From assembly GCA_009869945.1 (NCBI GenBank), contig WIXG01000008.1, forward strand, positions 310,001-374,000: a DNA stretch of 64,000 nucleotides. The letters run 5' to 3'. The notes beneath the pieces are model-generated. The model saw only the letters and a program-made list of their open reading frames with translations, had not been told where the DNA came from and did no database searches. How positions within the stretch are numbered: the first letter of the stretch is position 1; each line of letters opens with the position of its first letter. This document shows positions 1-64,000 of this stretch, one piece after another. This DNA is from Mesaphorura yosii (Eukaryota; Arthropoda; Collembola; Poduromorpha; Tullbergiidae). The translations under genes were made by a program, and so were the position numbers.

Positions 1-162
1 ATTTAGGAGTAGTGATTTAACTTCTAGTAAAAAGTTTAGCAGTCTTGAATTGGAGGCGGACGTATTTGCCGGTGTTGTTGAGCGGTCAATTCCGTACTTC
101 ATGAACGGATTTGTGAAGCCCCAGATGACTGCTACGAGTAGCAACAGGAGCACTTCATACAT
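1..162 (-). CDS. TMEM234: TMEM234 family protein, N-terminal part, cut by the window edge
   Basis: Read on the minus strand from an ATG at 162-160, the frame stays open for 54 codons to the left edge. It begins with a hydrophobic segment and the motif VIWGFTNPFMKYG, followed by a helix ending LLEVKSLLLN. From memory of the family, human TMEM234 has the same order: a first membrane helix, a W-G-x-T-x-P motif, then a helix ending LF/LLN. TMEM234 proteins are small EamA/DMT-fold membrane proteins; their transport role, if any, is not settled, and work in fish and fly links them to filtration-barrier upkeep. No stop or intron is seen in the visible part. The gene is divergent from the ARD gene, with 492 nt between the two start codons. 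The call rests on this short N-terminus only. Confidence 0.78.
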   Translation of the reverse strand, partial: MYEVLLLLLVAVIWGFTNPFMKYGIDRSTTPANTSASNSRLLNFLLEVKSLLLN

Positions 163-654
163 GTCGAAAGATGCAGCAGGCGGCAGGTGTCTGGTGACAA
201 TTTACCAGTTCCGGGCCGGCTGACAGACTCAGACGTGAGTTGGTTCGTCAAATGAAAATGAGATACTCGCGTCCTCTTGAAACAACTGACATGAGTGCAG
301 CGAGAGGTGGGTCAACTTGTACAGATGATCACACACAAACCACAGGCTAAAGAATCAATGAGCAAAGGCACTTTTATTGAATTGTCCTTGAAGAAGCGAA
401 GATTTAATTGTGTAATACCAATAAGCTGTATACAAATGTATGTTTACCGTGTCGTTGCTCGTTAAAGTTGCGAGCTAGTTGCGGAGACGGGAAAATATTC
501 CGGATTCCGACGGAAGTGATTCCATGAAGGAACAATTCCGCGTTTGGATTTGAGACTCGAACTCGTTTCAATTCAGCCAGTATCACGTGTGGAAATACTA
601 ATTCGATTTCTTTGTCTGTTCGGACTTCGCATATTGACGGTTTCAACAATCAAC
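163..654. other. Shared upstream region of the divergent TMEM234 and ARD genes
   Basis: 492 nt lie between the two start codons. Short open frames occur on both strands but none resembles a protein. It presumably holds both promoters and 5' UTRs; I see no clear TATA box. Confidence 0.5.
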
Positions 655-1345
655 ATGGTCCGTGCATGGTACATGGATGATTCCACCGAAGATCAGCGGA
701 AGGAACACCACAGAAGCCCACCACAGTTCATAGATCTGGAGACTGTAAAGGAGAAAAGTGGAGTCTTGTACTGGAAGGTTTGTAAGCATTTGGTAAATGT
801 ATGTACCAAGCTATACGATAAATGATTAAACGGTTAATAATCATTAGCTGGATCCAGTCACGTATGAGACAGACGGCAAGCTAGACAAAATTCGTGCCGA
901 CCGTGGTTACACGTACAAAGACATGTTGGAATGCACACCTGAGAAACTGGAGAATTATGAGGAAAAGGTATAGCATGGCCGACGACTTCGAACCGTGCTC
1001 ATCTTTCCAGACTTACTTACATCGCTGCTGTTCCTTTAGCTCAAGTTTTTCTTCCGTGAACATTTGCACACTGATGAGGAGATCCGTTTCGTGATCGATG
1101 GGTCCGGCTACTTTGATGTGCGCGATATCAACGAAGAATGGATTCGCATTTTGGTGGAGCCCGGCGATCTGATTGTTCTTCCAGCAGGAATTTACCACAG
1201 ATTTACTCTGGATACGAAGGATTACATCAAAGTGATCCGTTTATTTGTCGGCGAGCCCGTGTGGAAGGCGCACAACCGGGGCGACGACGGAGTTGATCAG
1301 ATGCCATGCCGTGGCGAGTATCTGCGCCAAGTCCTGAAAGCTTAA
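655..1345 (+). CDS. ADI1: Acireductone dioxygenase (methionine salvage)
   Basis: Three exons: 655-777, 848-967, 1040-1345; 182 aa, close to the usual 180. The enzyme oxidises acireductone, giving 4-methylthio-2-oxobutanoate and formate with Fe, or an off-pathway product with Ni, in the penultimate step of the methionine salvage pathway in cytosol and nucleus. The start MVRAWYMDD matches the conserved N-terminus. The cupin metal site is complete: H89 and H91 in EHLHTDEE, E95, and H134 in LPAGIYHRF. The conserved GSGYFDVRD and FVGEPVW segments are present. Both introns are phase 0 with GT-AG ends (71 and 72 nt short introns). A poly(A) signal AATAAA is at 1417-1422. Expected to be a single-copy housekeeping gene; nothing unusual. 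Confidence 0.97.
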
Positions 1346-1416
1346 TCGCACTGGCAGGAGGCTGTCTACAGGTGCAATCAATCAAATTTTATGCTGTTGT
1401 AAATGTAAAGAATGCA

Positions 1417-1422
1417 AATAAA
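1417..1422 (+). terminator. Poly(A) signal of the ARD gene
   Basis: AATAAA lies 72 nt past the stop codon, in the position expected for cleavage and polyadenylation. Confidence 0.7.
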
Positions 1423-2396
1423 GTACAATGTTGAATCGAATCTTGAGACTTATTGCAAAAAAATGCAAAATGTAGAACTTACTTGTAATATTTCATTACA
1501 CATTCATGCATTAAACGATTCAATGAACTCTGTCAATAGTTTCTTTACCTGCTAACTCTATTCAATCAGCTGCATCCGTAAAAGGAGAATTTGCAACCCG
1601 AGGTGAAGCAGGCTGGGACTTTCATTTCGGACGTCATTCTCTGTCTCCCATCCTGCATGTCAATCAAGCCAGCTTAGCAAGCCAATCCCCGCAAGCCTGC
1701 AAGCTTGTCTTGTCTACACTTTCCCAAGTTTTTACCGTCCGTCGTCTGTCCATGTAGACAGTTTTATTTTTGTGCTGTCAAAACATTAAGTCACCACAAT
1801 AATTTAAGTACCATGTCCAAAACATTGCATCATGCGCACGTGCCAGTGACATCAACTTACTATTTAAAACAAAAACGTAGTATTTACTATTTACGAGCAC
1901 AATTACAAATTACAAGTCATCAAGTCCGCATACGGGGCCACGATACGGCGACTGACTGCATAATGGCCAATGGTTCATTCGATTAGCTCATCTCTTCACT
2001 GAATACCGACCGCAGTCATTAATTCAAATAATTAATATTCAACTTTATCACCAGAAACCAGTTTTTCACTCAAAATCCTCATGAAGATCAACTTGTTCAA
2101 GCTGACGCGACGTGCTTGGCTGCCACTGGCACGGCGCTGGCATGGTCAATCCAAATTAATAAAAAACTGCATCTCAATTGCTTTGGACATCCTAATCGCA
2201 CCACATCACCTCCTCACAGACGTAGATCAGATCGTACAAACATTCCAACGTTAAGAAGTTGATGTATGCTAATTATAATGGAGAGTAAATCGGCGTACGT
2301 GCGATTACGACTACGATTCAAGTTCCTCTCACTTGCGAGTCGATCTTCAGTCCAGTATATTCAGTTCCTGTTTTGCGGCTACCTCGGACTCAGACA
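1423..2396. other. Intergenic region between ARD and the protease-CAP gene
   Basis: About 970 nt with no supported gene. A 54-codon ATG frame at 2091-2255 is basic and unlike any family I know. The 5' UTR and promoter of the next gene should lie toward the right end. Confidence 0.5.
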
Positions 2397-5187
2397 ATGA
2401 ATTCCAGGAGGAAACGGGCTTTGGCAATGGTGTCCAGCCAGTACTTCACAAGTCTGGCGCTGTTACTGATTATAATCCTAGTGTGTATTCCATTCGCAAG
2501 ATTAGACTGCCCGCCGCTCCTGCCGAGGCAGGTAAGATAATTTATGCCACAACGCATGCAATACGTGCAATTTCTATAAAAGAAACTAGAAAGCTGGACT
2601 AATGTTGCAGGGCATTACTGTGATCTGCACATTGCCACCATGGAGGACGAACGCCCCAGATTTCTCATCTCCAGCACATTTCTACTCGAACAATACTGAT
2701 TGCTACACCTCCTACGTACCTGAAGGCACAACGGCGACCTATTCATGCTCGCGGTACTACATTCCGTTGAACACGATCGAGCAAATGCCCAGCACTTTGA
2801 CCTGCAAGACGAATTCATCGAGATGGAGTGGACTGGAAGCATTTCAAAGTTTCTTCTGCGAACTTGGTAAGGCTCATCCCGGCTCCGGTTCCGTTTTGAT
2901 TTTTTACATGACTTGAGAACCATTTTGTCGCTTACGCTTGTCAGACTGTGGTATATCTCATCAAGCCCCGGACATCACAACATTTATAATCAAGGGAAAT
3001 AAGACGGTTTCCATGAAATGGCCTTGGCATGCAAGCATTTACAAGTTGTCGGACCCTGATTCGTCTGAATCTGTGTTCGACGCAAGCAGCAACGAAACAG
3101 TCGACGATGTGACGACAATGAATCCTCCGCTCTTGTCTGCCGAGATGAAATCACCGGTCAGTGGGTATCATTGCGGTGGAACACTAGTTCATGCCTTTCA
3201 CCTGGGATTCGTGGTGCTGACTGCTGCGCACTGTTTCATGAATGGTGAACAAGCATTTACTCCGACGCCCGAATATTCACAATTGTTCCAAGTCGTACTC
3301 GGTGGAGAAAGCAGTCGACTGGATGCGAATTTGGGCAATCCAAACGCACAAATCTTCTCTGTAATAAGATAAAGCCAATACAGTAGTGAAAAGCCAATGC
3401 ATGCAATTTTGTGACCATTGTGAACTTTTCGCAGGTTGAGCAGATATTCGTTCACGAGTCTTACACTCTACTTGACGAGAAACACTTGAACGATATTGCA
3501 ATCCTTAAACTTTCCGAGCCAGTTGTGTTGAGTGAATGGGTTCGCCCAGTTTGCCTCACCTCGAATGAACTTCTCGCTGAGAAAATATTAAAGACTGGTA
3601 ATCACGGAGAGGTAATGAATTTTAACGGAAAATATCCGAATATTACGCTTATTAATCAGTGGTCTCGTTTCAGGTGGTGGGATTCGGTCGCAGAGACGAA
3701 AGTCACATACCTTCTCCTTCGCTAGTCCACGCTTCTATTCCGGTTGTTGATAAGATTGAGTGTCTTGAGCATTTAAATCGTCGTCTTGAGTCTGGGCAGA
3801 TATGCGCTGGATACTTAAGCGGTAAGCAACATTTCGTGCATGTGAAGGTGTTTTTTCACTATTTTATGTTTTCTTTGTAGAGAAGACTTCAGTCTGTTCC
3901 GGCGACAGTGGAGGCGGTCTCGTATTCCCAATGAGTGTTCAAGGTTCAACGCGATATTTTATTCAGGTGAGGTTTCCACTTGAGTTGAATTTTGTCACCA
4001 TTACGGTATTGCATTTACTCATAACATATAATTTCGCAATGTTATTCCAGGGAATTGTGAGTTACGGATACAAAACCTGTGAGAAGTACGCCGTCTTTAC
4101 GAAAATTACTCACTACATGGAATGGTTAAGAGTTGGCTTTGAAACCATGTTCGACCAAGACTCGAATGGCCACATGATCGATGACTCGGAGTCCACACAA
4201 GTAAGAGCATTTGCTCATAGTTCAAGAGCTCCGTGACGAATCGATTAGCTTCATAATTCTGATTCGTAAGGTTGAAGCGAGTACAATATCAAGCATTCCT
4301 GAGCCCTCCTGTCCGGTCAGTAACAATGAAAAGACTGAAACCGAGATTAAATCTCAAGAACAAACTCAACGCCCGCGTCCTGAGTCAAATTGTGACTGCA
4401 TCATCGGCCAAAAGATATTGGAGATTGACATTCAAGTTGAAACCAATCACGTTCTCAAGAACAGCACCAGACGTCTGTCGTTACCGGTGTCTGTGCCAGT
4501 CAACGTAGTGCATGACTACGAATATCCTGGTTCGTTATCAATTTTCCAATGCACAAAATCGCTTTTCATCTTCTAGACGTTAATAATTATTTCTTTGTCT
4601 CTCTCACAGATTATCAGTCAATCGCTCTCACAATGCACAACCACTACCGATATTTGCATGGAAGTCCACCGCTGGAGCTAAACAATCTAGTAATTGACCA
4701 TTTCCGACATTTTAGTCAGAATGCTATTCTAATTACAGGACGCGTCTATTTTTAGCTTAACATTGAAGCCAAGCGCTACGCAGACAAACTAATCCGTGAA
4801 AACACATTCGTAAATATGAACGATTATTCCTCAATCTCAATCCCATACATCAAGAACATATTTGAGCTGAAAGAATTCCAGAAACAGCGCCCAATACAGC
4901 CGGCCCAGGTGGTGAGGCAAGCCATCAAGCACTGGTATGCCGACATTGAATCTTATAATTGGTACTCTCCCACGACGTCCACGTTCTCGCAAATTGTGTG
5001 GAAAGCCACGCGACAGATTGGCGTAGGATACTCGTCTACGGTAGTCGCAGGCGGTGGCGGACCTCGTGGCTATCAAAGCAGCAACCTGCACAATTTTAGA
5101 AGCGTAGTCGTAGTCGCCTATTCGCCACCAGGCAATACGATAGGAACAGAATATCATCGGAATAACGTGAGTCCTCGAATAAACTAG
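2397..5187 (+). CDS. Sushi - serine protease - CAP domain fusion protein
   Basis: Ten exons in continuous phase: 2397-2531, 2611-2866, 2945-3360, 3435-3611, 3674-3821, 3881-3966, 4051-4200, 4271-4529, 4610-4689, 4756-5187; 712 aa. Residues about 14-36 form a signal peptide or signal anchor. Residues about 38-131 are Cys-rich and sushi/CCP-like. A chymotrypsin-fold protease follows with a complete triad: H226 in LTAAHC, D289 in HLNDIAIL, S387 in CSGDSGGG. The residue at the base of the S1 pocket is Ser381, which suggests chymotrypsin-like rather than trypsin-like cleavage. The activation site is odd: IIKG where RIVGG is usual. A charged linker leads to a GAPR-1-like CAP domain (about 545-712) with HNHYRYLHG and FSQIVWKAT, but the usual CAP His before F-x-Q is replaced by Thr. 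Reading through donor 4201 would end the protein at 4236 without CAP, so a shorter isoform or two genes remain possible. Confidence 0.78.
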
Positions 5188-5199
5188 TGAACTATTTAA

Positions 5200-7137
5200 T
5201 CAATTTGTCCTCCGCATAATTATTTTTGTATTTGAGTACAACAGTTCAGTTACAATCACAATGCATCCGAGCACGAATCCAGTAGCCAACACTGAGAAGT
5301 GGAACTCGAAATTTTCCATCTTGAAAGCGGCAGTCGTTACTAAACGTTCTTCCATCCGTGCCTTGAGAAAATTCCAAGTGATTTCAGTCTCACTGGTCTC
5401 TTGCTTGTCGCGAGAGTTGAACCAGGCCCGACCGATGCTCGACTCATGAGCAATGGCCTCCTTGTAGAGCTGATTGATGATTCCCGTGTCCCGAAGCATA
5501 GTGATGTAACGCGAGAAGGAGTCTGTGTATTTGGAATTTTTGTCTAACCCAATCGAGTTGTATGACACGTACGCTGGAGCTGAGTCGACGAGTGGAACAA
5601 ATGTCTCGTGATAAATTGTTGCGTTGCGGGCCAGCCCAACGTTCGTCACCGATCGCCAGCCGACGCACACATTCTTCGGCTTCAGTGCTGCAGTCAGCAC
5701 GCAAGATCCAGTGTCGGGTTCAAGGTTAGGTGCAAATCTATTAGAAATATCTCTGTAAACTGGACTTTCACTCGTGTTGAAGAAGGTGAAGCAGTAGCAC
5801 TGCCCGGAACTGAGGTAGTTAAAAGTGATATTGTAGTCTGGCCTCGAAGCGAGCTCCTCGAACGTTCGTGGTATCTCTTCGTTGGATGGGAGGTTCAGGT
5901 ATGAAATCAGATTGGAGTTGTACGCAATGTTAATGTTCAGAACGTATACGAGCCAGACCGCCGTCAAAAAGTAAGTCTTCTTCGGAATTTTTGCCATTTG
6001 GGCGAGTCCGGTTGCAAATGGAATCGTGAATGCGTCGGAGATGTGGTACTTGTTCCTCCTGCCCGAAATTATGGCTTCTATCTTCAGGCAAAACATGTAC
6101 GCAAACGAAATGCAGAGAAATGTGACCAGGATAAGGAACCATGTTGATGGTTTGAAAGAGTACATCATCGCCTCCCACTCCAGCGCCCGCTTTGGGTGCG
6201 CTATGAGAAAAATAAGGGTGTCCACAGACGTGAATGTAGTCAAATCAATTATTCCAATTTGACCTTCAACAAGCCGTGCAACGAATACGATGTCGAAGTC
6301 ACTCTGAAGGACGTCTCCCATCATACCGTTGTACGATCCATTCCCAATTGGCTTACCAGATCCTCGATCGGGATCGATGTCAAATTCGAGAGAGAAGTTG
6401 TAGTACGCTGCTCCGTACTGCAGTATCATGTAATGAGTGCCACCCTTCACTGATTCCGTGGAGTTAGTCTTTTCCTCTTCAGTCAAAATGAAGGGCTTCA
6501 GTGTATTTGCGCTAACTTTGAGGTGATGCCCGTATAGGTTTATGGATTGGTGGTCGAAAGGTGGAACAGTGTAAGAGATTCGAGGTGTTATGCTTCCAGA
6601 CCAAGGTTCCGGCTCCCGATAAACCAATTCTGTAGTCAAATCCACCCCCAACTTATACTTCAGCTTCTGAACCGACGGCAACTGAAAAAGACGCTCAAAA
6701 TCCGAACTCCTGTCAAGAAATAAGTGCACGTCGTACTTGGGCTCGCCTATCGTCCTCGTGTGATGAGCGACTTTTCTCAGGCTGTCGTAGTCTAAATCGA
6801 CTGTGCAGATCAAAAACTTGAAATGAGTGCAGGAGAAACGCGTGTTTCTTGGAAGTCGTCTCGAACTGGCAGAAGTTTGCAGCAGAATTGATGGCACAGC
6901 CAGGGTTTGTGTAACTTGCTCGAAGTTGAATGAGTCTGATTCAGTACTTCCAGAATTGCAATCAGAGAACACCAATGGACAATCTGTTGATGTTTCGACC
7001 ATATAGAGCACTTGAATTAGAAAATTTGTGGTGGCGACAGTGTCAGTACTCAATGGGCTTGGTTGAGATTGGATGAGATTTAGCCAGAGAAGGACAGCAG
7101 CCGCCGTCGTGATGAAATTTCTTCGTCCTGGCCACAT
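5200..7137 (-). CDS. Divergent ionotropic receptor (IR), single exon
   Basis: One uninterrupted frame of 645 codons with ATG at 7137-7135. IRs are protostome chemosensory channels derived from ionotropic glutamate receptors, acting in dendrite membranes of sensory neurons. Visible parts: signal peptide in the first about 25 residues; a short divergent N-terminal domain; a first ligand-binding half with NGSYNGMMGDV and a following FVARL; membrane helix 1 near residues 328-350; a pore region and helix 2 around YFLTAVWLVYVLNINIAY; a second ligand-binding half; and a final helix near 605-628. Intronless coding is typical of the species-specific, taste-like divergent IRs rather than of the conserved IR8a/IR25a types. 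The stop codon faces that of the protease-CAP gene across 12 nt, so the 3' UTRs must overlap. The ligand cannot be predicted. Confidence 0.9.
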   Translation of the reverse strand: MWPGRRNFITTAAAVLLWLNLIQSQPSPLSTDTVATTNFLIQVLYMVETSTDCPLVFSDCNSGSTESDSFNFEQVTQTLAVPSILLQTSASSRRLPRNTRFSCTHFKFLICTVDLDYDSLRKVAHHTRTIGEPKYDVHLFLDRSSDFERLFQLPSVQKLKYKLGVDLTTELVYREPEPWSGSITPRISYTVPPFDHQSINLYGHHLKVSANTLKPFILTEEEKTNSTESVKGGTHYMILQYGAAYYNFSLEFDIDPDRGSGKPIGNGSYNGMMGDVLQSDFDIVFVARLVEGQIGIIDLTTFTSVDTLIFLIAHPKRALEWEAMMYSFKPSTWFLILVTFLCISFAYMFCLKIEAIISGRRNKYHISDAFTIPFATGLAQMAKIPKKTYFLTAVWLVYVLNINIAYNSNLISYLNLPSNEEIPRTFEELASRPDYNITFNYLSSGQCYCFTFFNTSESPVYRDISNRFAPNLEPDTGSCVLTAALKPKNVCVGWRSVTNVGLARNATIYHETFVPLVDSAPAYVSYNSIGLDKNSKYTDSFSRYITMLRDTGIINQLYKEAIAHESSIGRAWFNSRDKQETSETEITWNFLKARMEERLVTTAAFKMENFEFHFSVLATGFVLGCIVIVTELLYSNTKIIMRRTN

Positions 7138-7985
7138 TTTGGATTTGCGGCCAACTCGTCAACTCCAACTCAATGCCGAATGCTGATCCAATTTCTAAGG
7201 CTTTTGCACATTATATTGTTCATCCCGCAGTCGGCCATCGTTAGGATTTCGACCCGCCTGTTGTGCGTCCATCATAACTCGGCTTGGGCGCCAACTGAAG
7301 GTGAATACGAAGGTTACTTTCTATGAAAAGCGTATGCAAGCTGAAAAGACATAAACCGTAAAATTACAACTTGAAGTTGAAGAATTGTCCAGTGTGAAGT
7401 GTAGGTCAGTGAATAAATTATGCTCCTTTTCATCGATGAACTATTCAACTGTCTCCTTGTCAATTCTGTATGAGGCAGTCCAACTAGTCTGCTCAGTAGG
7501 CAGTGTGCACGATTTTCATCATATGATGAATCAGTCTTGCCTTGCGTGGCCATAATTAAATTATTGTGACCGCCATCGTCCACACACTCCAAGCACCTTG
7601 TTTGGAAACATTCGCATCATGAGGTGGAAAGTTACAACAGAAAGTGACGACAGCATTGTCGTCAGAAGTGTCCCCGACAATGCAAGCTCAAAACGAAAAT
7701 ACTGTCGCGTGAGGACGTCCGAACCCATTAGCCATTGGGTTTAATTAAGCTGTCAGTCGTGCATCACATAAACCTTAATCAATATCTTCCTTAATCTCCA
7801 TAATCTGACTGCACCTGCTGTTGGATCCAGCGAATTTCGTGTTCATAGCTTGACATTGGCATCGACCGTTCTTGGTCAGTCCCATTGTCTGATTTGAGTG
7901 ATTATGTACAGTATATCCTTAATCGAATATTTAATGTGTACTTGGTTACAATTTTGCTGTATTCTCAAGCCAAGCTCTTTTGGTG
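7138..7985. other. IR upstream region and MORN3 3' flank
   Basis: 848 nt between two minus-strand genes. No supported gene. It must contain the receptor promoter and the MORN3 3' UTR. A 92-codon minus-strand open frame at 7314-7592 has no family features. Confidence 0.5.
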
Positions 7986-9069
7986 TTAATATGCTGCAAC
8001 TTGTTCTAAAATCTCACCAGCTGCTTCGTGATACTCTCGACTTGGCTTCACCAAGTGTAGCGTTGGAATCGGGAATGGAGTCATTTTGGGAGCGAGCGTC
8101 CTCCTCTTGTCATCCGTAAAAAGGGTCACGCGCGCATGGTCCGCAAGCCAAACTCCATCCTGAAGTTGTCTTCAGTGAATTTTGAGTTAGGAGCCGCAAG
8201 CATTTATAGCAATTAATGGCGCGCGTGTCGCTTACCCGGTTTGCAAATGAAAGTACATTCCTCGCCCACATTTGACATCCTTCTTGAAACTTCCTTCGTA
8301 ATAATTTTGTGTCTGTGGATCAGTTAACCTTCCCGGGCCCCACTTCATGTCTTTGAACCACTTGCCAATGTAAACAACGCTATTTGTGTATCTCATGCAG
8401 CCCCAGCCTGTTGTATTTCAGTCAGGAGTGCAATTTAGCCTACAAAACTGATCCTAGAATGTTGGTAAAACATTAAGTTACCGTGGCGGAGTCCATTCTT
8501 GAAATCACCTCGATAAAGTCCTCCATCCGGATAGTATTTCATGCCAAACCCTACAAAAGACAGTCTCACATAACAGAAATGCATTCCAGCATTTTTGTTT
8601 TGAATGAAAGCACTTGCCATTGGGTTTGTCCTTGTCCCAAAGTCCGATGTACATCTGAGACCGTATTCCATTGCCACAATTGTAGCTTAAGACTCCATGA
8701 CCTTTGAAGAAATATGGATTGAAATAGATTAAAGATTCAGAATATCGGGTATAAGTGGAAGGTTTCCTTGCCCAGAATTGTAACCTGATCTTTTCCCCTG
8801 TGCCCAGTCCCCAACGTACATGGTACCATCTTCATAGTACTGAACTCCCTTTCCTGCACAAGAAAGTGTTCAGCCATTTTATGCTCGAAAATATTTCATT
8901 CAATAATAGCAGACTGACCATGCTTCAAGTCATCGACGAATTGCCCAGTAAATTTTGCTTTTGAATTTCCATCAAACGCAGCGATACGGAAACCATTTCG
9001 AATGACTTTCTCTTGGGCTTCAATCCAGGTTGGTTTGAAGGTCTTTCTGTGTGATTTGAAGAAAGGCAT
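7986..9069 (-). CDS. MORN3: MORN repeat-containing protein 3
   Basis: Six exons on the minus strand: 9069-8919, 8853-8785, 8701-8618, 8550-8482, 8407-8236, 8169-7986; 242 aa against 240 in human MORN3. MORN3 is a testis/sperm-linked scaffold of MORN repeats, reported in mammals in acrosome biogenesis and flagellum contexts. Repeats of the type GxGxxYYxDGxxYxGDW are seen in most exons, for example GKGVQYYEDGTMYVGDW and GFGMKYYPDGG. The family start (W-x-x-A-Q-x-K-x-x-RNG) and the family end (TPFPIPTL) are both present, which fixed the frame of the first and last exons. Repeat boundaries coincide with phase-1 introns at the conserved Gly. The third intron (8617-8551) begins GCAAGT, a GC-AG intron; only that junction keeps the repeat KPNGFGM in frame. 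The last acceptor was chosen because it restores HLQTGQL, matching the human protein. Confidence 0.9.
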
Positions 9070-9633
9070 CTTTCAGGCTGGATCGGGAAAAAGTTAGCGT
9101 GTGTGGTGGTGTGGTCAGAAATTGGAGAGAAGCATTCCATAAAAGTACAAGCACTGCTGATTAGAAAGGCCAAGTCGAGCCAGGCATGAATTAAACAAGA
9201 GAAAATGTAAGGGTAAAGCTTTCACTCCTCAGTAACAGCAAGTGAACAGACGATAGTTGTACTTCTATTAAGCACTCACGCAACTTATTCTCCGTACTTT
9301 TCCGGTTGAGCACAGAAATGAGATCGTATTATTGGCGGCGGTGGCCTTCGGTCGTAATTGTCATGGTCATTGATGGCCTGAGGCGACATTTGCCTCGCCA
9401 ATCGACGGCGCAGATATCCTGCAGACACCCACCATTAAAATATCAAATACTCATTTCTGCGATAGCAATTTATTTGGTCTCCGTCATTTGTGAAATAAAG
9501 CAACTAAAATAACGTTTAAGACTAGTCATCACCGAGTCGTGTTAACATAAAGCAACTAAAAATATATATCATGCAGAATAGCATCACATTGGTAAAATTC
9601 GACAGTAGATTCTGAGCTAAGAATAAAGACAAA
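9070..9633. other. MORN3 upstream region and TMEM135 3' UTR
   Basis: 564 nt, no supported gene. A minus-strand poly(A) signal for TMEM135 (read as TTTATT on the plus strand) is at 9469-9474, about 160 nt past its stop. Two in-frame-less short ORFs here look accidental. Confidence 0.5.
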
Positions 9634-11747
9634 TTATTTCGACAAAATCACTTTCATTATCAATTCCTGAGTCATTACATTTTTGCCACTGAGCTTCGTA
9701 TTTAATTCTACTTGCTTGAGCAACTCTTTCATTCTTGCGGTTAAGTATCGCTGGTCGAAGTTTGGCCAGAAGTTCTTTACAAGCAGGTTGCTGTTCGTGC
9801 CGTAGATGGTCAGAAGATGTCTATTGATTTCCAGCAGCTTGCCACCAGTAATCCGAGACAGGAAATTGTAGTAGGATGGCTTAAGATTTTGTGGTTCAAA
9901 AATCCCTGCATGGAAGAGAACTGCTGTTGATATCGCGTACAGAAAACACCAGCCACCACCAAACACGGAATTGATCCAATGAATTATCTTCCAGTTGTTT
10001 TGTCTGCATGAGTTCAATGAAATTCGTCAAAATCGTTTCAAACTGTTGAGTGTTGATTTTAAGTAAATATGAGATTGTGACCTGTGAGATTCACTGATGG
10101 TGGACTGCAGTCCTTTGAAGAACAAGTAAAGGCCGAGTGTCGGAGGAGGTCTGATCAGGATGAATCCGAGTGCAGTGGCCATCACACTAGATGGAATGGC
10201 ATGACTGGAGTCTTCATTTCCAAGCAACCAACGAAATGAGCAAGAAAGCAGTCGGAATGTCATGCAAAATGCTCCAAGACCAACACCACTCTTCAAACAT
10301 TTGTAAAATGGTACGCCGCGATTCGTTATTTTGTTCATCACAGATCTTCTCGCGATTAGCTGTCTCATAAATCCAATTGCTTCAAATATAAATTGAACTC
10401 CAAAGCCAGCTACAAATCTTGATCCGAATCCCTAACGAGAGCAAAAACTAATGTTAATGCTAAACTTCAATTACAAACAGTAAGAAGAGCGAGAATGGTG
10501 CGGATTTCATACATCAAACCAATAGTCAAAGCATGGTCTCTTGTGAGGACAAGTGTCATGAATCCTTCCTTCATAAACTGCAGCAACCATTCGTTCCAAG
10601 TGACAAGCAATGTCCTCAACTTGCCTGTGCATCCAAAGCACAAACTTAATGAATCTTCGGCGATAGGTTTCATCATTCTGTCTAGCTGCCAGCTGCCGCG
10701 CCAGGTTTTGTTGTGTTCTGTTTGTCTCACGGTCTCCATTCTCAGCTTCGTTTGATTCTGGCATCTCTACAGGAATTTCAGGCCCTCCAATTAGTAAACC
10801 CGGTCCAACATTGTTCACTTCTCTTTGTCCCAGTATTGCTTCATTGCGCTCTGCCTCGGTGCCAATATTTCTTACAGTGTTTGAACCCCGTGGCACGGCT
10901 TCATCAACGAATGCGTAGTGAGGCGGATCAAATTCTTCCGATCCCACAACTTTCCTGTAGTTTAAATTAATAATATGCAATAGTACGTTTGCAACTTCCC
11001 TTCATCCCTTCTCATTCACTTACTTTAAAATGGTATCGATGATATCATTTCGCCCGATTTTCTTTTTCATCTGGTAGAGCAGCATTGCAATTGATACGAT
11101 GTATAGAAAGAAGTCGAAATTCTTGATATCTTTCACGTAGCCTCTGTTTACAGTACATGACATTCATGCAACTTGTCGATAACTTCCCATTGTTGTGTTA
11201 TTACCTTGACCGTAGCATTCTAAACAATGTTTCAGACGCCAGATTTGTCACATACAATGCTAGCAGGGACCTTCGAGTCGGTTTCTCAATCATTATTGCA
11301 CCGTATGAGGCAATGAAGGCTGGAATAACTCCGGACGTGTAAAAATTATGATGTCCAAACAGCTTTTGTATAACACAAAACAGTGCAAGGTAGCCAACTG
11401 CATTTCCAGTCAGAAAAGTTGACGACCTCAAAATATCTTTAGCCACTTTGCAGAATTCTTCGTAGGATTTTGGATATCTGCGACTAGCAACGAGTGAGAA
11501 CTGTGGAAATGAAATTTAATATGTAAGCCTTATCGAGCATCGAAGCCATAGGCTTGACTTGACCAAAGATCTGAATCCTACGCGATCAATCGCTTACCAC
11601 GTAGCAGGTCGTATAGATTTTGAGACTTTCTTTGAAGCAGTGGTAACCAACGCCGGCCGAGGCCCGTGAACATGACGAAGTCCAGGTATGTCCGAGCTCG
11701 TAGCAGCTGAAGGGCAAACGGGTGAATTTACTTGGAGCCGGTGCCAT
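9634..11747 (-). CDS. TMEM135: TMEM135 / PMP52-like peroxisomal membrane protein
   Basis: Six exons on the minus strand: 11747-11598, 11500-11205, 11143-11024, 10954-10513, 10431-10082, 10003-9634; 575 aa, longer than human (458). TMEM135 is a multipass membrane protein of peroxisomes, lipid droplets and mitochondria, linked to mitochondrial fission, lipid handling and intracellular cholesterol. The family N-terminus is clear: SCYELGHTW, then FKESLKIY. The conserved block IEKPTRRSLLALYVTNL with ETLFRM follows in exon 2, and the C-terminal block FEPQNLKPSYYNFL with INR is in exon 6. A Cys-His block CPHKRPCFDYW ends exon 4. The extra length comes mainly from a polar insert in exon 4 (about residues 195-285) with many Glu, Asn and Arg. 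The start is set by agreement with the family N-terminus; all junctions keep phase. Confidence 0.93.
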
Positions 11748-12428
11748 TGTGCAGAATTCTACAGTCCAAGTTTAATTATTCGAAACGAAATCGGATGCCG
11801 ACTGACTAGCCTGACACACAACTAAATTCAGCATTTCGATATCACAAGAATCACAACCCCATTTTTACAACACTCACTTATTCAACGTAACTATTTACGC
11901 GAACCATGCAAAAATGTACTTTCTAAAATTCGTTCATTAGTCATTTAGTCACAGACTAGGCAGATATTTCGCAAGATAAGGATAGCAAAAAAAGTGTAAA
12001 TTGTGCAACTTCCTTTTTGTTAATACTCTGCTTTTCCCATGTATGAATTTTAAAAGTGCGATAAAGCAACTTCTGCAGCGTGCAAGGAAAGATTCGCTGT
12101 ATACCCAAAAGCAATGTACAAATTCACATAATTCATACACTTTGTGTAGGAGTATGCACACGATTTATTATTGTGGCTGTAGTGACTGGTCTTGATTTGA
12201 ACTTTAAATTGAATTAAAGATGATGAGGTGACCATCATGTCCTCGTAATTAAAGTGTTTTGATGGCATTTCGCCGTTTAATCTTGTGCCCGTGCTCCATT
12301 GTATGCCATACGAGTGAGAAATTTTCTTTTGTGTACATGATTTGTTAGAGCCGTTCATTCATTTCACAATTTTGTAATGTAATTGACAACTTTCATTGCA
12401 AAATGAGTCACCGGGCGGCTGTCCTACA
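11748..12428. other. Divergent upstream region of TMEM135 and EXT1
   Basis: 681 nt between the two start codons. AT-rich, no supported gene. The EXT1 frame is open upstream to 12396 but has no ATG before 12429. Both promoters should be here. Confidence 0.5.
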
Positions 12429-15400
12429 ATGTTTAGTAGAAAATTTTCCTACTACTGGAGGAGAAGATGGAAACAGCTACTCCTCTTCACGGTCGCCTGC
12501 GTGGCGCTTGGCTACGCTTTCGACAGCTTAATCAGTAATAACACACCCAGTGGCAGTAATAGTCGTATCAGCGTCAGCGGCAGTCAAGATGAAGGGAGTC
12601 AGAGTAAGAAAGCGGATGAGAAAGAGACTGAGACGGAGCTCCGTCGCAAGCAATTAATTAGTGACTACGAGGCCAGTAAGCGTCGCCTACAATCGTTTAC
12701 CTCAGTAACTAGTTTACAGCAGGAGTGCCGCCAGAATGAAAGACAACTCAAGAAACTACAACAATCAGCAGCATCAGGCGCAACTAAGTCTCAAGATAAA
12801 ACGAGGCAGCCACCGCAGTTACCGTTTCGCTACAGGCATTGTTCGATGAGCACATGCTTCAATTTCACAAAATGTTACAATAAGAAAAGATCCAATAATT
12901 TCAAGATTTATATTTATCCGATTGACACAGTTGCAGCTACACCGATTAGTTCCACATATCAGAAGATATTAAATAGTATTAGTTCGAGTTCTTACTACAC
13001 TCAAGACCCGAGTCAAGCTTGTCTATTCGTACTTAGCATCGACACGCTGGATCGTGATGAACTGTCAAGGGACTACATTCGTAACATGGAGACCAGACTT
13101 AATCAGCTGGAGGTGAGCAATTGGACATGTTTTGACTCGCTTGAGCGTCACTAATGTTTCGATCTCTTCTTTATAGTTGTGGAATGATGGAGAAAATCAC
13201 GTCATCTTCAATTTGTACGCCGGTACATGGCCAAATTATGATGAGACTGAACTTGGATTTGCCATCGGCAAAGCAATCTTAGCTCAAGCCTCCATTTCAA
13301 GGTAAGAAAGGTTATTCTAAAACTTTAACTTTTCCTTAATTTTTAAAATGTATGTATTTATTTCTCACGCTAAGCATTTTTTAATTTTTCAAAGCGAGCA
13401 ATACAGGCCAAACTTTGATATTTCAATTCCGCTGTTTCATGGGACACATTCTGAGAAAGGAGAAGACGAGCCAAATGTTCAACTGCAAGGAGGAGTCTCA
13501 ACTAATTTCCCTGACTTAAAGAACCACTTGATATCTTTCAAAGGTTAGAATTGCGATTGATAACTATCCCGAGTAGAGGAAAATAATCGACCCCTCCTTC
13601 TCATCTTAGGGAAACGATACGTGTACGGGATAGGATCTGAGACTCGCAACTCAGTTTACCATCTGCATAATCGCAAAGATGTGATTATGGTCACTACGTG
13701 TAAACACGGTAAAAATTGGAAAGAAATGAAGGACGAACGCTGTGATCAAGACAATATCGACTATGAGAAGTAAGTTGTAATGATTTGCAGCATGGCATTT
13801 CAATCTTCCGAGATCACAGTGTTCTTACTCTATTCAATTGCAATTTGCAGGTACGATTACGAAACCTTGCTTCAAAACTCGACATTTTGCCTCGTTCCTC
13901 GTGGTCGCCGACTAGGTTCATTTCGCTTTCTTGAAGTTCTCCGTGCAGGGTGCATTCCTGTAATACTTTCCAACGGGTGGAATCTCCCGTTCTCAGAAGT
14001 AATCGACTGGTCTCAGGCAGCTGTTATAATAGATGAAAGAAACCTGCTGCAGACGCTTGAAATCGTGCGATCAATTAGTCACAAACGAATTTTTCAACTG
14101 AAGCAACAAACACAGATTTTATGGAACCAGTACTTAATGTCGGTTAAGAAAATTATTGATACGACGTTAGAAATTTTACGCGACCGAATTGAAGATTATA
14201 ATTGGCGTGACACGACTGTTTGGAACTCAGCTCCTGGTGGATTGGCGTACGATTTAGGCTTCTCAGATAATATAAATCGATTTCCATTTGGATCTCCAGT
14301 TTTAAGGAAGAACTTTACTGCTGTTATTTATGTACATGCGTTGAGTAACGTAGTTGGCAGCAGCAGCGGTGTGAAACTCAAAAGTGCAATTTCCAATCAT
14401 TATTATAATTCTAATGTATATTTACTTCGTTTGGTGCGCACAATTGGAAAAAGTCATTATATATCGAAAGTAAGCACATTCGGCTTCCTTCTGTGGTTGT
14501 GTAGAAAATTGAGAATTAATATCTTAATTACTTTGCTTGCAGATCGTAATTGTATGGGACAGCACAAGACCGATACCCAAAACATGGCCGGAGCTACTAA
14601 TCCCATTGACTATCAAAAGAAATCCTGTAAAATCTGTGATGCAAAGATTTGTGTCAACCGAAGAAATTGAGACTGACGCAGTAAGAATTTCAAAGCTCAA
14701 AGTACTAACGTTTGATCAGAATTCAGTGCTTCTTGAATTTCTTTCAGATATTCTCCTTGGATGAAGACACGGTCATCACAACCGACGAGATAGATTTTGC
14801 ATATCATGTTTGGGCTTCCTTTCCAGATCGGATTGTAGGCTACAGTACACGATCTCATTATTGGGATGAGGCCAATGTAAGTTGCTAGATAGTAAAAGCT
14901 GGATCCATGAACTGGAGGCTTGACATACTGTCTAAAATGCCGTACTTACAATTCCAGGAAACTTGGCGATACAGTTCCAAGTGGACGAACGATTACAGCC
15001 TTGTACTCAATGGTGGTAGCATGTATCACGTTTACTACAATTATGTATTTAACACTAAACTGCCTCTAACTGCGCAATATTTGATGGAGTCACTTCACGA
15101 CTGCGAAGACATTCTGTTAAACATCTTAATTAGTCAATTGAATCATTGTCCTCCTATTAAGTTAATTTGGAAAAAGATGGACTTGAATACACGGTAAGTC
15201 GACAAGATTGAAATGATTTCGTAATTTGCCATGATAAACCAACTCATATCTCTATCCCACAGATCTCAATGGAATCCTGATCATTTCTACCGACAGCAAA
15301 CGTGTCTAAACGAGCTATACGATATTTATGGTACATTTCCGTTAAAACGTTCCAGTGTTAGATTTGACCCGATTCTTTACAAAGACCCCGTCTCAAATCT

Positions 15401-15431
15401 GAGAAAAAAGTATCGTCAAATTGAAATTTGA
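12429..15431 (+). CDS. EXT1: Exostosin-1, heparan sulfate copolymerase subunit (tout-velu)
   Basis: Nine exons: 12429-13112, 13177-13301, 13395-13543, 13610-13769, 13851-14469, 14543-14680, 14748-14876, 14958-15193, 15263-15431; 802 aa (human 746). With EXT2 it forms the Golgi enzyme that extends heparan sulfate by adding GlcA and GlcNAc in turn. Residues about 1-35 give a basic start and one type II membrane anchor. A longer, Gln/Ser/Lys-rich stem follows. The first catalytic domain (GT47) shows [25 protein letters not shown] and [15 protein letters not shown]. The second (GT64) shows [20 protein letters not shown] and CEDILLN. The end matches the family pattern [13 protein letters not shown] chose EXT1 over EXT2 because these blocks match EXT1 nearly residue by residue. 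Poly(A) signals AATAAA occur at 15748-15753 and near 15940. The partner gene EXT2 is not in the window. Confidence 0.97.
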
Positions 15432-16135
15432 TCTATCGCGACTTCTACTTAATTTGCTTTATTCCAATGTTTTGCTTTCTAATCTCATGACTGTATTTCA
15501 AAGATAATAATTATTTTCTTAGTGAAGAATGCAATGTAAAGCAGCAGAAACACAGCATTTAACACATTTTTTGTTCTTAACTCCGTTTCATAAACAAGAA
15601 CGACTATTTTGTACTATTTTGCATTGTGTTTGCAGCTTGCTATTTGCAAATTGTTTTCATATCTCTTGTGCAGATTTACCATTTACTTGTGTGCCTAGTC
15701 GATTTTGAATTAACTTTAATTACTTGTTATATGCCACAAAACTGTAAAATAAAAGTCAAAATGAGTTTTAAGAGCCAAAGAAGTAACAAACGAAGCAAAT
15801 GAATAGTCACCAAAATTTCCTCTGTGATTATCCACTTCCGAAACTCAATGGCATTCATTTCAGCAGGCTACTCTTATATAATTACTGGTACACGGCACAG
15901 TGTTGATGTGCTGTAAAGTTAATGAAGTCAAGGCGTATACCAATAAAATCACTTCTAATAGCGATGCTTGGGTTTGTCTCCAATAGAGATTTCTTGCATT
16001 TTGAGTTTAATCGATACGTACAAGAAGACTCTTCGTCCGATTGCTGGCGTACGGCACAAGCTTGTCACTTTTCAATAGTAAATTATTAATCTGCTCCGTT
16101 ATCACAAACTTTAAACGCGAAATCCCTTTTAAATC
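15432..16135. other. EXT1 3' UTR and SPAG1-like upstream region
   Basis: 704 nt, AT-rich. AATAAA at 15748-15753 and a second near 15942 probably end EXT1 transcripts. No gene of its own is seen. A TAA immediately in frame before 16136 supports the start of the next gene. Confidence 0.5.
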
Positions 16136-17254
16136 ATGCGTATTGAGAATTCGCCGAGTAGCTCTAAGGCGAAGGACACTCCACTTTTGAGGAAGTTGGA
16201 TGTGCCCGTTGTACACCTGGACTATGAGTACGTTCGAAACTGCACGAATGTGCGAGAGATTGAAAAAATTCTCAGGATTCTCAGGTAGCCTGAAAATAAT
16301 TACAAGTGCGTGAGGTAATTGCATTAAGTCAAATGTGCCTTTTAAGATCCGGCGAGGAAGGACGCTATGAAGATTTAGAAGCATTTGTGGAGAATCGCTT
16401 AAGAGCACTGCAACCAGCAAGCAGACATCTTCACGTCGAAGTCCCTGTTCTCACACGTTCATCGCTTGAACGGTCTGAAGTAGAATCACTTGACTTGGAT
16501 TTGCTGGTAAGGTTCCGGCGGATGAGGCAAAAAATTACAGCATTAACTTTTCATTTGCATAGAATTGGATTCAACAAATCGAGAAATGTGACGCGAAAGA
16601 CGCAGAGTCAGATCATGGTGCATGTACAGAATTGAGCCGAGACATGCCAGCAGATCATCAAGTCCCTGTTCGTGGGTCACAAATTGTGATTCCAGGGGTA
16701 AGTTAAGCATGCCGTGGAAACCAGTCGCATGGTTATATGTTTATAACAAATGCGTCGACTTCCAGAATGAATCCTGCAGCACATCAAAAAGAGATCCCAT
16801 TAGCAGCGAATTTATTAAGCAACGGCATCCAGAACACATAAAATCATGGGAGTACGACAAGTGGGCCAAGTTTAACGTTGATGCGGAACTGACAAAACTT
16901 GAGATTGAGGAGATGCGTGAAGAAGAGTTGAGCAGAACTGAGAGAGGCAGGGCAAAAGGCAAAGTTGTCGAAAAAAGAGATTCCGAAACAGAATCCCGTG
17001 CACAAGGAGCTGAGGCTGAAGTTAAAGCACCTTCGTCTGTGTATGGAGTGAACGTCTCAACGAGAAGTGGAAACACGGAACTGGGACCATCATATATTGA
17101 AGAAATTCTTGTCAATGACAATTTACTACAACGAGCAGCAGATTCAAAAGAATGTTTAGAAAATATCCAGGAAAGTGATGAACAAAAGCAAGGCGGAAAA
17201 GCAAAGGGCCGGCGACGCTTTAAAATAGTAATTGACGACATAAATATCTCTTAA
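16136..17254 (+). CDS. SPAG1-like protein consisting of the N-terminal region only
   Basis: Four exons: 16136-16284, 16347-16506, 16563-16697, 16766-17254; 310 aa. Human SPAG1 (DNAAF13) is a cytoplasmic TPR protein needed to assemble axonemal dynein arms. Here the N-terminal block is well preserved: VPVVHLDYEYV, then ILRSGEEGRYEDLEAF and LQPASRHL, then VPVRGS, then SWEYDKWAKFNVDAEL, which is the family D-Y-x-x-W-x-K-F-D-V-E block that comes just before the first TPR set. After it come only a charged Glu/Lys/Arg coil and a Lys/Arg-rich end (GKAKGRRRFKIVIDD); no TPR or RPAP3 C-terminal domain is present and the stop is followed by the CPSF6 3' end 151 nt away. Either SPAG1 is split here or this is a shortened paralogue. 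The start is the first ATG after an in-frame TAA. CPSF6 lies tail to tail. Confidence 0.82.
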
Positions 17255-17405
17255 GATAAACAAGAAATTTATTACATAACAAGTCATAACCTAGATTTGG
17301 TAATTAAAGAACAAAAACTCACGTTTATTTGCTAAAAGTTACAATTACAATAAAGATAACAAGCCTATAAATACGATATGACTTACTAAAACTTTGAACG
17401 CATGT

Positions 17406-19809
17406 TCATGGATCGTGCTCGGTGCAGAAGTTCCTGGAAACTCCTTTCGACCTCGATGGACTCAGAGTTCTTGATCTTCTTGAGCGGGAACGCGAATGTG
17501 AAGCAGAATATCGTTCATGTGCATGTGGCCTATTAGAAAGTCTGCAGTAGAATCAATAGAATATCTTCCGTAACCTTACGCTCATTCGTTTACTACCTGC
17601 TTGAACGCTCGTATCCGTGGGTATCATGAAAATATCGGTGGCTTTGGCTGGAAGACGAATGGTGACGTGCTACAGGAGATCTTGACCTTGACCTCGAACG
17701 ACCTGAAAAGATTGAAAAGTGGAAAGAAGTTTTTTTTGCGAATCGCAAGTTTGGAAAATTAAAGCCAGTGTTCGCATCACGTCTGCTTCCACCGTAGCTT
17801 CTCGATTCCACTCCATGCAATGTATCCTGAAGTGATGTAATCAAAATTTTGCAGCGGTCGTCTGAAGCGACTCTGGATTGCTTCAGCAAAGAAATTGCAG
17901 TAACAAGCGTCTCGATCGCACTTGCAAATTCCCCTGCGTAAAAATTCGTGATCTGTCGTAACTGTCATTTCGTTTATGCTGAGATATTTGCAAGGGGCTT
18001 ACCGCTAGCTGCATCCTTCACAGCCCGTTCAATAGCTGAACTGGAGACAATTCTATTCCGTGCCATCAAGTCTTCATGAGCTTCTGCAATCATAGTATCG
18101 GAAGGCGGTGGGGCTTTGATTGGAGAATGCAGCTCACGCAAAACTCTTGCAGGTGAGTGTAGCTGAAATGAAGGAACAAAATAAATCATCTGGTGTCTCA
18201 AACATTTCCAGTAAATCTTCCTACATTGAACGCGTTGTTATCGTTAATAGGGAAATTAACCATTGGTGGCGGCAGGTGCACCTGCCCTGGTCCCGGTGGT
18301 CTGTGCAAGAGGGGCGGCCGATTCGGAGGAAAAGAATCTGAAGCAGTTGAAAAATGAGTCAATGCCACTTTCAACAACATACACCGACATTGATATACTT
18401 GATAAGATATTTTACCTGGGTGCATGGGTTCCATGGGTTGATGATATTGGAGTCTCCAATTTGGAATTGGAAATGGAGGATTACTCGGCAGAGGTAGATT
18501 TCGGGAACTTCCTCTAAAGTAGTCGCCATTGTGCTTGGAATAGTATTGGTTTTGTCCAAATCTGGGTCGATGCTGAAACAAACACAACAAATTCTCTGCA
18601 AAGAAGTGCAATAGTACAAAATAGAACTTTCAAGCAATTGCCTGACAATACTGACAAACCATTTGCTGCCTTGGTTGGTAGGCATCGCAAAATGGGGGAC
18701 CAGAAAATGATCTTGGGGCGAATCCACGTGTTGGTAGTAATTGCATCCCCATCCCATTGTTATTAGCATCATTGCTCTGGTACATCTGGTTTAGAAGACG
18801 TCCATCCATCATTACGGTCATTATGGATAAATTTTGTTCAGTCACCTGGCAGTTGACAACGGCAGCAGGGACTGGTCGCGAGAAGCCAATCGTTGCACGA
18901 TTGAATGGGTCTGATCTTCCTTTGTTTATCGGAGTGTTACTGAATTGAAACCCTGCGACACTTGCAGCTAAACCTTCCAGCTAGAGAAAATGATAGAAAC
19001 TTAATACAGCAGTTTTCAACACTTTAGTGAACTTCACTACCTGTGTAAATGTATCCCGTGTTTTTGGCAAGACAAGAGGAACACGGTCATGGATTTTTCC
19101 TAGTCTTGTCTGAATTTCATTGACGGATTTTTCTGATTGAAGACTCACTTCACAGTATCCTTTCGACAGCCCATTTGGCTTATTGTCAGCAATTCGTAAT
19201 TCAATTAAATTAAAAATGCCGATGCCATGAAGAGCGTCTTCTATGTCCTCATCAGATGTCCACTGCGGAGGAAACATTGCTTAAAATGGCTGACATAACA
19301 TGAGATGAAACGCATAAATGCGATACCGAGAATACTCACCCATGTTAAATTTCCAATGTAAATCCATTTTTGCCCTCCTTGACCACAAAATTCTGATACC
19401 GTTTGTGGGGCAGGCGGATTTCTCTCATTTAGCGGACCTGAAGCGATAGGAGACCTTTTAGGATCAGCCATAGCGTTTGTACTGCCCATTTCCACCAAGC
19501 AGTCGTCAAGCAAATCCTTGTTAGAGAAGCAGTTGACGAGAATCAAATCAATATACAAACAGAGAAATGGATTATAATTGGGCATCTTACCGGGTTTTTG
19601 GCGCAGCTGAAATCATGCACGATGTTTTCATCGTACAAATCAATTTCCTGAGAATTAGTCGCAGAATCACCGCTACCTTGAGTGCTTTGTCCGCCACAAG
19701 GACCAGCTGCAGGACTGTTCACGCTTCCGCTTAGAGAAGGAGGAGATCCAGACGCAATGCTGTCACTTTGACATTGATTTTGTTGACTGGGATCTATTAC
19801 AATTCTCAT
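17406..19809 (-). CDS. CPSF6: Cleavage and polyadenylation specificity factor 6 (CFIm68)
   Basis: Ten coding exons on the minus strand: 19809-19591, 19516-19340, 19262-19041, 18980-18660, 18572-18416, 18337-18225, 18162-18003, 17933-17781, 17702-17597, 17541-17406; 587 aa. CPSF6 is the large subunit of cleavage factor Im; with CPSF5 it binds UGUA upstream of poly(A) sites and directs site choice in the nucleus. Order of parts: an N-terminal acidic motif QEIDLYDENIV; an RRM (about 120-205) with KWIYIGNLTW joined across an intron to WTSDEDIEDAL, and LSKGYCEV; a Pro-rich middle with RPPGPGQVHLPPP; the conserved helical block NRIVSSSAIERAVKDAASG and ASAIETLVTAISLLKQSR; and a short C-terminal Arg/Ser domain. 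The RS tail is shorter than in human and richer in RS/HS than RD/RE. The donor of exon 4 (18659) is the least certain junction. The start is placed at the first ATG before the acidic motif; an upstream 5' UTR intron is possible. Confidence 0.93.
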
Positions 19810-20603
19810 CGTTGGCTTTATTCTTCGGAAGTGAAGCCCCAAACTATGCACTCCACGGAACAAGAATAGTAATGTTAACTTACCGAATTTACGGTAATGG
19901 CACTCTGATTTCTGATTCTTAAAACACTTACTAATCGAATACGCAAACTGTCTGCAAGTTGCAAGGCAAATGAGTAATAAGTCGCCACGATGTCTGCGAG
20001 TAACGAATTGATGACTCAGCACGTCGGGACAAGTGCACAGCAAACTAAAGTACAAAAGCGACGGCTGTGAGACTCTGACCCAACACGGGTCGAATGACAG
20101 ATTAGATACGCACATCAAATCGTTTTGCTAATCAACAGATCTCATAGCTTCTTCTTGCGCTGCTGAAAACGTTGACGTAGCAGGTTTGGATTCTCTCAAG
20201 CAAGAAGTATAGGTTTCAACGCTTTTCCATGTTTTGTAAAACTTGCATGATTAGATTATATCGCTATTTCGCAGCAGGCAAAGATGCCGCGTCGGACTCG
20301 GGAGAGAGTCGCAGGTTCCAATGTGGAACTAATTAGCATAAATTGGAATCCTTTCGACTGACTTCTCAAATTAGCGATTGGCGATTAGCCTAATTTAATT
20401 TAAATATGACTGTGAATGCCAATTTAATTAAAACCCATTGCGTGCCGGGCCTTGCCTTGCCGTGACAAATTAACAAGCATATCATACGGCATAATGTTAT
20501 GCTCTTTCGAAATAACCGGGATCGAATCCATCAAGTTCACCAGGCTCAACAATTTCTCATTATCGAGACAAGACACGTCACGTACTCAACTTTGCTGGTA
20601 ACC
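19810..20603. other. Divergent upstream region of CPSF6 and the first crystallin-like gene
   Basis: 794 nt. No supported gene. The CPSF6 frame stays open upstream to 20118 but shows no conserved sequence, so this is treated as 5' flank. Rich in AATTAA-type AT blocks near 20390-20430. Confidence 0.45.
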
Positions 20604-21121
20604 ATGCTCCTCAAGTCTCATCCAATCCTTTGTGGAGTCTCGATTCTGTTATTGGGCATTTGCTGTAAGCTTCCATTTGCCTTTCTGGCAGTTAGAATCA
20701 TTTTTTGCACACCTTGCATGGCTGAGCATTTTTTAGGTCTCGGATCTGTCGACTGCTACAATGACGGAGGTACTTACGTGAAGATATATGCTGGGAAATT
20801 TTTCCAAGGTATTCCATCCCAAAATAATTAGCACTGAGGTCAATAATCAAGAATGCATGTAATACCAGAATTTGGCTCGCAGGTCGACAACGAGAGATCT
20901 ATCTGGAGAACAACAAATGTTTCCCGCTGTTTGGTGACTGGGGAGTGATCACGCAGTCAGTCAAGTTTGATGCAGGAACATGTATTCAACTGTACGAAAG
21001 TGGAGATTGTGATGGTCGGGCGAAAATGCTTCGAGGGCGATTTCAGGACGAAAAAGATGATGGCGCAGACCTGGAGCGCGTCGGCTTCGCCCGTAAAGTT
21101 CAAAGCATTCATTTATGCTAG
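20604..21121 (+). CDS. Secreted beta/gamma-crystallin-like protein, copy 1
   Basis: Exons 20604-20664, 20737-20808, 20883-21121; 123 aa. Exon 1 is a signal peptide ending LLLGIC. Exon 2 carries the first strand VKIYAGKFFQG. Exon 3 carries IYLENNKCFPLFGDWG, CIQLYESGDCDG and the end VQSIHLC. The whole fits one two-Greek-key beta/gamma-crystallin domain with cysteines replacing core aromatic positions. In this copy the usual calcium-clamp stretches are altered: GVITQS and ARKVQS where the sister genes have xDxVSS and NDxVRS. So it may have lost calcium binding. An extra Cys sits in exon 2 (SVDCYN). Poly(A) signal AATAAA near 21199. Function unknown; a secreted structural, mucosal or cuticular role is only a guess. 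Introns are phase 1. Confidence 0.83.
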
Positions 21122-21402
21122 GCGCAAAATTGGACGCCTGTCGGGACCGGGCGACCTGGGGCAAAATGAATCAAACTCGTGCGTAATAACAATAACTAAT
21201 AAAAATTGTGCCTGGCACATGCATGGCGTTTTGCATTAATTAACTCGATTTTGGGCCACCATAATTAGAATCCATTAAGGCAAATGAATTAAATTGGCAT
21301 TGAACTCAGGTTTCAGAAAATCCTTGCGGTAAGTGTGTGTTACGTCTTTATCGTGGCTGGACTACAATTGAACTTGGTATTTTTGATCGAAATTTGTCTA
21401 AG

Positions 21403-21911
21403 ATGTTGAGAGCTGCATTCACCATCGTGTCCCTCACCTGCCTGATTGGTAAGAATTAAGTCCATTCTAATCATTGTCCGATGTGCCTGTAATCTCACAT
21501 TTTCAGGCTGCCAGGTCGGTGATACAAGAGCAGATGGAGCCGGAACAGAAGTGACTCTTTTCACTCGACCATCGTTCCAAGGTAATTTCATAATTGGTGA
21601 CACATTCATTCTCAGTTATCAGAGAGTTATCACACCATATTTCAATTGCATTAATTGCATGGATGATTGAAGGCAAATCGAGGGACATTTACCTCGAGGC
21701 AGCCAAGTGCTTCCCACTGTTTGACATTTGGAGCAGCAATGTCGGATCAATCAAACTGGACTCCGGCACCTGCATTCAGATTTACAACAACCCGAATTGC
21801 AGTGGCAGGTCCAAATTGCTGGACGGGCAGTATGCGAACGATCGGGATCAGGCCGCGAATTTAGCACTTACGGGCTTGTTGTACAGAGTTGAAAGCCTTC
21901 AGTTGTGTTAG
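21403..21911 (+). CDS. Secreted beta/gamma-crystallin-like protein, copy 2
   Basis: Exons 21403-21448, 21507-21581, 21673-21911; 119 aa. Signal peptide MLRAAFTIVSLTCLIG crosses intron 1. First strand VTLFTRPSFQG, then IYLEAAKCFPLFDIW, CIQIYNNPNCSG and a closing VESLQLC. The four core cysteines are present, plus one in GCQVGD close to the predicted signal cleavage site. As in copy 1 the calcium-clamp positions are eroded (SSNVGS and LYRVES). The last exon has the family length of 239 nt. The two nearest relatives by structure are copies 1 and 6 (all with three exons and phase-1 introns). Confidence 0.83.
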
Positions 21912-22128
21912 AACAAATATGGAAAGATGGTGCAGTTAAGTCTTGGTGTCTAAGGTTCAATTGCTTCATCGAATGTATAATTAATTAAATCAAGCTCATA
22001 AACTAGAAACTAAGCAAAACTGAATTTTTTATTAAGCTGGACTGGTTTAATTTAAATAGCATTTACTTGCTTGGCGCATGTGTCGCTACTCTCAATTGAT
22101 TCGCTCATGATTGACTGCGTGAAATGCC

Positions 22129-22134
22129 TATAAA
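22129..22134 (+). promoter_or_regulatory. TATA box of crystallin-like copy 3
   Basis: TATAAA lies 113 nt before the ATG at 22242; a CCAGTCACT start-like element follows about 28 nt downstream, the normal TATA-to-start distance. Confidence 0.6.
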
Positions 22135-22241
22135 TTGCATGCACTTGAATTGCATTACCAGTCACTAACTAGCCAGGAACATCAGGAGCTGCCATTCTCT
22201 TAATCGACTGACAAACCTTCTTCACTACTTTTGTCTTAAGC

Positions 22242-22733
22242 ATGAGTTCACACCTAAGAGTTTGCGTCGTGCTTCTTCTTGCTTGTAAATAAAATTGATA
22301 GAATTTGTCACCTTTGTTCAAGGCATTCAAATAATTTTAGCCTTGAATATTGTTCACTTGCAGACGCGCCTCTGGAACTTGTGGAATGTGGGGAGGTCAC
22401 TATCTTCTCCGAATTTCAGCACAGAGGTACGCCGGAAAATATGTACTTGAAGTAACGAGTTGGAGTGAAATGACAGAGGTGCCTCCTTATACAGGTGAAC
22501 GCCTGAACGTGAACATCACGCCTCGCTGTTTCCGCCTGTACGGTCCAATGGCGGACGATGTCTCATCAATTGATGTTGGCCAGAACTGCGTACAAATATT
22601 CCGCAATGGCGATTGCACTGGAGAATCGCAGACAGTGGACGGCATTAACAGAAATCTTGCTTACCGGTTGTCGGATAGCATGAATGAGTTTAATATGAAC
22701 GATCAAGTACGAAGCATGAAACTTTGCGATTGA
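22242..22733 (+). CDS. Secreted beta/gamma-crystallin-like protein, copy 3
   Basis: Exons 22242-22284, 22364-22426, 22495-22733; 114 aa. Signal peptide MSSHLRVCVVLLLAC. First strand VTIFSEFQHRG, then CFRLYGPMADDVSSIDV, CVQIFRNGDCTG and a C-terminal FNMNDQVRSMKLC. The two clamp-like stretches ADDVSS and NDQVRS match the spacing of the beta/gamma-crystallin calcium motif (N/D-N/D-x-x-S/T-S) with one change in each, so calcium binding is plausible. The last exon is 239 nt. Poly(A) signal AATAAA near 22767. Copies 3 and 4 share the distinctive R-N-L-x-Y / L-D-G-I-N segment and are probably sister duplicates. Confidence 0.85.
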
Positions 22734-23185
22734 GTTTAGGCTGGACGAATGAAAATCGACAAATTTCAATAAAGGCGCAATTATTCCGGCGATCTGGGAA
22801 ATGAGTACCTTCCGTTTTGAGTATAATAATCGCGTTTACAGCAATACCAATCCAACTTTTTATCTGTGCTGTGTTTAATCCATGTTACAAACTTATTCAA
22901 ACGGCGATTTGAGAGTCATGTATTCGCACTAACCAATACTAGTTCACATTAAAATAGAAACAAACAAGAATGATAGCAGTTAAATTCAATAGGCAAGAAG
23001 CAGTTGATAAAGAAATTTGCTCAATTAAGGATCCAGGATGCGTTGCGTTAATTGCATTGATCAAATATGGTAATTCTTCTAATTATTGCAAAGCTTTATA
23101 ATGAGCCTCATTAATCGCTAGGCAGCTCCAGTATCCAGAAAGAAGTCTTTGGAAGATCTTAACGCTAAATTTGGACAACTTAACA
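22734..23185. other. Spacer between crystallin-like copies 3 and 4
   Basis: 452 nt, AT-rich, with the copy-3 poly(A) signal at its left end and a TATAAT at 23097-23102, about 90 nt before the next start. Nothing else seen. Confidence 0.5.
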
Positions 23186-23597
23186 ATGTCAATGCCAATC
23201 AAATTCTTGTTCCTGATAGCCAGCCTCGAGCTGGCCCTTGCTACTGGCGGTGGCGAAGTGACTTTGTATCCCGATCAATACTACCGAGGTGAGAACATTC
23301 TTTTTCATGAAAGCGTTTTCAATGCCCTGTGCCATCGTTGGTTATGACTTCTGAGCAGGAGAGCCACGAACGATTTGGTTGACAAAAAACTGCTTTCCAA
23401 TATTTGGACCCTTGGGTCAAGACGTGTCTTCCATTCGTGCCGGTAAAAACTGTGTCCAATTGTATCGGTCACACGACTGTAGAGGAGATTTCAAGGTGCT
23501 CGACGGTATCAATCAGAATTTGGAGTATCAGCAAGCAGATGCATTAAATAGCATTGGGATGAATGACCAGGTGCAAAGCCTGAAGTTGTGTGGCTAA
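23186..23597 (+). CDS. Secreted beta/gamma-crystallin-like protein, copy 4 (one intron missing)
   Basis: Exons 23186-23288 and 23359-23597; 113 aa. The signal peptide (MSMPIKFLFLIASLELALA) and first strand VTLYPDQYYRG are in one exon, so the intron that splits them in copies 1-3, 5 and 6 is absent here. The second exon is the standard 239 nt: NCFPIFGPLGQDVSSIRA, CVQLYRSHDCRG, and the closing NDQVQSLKLCG. Clamp-like stretches are GQDVSS and NDQVQS. The four family cysteines are all present, with no extra one. AATAAA follows the stop by about 35 nt. Closest to copy 3. Confidence 0.86.
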
Positions 23598-24235
23598 AAC
23601 AGCTCGTTCTCGGATTGCTAATGCTGATGCCAATAAAATGCGGGTTATGACATTATGAGACACGACGATACGGAATGCGCAATCTTTCCATTTAAGATGT
23701 CATGAACAACTCCATCAAATCTTCCTGATTGACGTCATCCTCCAAGAATGCTGCAAATCTAAACTAATCTAAACTGGGTTACAAGGCCAAACTGTTACTA
23801 AGCCGTGTCTTGTTAAGTAAATTATATCATGCGTCAATTTTCCGCTGCGAAGCGAGCAGGCCTTGACTTCAGTTCATGCGAAATGCGAACGCTAATTGAG
23901 TTATCAAATCCAATTGGCGATTCTTACGGTTAATCACGAAGCTTGACCGTTAATTCAATTGATGTCAACGCATGGAAATGGTACGCAGTATAAGAAACTG
24001 TCAAGACCACGTTCAACACGGAGTTCAGACATTCACAAGTTTGTGTAAGAGAGAAAATTCTGGATTCTGACATTAGAGGCAATTAGTGACCCAATTAATT
24101 TTGAATTTGTGAGCCTCGTTACTCCATTCCTTTCGGCAATTAATTTTTACTGTTGAAGCCAATTAAGATTCATTGCTGCTAGAAAATTGCGTGGAAGCTT
24201 CTCGACTGGGTGGAAAATTTTGCTATTCTCCTCAC
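23598..24235. other. Spacer between crystallin-like copies 4 and 5
   Basis: 638 nt. Contains the copy-4 poly(A) signal, then a TATAAG at 23989-23994 with a TTCAGACATT start-like element about 35 nt later. No other gene is visible; the distance from TATA to ATG (about 245 nt) suggests a longer 5' UTR for copy 5. Confidence 0.5.
23989..23994 (+). promoter_or_regulatory. TATA box of crystallin-like copy 5
   Basis: TATAAG preceded by GC-balanced sequence and followed, at normal distance, by an initiator-like TTCAGA. Supported only by motif and position. Confidence 0.5.
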
Positions 24236-24681
24236 ATGCTTGCCGTGAGTGTCAAAATGGGAGCCTGCGTCTGGATTGGAATTTTTGCCACATTTGCCTT
24301 GAGTAAGTGAAGTGTTTACAACTTGGACGATAAATATCAGAATTAAATTGTTTATTCTGACGAGCAGTCTCACAAACTCAAGCGGACGGAGTCGTCATCA
24401 AGGTTTATCGCGACATCAATCTGAAGGGGTCGCCAAAAGCCATTTACATCGAGAAACCGAACGGGAAAAATACCGGATGCACACGAATTCCTGAGAGATG
24501 GGCTAATGAAATCTCCAGCTTGCAGCTGGATCGAAACTGTGTGGTCATCTACAAGGGCAACAGCTGCAACGGCGATTACAAGATTCTGGACGCGAAGAGT
24601 AACACTTTTGAGGCGAGGCTCGTGGATAATTTGATCACGCTCGAATTTAACGATCAAGTTCGTAGCGTAAGACTTTGCTAA
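24236..24681 (+). CDS. Secreted beta/gamma-crystallin-like protein, copy 5 (second intron missing)
   Basis: Exons 24236-24302 and 24368-24681; 126 aa, with a possible later start at 24257. Signal peptide ends in FATFAL across the intron. In this copy the first strand (VIKVYRDINLKG) and the rest are in one 314-nt exon, so intron 2 has been lost; the sequence runs straight through the old junction at KGSPKAIYIE. It shows the family cysteines GCTRIP, NCVVIY, SCNGDY and a closing NDQVRSVRLC. The clamp-like stretches ANEISS and NDQVRS are kept. It is the most divergent in its loop (KPNGKNTG). Poly(A) signal near 24771. Confidence 0.83.
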
Positions 24682-24993
24682 GTGACAAAACGCCAACGTA
24701 CAGTACAAAGAATCTTGTTTTTGCCTTTTAATTAAGTGCTTGGGCTTAATTAGTGGAAATCTTGCACTTGAATAAATAAAACTTGGCTTCAATTGCTGTA
24801 ATGAGTGGAAATTAAAATCGTCAGAATTAATGTCAAGTTGAACTCCCTCCCTGCTAGTATTTAATTCCTCAATCTGAAGTCCAAGTTCATCATTTGTACT
24901 TTTGGAAGAGCAAGCAATCAGGTCCCAAGCTCCAATCCTGAATCAAGTCAGACAAAGAGTGAGACTCCCGAACAAAGCACAACTTAACACACA
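24682..24993. other. Spacer between crystallin-like copies 5 and 6
   Basis: 312 nt with the copy-5 poly(A) signal (AATAAATAAA near 24771) and a TATTTAA element near 24858 that may serve copy 6. No gene. Confidence 0.45.
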
Positions 24994-25516
24994 ATGCATT
25001 CATCCATCAAGATCGTAGCTACCAGCCTCTTGCTGGCCCTCGTTACCAGTAAGTTTATTAATTCCATTTGGGTGATCTAGAATACTAACGTTTTCCTTAA
25101 ATTGGAATTTGGCATACTTCATAATGATTTATACTAATTTCAGACATCGATCAGGCTCAAGCGGATGGAATTACCGTCACTCTTTGGAAACACGCAAACT
25201 ACCGAGGTCAACATCTTGCTTCGCTTCTGTCGCATTCTGAAATCTATTTAAACACGCATCTTATCTTTTAACAGGAGAGCAGCGTGAAATCTACATTGAA
25301 GACAACAAATGCTTTCCACTCTTCAACAGCTGGGCGGATCAAGTTTCGTCGATTCAGCTGAATAACAACTGTGTTCAAGTCTACGACGGAACCAACTGCG
25401 ACGGGCACTCAGCTATTCTCGATAACAGTCGTCCCAATTCTGCTGCAAGTACAAATTCAAAGAATTTGGCACTCACGAATTTCAATGACAAAGTGCGCAG
25501 TCTCAGACGTTGCTGA
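24994..25516 (+). CDS. Secreted beta/gamma-crystallin-like protein, copy 6
   Basis: Exons 24994-25048, 25144-25206, 25275-25516; 119 aa. Signal peptide MHSSIKIVATSLLLALVT. First strand VTLWKHANYRG, then IYIEDNKCFPLFNSW, ADQVSSIQL, CVQVYDGTNCDG and the closing NDKVRSLRRC. This is the copy closest to the classic Greek-key pattern and has both calcium-clamp-like stretches. Its last exon is 242 nt, one codon longer than in copies 1-4. AATAAA follows the stop by about 58 nt. A signal-peptide-like ATG at 25872 further downstream does not continue into any recognisable domain, so the array appears to end here. Confidence 0.86.
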
Positions 25517-27068
25517 GAAATTATGTTAAATTAATGGGAGAGCCTTGTTAAGCGTGCCTTGTTTACGGAACATCAATAAAAGTATTCTGTTCTTTGAGCG
25601 AGAAAAACAGTCACCAAAGGTCAACAAATCTCACAAACCTTTTCATGTGTTTCAAGGAAGTCAGTTTAGCACCGAGTGATTGTCATTGTAGTTCATTGCA
25701 GCAACTTCCATGCTCATAACATGGACCAGCAAAAACGGAATCATGCTTCATGTAGTTTCTCTATTTGTGTTCAGTGACTTCAACTTACAAAGACTTCACG
25801 ACATTACCATTTTATGGCCACAAATCACAAAGGCTAACGGATTAGGTGACGCCGACAAATGAATCGAAAACATGAAATTGGTTGTTGTGAGTTTCGGTGG
25901 TGTTCTTGTTTTTTGGAATTGTTGATATTCTTGTATAAATGCAATAAGCAGTTCAATCAATTCGATAAGTTAATACCTTTATGCATTGTGCATAGAATGC
26001 GGCGACATGGCGAAAGGTCCAAGAGTCCTACGATCTAAGTTGATTTTCTTTACAATAAGGGATGAATTTGCATTTTGAATGTTGTGGATGACCCCTACTG
26101 CTGCTAAGGGGATCAAAGGATTTTCTTTTAAGAAAATGATTTCGGTTCATTAGGTTAATGAACCCTAAGTCCCATTTATTCAAGAGATGATTGCACTATC
26201 AGGAGAAGGGGCAAATCGATTATTCTTATCATTTCTTTCATGAACGGCGACAATAGTAAGGGTGACTCCCGTAACCGCTAACGCAATACGCATCGTGGTT
26301 GGCGGTTATATTCTTCCATAATTATGAACTACTGATGCACAGAGTGCTGCACATCTTACCCGTAAATCTTGTGCAGACGACAAGGGTCAAAGTGTCATAA
26401 TTATCAATCTCCTGCAGCAGTTTGTGCGCCAATATCTAAATGAAAAATTCTGAAGAAGTGAAACTTGTGAAACATAACTTGATGTGGGCAACGATATGAG
26501 TGAGAGAGGTTATTGAAACAGCATTGCAGATGTGTGAATCATTCTCTGAATTCATGACGTTTATTATTGTGGTAGTGAAGGTCTTTCAACGCAACTTGTA
26601 CCTTTTTGTTAACTAATGGTGCCATTGGTTGAAGATAAAACTCTAGTTGAATTTCATCTTTGTTTACTACAAATCAGCAGACAAGATCCAACTATTGCGA
26701 ACACACATAAAGTCGTGTTTCGTATTAAAGTTTCGTGTAAAAGTTTGTTATCGGTGTTGAATTCAATAAATTGAATTTGTGAAGTCACGCTGCACTGCAG
26801 CGTGATTGGTTCTGTGGACGATCTGATCAAAATGTGACAGATCATACCGCGCATGGACGTACACGAGCCATCCACTTGCAACAATCACTGACATTCTTGA
26901 CATGTAGCGGATCTCCTATAAGTAGGGAGCGTGTCACGGGTACGATGAACTAATTTCAATAGAATCAGATTTCTGAGCTATGTTATGATCTAAAATTCTC
27001 AAAGTATTTACAGCTACTACTACACAATAGCTGTACTATTGCCGTTTTATTGCTTTTAGTGCAACGGA
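25517..27068. other. Intergenic region between the crystallin-like array and the helicase-like gene
   Basis: 1.55 kb. I looked for a decayed seventh crystallin-like copy using its K-C-F-P-L-F and V-x-S-L-x-L-C codes and saw none. No supported gene on either strand. Confidence 0.45.
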
Positions 27069-30000
27069 ATGGACAATTGGGGAAGTAATAACCAGAATCA
27101 GCTCAATCAATGTAATACTGGCGGAAACGCAAACGCTGGATGGGATGCAAATAACCAACCAAATAGACAAGGGATTCTTGTTAATGAAAAAGGACTCCAG
27201 AATGCGGTTCAGAAGAAAGCATACCTGTTTCAAAATTTAATGACGTATATGAAATTTGTGAAGGCAGGTATCAAAACTCGAAGTGAACAGGTACGTCAAG
27301 TCGGTTTGATGACAAGGCACATGCCGACATAAAAACTAACCGGCAATGTCCTTGCAGACCACGTCGGAACATCAGCACACAATCGAAAGAATGAAGTATG
27401 AGCTGGCTGAATACGAAAAGAGGGCCGTTCTGGAAATGAACTACTGGAGTACTCAAAAACAAAGAGTCGAGGTATTCAGTATACAGAAAATTATAGAATT
27501 TTTCGTTCGTTTTGTTAATGTCATTTAATAATTAATAGACTGGGATGTCGGACGTTGTTCAAGCTATCCAACGGCTTTCGCAATCGTTACAAACAATAAG
27601 CTCCCAGCACGCACCGGTGTTGCTCCGCGATTTATTAATGCCAGATTACTCATGGTACGTACATGGAGTGTAATAACGACAGGCTGTCGGCATAATATTT
27701 TAACGTAAATAATATCTTATGTTTTAGGTTGGACTCGATTGTCGAAAAACTTAACCCTCCTACTGCAGTCACCGAGGACTGGAGTAGGTTAAAACAGAAT
27801 ATGTTAAAATGGAACGTTTTAATGAATGAAATTAGCAGTAGAGCGCTATTCCGCTCGTCTCTTCCGGAGCAGAATCCGTTCTCTTCGACTCCAGTCTCAC
27901 ATTCCGCCCCTTCGAACAACAGCTTACAGTTCGCACAAACGCCTCAATCGACGCAGCTATGCAACCTTCTAGGAACTGGCCCAACCGCCTCTTTTGTGTC
28001 GCCAGCCAATTCCTTTCCATTGTCAACACCACATGGTATGCTTCGGCATGAAAATCCAGGGTCTATGCCCAGCACATCAGCGTCGTGCTCCCAACCCTAT
28101 CCGTCACAAAACACAATCCCAAATTACAACCCTCCAAATGGCACTAACGCACCTGAGATGCAAAACCAACTGCTTCGAGACTTGCTCAACCAGCCAAATA
28201 CTGTAATGCAAGTCTCCCAAACACACGTCATATTGAATTCCGCACAATCCATGAGTGGGTACAATCAACAGAAACAGTATCAAGAAGGAGCTCATGAGGA
28301 GCAAGCGCAATTGAGACTACAGCACCAGAAACTCCTTCACCTTAAGCAAATGGAACTTCAAATGCAAAGGCAACTCCAACTTCAACAAAGCAGTCTTCTT
28401 GTATCATCTCCTTCCTCGTTTGCCAGCTCAAATGCTTACCATCACGAACCAGTGAACGATTGTGCGACAATGCAAACTCAGCAAGTAGAAAGTTTTCCTA
28501 CCGCCAGAACAGAAATTACAGAGGATGAAAGTACAATTGGAAGGATATCTTCTGCTGACGACCAAAATTCGGACGATGGTTGCGAAGTCATAGAAGAAGT
28601 GGACCCCCTAGCTGATATTTCACCACCTAATCAAAATCGCTCTGAAATGTTTCCGCCATTAATCAACCAACTCGAAATCCAAACGCTAGCAAAAGCTCAG
28701 CGAATGAACACCCAGTGTTGTAGCGGAATCTTTGAGGAAGAAACGACCGAAGTCATTCATTTGGAAAATGAATCCCCAACGTTGATTATTGTAAGTCGCA
28801 ATTCGATGTCCTCAACCTCTTACTCAGACTTCTTGCAGCATTTGATGTTGGATTTCTTGTCGACTTTTTCAGGAGAATTCAATTACACCGCCATATTCAG
28901 ATTTGTCTGACCAAGAGCAACCTCAAGGCTCTCACCGATGCATGCCCAGCGGTCACCGCAATAATGCACATGCGTTTGCATCCACCGATATGAAAAACAG
29001 CCCTGAATCTGTGATCAATCGTCTGCAGTCAATAATCATGAAAAGAAATTCAACCGGCTGTATCAGCGATGGCGATGCGTGCGTGAAAAACGCGAAATTA
29101 GCTAGACGCGATAGTTCAGACGCATCAACTCGTCTGAATCCTGCTATAGCCAATGAGACATCGAAAGCCTCGGCACTAAGGGCAGCCTCCAATGGTTCTG
29201 TGGTTCAGAAGCGACCATCCACGGGAAGTTCAACGGTGGAAGCAGCGCCAGCAAGGCCACAGGTAAGAAGTCATTTGGATAACGTTTTTAACCGAAGAAG
29301 TTAATAACAATATCAATTGATGCGTTGTAGAATCATCCAATCCGATGTGAACTTCCAACGAATATCATAACCTTTGAAGATTTGAATCTAGACGATAGAC
29401 TAGTTTGTGGATTGAAAGAACTGGGGTTCCGTCAGCTAACACTAGCTCAAAAACTTGGATTTCCTGCATTCCTGAAAAGAAAGGAGTTGTTACTGGTAGC
29501 GGAGAAGTGTCTCGGGAAGACAACAATGGCGTTAGTCGGGCTACTTCATCTGTTGAATTTGGAAGCGGCTTCCAGCTCAAGGACGACAACATCCTTACAA
29601 GCAATTATCATTACGTCTTCCATGACGTCTGGCGTAAGCATCAAGGAGCAATTTAACAAGTTAGCCGCTTTCACCCCACGACCAAATTCTGGCACCACCT
29701 TTAAAGCAGTTTGCACGGCGGACAGCGTGTTCGGGAATGGACATGTGCTAATAGGAGATCCGCCAGCAATGAAAACATTCTTCACGCTTGAGCAACAACA
29801 AGCCGACCAGTTCAACAAGACCAGAAACATCAAGTACATTATAATCGACAATACCGAGAATATGAAGCCGGAGTTTTTCCCAATGATGATTGGGGTGAGG
29901 TTTCCAGTTAATTAAGATACCAAGATTGTAACCAACCTGTTAACACCAGGCAACTAATTTATACTTCTCTTTGTAGATTATCTACAGCAGTCACATTCGA

Positions 30001-31469
30001 GGTGATACCCAAGTGGCGGTTTTGACAAGAACCTTGGAGGTACCTGGATTCACATACCTGAGGAAAGCGCTAAAAAATCCTCAACTGATCTCTGTACCCG
30101 CACAAACGAAGTATGGAAAGCCGGCAACACCACCTGTGAATTCCTGCGATCGCGATCGTGGTATTTTGTTTCCGTCCATGTTCTTGACATCCGACTCAAA
30201 GGAGCACGAACCTGGTAGTTGCCGAAGAAGCGCATCACCTCCAGTAATGTCTATACCTGAAAATTGCAGCGAAACCACAGCAGAAGCGACTCAATTTTTC
30301 GTAGCGGAAATGGCAATAACGACTTCAGAAACTTCAGATCACCAAGAAACAGATTCAATATCGAAGTTCTTGGAATCGGAGGCCACTACTGAAACTGCTG
30401 ATGTTAATCCTGTGACATGTGAGCCTGAAATATCTGATAGCCCGAATGTTGAAAGTGCTGATGTTGTTGAAGATGACCAGAATGATGCTGTCACCGGGCC
30501 AGAAGTATCACCCATCGGCTCACATTCTGCTGTTGCACTTTCAACCTTATCTACTCCTGATTGTCCGGATCCACTGCCAATAGCACCACCGACGCAATCT
30601 TCAATTTCTGTAACAGAACCTGCAATGACAATACCTACTACGCCTGCAATAACAGCAACTGCGCCTGCAATGACAATTGAAACTGCAGTAAGAACAACTG
30701 TTCTTACTACTGCCCTTTGTCCTCAGGGCTCCGCCTCTTTGAGACATAACACTAACACAGCACCGCCACCGCTTTCATCTTCAGTACAAATACAGTTACC
30801 AGGAAACTTTAACCACTTCCAGCATTTTTACTGCGAGGCGAACGATTTATCGGATAAGCTTGAGACTGTCAATGCACTAGCCAGGACTATCATGGTTGGG
30901 CAAGCACTCATATTTTGTTCGAAGACAGAATGCAGTTGGTTGATGTCAGAATTATCAGATAATGAAAACCTTCTATGCAGAGCCTTAGTAAGTTCTTGTC
31001 TTCCTCAGTATGAATATCTCTCTTTAATGATTTCTGAATGCTAATTTGCAGGACGATGACCAGTCAGAATTGTTGACCCTTTTGAAAGCTTTCGACCACG
31101 GAGAACTTAAAGCCCTTATCTTGCCTGACGACATCGCAGTAAAATATGAAGGACGACTGAGAAAGGTGCCCTTCATACTTAACTTTGACTGCCCGGAGAA
31201 TGATAGTGTGTATTTAAAAAGGTGAGTAATGATAAAAGCAGTCAGTAGACCTTGACTTGCACTTCCTTCCTTCGTTTCATTATGCATTGTCTTCACATGG
31301 CAGGAGTTCATTTGCCACAGTCAAGCAAACTGACTCGCCAGAAGAAGGTCGAAACGTAATCATACTCAGCTTTGTGGGAGATGACAACGAGTTGCATATA
31401 TTGAGGGAAATTGAGAAGAAACACAATATCAGCATAACTGATGCTTCCTCGCCAGATGATGACTCATAG
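27069..31469 (+). CDS. Large Gln/Ser-rich protein with a decayed DDX19/Dbp5-like DEAD-box helicase fold
   Basis: Nine exons: 27069-27290, 27358-27471, 27539-27654, 27728-28790, 28873-29262, 29331-29894, 29977-30987, 31052-31221, 31304-31469; 1271 aa. Residues 1-630 are low complexity (Asn/Gln start, coiled Gln/Leu stretch, Ser-rich) with no family I recognise. From about 640 a RecA-like helicase core begins, best matching DDX19/Dbp5. A P-loop remnant LGKTT is kept (G697-K698-T699) though the upstream Gly are gone; the DEAD box reads DNTE (808-811); motif III reads LTRTL; and the Arg-finger motif HRIGRTGR is absent. The second RecA half (QALIFCSKTECSWL, ILNFDCPEND, then a DDX19-like tail) is separated from the first by a Ser/Thr/Pro-rich insert of about 230 residues. 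Catalysis is therefore unlikely; a binding or scaffold role is inferred. It lies 1.9 kb upstream of the PIWI gene, same strand. Confidence 0.77.
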
Positions 31470-33347
31470 CGTGACTTTTGACTTCTCATCCACTGGTGCC
31501 AAAAATATCAAATGTCGAACCAGACATAACATCAATTCGTATCTCGAGCTTAATACTCAACGTATGTGTCGACGACTTGTACACTTTTTGTTACCCTCTG
31601 CCACTTGTTCCTTTTTTGAGTGTATTGCAGTTTGAACGCAAAGCTCGCAACCCAAATGAAAATGAAAACTAAAGAATAGCTCAAATATTTGTTTCTTGCC
31701 AATCCTATTTCTTAGGTCAGTCTTAAAGTTTGTCATATATATGTCTGTTCCTAAGTTAAATCTAATTTGATATCTAGTGGTAAGTTTTCCTTCTCGTTAT
31801 TTTCATATTTATTATTTTGTATCACTAAAACGAAATAAATTAAAACTATATGATTATCGAATCTAAACCAATTTTTGCTGCTTAGTTTCCAGTGCATGGG
31901 CGAGCGGTGAATGAACGGAGGTGATCATGGCCTTCACCGGAAGGAAGTGAGAAAAATTATGCCTGACAGTCGCAAAAGCGATTTTTGAGAATTCGGAAAT
32001 GCGCTGATGTTGATGATGAGTCTCATTACTGGATCTCATCTGGTGTCTCTGGCCGGTCACGAACAATATTACAGCGAGTGACGGTTCTGAGTCTGGCTTT
32101 GTCGTCTCTTGTTTATGGTAGCACAAATTATAAATCATGCGTTCCAAGTGTAAAATCTCAGTCATAATTTTACGCTCTTGTAAAGTTTGACGCGCATTTG
32201 TTTTAGCTTTCAAGTCATAAATTTCATTCCATGAATTCTCATTTCTAGCAACGTCTGCACTTTAGCATTGCAGTGAATTTAGGCGTAATGCTAAACATTC
32301 AGGTACCGCTTTTTCCAAGACAACGTGCATAACGTGCATCGAGAATTTAATCTTTAACTTACAACTTTATTTCTGAACGAACTCTGACTTTTGCCACTGG
32401 TTCAGAATTTATGCTCACTACCCTGCACCCATTCGAGGGTAAGACGAGCCGCTCTGGAGATGAGTGAGGTCTGGAATCAGGTCGGTAGACCGTAACTGTA
32501 CAGCATTTAAAATGTATGCGTTCGCGTGGTATGCATATTTTATGCAGTTGCCACGAAACTTTACCATTACGCTCTTACCTCCATTCTGAAACTCTCAGCT
32601 CTCGTCAACGTTGTATTGAACGAATAGTTGTGATATGATTGCAGTTGCAAAAGTGTTCTCAACTCTCGCGTACGCATGGCAATGCAGCTGTTCAAATAAG
32701 CAGTGGGACTTTACTCTCGCGGACGTACAATTGCTTCACTCCCTCGTGCGTTGGGAGCCTGTATTGGTGAACCGGCTCATTAATATTATTGATAAGAACT
32801 TCGATAGTACCAATAAGTGTGTGCGTGCGTAGTGCCAGCAGTCAGCTGCTGTGCTAGCTGGTGTGCAGACTCTTCCGAGTGAGCGCACTGATGGAGATCA
32901 CCTCTGCAGATTCAAAACAGGGCTCCATTGAGAGCCCTGAGCTCAATATCATGTCAGTGATTTAAAGAGTAAGTGAGTCCAGCGGCTGATTGCTGCCTGG
33001 AGGAAAATGTTGGCTGATTGTTCACCCCATCTTTAATTTGGTGCACGGGTACGTGAGGTCGAAATTAATTCGAGTAGCCATGCGTACATTTTCCAACATG
33101 AGTTACGTTTGTAAGAAAGGCACACATTAACGAGCCTACAATTTTCTAATAATACGTGCTCTGGTCATCAACACATGGATCTCATGATTTCACATGCTTC
33201 GTGACGATTCATGTTCCGAAATTCCACGATTATACCGGCAGCAGCTCTTATGAATTTGATGTACGAGAGGCGAGAACAGTAACTTCATAGAGTGATATAC
33301 GTTGTTATTGTCCCAAAGGTCTCACAAACCGCAGGTTGGACTTCATC
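31470..33347. other. Intergenic region between the helicase-like gene and PIWI
   Basis: 1.9 kb. AATAAA near 31835 probably ends the helicase-like transcript. A minus-strand open frame at 31863-32213 contains a short helical stretch (LQERKIMTEILHLERMIY) faintly like EAF6 coiled coils, but has no good start or conserved continuation, so it is not called. A CTCACAAACCGCAG acceptor-like site just before the PIWI start suggests a 5' UTR intron. Confidence 0.4.
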
Positions 33348-36300
33348 ATGGATGACGACAACGGTTATCGGAATAGAGGAAATGGTCGTGGAGGTCATAA
33401 CGGTGGGAACGGAAATGGAGGCAGAGGTAGCAACCGCGGATTTGATAGAGGAGGAGACGACAGACGGTCAGGTCGAAGAGAACGAGAATATGGAGGTAAG
33501 TTAAATACTATCCTGTTCTTGGCCTTAAAAGCTTAAAAGCATGTTCAATGCATTTCATCCGTTTGAGTTTGAGAGTCGCATTCCAAGAAGTTTGCGTATA
33601 CACGAGAGCAGCGTTTTCTGAGTCAATTATCGCCTGTCGTCGAGTCGAGTATGCAGTTCCTCATAAATACGGTCACTTTCACGTTGCAATCGGCAGTAGA
33701 GCACACGAAAGGCAATCCATGGTTTTTTTTATTTCCTTTGCTCGGCCCCGACACGAGTTTAAAGATGGATGTTTTCATCGAACTGTCGAACAATGTGCCT
33801 GGCCGGCTCCGACGAAGTTCAGACGTACCGCAGTGTCGCATCCCATTTAATATTGATATTGAGGGTACTTCTTATATAGCGCATAGAGAGGAACAGCGCA
33901 TAATCAGCATAAGGGCACCATAAAAATGTCCTGACTTCGGTATCCATAAACAGATCACGGCGACAAGAGCATTATAAACTCGACCTCGATCTTTTATGAA
34001 ACGAGAACGTTCGAATTGCATTGCTTACATGAGATTGTTGAGACTAATGTGTTGAGCGAGTCGACGACTCTTGAGTTTTGGCTATGAATGACCACCATGT
34101 GTAGTGCATATGTCTAAACTTGAATGGTTCTTGCACTTTGCATTGATACTCGATGGCGGGGACTTCAGAGCCTTTATGGCCTTTCTTTCTCCGAACCAAG
34201 GGGCAATGCGTGAAACTGTGCCTGTGTCTCATAATCGTAATAATGGGACAAGACAACGGAAACATATCAGGTCATTATTGATTTAGAAGAGACGCAGCAC
34301 TCTTGTCGATTTGTATGAGTTAATGAAGAATACTGCGTATAATGCAACACATGAATAAGCGAGAGTTTATTTGTCACATAAATGCGGTGCGACAGGCATT
34401 AGCTTGAGAACTAGCAATCTTACGTTATGCTTTTATCTCAGAAAATGGAGACGAGCCTCCGCAACGTAGACAACGATACGTTGGCGACGGAAGAGGTGGT
34501 GGTGCTGGTCCCCGGCGAGGCGCGCGACCGCAGAGAGTCGACCGCCCCGTCGACGAACGATTCGATTTCGTGTCCTCCAGAAGAGCTGGTCATGACCATG
34601 ACTTTGACAAGAAGGGCCAGAGTGGAACGCCCGTCCAGTTGGTTACGAACTACTACATGTTGAAGAAAAGACCTGCGTGGAAAATTTATCACTACCATGT
34701 CAGCTTCGAGCCGGAAGAACGGTTCACGAGAATAAAGTTTCTTCTGTTTGACCGTCGTGAGCATCGTGAACGGATTGGCGTTCACGTGTTTGACGGAAGC
34801 AGTCTCTGGACCTTCAACCCCTTGCCAGTGGTGAGTGGGGATTTTAACCCGTTTGTCTTAGATCTGGGATCGCGTAAACTTATCTCATGATTTCTCAGCC
34901 TCTCGAGCTGTTCAGTCCGACCCGACGAGGAAGTACCGACATGGTCAAAATGAAGATTCAGCTCGTTGCGGAATTGGAGCACACAGACGTTCAGTGCATT
35001 CAAGTTTACAATGTGCTCGTGCGCAGGAGCTTTGAACTGCTCAAGCTTGAACAAGTTGGAAGAAATTATTATGACAAAAACTTATCAATTAAATTCTACC
35101 AAAACCAGTTTGAACTGTGGCCAGGATACATCACTACAATTCGAAATTACGAAAAAGGTTTGATGCTGAACGTCGAAATAGGCCATCGACTGCTTCGCAA
35201 GGATACGGCCCTGGACGCAATTCGAACGGCAGGCTCAAGCGAGGTAGTTTCTCGTGAACATGGCCCAATACTTTGTAGCAGATTGTTAATACTATAACTA
35301 TACAACAGGAAGCAGTGCGGAGAGCATTGATTGGATGCACGGTGATGACGTCGTATAATCCGACGATGTACCGTATTGACGACGTGGATTTTGATAAGAC
35401 GCCCATGTCCACATTCTTGAAGGGGCGAGAAAAACGAGAAATGACGTACGCAGAATATTATCAGGAGCAGTACGGGATAGCTATAAGAGACATGCGTCAG
35501 CCACTCCTTGGATCGCGTCCGAAGAAAAAGGATTTCCATAGAGGAAAACGGGGGATGTTGTACTTAATTCCCGAAACATGTCAGATGACTGGACTGACTG
35601 AAGAAATTAGGACGAACTTTAACTTAATGAGAGCCATGGGAGAACACACGCATCAGGTTCCCGCAAAAAAGAGTGCCGTAATTCAAACTTTCATGACAAG
35701 ATTAACCAGCGATCCTGAGGTAATCTTTTCCGAAACTCATGAATTAATTGTAACGGACTACTGCCAAGCAATCAATCAATTCATCTTTCAAGTGACGTAA
35801 AAACAACATCAAATGAATGCCGATTTGCCTTACTGTAGATACTAGAGCGTTTGCTTATTGCAGATAAAGGAATATCAATCTCAATGGGGGCTCGAGTTCA
35901 CTTCGGAGCCCGCTCACGTGCAAGGTCGCATTGTTCCGAAGGAGAAGATTATAATGGAACCAGCGAACAGACCAGTGATTCCAGATGACAAAGCGAACTG
36001 GACTCAAGCATTTAAAGGTATGTCTGTTGCTCTGTGGTTGATCGCCCGTTATCTTACATCCATCATCATCTTCATTCTTTCAGGCAGCATGAAAATGTGC
36101 TCGAATATGGGACTAAGAAACAACTGGATTCTGATTGTTCCCGCGAGAGATCAACACGGTGTTGATGGCTTGGTTCAAACAATGAATAGAACTGGTGGCC
36201 AAATGGGTTTCAGTGTCTCACAGCCTCTTGAAATGTAATACCTTGACTTCCCAAATCTTTTTGACACTTTTCTGAATAAGAGTCCAGAATCTGAAGATTC

Positions 36301-37588
36301 TTATCTCATTTCAGTATCCAGTTGTGTGCGGCTCACCCGGAGGCCTACGTGAATGCAATAAAGCAGGGCGTCTCCAACTACGGGAAAAAGCTTGAAATGA
36401 TCTTTGCAGTTCTGCCCAACAACAAATTGGAAGTGTATTCCGCGATAAAGAGAATCTGCTGTGTTGAATACGGACTTGCATCACAATGCTTTCTTGCGAA
36501 GAATATGTCCAGTCCAAAAGGTATCATGTCCATTGCCACAAAAGTGGTGATACAAATCAACGCAAAACTCGGCGGAGAACCCTGGAGAATCAGCAACCCT
36601 TTCAAAAGTTCCCATTTAATGGTTGTCGGGTATGATCTCTATCATTGCGGAAGGAGAAAGGGTTCGAGCGTTGGTGCAATGGTCGCATCAACCAACAAGG
36701 AGCTCTCAAAATATTACTCCACGTTGAGTACAGTGGATGTCACCCGCAACAAGGAATTTTCGGAGACGATGTGTACAGACATGACAAGTAAGTAACTTAC
36801 TAAGTGTGCGTGTTGAGCATTACTTAAGCGAAATCATATTGATATTCACTTTTGTTCATATTCTTATGGTGTTCAATTTCATTTTTACAGAGTGTCTGGA
36901 TGCATTCAGGAACCGGAATGAAGGTGCGCTGCCCGACAGAATCATCATGTACCGAGATGGTGTCGGAGAAGGCCAGTTGAAATATGTGCATGCGACAGAG
37001 CTGGAGGAAATAAAGGTTTGCAGATCATTTTATCCAATTAATTCTTATCGAGAGGAGGATATTAATTTCATTATTCATCCTGACAGGAATGTCTCAATAG
37101 TATGTATGTAGGAAGGGAACCTCCGAAGCTCACATTTATTATAGTCACGAAGAAGATCAACACCAGACTGTTTGGCGTGAGACAACATGGATTGGACAAC
37201 CCACCCCCAGGCACAGTTGTCGACGACATCATAACGCTACCGGAAAGATACGATTTCTATCTCATCTCTCAGACAGCTCGACAAGGGACAGTCAGGTACT
37301 GTCTTCGAATTATCGAACTTATAGTTATTCCGAACTAGGAATTTATAAGAATTCTCACTGTTTCTCAGCCCGACATGCTATAACGTCATCTGGGATCAGC
37401 AAGGCCTCGACGCAGACAGACTGCAAAGATTTTCGTACAAGTTGACACACATGTACTACAACTGGTCCGGCACCGTGTCCGTCCCGGCAGTTTGTCAATA
37501 CGCTCACAAAATGTCGTTCTTGGCAGGAATGTCCATGAATGGATTTCCGATTAATGATCGCCTTTGTGATAACCTCTTTTACCTATAA
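33348..37588 (+). CDS. piwi: PIWI-clade Argonaute with intact slicer site
   Basis: Ten exons: 33348-33495, 34442-34830, 34899-35243, 35309-35719, 35864-36017, 36084-36234, 36315-36787, 36891-37015, 37087-37295, 37369-37588; 874 aa. PIWI proteins bind piRNAs and silence transposons, mainly in the germline. The N-terminus (1-100) is Arg/Gly-rich with RGG and GRG sites, the usual targets of symmetric arginine methylation that recruit Tudor proteins. The N domain (PVQLVTNYYML), PAZ (YNPTMYRIDDVDF, AEYYQEQYGI), MID and PIWI domains follow. The catalytic tetrad is complete: D640 in GYDLYH, E680, D713 in YRDGVGEGQL, H848 in CQYAHK, with spacing like silkworm Siwi. The exon 9 acceptor at 37086 was chosen because it alone gives the family sequence leading into PKLTFIIVTKKINTRLF. 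The end DNLFYL is the normal PIWI C-terminus. Intron 1 is 946 nt, far longer than the rest. Confidence 0.96.
33496..34441 (+). other. Long first intron of PIWI
   Basis: 946 nt, against 60-100 nt for most introns here. It holds a 90-codon ATG frame at 33651-33923 with no known similarity and no splice partners. It may carry regulatory sequence or an internal promoter; nothing definite is seen. Confidence 0.4.
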
Positions 37589-38657
37589 GCGGCCAAGATT
37601 AGATTTCAGTCTCGAAATCTCAGCACCGAGATATCCGCGAGTTCGATATATAATATTTATTCTCTCACTGCTTTACTTGACTAGAAACAAGTGAAACTCA
37701 TTATTAAGGTAAATGCTCATTTCGAATGCAAAGTGTGGCATGATATTATCTGACTTCTTTAAAGAAAGTATATAATCACTTCCTTAATTACTTATGTTAT
37801 TTCAAAAGGTTTTTATTGTGTTGATGTTGGGACAAACGTGTTTCGGATACTAAAAACTAAAGTCAATTCTGTGTGGGTTTTTATTGAAGTTAAATGTAGT
37901 AAAATAGAAAACTAGTTGTAGGCCATGTGTTCAGTAGCATAATTTTGTGGGATATTTTTGGCTCATTTTTAGCTAGAGAATTCCTATCTGATATGAACAT
38001 GCTGTGCCTATTTGTACTAAGATTTTCGTAAATAATTTAACCTTTTTATGTGGAGTAAATAGCCATTTTAATAAAAAAAATCTTTTACTATCTCCTGTTC
38101 CGTAATTTCCAAATACCCAATCCAATCATCGTGTCCTTTCCAGAACAGGGTTCTGTTTTGTCTGGAGAAAGAAAGACGGACGCTTCTTTGACTATATTTC
38201 TTATCTCACTTGCTTCTACCCAAAACGAACGTCGCGTCATGTTGATATTATCCCTAGGTGCAACAGAGACCACGCACGCAAAAAGAATTATAGTGGTCTC
38301 GTTCCTTTTCACCCTTCTTACTATACGCCCGTCCGTCAGTGGCAGTCGCGTCAGTCCAGCCAGTGCCAGTGCGGGTTGAAGTGAGTTTGGATTGCTGAGT
38401 TGACATGAGCGTGATAGTTTCATCTTTGTAAGCTGGTGTGTCGGCAATAATTTTAGCCGTAAGGTCTTAGACGTTTAATACTCTTCAAGACACCCGACGA
38501 CTCAACAGCAGGTGTCTTTTGATTTGGTAAGTGCTAATCGTAATGATCATAATGATCTAAGTGATGCTAATCGTCATAGGTTGACTCAAATGATGATGTT
38601 AGAAAAAATAGATTGTGATGGTTTATGTTGACTCGATGAACTTTGCTTAGGAGAAAA
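37589..38657. other. PIWI 3' UTR and upstream region of the coiled-coil gene
   Basis: 1.07 kb. AATAAAA near 38079 is a likely PIWI poly(A) site. A GTAAGT at 38527 and a TTGCTTAG just before 38651 look like a 5' UTR intron of the next gene. No other gene seen. Confidence 0.45.
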
Positions 38658-39371
38658 ATGACTCGAATGAATTCAATGAAGAAAAACGACGGGCTTGTTC
38701 CGGATAGTGCGCGGCGGGCGTCATTTGCACCTACCCTAGCTCCCGAATCGACACCATCAACAGGTCATGACAAGGATGTCAAAGTGAGAAGGTCTACAAT
38801 GACCGACGACAACGCTGAGGAAAGGAGTACACCCTCGGACTGGAAGGACACGGACACTGATGACAGGCCAATTGATCCTGAGATTTTGGAAAGAGTTGAG
38901 AAATATTTTTCGGAATGCCTACCAGCCATTGAAGTATGGACCCCGGTTGCTTTACCTTTGTCATCTAATTACTTTTCGCTAATATGTTATCCAACTCCCT
39001 TGTGAAACTTTGCCTTACCAATACAGGATAGCTGTGAAAAAGAATTGGAAGAGACCCTTGATGAGCTTGAAATAGTAATTGAGGAACAAGTAAGTTCGGT
39101 TTTTTAACCTGCAGCTACCTACCGTGAAGTTTTACTGGCTCCCTTTTAAATTTACTTTTACTTTCCATAGGCTGGACACATCGCAGATGGACTGAAGGCA
39201 ATACAACAGCGCAAAGACACCCTGAAGGAGCTGGACACGGGCAAAAAGACTATCAGGATGCAACAACAGGAGATTATTCATGCAATGCAGGATAAACTCA
39301 ACAAGATTCGTGAAGCAGTTGATGAAAGAGAGTCAAGAGAAAGAGCTGAAGAGGAAGACTCAGCTGAGTGA
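38658..39371 (+). CDS. Small acidic coiled-coil protein of unknown function
   Basis: Three exons: 38658-38933, 39027-39089, 39171-39371; 179 aa. The first half is polar and disordered, rich in Ser, Thr and Asp. From about residue 78 (DPEILERVEKYF) to the end the protein is helical with heptad spacing, for example LEETLDELEIVIEEQ and LNKIREAVDERES, and it closes in an acidic tail. The size and helix layout resemble subunits of BLOC/BORC-type lysosome-positioning complexes, but I cannot match it to any one of them, so no name is given. All three junctions are in phase. A 5' UTR intron is likely. No membrane segment or signal peptide, so presumably cytosolic. Confidence 0.72.
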
Positions 39372-40980
39372 TCTTGAGTGCTTCACTGATCAACTAAATG
39401 TAAAATTGCTTAACTTCAGACTTTGATTTTTTCGAACTTTTTAGTTAAATTGTTTGTTGTTTACTATACGTTTCTCCATTTATCTTTCATTTTAAATAGA
39501 GACTAGTTTCTTTCTTTTTTTTGCTAATCGAGTCGGAGATGCAGAAATCACTTCCCCTGAGCATTCCATTTATTACTCTAGACTCCGATGCTTGAGGAGG
39601 GATCTTCTTGTCAATGAGTAAGTAGGATCATCTGGAATCGGGGTCCAGAAGTCAGATTTCAGATTACATTTGTTTGCACAACACTTAACATTCCATGAAC
39701 TCGGCGTTTGTGATCCATCAACAAAGTAAACTCATCTCGAAAGTGAATGCATAGCCAGGCCAGGCCCAGAGAGTTTCGCGTGGGAGTACCAAGTTTCGCA
39801 ATGGGACTTTAAATGCTCTTATATCTCATGCTGACTAGGCTCTATGCATTTGTGCTCAAGCTTCGGGCATTATGCTTATGCCTTGCGTAACTCACAGTCA
39901 GTTGAATCATCTGTGTGTAATGTAATGACGAAAGCGCTAACTGCGAACACCTCACTTGTTTGTAACATTAGAAGGCTGATCATCGTAATAAGGTATGAAT
40001 GCATGCACATGAATGTAAAGAAGAGTTCAGTCAGTATTCAGTTGCGCATGAGAAATGGTAAAGTGGTAGTCAAGCCAAGTCAAGTCAGTCAAGGTTCTTC
40101 GTGACTGGTGAGTCGAGATTCGTGCTTGCTCCTGTGCTAAACTCCAGACAGAATGTTTTAAGAGGATTTTAATTTTAACTGTATTTTAAATGTGAATTGA
40201 CGAACCGAATAACAGATTACGCACTACATAGAAGTTGGTAAAGTATTTATTTAATTGGTACAGTGATTCACAGGGTCTTATTGTGTGCCTGTCCGGTGCC
40301 TAATTGAGACGGTGTCAGTTTTTGTAAGGAAGACGGAAAATTGTCCGCTGCCACTGGCTACTTATCGCCATGAGTTGATCCTTGTGTACAATTATCCGAT
40401 GTCGAAAGTGCCATAAATGCAATTAGAAGCATAGCAATTAGAATAAATGCAAATGCCACAAGAAGTAATACAATTTTAGCAACCGGAATTCAGCGGAAAG
40501 CAGTATCAAATAAGAACCAGGAAAACTGGATGAGGATTATTGAGAAGGTGAGGTTTGTTATGTTGTTGCGAATTTCGACTTGACAAATTAGCGCACACGT
40601 TAATAACTAGCTTGTCTTTTGGTGGGTTAATTAATCCTGGTCACGGAACTCCAAATGTGCGTGTTAAGCCTGTGACCGGTTGTTCACTTCTTCCTTGTGG
40701 GAACGCACGCGCAGTTTTCCTGTTCTAATTACCAGTAAGGTTAATGGCTTGGTAGGTTAATGTTTCCTTAGCAGGTGTCTGTTGATTAGCTTCTGCTCCC
40801 TATCAGTAAATGATAAAATTCAGCGCGGGAAAAGCGTTGAGTTCGGCTGTTCGGTTCTAACAAATACACATTCGACAGCCAAATTCCAAATCTCGCCTGA
40901 AACACAAGAAAATTATGAGACTGTTCCTTGGGATTTTGCAGATTTTGATTTATTCCGCCGAGACTTGACTTCGCACCAAG
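39372..40980. other. Intergenic region upstream of the MICAL-like gene
   Basis: 1.6 kb with no supported coding sequence on either strand. It should hold the promoter and 5' UTR of the MICAL-like gene. Confidence 0.45.
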
Positions 40981-43900
40981 ATGAGCGTGCGCGAAACACG
41001 TGGTGGGCCTTTGGCCCTGGAAGCATGGGCCAGGAATCACATCGATGGATACAAGAATTGCTCAATCAAAAATATGACAACCTCATGGAGAAATGGTTTG
41101 GCCTTCTGTGCACTAATTCACAGATTTCGGCCAGACTTGATGTACGTTGTACATTTTCATTCAAACAGATGGAAGAGTTTCTAAATTATTGTATTTGTCG
41201 CGCATTTCAGAAATTATGACGACCTGGACCCGAACGATATTGTTGGAAATTGCACCTTGGCTTTCGAAACTGCAGAGCGTCAGCTGGGTATTCCCGCCCT
41301 GCTGGATCCAATGGACATGCTTGCGCTGGAGGTTCCAGATCGACTATCCGTGCTGACATATGTCGCCCAGTATTACAATACATTTAAGAACACGGGAGCG
41401 AGAGCGGTCTTCAATGGGGCTGGTCACGAGACAGCCACCGTCGAGCGGGTGAGTATTGCTCTTCTCTTGCATGGCGTCCGGGCTGAGTGAATGGAACCGG
41501 TCCAGTACTTTTCCGTAACACGTAGTCCATTTTCATGCGACAGCTCCATGTTCCTTGTATAACCATTCAAATGTCAATATTACAAAGGAAACTGAAATGT
41601 CACACTGAAACGTTTTTCGCACCGCATCAGTGATCTCTGAAATACTGAACTAAAACCACTCTTTCGTGCGATGCTTCGCGTTCACGTTATAGACATCCTT
41701 CCTTCCTGTTCCATTATTTGAAGGAGCATTTACAATTTCATCGGTTCCATGTCATGTGCGTCAGCGTCAATCCTTTACTGAAAGCAAACTCAGCCAAGGT
41801 TGGGCTGGCGTGATCGTGATCGGGTTGCTTCAAAGGACGTTAAAATTAAAAAAGAATTCAAGTGTAGTTTAATTACGTACAGTAGTAACCCTATTCACAC
41901 GTACGCGTCACATGCACTTGACATGCCACATAGCAGCAGCGTAGTGAATAAATTGCTGACTGTGACTAAAATAGAGCACAGGTAGGCAGGCCAACCGACA
42001 AAACGCAATTATCTTGTGGGAATAATTTATGGTCTGCTGTAATCGCATTCAATTTGAGTCGCTACCATTAAACCCACTTTTATATTTACTTTATTTCAAG
42101 ATGTTAAGCTCTCTCGAGGCTCTGATCTGTGTTATTACGCATTCGTGTGCCCGCAAATTAATCAGTCTTAATGAATGACTCATTTATTTACTATTTACGT
42201 CTTCAGTATTCTTATTCCGATAGTTTGTATATTTTGAGGCTCTAAAACTCTGAATTGGCCCCGGGTTTAATGTCTCGCCGTCGCTCCGACTTGGCTAAAA
42301 GAAGTGGATAACCTCCTATCAGGTTATTCCAAATGATAAATGCAAATAGTCAGACTTGATAGACATGAATCATATCAAGAAACGCAAACTGAGTAATTAA
42401 CCTTGATGTGTGCTTTGCAATGCCCGTCCTCTGTCCATCAGTGAGAGGTTGCAGTAATTTACAAATTTACACGTACTTGCTCGCCACATAGCCATATTAA
42501 ATGTAAAACATAGACAGAATACACACGACACGCGCGTCGAATGAGTAAAAAATACAGCTTGCTTAGCTCAACAACAGCAAAATGAAGGCAATTACACTTA
42601 ATCTCGTTACAAAAAGCGTGGTTTAAGATTAGAAAGTTTATCCGTGTACTGCGCTTGTCTGTGCAAGGTGTAACATCTGATTCGTTATCCCCAAATAATA
42701 TCAAGATTAAGCCATTGTAGGATTCATTGTAAGACGAGAGTCGTTTAGTCTTGATCTGCACGCGCGTAAGAAAAGTTGTACATTGTTGTGACGTGGCTGA
42801 AGTGGCTGCGGTGCGGTTGCAATTCGTCATTATTTGAAGTGAACGTAAATTTTATTGACATACTTTGTGCTGTGTGTGTGTATTTCTTCGTTCTTGTGAG
42901 CAGTCCTTCGTAATTCTAACCAAGTTTCGAAATTCCGATGTACGTGTGCCATCCACTGATTGAATACAGCAATTAGCGTTAATGTCTGGACTCCTCGCCT
43001 CAGGATCTGAAACGGAACTATGATACAGTAATAATGCGGTAAATGAACTTATATATTATGAGTTACTCTGGTTTATCTGTTGTCCCCTCGGGGTTAGTTT
43101 CCCAGGAATAAATTTTATGTAGTGGCGTAGGTCACAATTGCAATTCTACTTCCAGCTGCATGTGCTTTCTCGGCTGATGTGGATTGTGTGGAACATTTCA
43201 TAGCGACTGGGAAATCTGAATCGGAACGTTCCGATTTCTCAATTTCATGGGCGGGCATACATACGAATGAGACGCTCCATTAATTACTATTTACCACGCA
43301 GTTCTTCATTTACAAGTTAAATGGCATAATGGTACGCTTCTCAGATGCACGCTCCGAGTTCAGTCCTGTGAGAACGAGAGCAATTCAATGCGTAAACGAA
43401 CTGTAACAGCTTTCCGGTTCACATAAAAATACACAACACCATCCTTCGTGAGGATGATTAGACGGATGATGGATGGAATGAATAATGCATAAGGACATGA
43501 AAAGAGTTCATCTATTAATTGTACAATTCCGTTTCGTGTTTCACCAGAGCGGCAGAGCCATTGGACTTTGTCTTGTCACTCAGAAAGCTTTCAGAAGATA
43601 CAGCGCTAACTGTATCAATATTCAGTATCCTCAATGCAAATCAGTTTAGTATCGGTATTTCTTTATGCAAAACCTTGAAACGTGCCTTCTTGAATCTTGC
43701 ATTCAAGAAGATCGTTGTACAGCGTTATTATTGGATCATTAAGCGCTGGATGATGTCAACACGGAATATTTTATGGCCTCGCGCAGCATAAATTCTTTTC
43801 ATGTTGACAGATGCGAATAATTTATGGCCACGTCAAAGATTTTATTTGCATGACTCACTTGCCTTTGCCTCTTAACATGGAAAACTTAATTGTGGCGTCT

Positions 43901-46900
43901 TTTCGGTTTTCACAGAGAAATGGCAACCACACCACAAAACGTACGCTTGACATTGAAGATGAGGCGCTAAACGAAGCCCGGAAGAAGCTGTCCGCCAACT
44001 CTTCGCCAGTGATGTTGCGCAACAGCGCAGCGTGCTCTGTTTGCCAGAACCCCGTCTTCATCTCAGAGCGCATCCTATTCAACAAGAAACTGTATCATCG
44101 GTCATGCTTCCGCTGCTTCAACTGCAATAATGTGTTGAACCCACAAACGGCAGATACCTCGAATGAAGGGCTGCTATTTTGCATAGAAAATACGTGCTTC
44201 ATAGAACTGCAGAAACGAAGTCGAGAAAGTAAAGTAAATACAGCCAATTCGACATCTAGCATCAGCACGAATTCTGTGACCGAGAGCCCGCATAAACTAA
44301 AAGAGTCGGCTAGCGAACACCGCCGAAGGAAGGAGGACAAACACAAGATTGAGCTCCCGAATGTTTCTGCGTTGAAAAAATCGTTTGAGACTGCCAGCAG
44401 CAGTAGCAGTGGCGTCAGCAGTGAAGCGCAGTCACTCGATTCCACAAATAACCAGCCAATTGTTAGTATCAATGAGGACCAAGGCCAAGTGCACGAACCA
44501 AAAATACGATTTGATGAAACGGTCACCGTAAAATCGTCCTCTGAAGACGATGCTTCGAAGAATGAAAGTGCGGCAACACAAAAGGAATTGAAGTCAGCAA
44601 ATGAGACGGACGAAGTTCAGGAATTGGGGAGGAGACAACTTCACGAAAGTCCATCGAGGACTTCTGTGCGACCTGAACCGTCCGATCAGTTTGTACTTCG
44701 ACCAGATTCAAGTCTGATATCGCAGATTCAGCAAAGAGAAGAAGAGGAAGTAATACGAAGGAATACGGCTGCGAATGAAGGCGTGGCAAGAGCCGAGTTA
44801 CGCACCACGTCCGGAATCGATGTGAAGTCAGTGAAGGAAATGCCAAATATTTACAGTGACTCCGTACTGCCAGTTTCTCAGTGCCTTGAGAGAAATGTGC
44901 TGCAGCTGGACGATGGCAAGAAAAATCAGTTTTTGAGCGGAATGCTAAACGAGAATGAAGACGCCATGAATGAGAACTATGATAAAGTGAAAATTAATGC
45001 CGAAAATCAAAATTCGAAAGCGGAACACAAAAGGCCAGAGCCAGTTGAGCCAAAACCATGCCAGACTGTGAAAGTAGGACCTGAAATCAGACTTGAACTG
45101 GAGCCTGGGACCGAGGTCGTTGTCAAGCAGGAGGTGAATGACGCAGAGATCAAGGTGAAGGTTGAGCCAGTTGAGACGATAGAAAAGAGTGAAGAGCTCA
45201 CAGTGCCGATGCTACCAGCAACTCCACCCTTTGTTTCAAAGAGCGCAGTGGTAATCTCGCCCACGGCGGCGGCGACGACTACTGAGGAAAGTCCGGGACC
45301 AAGTCCCATGCCGAGAAGGAAAAGTCCAGCTCCAAGCATGACCAGCACAACTTCAACAATGTCACTCACAGAAACAGCAAGCACACCAAGTCCAGCACCA
45401 ACACCACGACGTGTGAAAACGAAACCACCAAGACCCGCACCGCCGTCCAAAGCATCACTTACGTCATTGACTTCTGTGACCTCGAGAGGATCCATCCCAT
45501 CCGCCAAAGAACTGTGGAAGAAGGACAATTATTATCCATCAGAACTGAACCCGTTTGAGTCTGAGGAAGATCTTCCAACTCGACCTAATTCTACAAGTGC
45601 CGTTGCTTCTTCTCCTGCCAGTACAGCAGTTCCAGGAAATCCATTCGAGGACGATGAAGATGAGCCAGTCCAAGAAAAAGCTCCAAGCCCGAAGCCGTCG
45701 CCGAGAGTGCGTTCCGCCCGGAATCAAGTAAACAGTATAACAGAATCCCGCCATCGTTCGCGTTCACGATCAAAGTCCAGATCTCCATCACGAAAATCTC
45801 AAATTAGTGCATCGCCATCACCGGCACCCTCCCCACGTGTTCCCAGACCTGTGTCCCTGCCTGCCCAAGCACCGAGCTCAGAACCCAAGCCATATAATCC
45901 ATTTGAAGATGGCGATGACGAAGAAAATTCTGTTCCACCTTCAGAGGCAGAATCCGAATCATTTTCATCTCAAGTTGTTCGTCGACGCGAAGGGAGTGGA
46001 ACCAGTTCAGGAGCCAGCAGTGTCTCGGCCCCGGTTCCCAAAGCACGACAGTCGCTTCCAGCCACAAGTAGCGTAGAAGTAGGGTCTATGAAGAAATCAA
46101 ACAAAACCAAACGTGCTCCATTGCCACCAAGTCAGGGCTTCGCCGCGTCTCCGTCCAATCCCAGCTCTGAATATTCGAATGGAGCTGCTTCGACGACACC
46201 ACCTCGAAGTCCTAAATCAATTCTTAAGCACGCGAATAATGAAAACCAAAACCGGTTGATTTCTCCCTCCTCTACTTCTGGAAGTCCCAAGAAAGTAATT
46301 CCAGCCTCGCCAGATCTCCTTCGAGGCCTGAAAAGTAAACCCAAGAAGAAGCGGCGTGCCCCTCCTCCACGGCGTCGCGTGGAGCCACTGCCGGAGGAGG
46401 CGATTAAGAGGGAAATGAATGACTTGATCGTGAAGGAACGTGAATTGGAAAGGCAGGGAATCACGCTGGAGTCCAACATTCGTCGTCTCATGGAACAGCA
46501 GGAAAGCATTGTTGTTCCTGAAGATGGTACAAACCAGGGCGAGGGTGAAGGGGTAGGCAGCAGCATTGAGCAACAAGTAGATGAAATGATGGTTCAGTTA
46601 TGGAACATTGTCAATGAGAAGAACGATATTCTCAGACGCCAGACTGAATTGGAGTATTTAAGGAGAGGACATCGCCTAGAGGTAAGTCATTAATGGCTCT
46701 TGACTTGGGTGCTGTTTCAAAGTTGTGTTCGTGTGTTAAAATACCCATATGTAAAAGTATCGTACGTTCTGTTTGTCATTGATGCAACGTTGTTGAATTT
46801 TTAGGAAATGCAAGCGGAGCTCGAGTTCAAGCTCCGTGTCTTGATGGACACACCCGTGCACGAAAGGCAGAATGATTACGAACAAGTTGAACAAATGCTG

Positions 46901-47460
46901 CTGGATGAGTAAGTCCAAGTCGTTATTCATTATTGATTCCAGTACTTGTCGGGCACGATGCACGAATGAACTCACATATCATTTTTTCGCTTATCAGGCT
47001 ACTAAAGTTAGTTGACGAACGCAACGACGTTGTCGAATGGTTGGATTTCAATCGCAAGCAGGATCTAGAAGAGAATGCTCTCATTTCCAGCACAATAACT
47101 TCGTACCCGACGACAGCGTCTTTACAAAGGCATAAACATAATTCAGAGAAGGCACCTGTAGAATTGGTTAAAGAAGACGGGAAGTCCAAGCCTGCAAAGG
47201 TGAAGAAAGATAAACACAAATCGAAAGACAAAGATAAAAAGAACACCAACAATAAAGCTGTGGCTGGAGAAAAGACTGAAAAGGAAAAGGAAAAGCAATC
47301 GAAAATTAAGACATTGCTGTTTGGGAAGAAGAAGCATAAAAGCATTAGTCTTAAAAATGGTCTTGAGACTGAACTGACAGCTGAGGAAGCTCCTGCAGTG
47401 AATGGATCAGAGAATCACAGCGCCGATGCTTATATTGCAAATACAGAATTACAGAAATAA
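40981..47460 (+). CDS. MICALL1: MICAL-like protein (CH-LIM-bMERB), endosomal recycling adaptor
   Basis: Five exons: 40981-41141, 41211-41448, 43916-46681, 46805-46908, 46998-47460; 1243 aa. MICAL-like proteins link Rab8/Rab10/Rab35 and EHD proteins on recycling endosome tubules and lack the MICAL monooxygenase, as here. Residues 1-115 are a calponin-homology domain ([28 protein letters not shown]). A LIM domain starts at C173 (CSVC, then [10 protein letters not shown]). The long middle is disordered, acidic then Ser/Pro-rich, with three NPF motifs in acidic context at about residues 678, 708 and 794, the classic ligand of EHD EH domains. The C-terminal bMERB (Rab-binding) helices run from [14 protein letters not shown] through [16 protein letters not shown] Lys-rich tail of about 100 residues is extra. 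The gene symbol is by domain order; MICALL1 and MICALL2 are one gene in most invertebrates. Confidence 0.93.
41449..43915 (+). other. Long second intron of the MICAL-like gene
   Basis: 2.47 kb, the longest intron in the window, separating the CH exons from the LIM exon. I see no nested gene. An internal promoter giving a LIM-bMERB-only product is possible, since an ATG in the same frame lies upstream of the exon 3 acceptor (43878), but this is inference. Confidence 0.4.
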
Positions 47461-48574
47461 AATTCGGAGTAGTTTAGAGTTCACTGGAAGTCATGAATCC
47501 CTGCCTCCCGTAATGTCAAAGAAGCCTTGAAATTGAAGTGTCATAATTCTGGAACATTTTCTTAATGAGTGCCGAATAGTACGACGTGTCTTAACATTCC
47601 TGAACTGTAATTATCAACCTGACAGTTTAGAATGTAGAGTAATTAGATTTTGACTGATTAATTGCGTAGTCTCTTTAATCGCTGTCTTACTGCCGTCTTG
47701 AAGAAACTATGAAACCAATACAATCAAGCACATCTTTTTGATATGTGACTTGTAACTAGCCAATTAGATTTTTAGATTTAGATTTAGTAGAATTTTAGAT
47801 AATTTACTATTTTAGTTCATGTGATTGAGCGAGCTTTCATTTTAATTTTCCTATGATAAGATAATACTATGCTTTAATTGGAATCATGTGCAATTAAGCA
47901 AAAGCTTGCTTCAATGATCGCTACCAAACTTCTTCCGTTTACCTGTAATCTCAATATAATATGCCATGTAAGTGCATTCATCACAGATTTGTCAAACTGT
48001 CTTTAGTTTAGTTGCTTACGGTTATAAACCTGAATTCTAATCGTACGAAATAAAAGTCTTACAGCAAAGTTCATACATATTCAGCTTGTACTTTCGAATG
48101 CTGAAATGGACGTCAGAATTGTCAGTCTGTATAACGTTTTCGACTTGCTCGCTTGCATGAAATTAAGTGGTGGGCAATCTGAAGCCTCTGAACTTCCGAG
48201 TGCTTGCAATTAAAGAGCAAAAATTGCAAAGAAATTAAAAACAGTCCGAACCTATCACGGCAAACGCCGAACCGAATCAACTCAAACAAAGGCTGTTCAT
48301 GAAAGAGTAAATACAAGGAAGGCGAGGCAAAAAAGCGTGGCAAATTAATGCTAAGCTCCCACCGGTCAAATGTAAATATTTATATTGACAGCGTTGTGAA
48401 GTTGTGTTTGCGAACTTCTATCTTTTTGTTTTTAGCGTTCTCTTCTGATTCTTAAAGAGTTCTTTACACTCTTGAACGCCAATATTTCTCATAGCATTTC
48501 AACGTCATAGTCAAAGTTATAGGTCGAGACTTACTTGAGACAATAAGTACGAGTAAAGTGTAAATAAGCATACA
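47461..48574. other. MICAL-like 3' UTR and upstream region of the leucine-rich gene
   Basis: 1.1 kb, AT-rich, with AATAAA-type signals near 48050 (GAAATAAAAG). No supported gene. Confidence 0.45.
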
Positions 48575-50614
48575 ATGGAGCCAGAAGCCAAGCACAGGAA
48601 GCTGGATCCGCAGCAAATCGACATCCACAACTCCTTCATCGAGACGGAAGCGGCGCTGCGCCCGGATGTGTGTTATCTCATCACACAACTTCACCTGGAA
48701 CACGTTCAGATTGAGAGCGCACTACTTGTCTCCTGCCTTCGTCGTATGCAAGTTGTTGAAAACATTGATCTGATTGACATCGTGTTATTTGGTGGCATTT
48801 TCCTGGAAGAACACGAGAAACTTGACCTGCCACGGTTGGCACGACTCCGAGTGCACTTGAATCAGCTGCACGACGGCAGTGACAACGACGATGGCCCAGA
48901 GATTCTACCCGGCAAAGTGAGGTCACTCCTTTTCGTAAAGCCGGAAGTGGAACCACAGTCAGACTCACACTTACACCCTCTTGATATTGAACTCAAAGTC
49001 TTGCATAAAGATGGATTCTGGCAGGAATTCTTTACAATAAGCGAGCAGGGAACTGCCGTCTACTCTGCCCTTGACTGGAATGATAATATCGCACGATTTG
49101 TGCACCTTCCAAATCTCAAAGATTTGTCCCTTCACGATTGCGCTATCTGCAATGATTTAGTGCCTCTTCAAACCTTAACTTCACTAACCTTATCAGCCAT
49201 TCAAGCATATTCGACACAGTTTGAGCAACTCCTAGCCACGACCACGACCAGTGTAAGTTTGGAGAGCCTGACACTGAGGCAACAAGGATCACTCAATCTG
49301 GACAACTTACTGAACAAGGCGACCGGAATTTCCAACCTGAAGCGTCTGACGATAATTTCTACAGAGATCGAAGACACGTCCCAGCCACACTTAGCACAGT
49401 CCAGCACTCAACGGGCTAAGCTATTTCCACGTCTGAGCTCGTTGGCACTTTTGGATTGCAATCTCAGTCAAGACTTCACAAACGTATACAAAAAGTACTT
49501 CAAGGACGTGGCGATTGTTCGCATTCAAGAATTCCCAATCTCCTGCGAATTAATTCATTTCATCATGCAAGAATGCCCGCAAACCCGGTCCCTAGAACTA
49601 TACAAGTTTAACCTTGACTCCAGCTGGGAAGCGGAGAGTGGGCCTCAAAATCAGTATTATCAGTTTGTCAAGCATTTTTTGAGTAGCAAAGGAATTGCTA
49701 CGTCTGAAAGCGGCCGGTCGAGGCTAAGCCTAATGCTGGAGAAAGGGCCTGATGGCAACTGGAAATGCGGTTCGGTGAAGGCCATCGAAAGAGAATCCGA
49801 ACTTGGAGATGACTTCGAATCTCGTCATCGAGAAGCAACTGCCATCCGACTCTCTGACGTTGGTATCCTCACGGCCGAAGACGCTGAAACTTTGAACTTG
49901 GAATTACAAGACCGGAATTTGAAAGAGTTGCGAGTCGTGGAACTTCGTAGCCTCGCACTTGATTGGGCAAAACTGCTATTCCTCTTTCATTGCACGAACA
50001 TCGTCGTGTTGAAGCTGGAAAACATGAAAGTCAATGACCTCAATCTGACGACCGTTTCGCCCGACGTCAATCCAAGACCAGTATTTCCGAAGTTACAAAA
50101 GTATGTGCTAGATTTGGCAATGCCGAAGAATAAAGATATGATTGAGGAAATGAGCCAAAAGCTGGATATCTCAGATTTCATCTGGTTCACGACGCCCAAA
50201 TTGAATGAACTTTCTCATTCGCTGTCGTGGGACAAACTCGAGATTCTGATTGACGTCAACCGGCGAACAGTATTCGAAATGAATTGGAGAACCGGACTGC
50301 TGAATTTTGGGTTCGACAGGCACGGGAGTGAAATTCTCGCGGATCCGCAGTTCGTGACGTCCTTCACGATTAGGCAATTGCACTTGCGTGATTTGTCTCA
50401 CGCAATTCCGGCTCCAATTCAGTCCAAATTAGAATCTTTGTGCATCGAATCATGCGATCTAGACTACGCGACGCTGGCCGTATCCATCGCTCATTGCGAG
50501 CAGCTGAAGGCACTCGATCTTCGTGACGTGACCTTTGTTGGAATTCCTGAGGGCATGGAGAACAGCGTGCTGAAAAGCTTAGAGAAGGTGACATTCAGAA
50601 AGCGTGGAACTTGA
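48575..50614 (+). CDS. Intronless leucine-rich protein of unknown function
   Basis: One exon of 679 codons from an ATG at 48575. The sequence is rich in Leu with irregular leucine-rich-repeat-like units, for example LPNLKDLSLHDCAIC, LTSLTLSAI, LESLTLRQQGSL, LKRLTIIS and, near the end, LESLCIESCDLDY and LKALDLRDV. The repeat spacing (about 24-30 residues, with a Cys/Asn position) is like the cysteine-containing LRRs of F-box proteins, but no F-box is seen at the N-terminus, which is charged and helical instead. No signal peptide or membrane helix. Lack of introns in a genome where most genes are split suggests retrocopy origin. AATAAA near 50723. Could be a substrate adaptor; function unknown. 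Confidence 0.8.
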   Translation: MEPEAKHRKLDPQQIDIHNSFIETEAALRPDVCYLITQLHLEHVQIESALLVSCLRRMQVVENIDLIDIVLFGGIFLEEHEKLDLPRLARLRVHLNQLHDGSDNDDGPEILPGKVRSLLFVKPEVEPQSDSHLHPLDIELKVLHKDGFWQEFFTISEQGTAVYSALDWNDNIARFVHLPNLKDLSLHDCAICNDLVPLQTLTSLTLSAIQAYSTQFEQLLATTTTSVSLESLTLRQQGSLNLDNLLNKATGISNLKRLTIISTEIEDTSQPHLAQSSTQRAKLFPRLSSLALLDCNLSQDFTNVYKKYFKDVAIVRIQEFPISCELIHFIMQECPQTRSLELYKFNLDSSWEAESGPQNQYYQFVKHFLSSKGIATSESGRSRLSLMLEKGPDGNWKCGSVKAIERESELGDDFESRHREATAIRLSDVGILTAEDAETLNLELQDRNLKELRVVELRSLALDWAKLLFLFHCTNIVVLKLENMKVNDLNLTTVSPDVNPRPVFPKLQKYVLDLAMPKNKDMIEEMSQKLDISDFIWFTTPKLNELSHSLSWDKLEILIDVNRRTVFEMNWRTGLLNFGFDRHGSEILADPQFVTSFTIRQLHLRDLSHAIPAPIQSKLESLCIESCDLDYATLAVSIAHCEQLKALDLRDVTFVGIPEGMENSVLKSLEKVTFRKRGT

Positions 50615-51018
50615 TTTGATAATACTCATCCTCACCCTTACGTGCTGCTATTTCGTAATTGGGTTTCCTGTCACATTTTATTGCAAGCGTTTGTTTGCAA
50701 AGTATTGACTGGTGAGATACACGAAATAAATCAACTCTTTTAATACTCTTTAAACTTTATAAACGATGGCTAATAAATTTTCCACTGGGAATGTGACTTC
50801 GAATTATGGCTAATTGTAGATTTAACAAAGCGACGTTTTTAGGTAAGTTCAAAACTTGACTCACGCAAGCAAGAAATTGACATTTTAAAAAAAGCTCATC
50901 GACGTTGCATTTCCAGTGCACTTGTCGAGCTCTAGCTGTCAAACTGTGTTCGTACTACAACTTTGGGATAACTTTTGCAAATACATTTAAAGCATAAAAT
51001 CCACTGTTTGTCAAGAAA
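50615..51018. other. Leucine-rich gene 3' flank
   Basis: 404 nt; AATAAA near 50723; otherwise nothing recognised before the small secreted gene. Confidence 0.45.
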
Positions 51019-51301
51019 ATGGCGTACACTCAACACTTATCACTCAACTTCTTGGTTGCAGTCTGCATTATCGGATTCTTGTGCGTCGGACTGGCAACTG
51101 CTTCAATGGGGAAGTTTCAAGTGAAGTACGGCGAACGCTTTAATTTAACCCTTGAACTTTGCTCGGATTTTCTTTGATCCTGTTCTTTGTTTCAGGCTTG
51201 AGCATTCTGGATCCGACGGTGGCCGCATAAATACAGTCATTTCGATTGATCCAATCTGTGCTGAAATTGCGTTCCCAAAGTTTAAGCTTGGCTCGTGCTA
51301 A
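51019..51301 (+). CDS. Small secreted protein, unknown
   Basis: Two exons: 51019-51125 and 51196-51301; 70 aa. Residues about 8-30 are a strong signal peptide (LVAVCIIGFLCVGLATA). The mature part is about 40 residues with two cysteines (DPICAEI and the C-terminal GSC), which may form one disulfide. The donor at 51126 was chosen because it gives an open frame through exon 2; the GTGAAG six bases earlier would lead to an immediate stop. It sits directly upstream of the membrane-protein array and shares its strand, but lacks a membrane segment and the Tyr/Gly tail, so membership of that family is not shown. Confidence 0.58.
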
Positions 51302-51874
51302 GCACAAATATGAAACTTCTTATAGCTGGCGAAGCTCTTTGACTTCAATTTGACTCGTGAATAAACTCCTCATCCATTTTCCTCATGCATAATGCACGCA
51401 TCCCATGCTGTAGCAATTTGTGACTTACTCACACGCGACCGAAGATTTGTAAATTGCGAATTGCAACCGACGCAAGTTCAAGTTTCTACTTCCAATGCAT
51501 CCTCAAATTAGTTCACACGTACCTACAAGCTATTGCATGTAAAACTCAGGATTTTATTAAATTATCAATTAAATTGTAAAATTATTCAAATCATGGTTCA
51601 TCGTTTTGCGTGAGTAGATGACATGAAGCGACGCTGCCTTAATTTTCGGGCCTTTAAGAGTCTCAAGTAAATGAAATCGTGTTAATTACCGCAGGTCACA
51701 CGAATAAGGAATAATTTAGACACACATCCGAATCAATCTATCTTTTTCCAATAAATAGCTGTGTCATGCTTTGGCACAGTTTTAGTTGCTTCTGTAATTC
51801 GCTGTCGGTCCGCAGTCTTTGCAGATTCAGGAGACCCCAATGACCCAAATTCATATCCGGTCGAGGTCTAGAAA
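51302..51874. other. Upstream region of the membrane-protein array
   Basis: 573 nt, AT-rich. A CCAATAAATAG element near 51749 may be the TATA-like box of the first array gene. No coding sequence seen. Confidence 0.4.
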
Positions 51875-52742
51875 ATGAAATTTCGATGTGGTCGCAACTT
51901 TTTACTGTGCACAATTACAGTGATTTCATTGGGCCTCATCTCGAGGTTTTGTTGTACTCAAGCTGTAACCATTGCAAGTGAAACTGGCATCACCGCACGT
52001 ACCACAAATTCCAGTGGAGATCCGAAGCCTTCTAGAAATATCGAATTTGCTCGGAGCAGTGATTTTAGTACACAGGAAACAAAGTCTAATATCGCCGTGC
52101 TCAAGAAAAGCCGTCATCGTCCCAAGTCAAGAACTGTAAGGCAGCCTGCAACTGAAAGCTCAGCCCCAATTCTTCCAAAATTCGACTCTCCATCAGTTCT
52201 TTCTGCTGAAGTTGGGACAGGTCGCGCGTGTGGCATTGCTCCCGTAAGCACTACGACCATTTCAACCATCTTAAATCAAGATCTCGTGTCTGGAGAAATT
52301 GGAGCGCTAATTGGCGGTGCAGGTGTGGCGAAGGCGATAGCGATTGCAATCGCAGTGGCCATTGCTGTGCATTGGTGGTGGATTGTTAAAATTGCCATTG
52401 GAATCGCTATTTGGTGGTGGTGGTATGGCGAAGGGTAAGCTTCTTCCAGATTAAGTAAGGAACATGTCTGCGCTACTTGGCCATGAACAAAATTTTATTG
52501 TTGTCAGTGGTAAGAAGGACGACGAAGGATACTTGCATGGATGGACCACGCCAGTCCCGGTCTACGGTCCTCCCAAGCCACAGTATGGAGCTCCGGTCAG
52601 CGGATATGGCCGACAACTGTATGAGTCACTCGATTTCAGTCACCTATCTGAGAAAGTACTGAAGGCATTGGATTTCTTCGAGAAACACAACTTGAGCGAA
52701 ACCAGCACCACGCATCCGGAATCTAGAAGCTATCTTCGTTAA
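51875..52742 (+). CDS. Array gene A: type I membrane protein with Trp cluster and YGPP tail
   Basis: Exons 51875-52434 and 52508-52742, phase-2 intron; 264 aa. Signal peptide in the first about 30 residues. The ectodomain is Thr/Ser-rich with a basic stretch (KKSRHRPKSR) followed by PILPKFDSPSV, and one Cys in GRACG. The membrane segment (about 150-183) reads AIAIAIAVAIAV, then HWWWIVKIAIGIAIWWWWYGE, with a Lys in the middle. The tail has VYGPPKPQYGAPVSGYGRQ and an amphipathic end, LSEKVLKALDFFEKH. B and C share this tail nearly word for word. The single ectodomain Cys suggests a disulfide dimer. Topology (tail in cytosol) is inferred from the signal peptide. AATAAA near 53038. Confidence 0.85.
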
Positions 52743-53121
52743 TCTCTCATGCTTAAATTCCGTTTAAGTGCAATCTGAACTTGCATGGTGTCGTCGCTGC
52801 TGAACCTGTTGATCTTCTTTCGAATGGAAGAAGTTCGCCTTTTCTCTTGAGTTTTTTCACTGGTAATCTACTAATTATTCAAATTATGTATAGCAGTGCA
52901 ACTTCATCTAATTTCACTCACAACTGTTTCCTTTGTACCTGAAGAGCCATGTTAATTTTAATTGCTGCCCATTGACAAAAGAAAATGACGCGTGTGACTA
53001 TCGACTGTGTTCTTAATGCAAACGACTCGGAACATTTTAATAAATGGAAGTAGAGTAACTTCACAAACACTTTTCAGTTCAGATTCAGTTCAGTGATTTT
53101 TAAGAAGAGCAAGCGTGATGC
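52743..53121. other. Spacer between array genes A and B
   Basis: 379 nt with the gene A poly(A) signal near 53038. Nothing else recognised. Confidence 0.4.
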
Positions 53122-53751
53122 ATGAAAGCTGATTCAAAAATGGAATCAACCTCCAAAGGCAAAGAATCGTGGGTTTTACTGATCCTTGTACTGATAATAT
53201 CTGCCGCGGATGGAGGAACCACCGTTTTGACAGGCAATGGCGCTGTCACGGATCGCGGCTGCAGCACGGGATCAACCTCCACAGTCACAACCTCCATTTT
53301 GCCCAGTAACCTGTTCAGTAGCGACATCGAATCCTGGATTGGCGAAGGCGCAGTCGCCATTGCAATCATAATTGGACTGATTTGGATAAAGATAATCATT
53401 ATCGCACTTATTGCCTGGTGGTGGTATGGAAGGTGAGTGAAATTTACCACTTTTTGTCATTAATATGGCAGTTTATCACAACGGCTATTTTCCCGAGCCT
53501 ACAGCAGCGAAAAAAACATAGGAGGGAAGGATGAAGGCTACGGCCATGGCTGGGGCTCGCCGAAACCCATGTACGGGCCACCCAAACCTCAGTACGGGGC
53601 TCCTATGAGTGGATATGGTCGGCAACTGTACGGATCCTTCGATTTTAATCGGCTTTCTGAACAAGTGCTGAAGGCTCTGGAGTTCATCGAGAAGTTTCAG
53701 TCAAATGAAGTCGACACTGGCAGCAGGGAAATGAAGGAGAGCAAAACGTAG
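53122..53751 (+). CDS. Array gene B: type I membrane protein with Trp cluster and YGPP tail
   Basis: Exons 53122-53432 and 53505-53751, phase-2 intron; 185 aa, the shortest of the A-C subgroup because its ectodomain is only about 50 residues. Signal peptide around residues 16-31 (WVLLILVLIISAADG). One ectodomain Cys in DRGCS. Membrane segment AVAIAIIIGLIWIKIIIIAL then IAWWWYG, with the same buried Lys as in A and C. Tail: MYGPPKPQYGAPMSGYGRQ followed by LSEQVLKALEFIEKF. The acceptor at 53504 was chosen over one three bases later; either keeps the frame. AATAAAA near 53882. Confidence 0.82.
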
Positions 53752-54551
53752 TTTTACACTTTAAACGATGTGAGTGGGTTGAAAATTGCAAAGTAAAAAT
53801 CTCGCGCGACAACATGTACAACTTTTATGATATGAAGTTTCATTAATGGATCACGTTAGTTTTTGATCAGGGATGTCGGAAGTAAATAAAAGGACTTTCT
53901 TTCGCCTAAGATTCATATTATTTTGCTATCTTGCTTAAGTTGAATGTCCGCATTAGACTACACCTAGTTGAGATGCTTGTTGTATTCTGGTTGTAATTTC
54001 GGTATAACACAAACTCCGTATTCTATACTTTTTTAATAAAGCACGGCGGCGCATTCTCAGAAATTCGTTAGCTCATGCCACACGGTTTGTCAAGGATTAG
54101 AAAGTATCCGTACTGGTTCTACGTCTAATCAATGCGGAAAAGTGAAAATGAAAATTTCCAATACACATGAAACCCAAGCAATTACTCTAATTCAAGCGTG
54201 TCTTCATGTCTCCTAAAGTGGCAAACCTTCTCACCACCACGCTGCCACGCAATTGTTACCTTGTACTTGAGAATCGTGTACTTGTCCTCTGCACATCTGC
54301 ATGCAAATGACTCAACTAAACGTCAAGAATAACGCGTACATTTTTGGAAATGGGAAGAAGATTCGTACAGGCACTTTCTAAATGCAAAGTGAAGATGAAA
54401 AAGTAAGCATCTGACTCCGATAAATAGATGAGCCGAGCCTGAGCAATTGCCACTTGGTCCTGTCAGTCGTCATAAGATAAGCGCTTGCTGCGGTTTTGGT
54501 TTAGAAATATTTCACTGACATGCTCTAGCTGTGAACCTTGTCACCATTTCA
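53752..54551. other. Spacer between array genes B and C
   Basis: 800 nt, the widest gap in the array. Poly(A) signal of gene B near 53882. A GATAAATAG at about 54419 and a TCAGT initiator at 54463-54467 are candidates for the gene C promoter. No decayed copy was recognised. Confidence 0.45.
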
Positions 54552-55514
54552 ATGGAGCCCAAATACCTCGAAGGGTCCATCGTCGTGCTCAGGGTCTCGA
54601 CTTTCACTGGCTGGGTAGCACTCCTTCTTGTCTTAAGCGCCTTTTCCGTGGAAGGAGCCAGCATCTCCAACTCTAGTAAATTCAATTCAACAGCCACCAA
54701 CATCAGCTCAATAGCATCATTATCACCAGCGGCACTTCTGCGAAACTTTGATTCTGCTTACGGTGACAGGTCCAAATACGCCCGTGACAATGACTTCAGT
54801 GATCAAGATCAAATCGATCAACAGCAGCAGCCAAATCAAAAGGCAAAGCGGAAACGACGTCGGCGACCTCTCACCCTCAGTGCCGCAACAGAAAGCTCAT
54901 TCTCATCGATAATTCCAGTCTCAGTACTGCCGAAGTTTGATACTTCAAGTAGCTTTGTCGCTGATAACGGAGCTGGACGAGGTTGTGGCGCTTCTACGAC
55001 CGCTGCAACCACCACCACGGTCAGACCAAACGTGAATATCCTCGGCGAAGAAGCACTGATCGGAGGAGGCCTTGTAGCTAAAGCGATTGCTATCGCAATC
55101 GGAATAATTGTGATCAAGATAATAATCGCCGCGATTATCGCATGGTGGTGGTACGGAGGGTAAGAAGTCAACATGATCTTAAATCTTAAGCCAGCAAAAT
55201 GGAAAGTAATTCGAATTTTGCGCGTTCTCTCGTGGTTCAGTGACAAGAAGGGCGGTGGTGACGAAGGGTACGGGTGGAGCTCCCCAGCACCTGTGTATGG
55301 ACCACCCAATCCGGTGTACGGAGCGCCTCAGCCGACGTATGGAGCTCCTGTCAGTGGATACGGACGACAACTTTACGAATCGCTCGACTTCACCAGACTA
55401 TCGGAAAATGTGCTCCGGGCGCTAGATTTCTTCGAGAAGTACTACTACTCAAATGACGCTGGAACTGATAATGGAGGAGCCAGGACCAAGGCCTTGGAGA
55501 AAAAGATTTCCTAA
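54552..55514 (+). CDS. Array gene C: type I membrane protein with Trp cluster and YGPP tail
   Basis: Exons 54552-55159 and 55241-55514, phase-2 intron; 293 aa, the longest member. The frame is open a little upstream but the first ATG is 54552. Signal peptide ends near SVEGAS. The ectodomain is Ser/Asn-rich, then a very basic stretch KAKRKRRRRP that looks like a proprotein convertase site, then SVLPKFDTSSSF (matching A) and one Cys in GRGCG. Membrane segment VAKAIAIAIGIIVIKIIIAA then IIAWWWYGG. Tail: three YG[PA]P units, SGYGRQLYESLDF, and LSENVLRALDFFEKY. If the basic site is cut, the released part would be about 90 residues, leaving a short membrane stub with the Cys. AATAAAA near 55590. Confidence 0.86.
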
Positions 55515-56121
55515 CTGTACTTACTAATTTATTACAATTTTGCATATGATAGTCCCCACGAGGCACCTGAGCTTTTGAACCGCATGAAGTCAATAAAAAG
55601 AAGTATTGTTATTGGCTTCAAGCATTCATTTGAATCAGAGGCTGATGGAATCGAGACCAGAATGGAGCAATTTGAGTCAATAGGCTACGCTAAATGAGTA
55701 CTCTTCTAGCATATTATGTCAAGAATTTAAGCAAAGTTGGCACAGGCACAAAGAAAGTGTTGACACGGCACAATGACTGTGGATAGTGTGGAAACGTGAC
55801 GAACGAGAACAAGCCCATTCACTCATTAAATCTGCATTGTTAATTTGACAGCCTGCACAAGGCTTTACGGGCAATTAAAATCGCGCACTTTGGCAGTGAC
55901 TCATTCAGAGTTCGTGTCCTCATTGCAAATGTCGAGGAAATTTCCAAGGGGAATTTGTATGTCACACGCCACACGCCTTCACGTTTACAACTCGACAGAG
56001 TCAAAGTCAAAGTCTTTATAACGAAAGTCTGCGGTCTCAACTGCTAACGTGAATCGTCAACCTGTCTATTTAGCTGGTGGCCAAGAAATTTCCACCTTCG
56101 ATCTGCATCGAGATCAGCGTA
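55515..56121. other. Spacer between array genes C and D
   Basis: 607 nt. Gene C poly(A) signal near 55590 and a TATA-like box at 56017-56022 for gene D. No gene seen. Confidence 0.45.
56017..56022 (+). promoter_or_regulatory. TATA box of array gene D
   Basis: TATAAC 105 nt before the ATG, followed about 20-25 nt later by a GTCTCAACT start-like element. Motif and position only. Confidence 0.5.
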
Positions 56122-56759
56122 ATGGCCGTGCACATAGTTCTTGCTTTCGTGTTTATATACGCGACCTGTTCAAAGGCAGCACAACTCTCCGACCTTGTTG
56201 CAAATAAAACCAGGATAGATTTGGACATTACTTCAATAAATTCATTCGACCCGGCTACCTTCGTCATGGATCTTGCCATGAAAGTGCACAATTACATGTC
56301 ACAAGGATCGGGGCGAGCTCGTGACATTCAGACACAAGACACCGTAAGCCGAGTTGACTTAATCTCGCTCCTTACAAAGATTACAAGATTTTGATTCTGA
56401 ATCACGTACTATTTTTCTTGAAGACTGGCGTGATTACAGCGGTAATGGACAAAATTCATAAACTTTGGGGTGGAGACTTGTCCACGTTCGGATTTGCCAT
56501 CAGCTTCCCAATCGCTGTTGCCACTGCCATATTCTGGGGCATCGTCTTCATCATCGTTTACCACATCTTCTTCGCGAAGAAGGCTGGTGAATTTGGAAAG
56601 TTCAATTTCTTCAAGGATGAAAAGTACGGCGGCGGTGGCAATGGCTGGTCTGAGTACGGCGATGATTTCAAGAGGAAAACCACATTTCCGATTCCAACGT
56701 CAACATTGAACCAACTCTCGGCACTCGTTAACAAAGCAATCAAATCATTTAAGGGCTAA
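56122..56759 (+). CDS. Array gene D: type I membrane protein, Gly/Tyr tail
   Basis: Exons 56122-56343 and 56424-56759; 185 aa. The intron is phase 0 and precedes the membrane helix; the phase-2 intron after the helix is missing in this copy. Signal peptide MAVHIVLAFVFIYATCSKA. The ectodomain (about 70 residues) is plain, with one Cys at the signal boundary. The membrane segment is FGFAISFPIAVATAIFWGIV then FIIVYHIFFAKK. The tail has the repeated lineage mark of Gly and Tyr (KYGGGGNGWSEYGDDF) and ends in an amphipathic helix STLNQLSALVNKAIKSFKG. No buried Lys in the helix. The frame is open upstream of the ATG without another ATG. Confidence 0.8.
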
Positions 56760-56968
56760 CTCGTCATGGGTCGCTGTCGTTTCAGTATTGCCAATTTGTA
56801 ATTCTAATTTATTAAATGCATGCAATCATAAAGGGCAAAACAAGCTTCATTTTCTTTAACCTACTGAACTAGAAAAATTGAACAAACGGCTCAAACGCGA
56901 AAGTAGCCTTTAATAGGAATTTTGGCGTTGAATTGAGCGGCCAGGCCGATTCGTCCCCAGGATTCGCC

Positions 56969-57581
56969 ATGAACGTATTCTTATTGACTGTCATCATATT
57001 TACAACTGGCTCGAGTGCAGTTCACTCAACGTCTATGGTAAGATCAAATTCCGTCGATTTTGATTTCAAAATCCTTCGCAAAACTTAATTGATGACAGTC
57101 AACACCAAGCTTTGAAGGTCTTCTTCATTTGAGTATCATTTTAGAGCCGTGCCATTGGCAATGAAGTCACCGCAGCAGGAACCGGAACATCATCAACCTC
57201 GAACTTAAACAGCTTAATCGGCCTCTCCAACAAGAACGCCAACAACCCAAACGCTGTCGCTGTCTGGCCTTGGCTCACGGTGGGTGTCATTGTTATCAAA
57301 GTCTGCATTATTGCCAAATGGGTGGCAATATTTGCGTGGGGCTGGATCATGACTGGGCTCGGAATCGGGACGAAGGAGTTCCATGATAAATAGTAAGGAA
57401 TGGTCCAAATCGTTGTCCATCAAGTTACTGCATTGACTAACGCTATAACATTACATGCCGCGCGTTTAACAGTTTTCAGCTTACAACGACGACGACCGAA
57501 ATGCCCACGACTTTAAACTTCGGCAGTTATGGAGTTGCGCCTGCATCGTCCGATTACGGATACGGAATGATGGGGAGGTAG
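56969..57581 (+). CDS. Array gene E: short type I membrane protein
   Basis: Exons 56969-57037, 57145-57392, 57473-57581; 141 aa. Exon 1 is a signal peptide (MNVFLLTVIIFTTGSSA). After the phase-0 intron, exon 2 has a 45-residue Asn/Ser/Thr-rich ectodomain, then the membrane segment VAVWPWLTVGVIVIKVCIIA then KWVAIFAWGW. It has a central Lys like A-C. A phase-2 intron follows and exon 3 gives a short tail with Gly/Tyr (NFGSYGVAPASSDYGYG). The exon 3 acceptor at 57472 is supported by frame; the AG eight bases later leads to a stop. The C-terminal helix of the other members is missing, so the tail looks truncated. AATAAA near 57737. Confidence 0.76.
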
Positions 57582-57935
57582 TTAGGCAAACGATCTAAAT
57601 CGCAGCTATCCATGTGGCTGAATTTATCAATTTGGACCATATCTTGCGAAAGCTCAACCCAGGTGTGGCCACTGGTCATCAGCTATCAGCATCGGCTTCA
57701 GTAAACGTCCTGAATTGTCGACGTGCTCTGGTAGGCTCAATAAATCGGAATTTATTCACGGTAATTGAGAACTCGCACTCGTTTGCATAATGACACGCTC
57801 AGCTGTTGTTATTTTGGTCTGAAAATAAGTTTAATTACTGGCTGCCTGCTGGCAATAAGTCGCATACGACAAACTCGAGTTCGACACAAGAATTTCTACC
57901 ATCCATAAACATCGTTCGGTCTCAGTCGCCAGAAC
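57582..57935. other. Spacer between array genes E and F
   Basis: 354 nt containing the gene E poly(A) signal near 57737. Nothing else seen. Confidence 0.4.
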
Positions 57936-58807
57936 ATGCTACATTCTTGTCCCTCGTTTAAAATGGAGTTGTGTTCAGCTCGCTCAAGTTGTGCGATGTT
58001 AATTTTGTTAATACTAAACTCCGTGGCAGAAAATTCAGCACAGGCACTGAGCTCCACCACTGTCGCAACGAATTCTGCACAGAGCCTTGAAAGCAACAGT
58101 ACAAGTTCTAACTACAAGTCAGAATTCGATGGACTTGATCCCAAATCGACTTCATCTGTCGCTGTCGGGCAGAATAGTTCTTCGAAAATCAGTTCAATAC
58201 TTAAAGATGGAGGGGATGCTACAAACTTGTCAACCTTATTAGATGTAAGTCATGTAAGCACGTGCGAAGCCGAACACATATCTGAGCCCACGTATCTGTT
58301 TAATTCAGTTTTCAGCAGTTCAGTTCTTCTTGGATAATGTCATCGGTGTCAATCTGAACACAATCGCGGGTTGGCCAGGTTGGATTCACATAACAATTCT
58401 GATGACAATCTTCTGGACCGGGCACCTGGTCATCACCTCTGTTGTCTGGCTGGCTTGGTATTATTACGTTTTTGGACCGGAAAAATACAAAGAGTAAGAA
58501 ATATGCATTTTTAATTAAATTAAAATTGTCGTGCTTGGTTGACAGCAGATACATTTCTCAAGTAATGCATTGTATTTATAGATTTTTCGACTGGATATCG
58601 TCTAAGAAAGATCGAAAGAAGAACAAGAAGCCTTCATCAACGTACGGGACGTCATATTACGGTGGAGACACTGGCACAGACGACAGCCTATTTTCAGGGT
58701 TCTTCACCACTTATTCTCAGTTGAGACGAAGTAACTCTGATGTAACTGGAGCAGTGACTCAGTTGGTGCAACGAGTGTACGACTCGCTTGAGCAAATCGT
58801 CGGCTAA
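57936..58807 (+). CDS. Array gene F: type I membrane protein
   Basis: Exons 57936-58244, 58324-58493, 58582-58807; 234 aa from the first ATG, or 225 from the ATG at 57963, which gives a more normal signal peptide (CAMLILLILNSVAENSA). The ectodomain is Ser/Asn-rich. After the phase-0 intron comes the membrane region: IAGWPGWIHITILMTIFWTG then HLVITSVVWLAWYYYVFG, with aromatic residues at its inner end. After the phase-2 intron the tail begins with a Lys-rich patch (SKKDRKKNKK), has a Tyr/Gly part (YGTSYYGGD), and ends in an amphipathic helix, VTQLVQRVYDSLEQIVG. The exon 2 acceptor (58323) is one of several AGs nearby; this one keeps the frame and opens at FFLDNVIG. Confidence 0.76.
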
Positions 58808-58902
58808 TTCTTCGAGGCTCATGCTTCCACGCAATACAAGTACTAATTAAATCAGCAGTGATTTTGCAAGCATTACTTTGCAAGATACAGTTAAAATAAG
58901 TG

Positions 58903-58909
58903 TATAAAA
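58903..58909 (+). promoter_or_regulatory. TATA box of array gene G
   Basis: TATAAAA 165 nt before the ATG at 59068. Classic core sequence; no initiator was pinned down. Confidence 0.55.
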
Positions 58910-59067
58910 GTGTTAAAATAAGCATTTTAGCTAGGTGAAGCAGTTGAGTTATTAAGCCATTTAAACGAACTCCGCGGTTAACGGCGCAAGCTCGTTCAAA
59001 ATATCAGCGTTTTGCATATGTTTGTTCTATCAGATTGGTTTCTCGAATCGTGATTAGTTCAGTAAAG

Positions 59068-59772
59068 ATGTCCACACAGTTGGCTCATTCAATGCTTTGG
59101 TGTTCAGTCCTGTTCGTTTTAATCGTAATTACTCAAGGTCAAAAGACGCCTTTACTTGAGTCCTCTTCGTCTGTTGATTTAAACCCCTTGAAGAGAATCG
59201 CAAATGGGTCAAGCACAAGCAAAACTGACACAGCAGTTGGAGGTCGAAATGACTCTGGGAAATTTATTTCGAGGCAAGAAGTTGATGTAAGTAATGTTCA
59301 GACGTACCTTGTTATGAAATCCATTTACTCACGTCGTTCTCGCAGGGCCCCGCCACCGTTGGCGACTGGTGGACATTCATCGGCACTTGGAGTGGAATCT
59401 ACACAGTCATAATTATTGTAGCGTTCGGTTTCGCAGTCCTCCTCATCCTCATTTGGATCGTTTGGTCGTGGTTCTTTTATGGGCTCAATGGCGGACTGTA
59501 ATTTATGCATATTTATAGGCTTTGCATGTTTCCCAATTTGAAATGTTAACGAATGAATTAATTTGTCATCGCCGTCTAATTCCAGCTACAGCCCGGTGTA
59601 CGGTGCTTACGGGAGACCCGCAAATTACAACAATTCTGGGCGTGGACCAGCGATCGGGCGCTCAGCTTGGGAATACCTTCATAATTATGATTACAATACA
59701 ATCCATTCGATTCTGAACTCGATTGAAGGTTTAGTTGACTTGTACAACAACGTAATAAACACGAGTACGTGA
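59068..59772 (+). CDS. Array gene G: type I membrane protein, Gly/Tyr tail
   Basis: Exons 59068-59286, 59346-59497, 59586-59772; 185 aa. Signal peptide MSTQLAHSMLWCSVLFVLIV. Ectodomain about 50 residues, Ser/Thr/Asn-rich. Intron 1 is phase 0. Exon 2 holds the helix: IYTVIIIVAFGFAVLLILIW then IVWSWFFYGLNGG. The phase-2 intron lies immediately after it. Tail: SPVYGAYGRPANYNNSGRG then an amphipathic helix, NTIHSILNSIEGLVDLYNN. No buried Lys. This copy shows the family plan most plainly: one exon for ectodomain, one for membrane, one for tail. Confidence 0.82.
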
Positions 59773-60123
59773 ATTTTCTTTCGCCGGGCGCCAGTAACTA
59801 TTTTGGGATATCTGGCAAAAAGCTACAAGTTTTGTGGAAGATGAGTTGAAGATCTGTCGGTATTAATGAGTTCGACTGTTTGAAGTACACGCATTTGAGA
59901 GAAAGAAGTTGCCAACATTTACTGCAATTGTCATTGTAAAAGGATTCAGAAAATTAACATAAATGAGGCCTAATTTCTTGACTATATGCAAGTTTGGGTG
60001 ATTGTTATTGGTTCCTTACAAATACCGATAAACTTCGGCTACACGGAATGAATCTGACTTATGCGAAGCGCCTTGCACGTCGCCGTCCGTCCCTAATTTC
60101 TTGAGTTTCAATGCTCTAACGTA
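59773..60123. other. Spacer between array genes G and H
   Basis: 351 nt; no gene or clear signal recognised. Confidence 0.4.
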
Positions 60124-61094
60124 ATGTCTCGAGGTGTGTTTAAGTTTGGGTTGATTAGTTTCCTGGTGGTTTGTGAGATTTCAAATGGGCTTCTAATTCG
60201 TGACAAATCGTCGTCCACAGTTAAAGAATCGACGGGTAGACAAGACCTGGAGTCAGACGATGACAGTCTGGATACTCTGTTCAAAGATGACAAATTCTTC
60301 ACTGAGTTTGACCAGAGTGTCGAGCAAAGAAAGCGAACGACATCGTGGACACCCGTCTCGCCTGAGATCACTGCAACAATACCATCCACAGAGGCTCCAG
60401 ATGCTGAACATCTTCAAGGCAAACTTGGCATTCAGCAATTACCGCACTCGTCCAAACCAGAGTCAACGTCAACTTCAGAAAACATTTCATCGTTACCGAC
60501 GCCAGCTTCGAACACTGCCAGCGACTGCAGGAACGGCCAGAAAACTTTTCTGGATACCGCCAACGCTGGGGTGAGTAACAGTACGCTCGCGTGCCTCAAC
60601 AACTGACACACACATTCAATTTTCAATGCTGACCCAATCCAAATTTTAGTTCACGTCGGTCACCGACGCATTGCTTGGACTCATTGGCCTAAGTACAATG
60701 CAAACGGCAGTTTACCCTGTCATCATGATCCTCGTAGCTGGCGTCACCGGATTTTTTTGGGCCGCCGTGTTTTGGTACCTGTACTCTAACTTTTTCAAAG
60801 GCGGAGGCTACTTTGGAGGAAATGGCGGAAGCGACGAGTGAGTAAACGTATTTTAAAATAATAAATTGTTCTTGTCCAGACCAAATTTACATATAAACCT
60901 TTTTGTTCAGATTCGGTCTTGGATTTTTCAAGAAAGACAAGTACAATAAGTACAACAATTACGGGTCAGCATCATCATCAGCTTACGGGCGTAAAAGTGG
61001 CCTTGACACTGACTGGGATTTCTACACAAAGGTTCTGAGTAACCTCGCATCGTATGGGTGGGACAAAATTGAGGACTCTTACGGGATTGAATAA
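60124..61094 (+). CDS. Array gene H: type I membrane protein
   Basis: Exons 60124-60570, 60650-60837, 60911-61094; 272 aa. Signal peptide MSRGVFKFGLISFLVVCEIS. The ectodomain is the longest of the three-exon members (about 125 residues): acidic first, then Ser/Thr/Pro-rich, with one Cys in SDCRNG. After a phase-0 intron: VYPVIMILVAGVTGFFWAAV then FWYLYSNFFKGGGYFGG. After a phase-2 intron: a Lys/Tyr patch (KKDKYNKYNNYG), SSAYGRKSG and a terminal amphipathic helix (DFYTKVLSNLASYGWDKIED). AATAAA near 61177 ends it. Confidence 0.85.
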
Positions 61095-61493
61095 CAGAAG
61101 AGGCAGCAATTGAGGCGACATAGAGTATTCGGGCCGCGAAGATCATTAAGACTAATTATTCTAACGCAACCGTTTGAAATAAAAAATAATAGAGTTATGA
61201 GTAGCATTTTGAATGTTTACTGCTCGCCAGTCTCCGTCGCCCGCAGTGTTTACGTCCTAGTCCTAATGGCGATGACCTGAAAAGATGGGCTAACACGCCA
61301 ATTTCGGCACAACGTACTCGATAGACGTCTGTGCCCCTGGTCTCTGACGTTTTCGCTGTTTTAGTCTGGTGTTTAGCATCCATTTACATTTGGTGCCAGC
61401 CCGGCAATGACTTCCCAAGAATTAACGCGCAGTATGTACGAAACGAGAAGTGCACCGTAGTTTAAATTCGCGGCTCAATGTAGTGGTTTCAGA
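61095..61493. other. Spacer between array genes H and I
   Basis: 399 nt with the gene H poly(A) signal near 61177. Nothing else recognised. Confidence 0.4.
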
Positions 61494-62365
61494 ATGAAGG
61501 ATTTTCACTTTTTATCCAGTAATCGTGCACTATTTACGGGTCTAGTGATATTTACTTGTTTGTGCAGTTTCTCCAGTAGTTTAGATGATGGCCACTTTGA
61601 CCACATAGCAAGTGATAGTGAAAATACAGCTGTCAGCCTGATTCAGCCTGAAGGAGGCGACGGAAGGGCGGCTTGTCCGGTAAGTTTAATTTGCTTCAAG
61701 TCTGAATGTGATCTTCTGCGCTCAAAGAATTTATGCATAATGCATTGACACTTTCCCAGTTTTGCGTGAGCGGCGAGTGCAATACCGCCACTCAAGTCTC
61801 TGGACTGCCCATCATTCAGTTGATAGCTGCTACGATCATTGGTCTGGTATGGGCGGCCATCTTTATTTGGTTGTACGCTAGCTTCTATGAGAGTGGAGGT
61901 GAAGGATACGGAAAGAGTCCGGGGTATGGTTACGGACCCAGCCCTGTGTACGGACCACCAGCTCCAGTGTATGGACCCCCGGCACATGTGTACGGACCTC
62001 CAGCAGCGGTGTATGGCCCACCTCCCTCCCCATCGTATGGACCTCCACCTGCACCAACATACGGTCCTCCTCCCTCGCCAGTTTACGGACCTCCGCCTGC
62101 GCCATCTTACGGCCCACCTCCAGTGCCAGTGTACGGACCACCTCCTTCGCCCTCCTACGGACCTCCGACAGCACCAGCGTATTCGCCGGCTTCACCAGTA
62201 TACGGAGCACCCATCACAAGTTACAGTGCTCCAAGCACGCAGTACCAATCGCGTGACGGTGGTACAATTGGATCAGGGCAAGTAAAACCGCCGTCGAAGA
62301 GAGCATCCCTAGCATCAACGTATTCCAGAGTATCCGATTCGTTCGATGGGCTTAAGAGGCATTAA
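61494..62365 (+). CDS. Array gene I: type I membrane protein with YGPP tandem repeat tail
   Basis: Exons 61494-61679 and 61760-62365; 263 aa. Signal peptide around residues 12-29 (ALFTGLVIFTCLCSFSSS). The ectodomain is short and acidic and ends in Cys: ACP, intron (phase 0), then FCVSGECN, giving a three-Cys knot just outside the membrane. Membrane segment IIQLIAATIIGLVWAAIFIW then LYASFY. The phase-2 intron of the other genes is missing. The tail has about twelve YGPPxPx units, then a Ser/Arg-rich end with SRVSDSFDGLKRH. The repeat echoes the two or three YGPP units in A-C, so it looks like an expansion of that motif. AATAAAG near 62691. Confidence 0.86.
61931..62214 (+). repeat. In-frame tandem repeat coding YGPP-type heptads and octads
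   Basis: About twelve units within gene I. The first units are seven codons (YGPPAPV, YGPPAHV, YGPPAAV), the later ones eight (YGPPPSPS, YGPPPAPT, YGPPPSPV). Unit length change and near-identical DNA (TACGGACCTCC) indicate recent slippage or unequal exchange. Confidence 0.9.
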
Positions 62366-62963
62366 GTTCTGTGAAGTTCTATTCCAATGGCTCGACTTTC
62401 CATGGCGCGTAAACGAAGATCTTCCTCGTACTTCGAACATTAACCTTGTATGACGTTACGTGTATTTTAGAAGTACGGATTTATTTCCAACGGTGGCGGC
62501 GTAACAAAAAGCATAAATACTAATTTTGAAACTGTTAACTTATATTTTGACCAATTTATTTAATCTAAGAACCAAATCTGTAGTTATTGTCATTAAGTAG
62601 TCCGACGTTTTATTGTATCGAGACAACATTTCATGATTCATAAACTCGTTGCCGTCTCCGCCGTCTATCATATTTGCAGGTACTGAAAACTGAATAAAGC
62701 ATCTCTTGAATTATTCATGAACGACAGTAATTTGACAAAGACGAGCAAGAACAAGAACTTGGCCAACAGTACAAAATTAGCACGCTAATTTTTACTATCC
62801 CGGTTGAACTGAATTTGAAGAGTTATAACGGACGGTGAAATTCGGAGCATCGCATCGCGTCGTTTGACCTTGTTTTGTTGTTTCGCATTCATCTCCATTG
62901 TAATGATTTATGTGCTGCGCAACTTCCCCTTTGCTGTCACTCGTCACTTTTCTCACTTTCAAG
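62366..62963. other. Spacer between array genes I and J
   Basis: 598 nt; gene I poly(A) signal near 62691; no other gene recognised. Confidence 0.4.
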
Positions 62964-64000
62964 ATGCGTCCAAGAAAGATATTCGGTTTACTAATTCCAC
63001 TACTACAAGTTATTCTTCTGCTCAAATTAATTGAACTTGTGCGTGGACAAACGGTGCAGGAAGACGGATCAGGGGCTCAGGCTATCCAATACGTGAACGC
63101 TGTGCCGTACAACCAAAATGGCGTCAAAACGGACTCATCAGCCAATTTAGCAGTACCAAATGTTAACGTCAAGCCAACTTACTACGATCATCACACCGGA
63201 AGCGTAATCGCTGCTCCAGGCCCAGCAGATGCGGGCAATGGGCAATCACGTTCGCTTCCAGTCTACCAGCAACGGAAGCAGACAATGTACCAACGTCGTC
63301 ACCGGCGACCGTACTGGTCCTCCACAAGCACGTCGACTGAGGCTGCGACCACCATGATCGTGGAGGAAGTAATCGAGTACTCAGACAACGGGACGGAAAT
63401 CAATCGAGAAAATGTCACGAAAGTCGTTCGCCTTCCACCTCAGCAAAAACTGGTTCCTCTCTGTCCGGTGAGATTCTTTTTCTGGGAATTTTGCCCACTG
63501 AACATTCCAATCCTGAACCTCTTCCTTCCGAAAGAATATTACGAATACTGAATACCACTCCCAGCTGACCTGTCCATTCCAACCGAACTTTTAAGTCGAT
63601 TATCTGTATAAAATTGTATTACTGTCCTCGAAACGCCCCACGATTGAGCTGACAGACTCCTGGACCGAGGACAAGACGGACTGACGACGCGACACGACGC
63701 GACAACGACCAATCTGACGAAGGTAGATACTCTGCTGACCAATGACAACCAGAAACAGTCAGACTTTAACTTTAACTTACGTCTTGCTTTTGTCTGTGGA
63801 TAGACTGAAGGCACGTGCCTCAACCGGACTCAAATACCTGACAACCACGAAGTGCAGGACTTGTTCATGACTACAACAGTGAACATTTCACGCATAGTTG
63901 ACAATTTCCTGGACCTTCTTCATTCACTGACATCTCTGGTGCTTCCTGAAACGGAGGAACGCCAAGTCCAACACGTTCGACAGTCGACGCTGCTTGCATT
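62964..64000 (+). CDS. Array gene J: probable family member, incomplete at the window edge
   Basis: First exon 62964-63477 in the favoured model: signal peptide (FGLLIPLLQVILLLKLIEL), Asn/Gln-rich ectodomain, a basic convertase-like stretch QRRHRRP, then Thr/Ser-rich, then Cys-Pro at a phase-0 donor GTGAGA. This is the same place where gene I has Cys-Pro and its intron. A second open stretch, 63804-64000, follows an acceptor (GTGGATAG) and reads TEGTCLNRTQIPDN onward to the edge with no stop; it could be exon 2 but has no membrane helix yet. Alternatively the frame simply reads through the donor and stops at 63551, giving 195 aa with a hydrophobic end (FFFWEFCPLNIPILNLFLP). An ATG further upstream (62910) is also possible. 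Membership in the array is inferred from position, signal peptide and the basic site. Confidence 0.5.

Follow-up and report, generated by a model that had tools for sequence, protein, structure and literature searches.

A tandem array of ten predicted membrane-protein genes with a largely shared plan and common intron phases in the springtail Mesaphorura yosii

At the end of the window (the whole 64,000-nucleotide stretch of DNA analysed) and running slightly past it lies a plus-strand tandem array of ten gene models, A to J (51875-64270), whose neighbours include a LIM/bMERB gene and an RCC1-repeat gene. All exon structures are predicted models, with splice sites picked by eye so as to keep the reading frame.

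Gene A, 51875..52742, plus strand: 264 aa; exons 51875-52434 and 52508-52742 (phase 2 intron); I/V/A helix, WWWWYG, YGPP tail and C-terminal helix.
Gene B, 53122..53751, plus strand: 185 aa; exons 53122-53432 and 53505-53751 (phase 2).
Gene C, 54552..55514, plus strand: 293 aa; exons 54552-55159 and 55241-55514 (phase 2); ectodomain with a polybasic stretch.
Gene D, 56122..56759, plus strand: 185 aa; exons 56122-56343 and 56424-56759 (phase 0); tail rich in Gly, containing 2 Tyr.
Gene E, 56969..57581, plus strand: 141 aa; exons 56969-57037, 57145-57392 and 57473-57581 (phases 0, 2); C-terminal helix not clear.
Gene F, 57963..58807, plus strand: 230 aa; exons 57963-58244, 58309-58493 and 58582-58807 (phases 0, 2).
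Gene G, 59068..59772, plus strand: 185 aa; exons 59068-59286, 59346-59497 and 59586-59772 (phases 0, 2).
Gene H, 60124..61094, plus strand: 272 aa; exons 60124-60570, 60650-60837 and 60911-61094 (phases 0, 2); C-terminal helix does not stand out.
Gene I, 61494..62365, plus strand: 263 aa; exons 61494-61679 and 61760-62365 (phase 0); tail of 162 aa with 19 Tyr, 14 YG and 43 Pro.
Gene J, 62964..64270, plus strand: 300 aa; exons 62964-63467, 63804-64105 and 64174-64270 (phases 0, 2); no YG tail; its last 270 bases lie past the window end (64000), in the 10 kb of contig that follow (L006).

The reading frames are open from ATG to stop in all ten models, adjacent models are spaced by 209-800 bp, and GT...AG bounds each of the 15 modelled introns. 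The original prediction had named nine to ten tandem plus-strand genes with common intron phases, and both points stand: ten same-strand models were found, all intact, and their introns, at the sites chosen by eye, lie either before the main hydrophobic helix in phase 0 (7 of 7, genes D to J) or just after it in phase 2 (8 of 8, genes A, B, C, E, F, G, H and J), and nowhere else. The introns of D to J agree with one another in phase and place; in E, F, G, H and J, the second one also matches the intron of A to C. Upstream of the genes, loose TATA-like strings (8/10) and TCAGT-type initiators (3/10) were recorded as raw counts without a background. GCGTGT/ACACGC was present upstream of seven genes versus 10.5% of 400 background windows (uncorrected for the number of 6-mers tried), and the grainyhead-like AACNGGTT upstream of one of the ten versus 4% of the background.

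All ten proteins carry, in order, an N-terminal signal-like segment (a hydrophobic core, judged by hydrophobicity only), a Ser/Thr-rich ectodomain (18-35% Ser/Thr), a main hydrophobic helix, called as transmembrane from hydrophobicity, three to six aromatics within ten residues of the helix exit, and a tail. The predicted order of parts therefore holds throughout as far as the aromatics, whereas a YG tail is found in nine (all but J; YGPP, as read from the sequences, is confined to A, B, C and I) and a C-terminal amphipathic helix stands out in eight, at no more than 55 of 1000 shuffles (A 18, B 4, C 2, D 55, F 7, G 16, I 42, J 12), being not above shuffles in E (368/1000) and H (165/1000). 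The Ile/Val/Ala helix ascribed to all the genes is a feature of A to C and partly of E, but in D, F, G, H, I and J the helix includes Phe or Trp as well. Two structure models of low overall confidence (mean pLDDT 66 and 57), with a single sequence or three sequences as input, placed in D exon 2 a long helix at 19-57 (mean pLDDT of block 31-40, 91) and a C-terminal one at 92-109 (block pLDDT 74 and 79), and a helix at 50-72 (block pLDDT 84 and 75) in the C tail. From these sequence features we infer that A to J are type I single-pass membrane proteins.

Such tails could also be sorting signals, with A to J acting as trafficking cargo receptors or adaptors and each paralogue escorting another secreted product. 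Variation is greatest in the ectodomains, and Y..hydrophobic motifs occur in nine of the ten tails (none in D), as this would lead one to expect; however, such motifs are short and prone to chance in Tyr-rich tails (no background computed), and PPxY is present in none of the ten proteins. We consider this explanation unlikely.

Pairwise similarity beyond composition was judged against 500 segment-preserving shuffles. For helix plus tail, the pairs AB, AC, BC, AI, BI, CI, HI and DH stood at 0/500 and DI at 21/500; outside A to C, 5 of 42 pairs were at ≤1% and 13 of 42 at ≤5%. For the helix alone, AB, AC and BC remained at 0-1/500, with HI at 0, DH and FG each at 1 and BF at 4 of 500, and outside A to C, 4 of 42 pairs were at ≤1% and 7 of 42 at ≤5%. 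BI rose to 43/500 and AI and CI were absent from the best 16 pairs, and the links of A, B and C to I thus rest on the YGPP tail. E and J had no pair at ≤1% in either test (CE on the helix alone, 24/500). A leave-one-out profile test, which is weak, gave 1.2-1.3% for D, F and H and 3.2% for I, with A, B and C (held out jointly), E, G and J no different from shuffles.

On these comparisons the sequences fall into two groups, A-B-C and D-H-I, with just the YGPP tail of I as a link between them; F and G pair through the helix and touch B through the BF pair. The membership of E and J rests on gene structure and position. A single family, as originally proposed, is favoured by the plan, the introns, the array and the groups A-B-C, D-H-I and F-G, but sequence does not demonstrate it for all ten. 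The alternative is that the array holds two or three unrelated groups plus E and J, whose likeness could come from common features such as a signal segment, a helix and Gly/Tyr. It agrees with the failure of the leave-one-out profile for A, B, C, E, G and J and with the lack of a link between A-B-C and D-H-I at 1% on the helix alone, and it gains slightly from the tail-dependence of the links to I, the tail in question being a low-complexity YGPP run. The concordant introns described above, the BF pair and the density of the same-strand array argue against it, and we find it fairly unlikely.

Within A to C, the codon positions diverge in the manner of coding sequence (third 0.62-0.66, first 0.38-0.40, second 0.27-0.38), and the B-C comparison, the sole one of the three with a computable dS, gave dN 0.43 and dS 2.8. 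The tail alignment has 39 invariant positions in 94 columns, SGYGRQLY and LSE among them, and its motif reads SGYGRQLYESLDF...LSE.VLKALDFFEK. Given these invariant positions and a dN well below dS, the tail of A to C is under constraint.

A Pfam scan of all ten proteins found no family at its cut-off. Matches below the cut-off, namely RCR for B (E 0.034), FAM199X for C (0.32), ApoO for H (0.21) and FHA for J (0.094), were taken as chance, as were the six PDB matches of a nine-sequence helix profile (best connexin 43, E 0.053, over 25 profile residues). Two of the array proteins were queried against 5.8 billion proteins: full-length C gave no match at E≤1 and the helix-to-tail region of A none at E≤10, although this database did yield five relatives, one named Folsomia candida, for a receptor encoded elsewhere in the window. 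In the literature searched, no such family is described. Within the 93 Mb genome itself, eight array proteins (A and I queried at E≤0.001, D to H and J at E≤1) revealed no convincing copy outside the array, the only matches besides array genes being a YGAPP repeat and a weak match of J on C143 (E 0.056). Most of these queries also missed the other array genes, and since such searches need a seed, distant copies may escape them. Nearby DNA outside the array, about 91 kb read in six frames as 1189 reading frames, yielded nothing better than E 0.46 with a profile of all ten. The assembly gave no match to mitochondrial COX1. As far as tested, the description of the family as apparently undescribed is borne out, and no single gene had a clear Pfam match that would assign it to a known family. 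A to J appear, from their sequences, to match no known family and to be fast-evolving single-pass membrane proteins.

The YGAPP repeat lies on contig C730 (L011), in a protein with YGAPPAPTYGAPPAP runs that, by eye, looks secreted. Its match to I is limited to the repeat (E 6.4e-10): the YGAPPAP runs resemble the tail of I, whereas the frame read has no helix past its signal-like start. The motif may therefore be extracellular, as it would be if A to J were matrix anchors, that is, adhesive or structural proteins tying cells to the cuticle or a surface coat, in which YGxP would serve as matrix material and cuticle would be bound by the ectodomain or the tail. Ectodomains with the Ser/Thr content given above also resemble stalks. 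However, an N-terminal signal followed by one later helix leads us to expect a cytosolic YGxP part, and an amphipathic C-terminal helix would better suit a role at the inner leaflet. Matrix anchors are possible, if doubtful.

The best explanation, to which we lean only tentatively, is a lineage-restricted family of the secretory or apical membrane with a self-associating Tyr tail, which would be Osiris-like in action but not Osiris. The array would have been born by tandem duplication, and A to J would be type I proteins residing in the apical membrane or along the secretory route, putatively in epidermal (cuticle-making) cells. The signal segment would take the low-complexity ectodomain into the lumen, and in A, C, H and J the latter may be trimmed at basic sites; anchorage at the inner face would come from the single helix and its aromatic belt. 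The Tyr/Gly tail would provide multivalent tyrosine stickers, as in the tail of synaptophysin, and the C-terminal amphipathic helix would rest on the inner leaflet. Where surface material is deposited, the paralogues would jointly cluster into patches and there concentrate or bend the membrane. This explanation is supported by the gene plan, intron phases, spacing, sequence links, the constraint on the A to C tail, the predicted helices and the precedents of synaptophysin and Osiris. It is weakened by E and J, which have no pair at ≤1%, by J without a YG tail, by E and H without a standout C-terminal helix, by the profile test failing for six of ten, by the low structure models and by the YGxP runs of the secreted-looking protein, and slightly by the tail-dependence of the links to I.

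A role at the membrane of cells producing the body surface may apply, as a guess, and the roles originally suggested (surface layer, adhesion or membrane shaping) are likewise guesses. A bolder version, which we rate as quite improbable, is a membrane-shaping system of the springtail lineage unrelated to Osiris, in which apical patches of the ten paralogues, most of them bearing tyrosine sticker tails and amphipathic helices at the end, would template the cuticle nanostructure behind the liquid repellency of springtail skin. If a cuticle role were true, the array would offer a ten-gene target for the building of patterned skin in a non-insect hexapod and a case of convergence with the insect Osiris clusters. 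Regardless of such a role, an apparent orphan family here keeps its plan and intron phases with its sequence almost erased, and the tail of A to C offers one constrained motif usable as a search query in other springtails.

Synaptophysin has four membrane spans, and its likeness to A to J lies in the tail only, with no sequence relation claimed. Phase separation of its tail needs nine Tyr of the Y-G-(P/Q)-Q-G repeats (PMC8424992), to which the Tyr-Gly-Pro repeats of the array, in tails predicted to be cytosolic, are comparable. Insect Osiris genes (PF07898) pattern cuticle nanostructure (PMC11151929, PMC12755865). A diverged branch of Osiris/DUF1676 would account for the same coarse order, the tandem layout and the Tyr-rich ends of A to J, and a marginal DUF1676 match lies elsewhere in the genome (C222). 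Against it, hmmscan found no PF07898 (DUF1676) at E≤1 in any of the ten proteins, the reading becoming slightly weaker still when F and J were added to the scan. The exact pattern AQ.LAY (AQxLAY) is missing from all ten, and there is no common two-Cys region between residue 26 and the helix, where Cys number three in A, one in B, one in C, none in D to G, one in H, three in I and two in J. We judge such a branch very improbable. The Osiris family, as described in PMC3284338, forms a tandem cluster with an N-terminal signal, a putative transmembrane helix, tyrosines at the C-terminal end and variable linkers; A to J are likewise tandem, with a signal segment and one putative transmembrane helix (both present by hydrophobicity), tyrosines toward the C-terminus and linkers that vary, and differ in carrying an aromatic belt and a longer YG tail.

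The ten plus-strand gene models A–J span positions 51875 to 64270, the final 270 bases lying outside the window, and are separated by intergenic gaps of 209–800 bp. The ATG-to-stop frame was open in every model, in agreement with the original prediction of a tandem array of nine to ten genes. A total of 15 introns were modelled, all GT...AG and all located either before or after the helix; their lengths were 59–107 bp, save for the first intron of J (336 bp). The pre-helix intron was absent from A–C, and the post-helix intron from D and I. The shared intron phases that had been predicted were also recovered, with phase 0 in 7/7 pre-helix and phase 2 in 8/8 post-helix introns, a rule that is provisional until transcripts are obtained because the splice sites were picked by eye to preserve frame.

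Inspection by eye of the flanks indicated what may be a small gene for a secreted or membrane protein directly upstream of A (51019–51300; one intron possible) and, 3' of J in the next 10 kb of the contig (L006:1440–2289), an open frame containing several hydrophobic segments, for which Pfam gave no match at E ≤ 0.1. The motif GCGTGT/ACACGC was detected upstream of 7/10 genes vs 10.5% of background windows, uncorrected for multiple testing.

The encoded proteins are 141–300 aa long. A hydrophobic N-terminal core, an ectodomain of 40–205 aa (from residue 26 on; Ser/Thr 18–35%), one main hydrophobic helix and 3–6 aromatics within ten residues at the helix exit were found in all ten, and to this extent the proposed shared plan stands, whereas the Tyr/Gly (YG) tail is missing from J and the C-terminal amphipathic helix was above most shuffles in only eight proteins (exceptions, E and H). 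The tail of I has 162 residues, including 19 Tyr and 43 Pro. AlphaFold2 predicted the main and C-terminal helices in D exon 2 and, in C, a helix within the tail; in both cases local confidence was moderate and overall confidence low. A has a long hydrophobic stretch (at least 28 residues), which could comprise more than one simple helix. Six of the proteins (A, B, C, E, F and J) carry a Lys or His inside their hydrophobic stretch, located within an Ile/Val run in A, B, C and E; such a residue might serve for pairing with another helix. The ectodomain of four proteins (A, C, H and J) contains cleavage-like basic sites, either RxxR or three basic residues; that they are actually cleaved is a guess.

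Relatedness was evaluated pairwise against shuffles preserving the composition of each segment. For helix plus tail, A–I, B–I, C–I, H–I and D–H were at 0/500 shuffles, and F–G, B–F and B–G were near 2%. For the helix region alone, the values were 0/500 (H–I), 1/500 (D–H and F–G), 4/500 (B–F) and 24/500 (C–E), and the links of A, B and C to I were gone. Most copies had been described as hardly alignable. A, B and C are plainly related (tail identity to C: A, 65%; B, 58%); for E and J, no pairing reached 1% or less with either set of shuffles. Based on both sets, the sequences suggest the groups A–B–C, D–H–I and F–G, with two bridges, namely the YGPP-bearing tail of I and the match between B and F. 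A leave-one-out profile test was weaker, placing D, F, H and I at 1–3% of shuffles; the other genes were indistinguishable from shuffles, and A, B and C held out jointly did no better than their own. The case for single-gene ancestry of all ten therefore draws chiefly on the shared gene plan, the phases of the introns and the location of the genes.

Other genes in the window are:
5200–7137, minus strand: divergent, single-frame ionotropic-receptor-like gene, 645 aa
43811–46693: LIM plus bMERB-domain protein (Mical/EHBP-like), 960 aa

A Pfam scan of all ten A–J proteins gave no family over the cut-off. Two queries of a database of 5.8 billion proteins, with C and the A tail, returned no relatives; the receptor, used as positive control, returned five (37–43% identity), the named one from the springtail Folsomia candida. 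Eight queries detected no convincing copy outside the array in the genome assembly (93 Mb, 1127 contigs), where a locus on another contig (G000:C143:26956–27171) showed a weak match, with 32% identity and E 0.056, to J between helix and tail. No such family appeared among the titles and abstract openings listed by literature searches, which covered few subscription papers. The genome search also gave 40 matches to five consecutive TTAGG units (reversed control, 0) and 12 to PF14226 (dioxygenase N-terminal family), for which contamination is possible. Dioxygenase genes of the PF14226 type are typical of springtails. Taken together with the receptor relative from F. candida, these matches suggest that the source is a springtail or a closely related animal.

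Combining several precedents, we infer that the A–J proteins may form a system of membrane patches in cells that make cuticle. According to excerpts of PMC6083677 and PMC3184130, the skin of springtails has a nanostructure and is resistant to wetting. The main counter-evidence to a membrane patch comes from L011, a locus on another contig (G000:C730), where YGxP runs also occur in a protein that, by eye, looks secreted. The gene for it is short, contains YGAPPAPTYGAPPAP repeats and, again by eye, begins with a signal-like segment; its neighbour is a Gly/Pro/Gln-rich reading frame on the opposite strand.

The insect Osiris family is nearest to A–J in architecture, but its DUF1676, AQXLAY and two-Cys regions, the features given in part of PMC3284338, were not found as shared features of A–J. 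Osiris is described as specific to insects; weak matches among springtail ESTs are noted in the same partial text. A marginal DUF1676 match was found on a further contig (G000:C222:34886–35215, minus strand), with 24.7 bits in the genome search and 24.0 bits in hmmscan (cut-off 24.3). Osiris and Gore-tex (sections of PMC11151929 and PMC12755865) offer a precedent for a clustered one-helix family that takes part in patterning a surface. A precedent for a tyrosine-sticker tail is the C-terminal region of synaptophysin, which requires its nine tyrosines for phase separation (PMC8424992, in extract).
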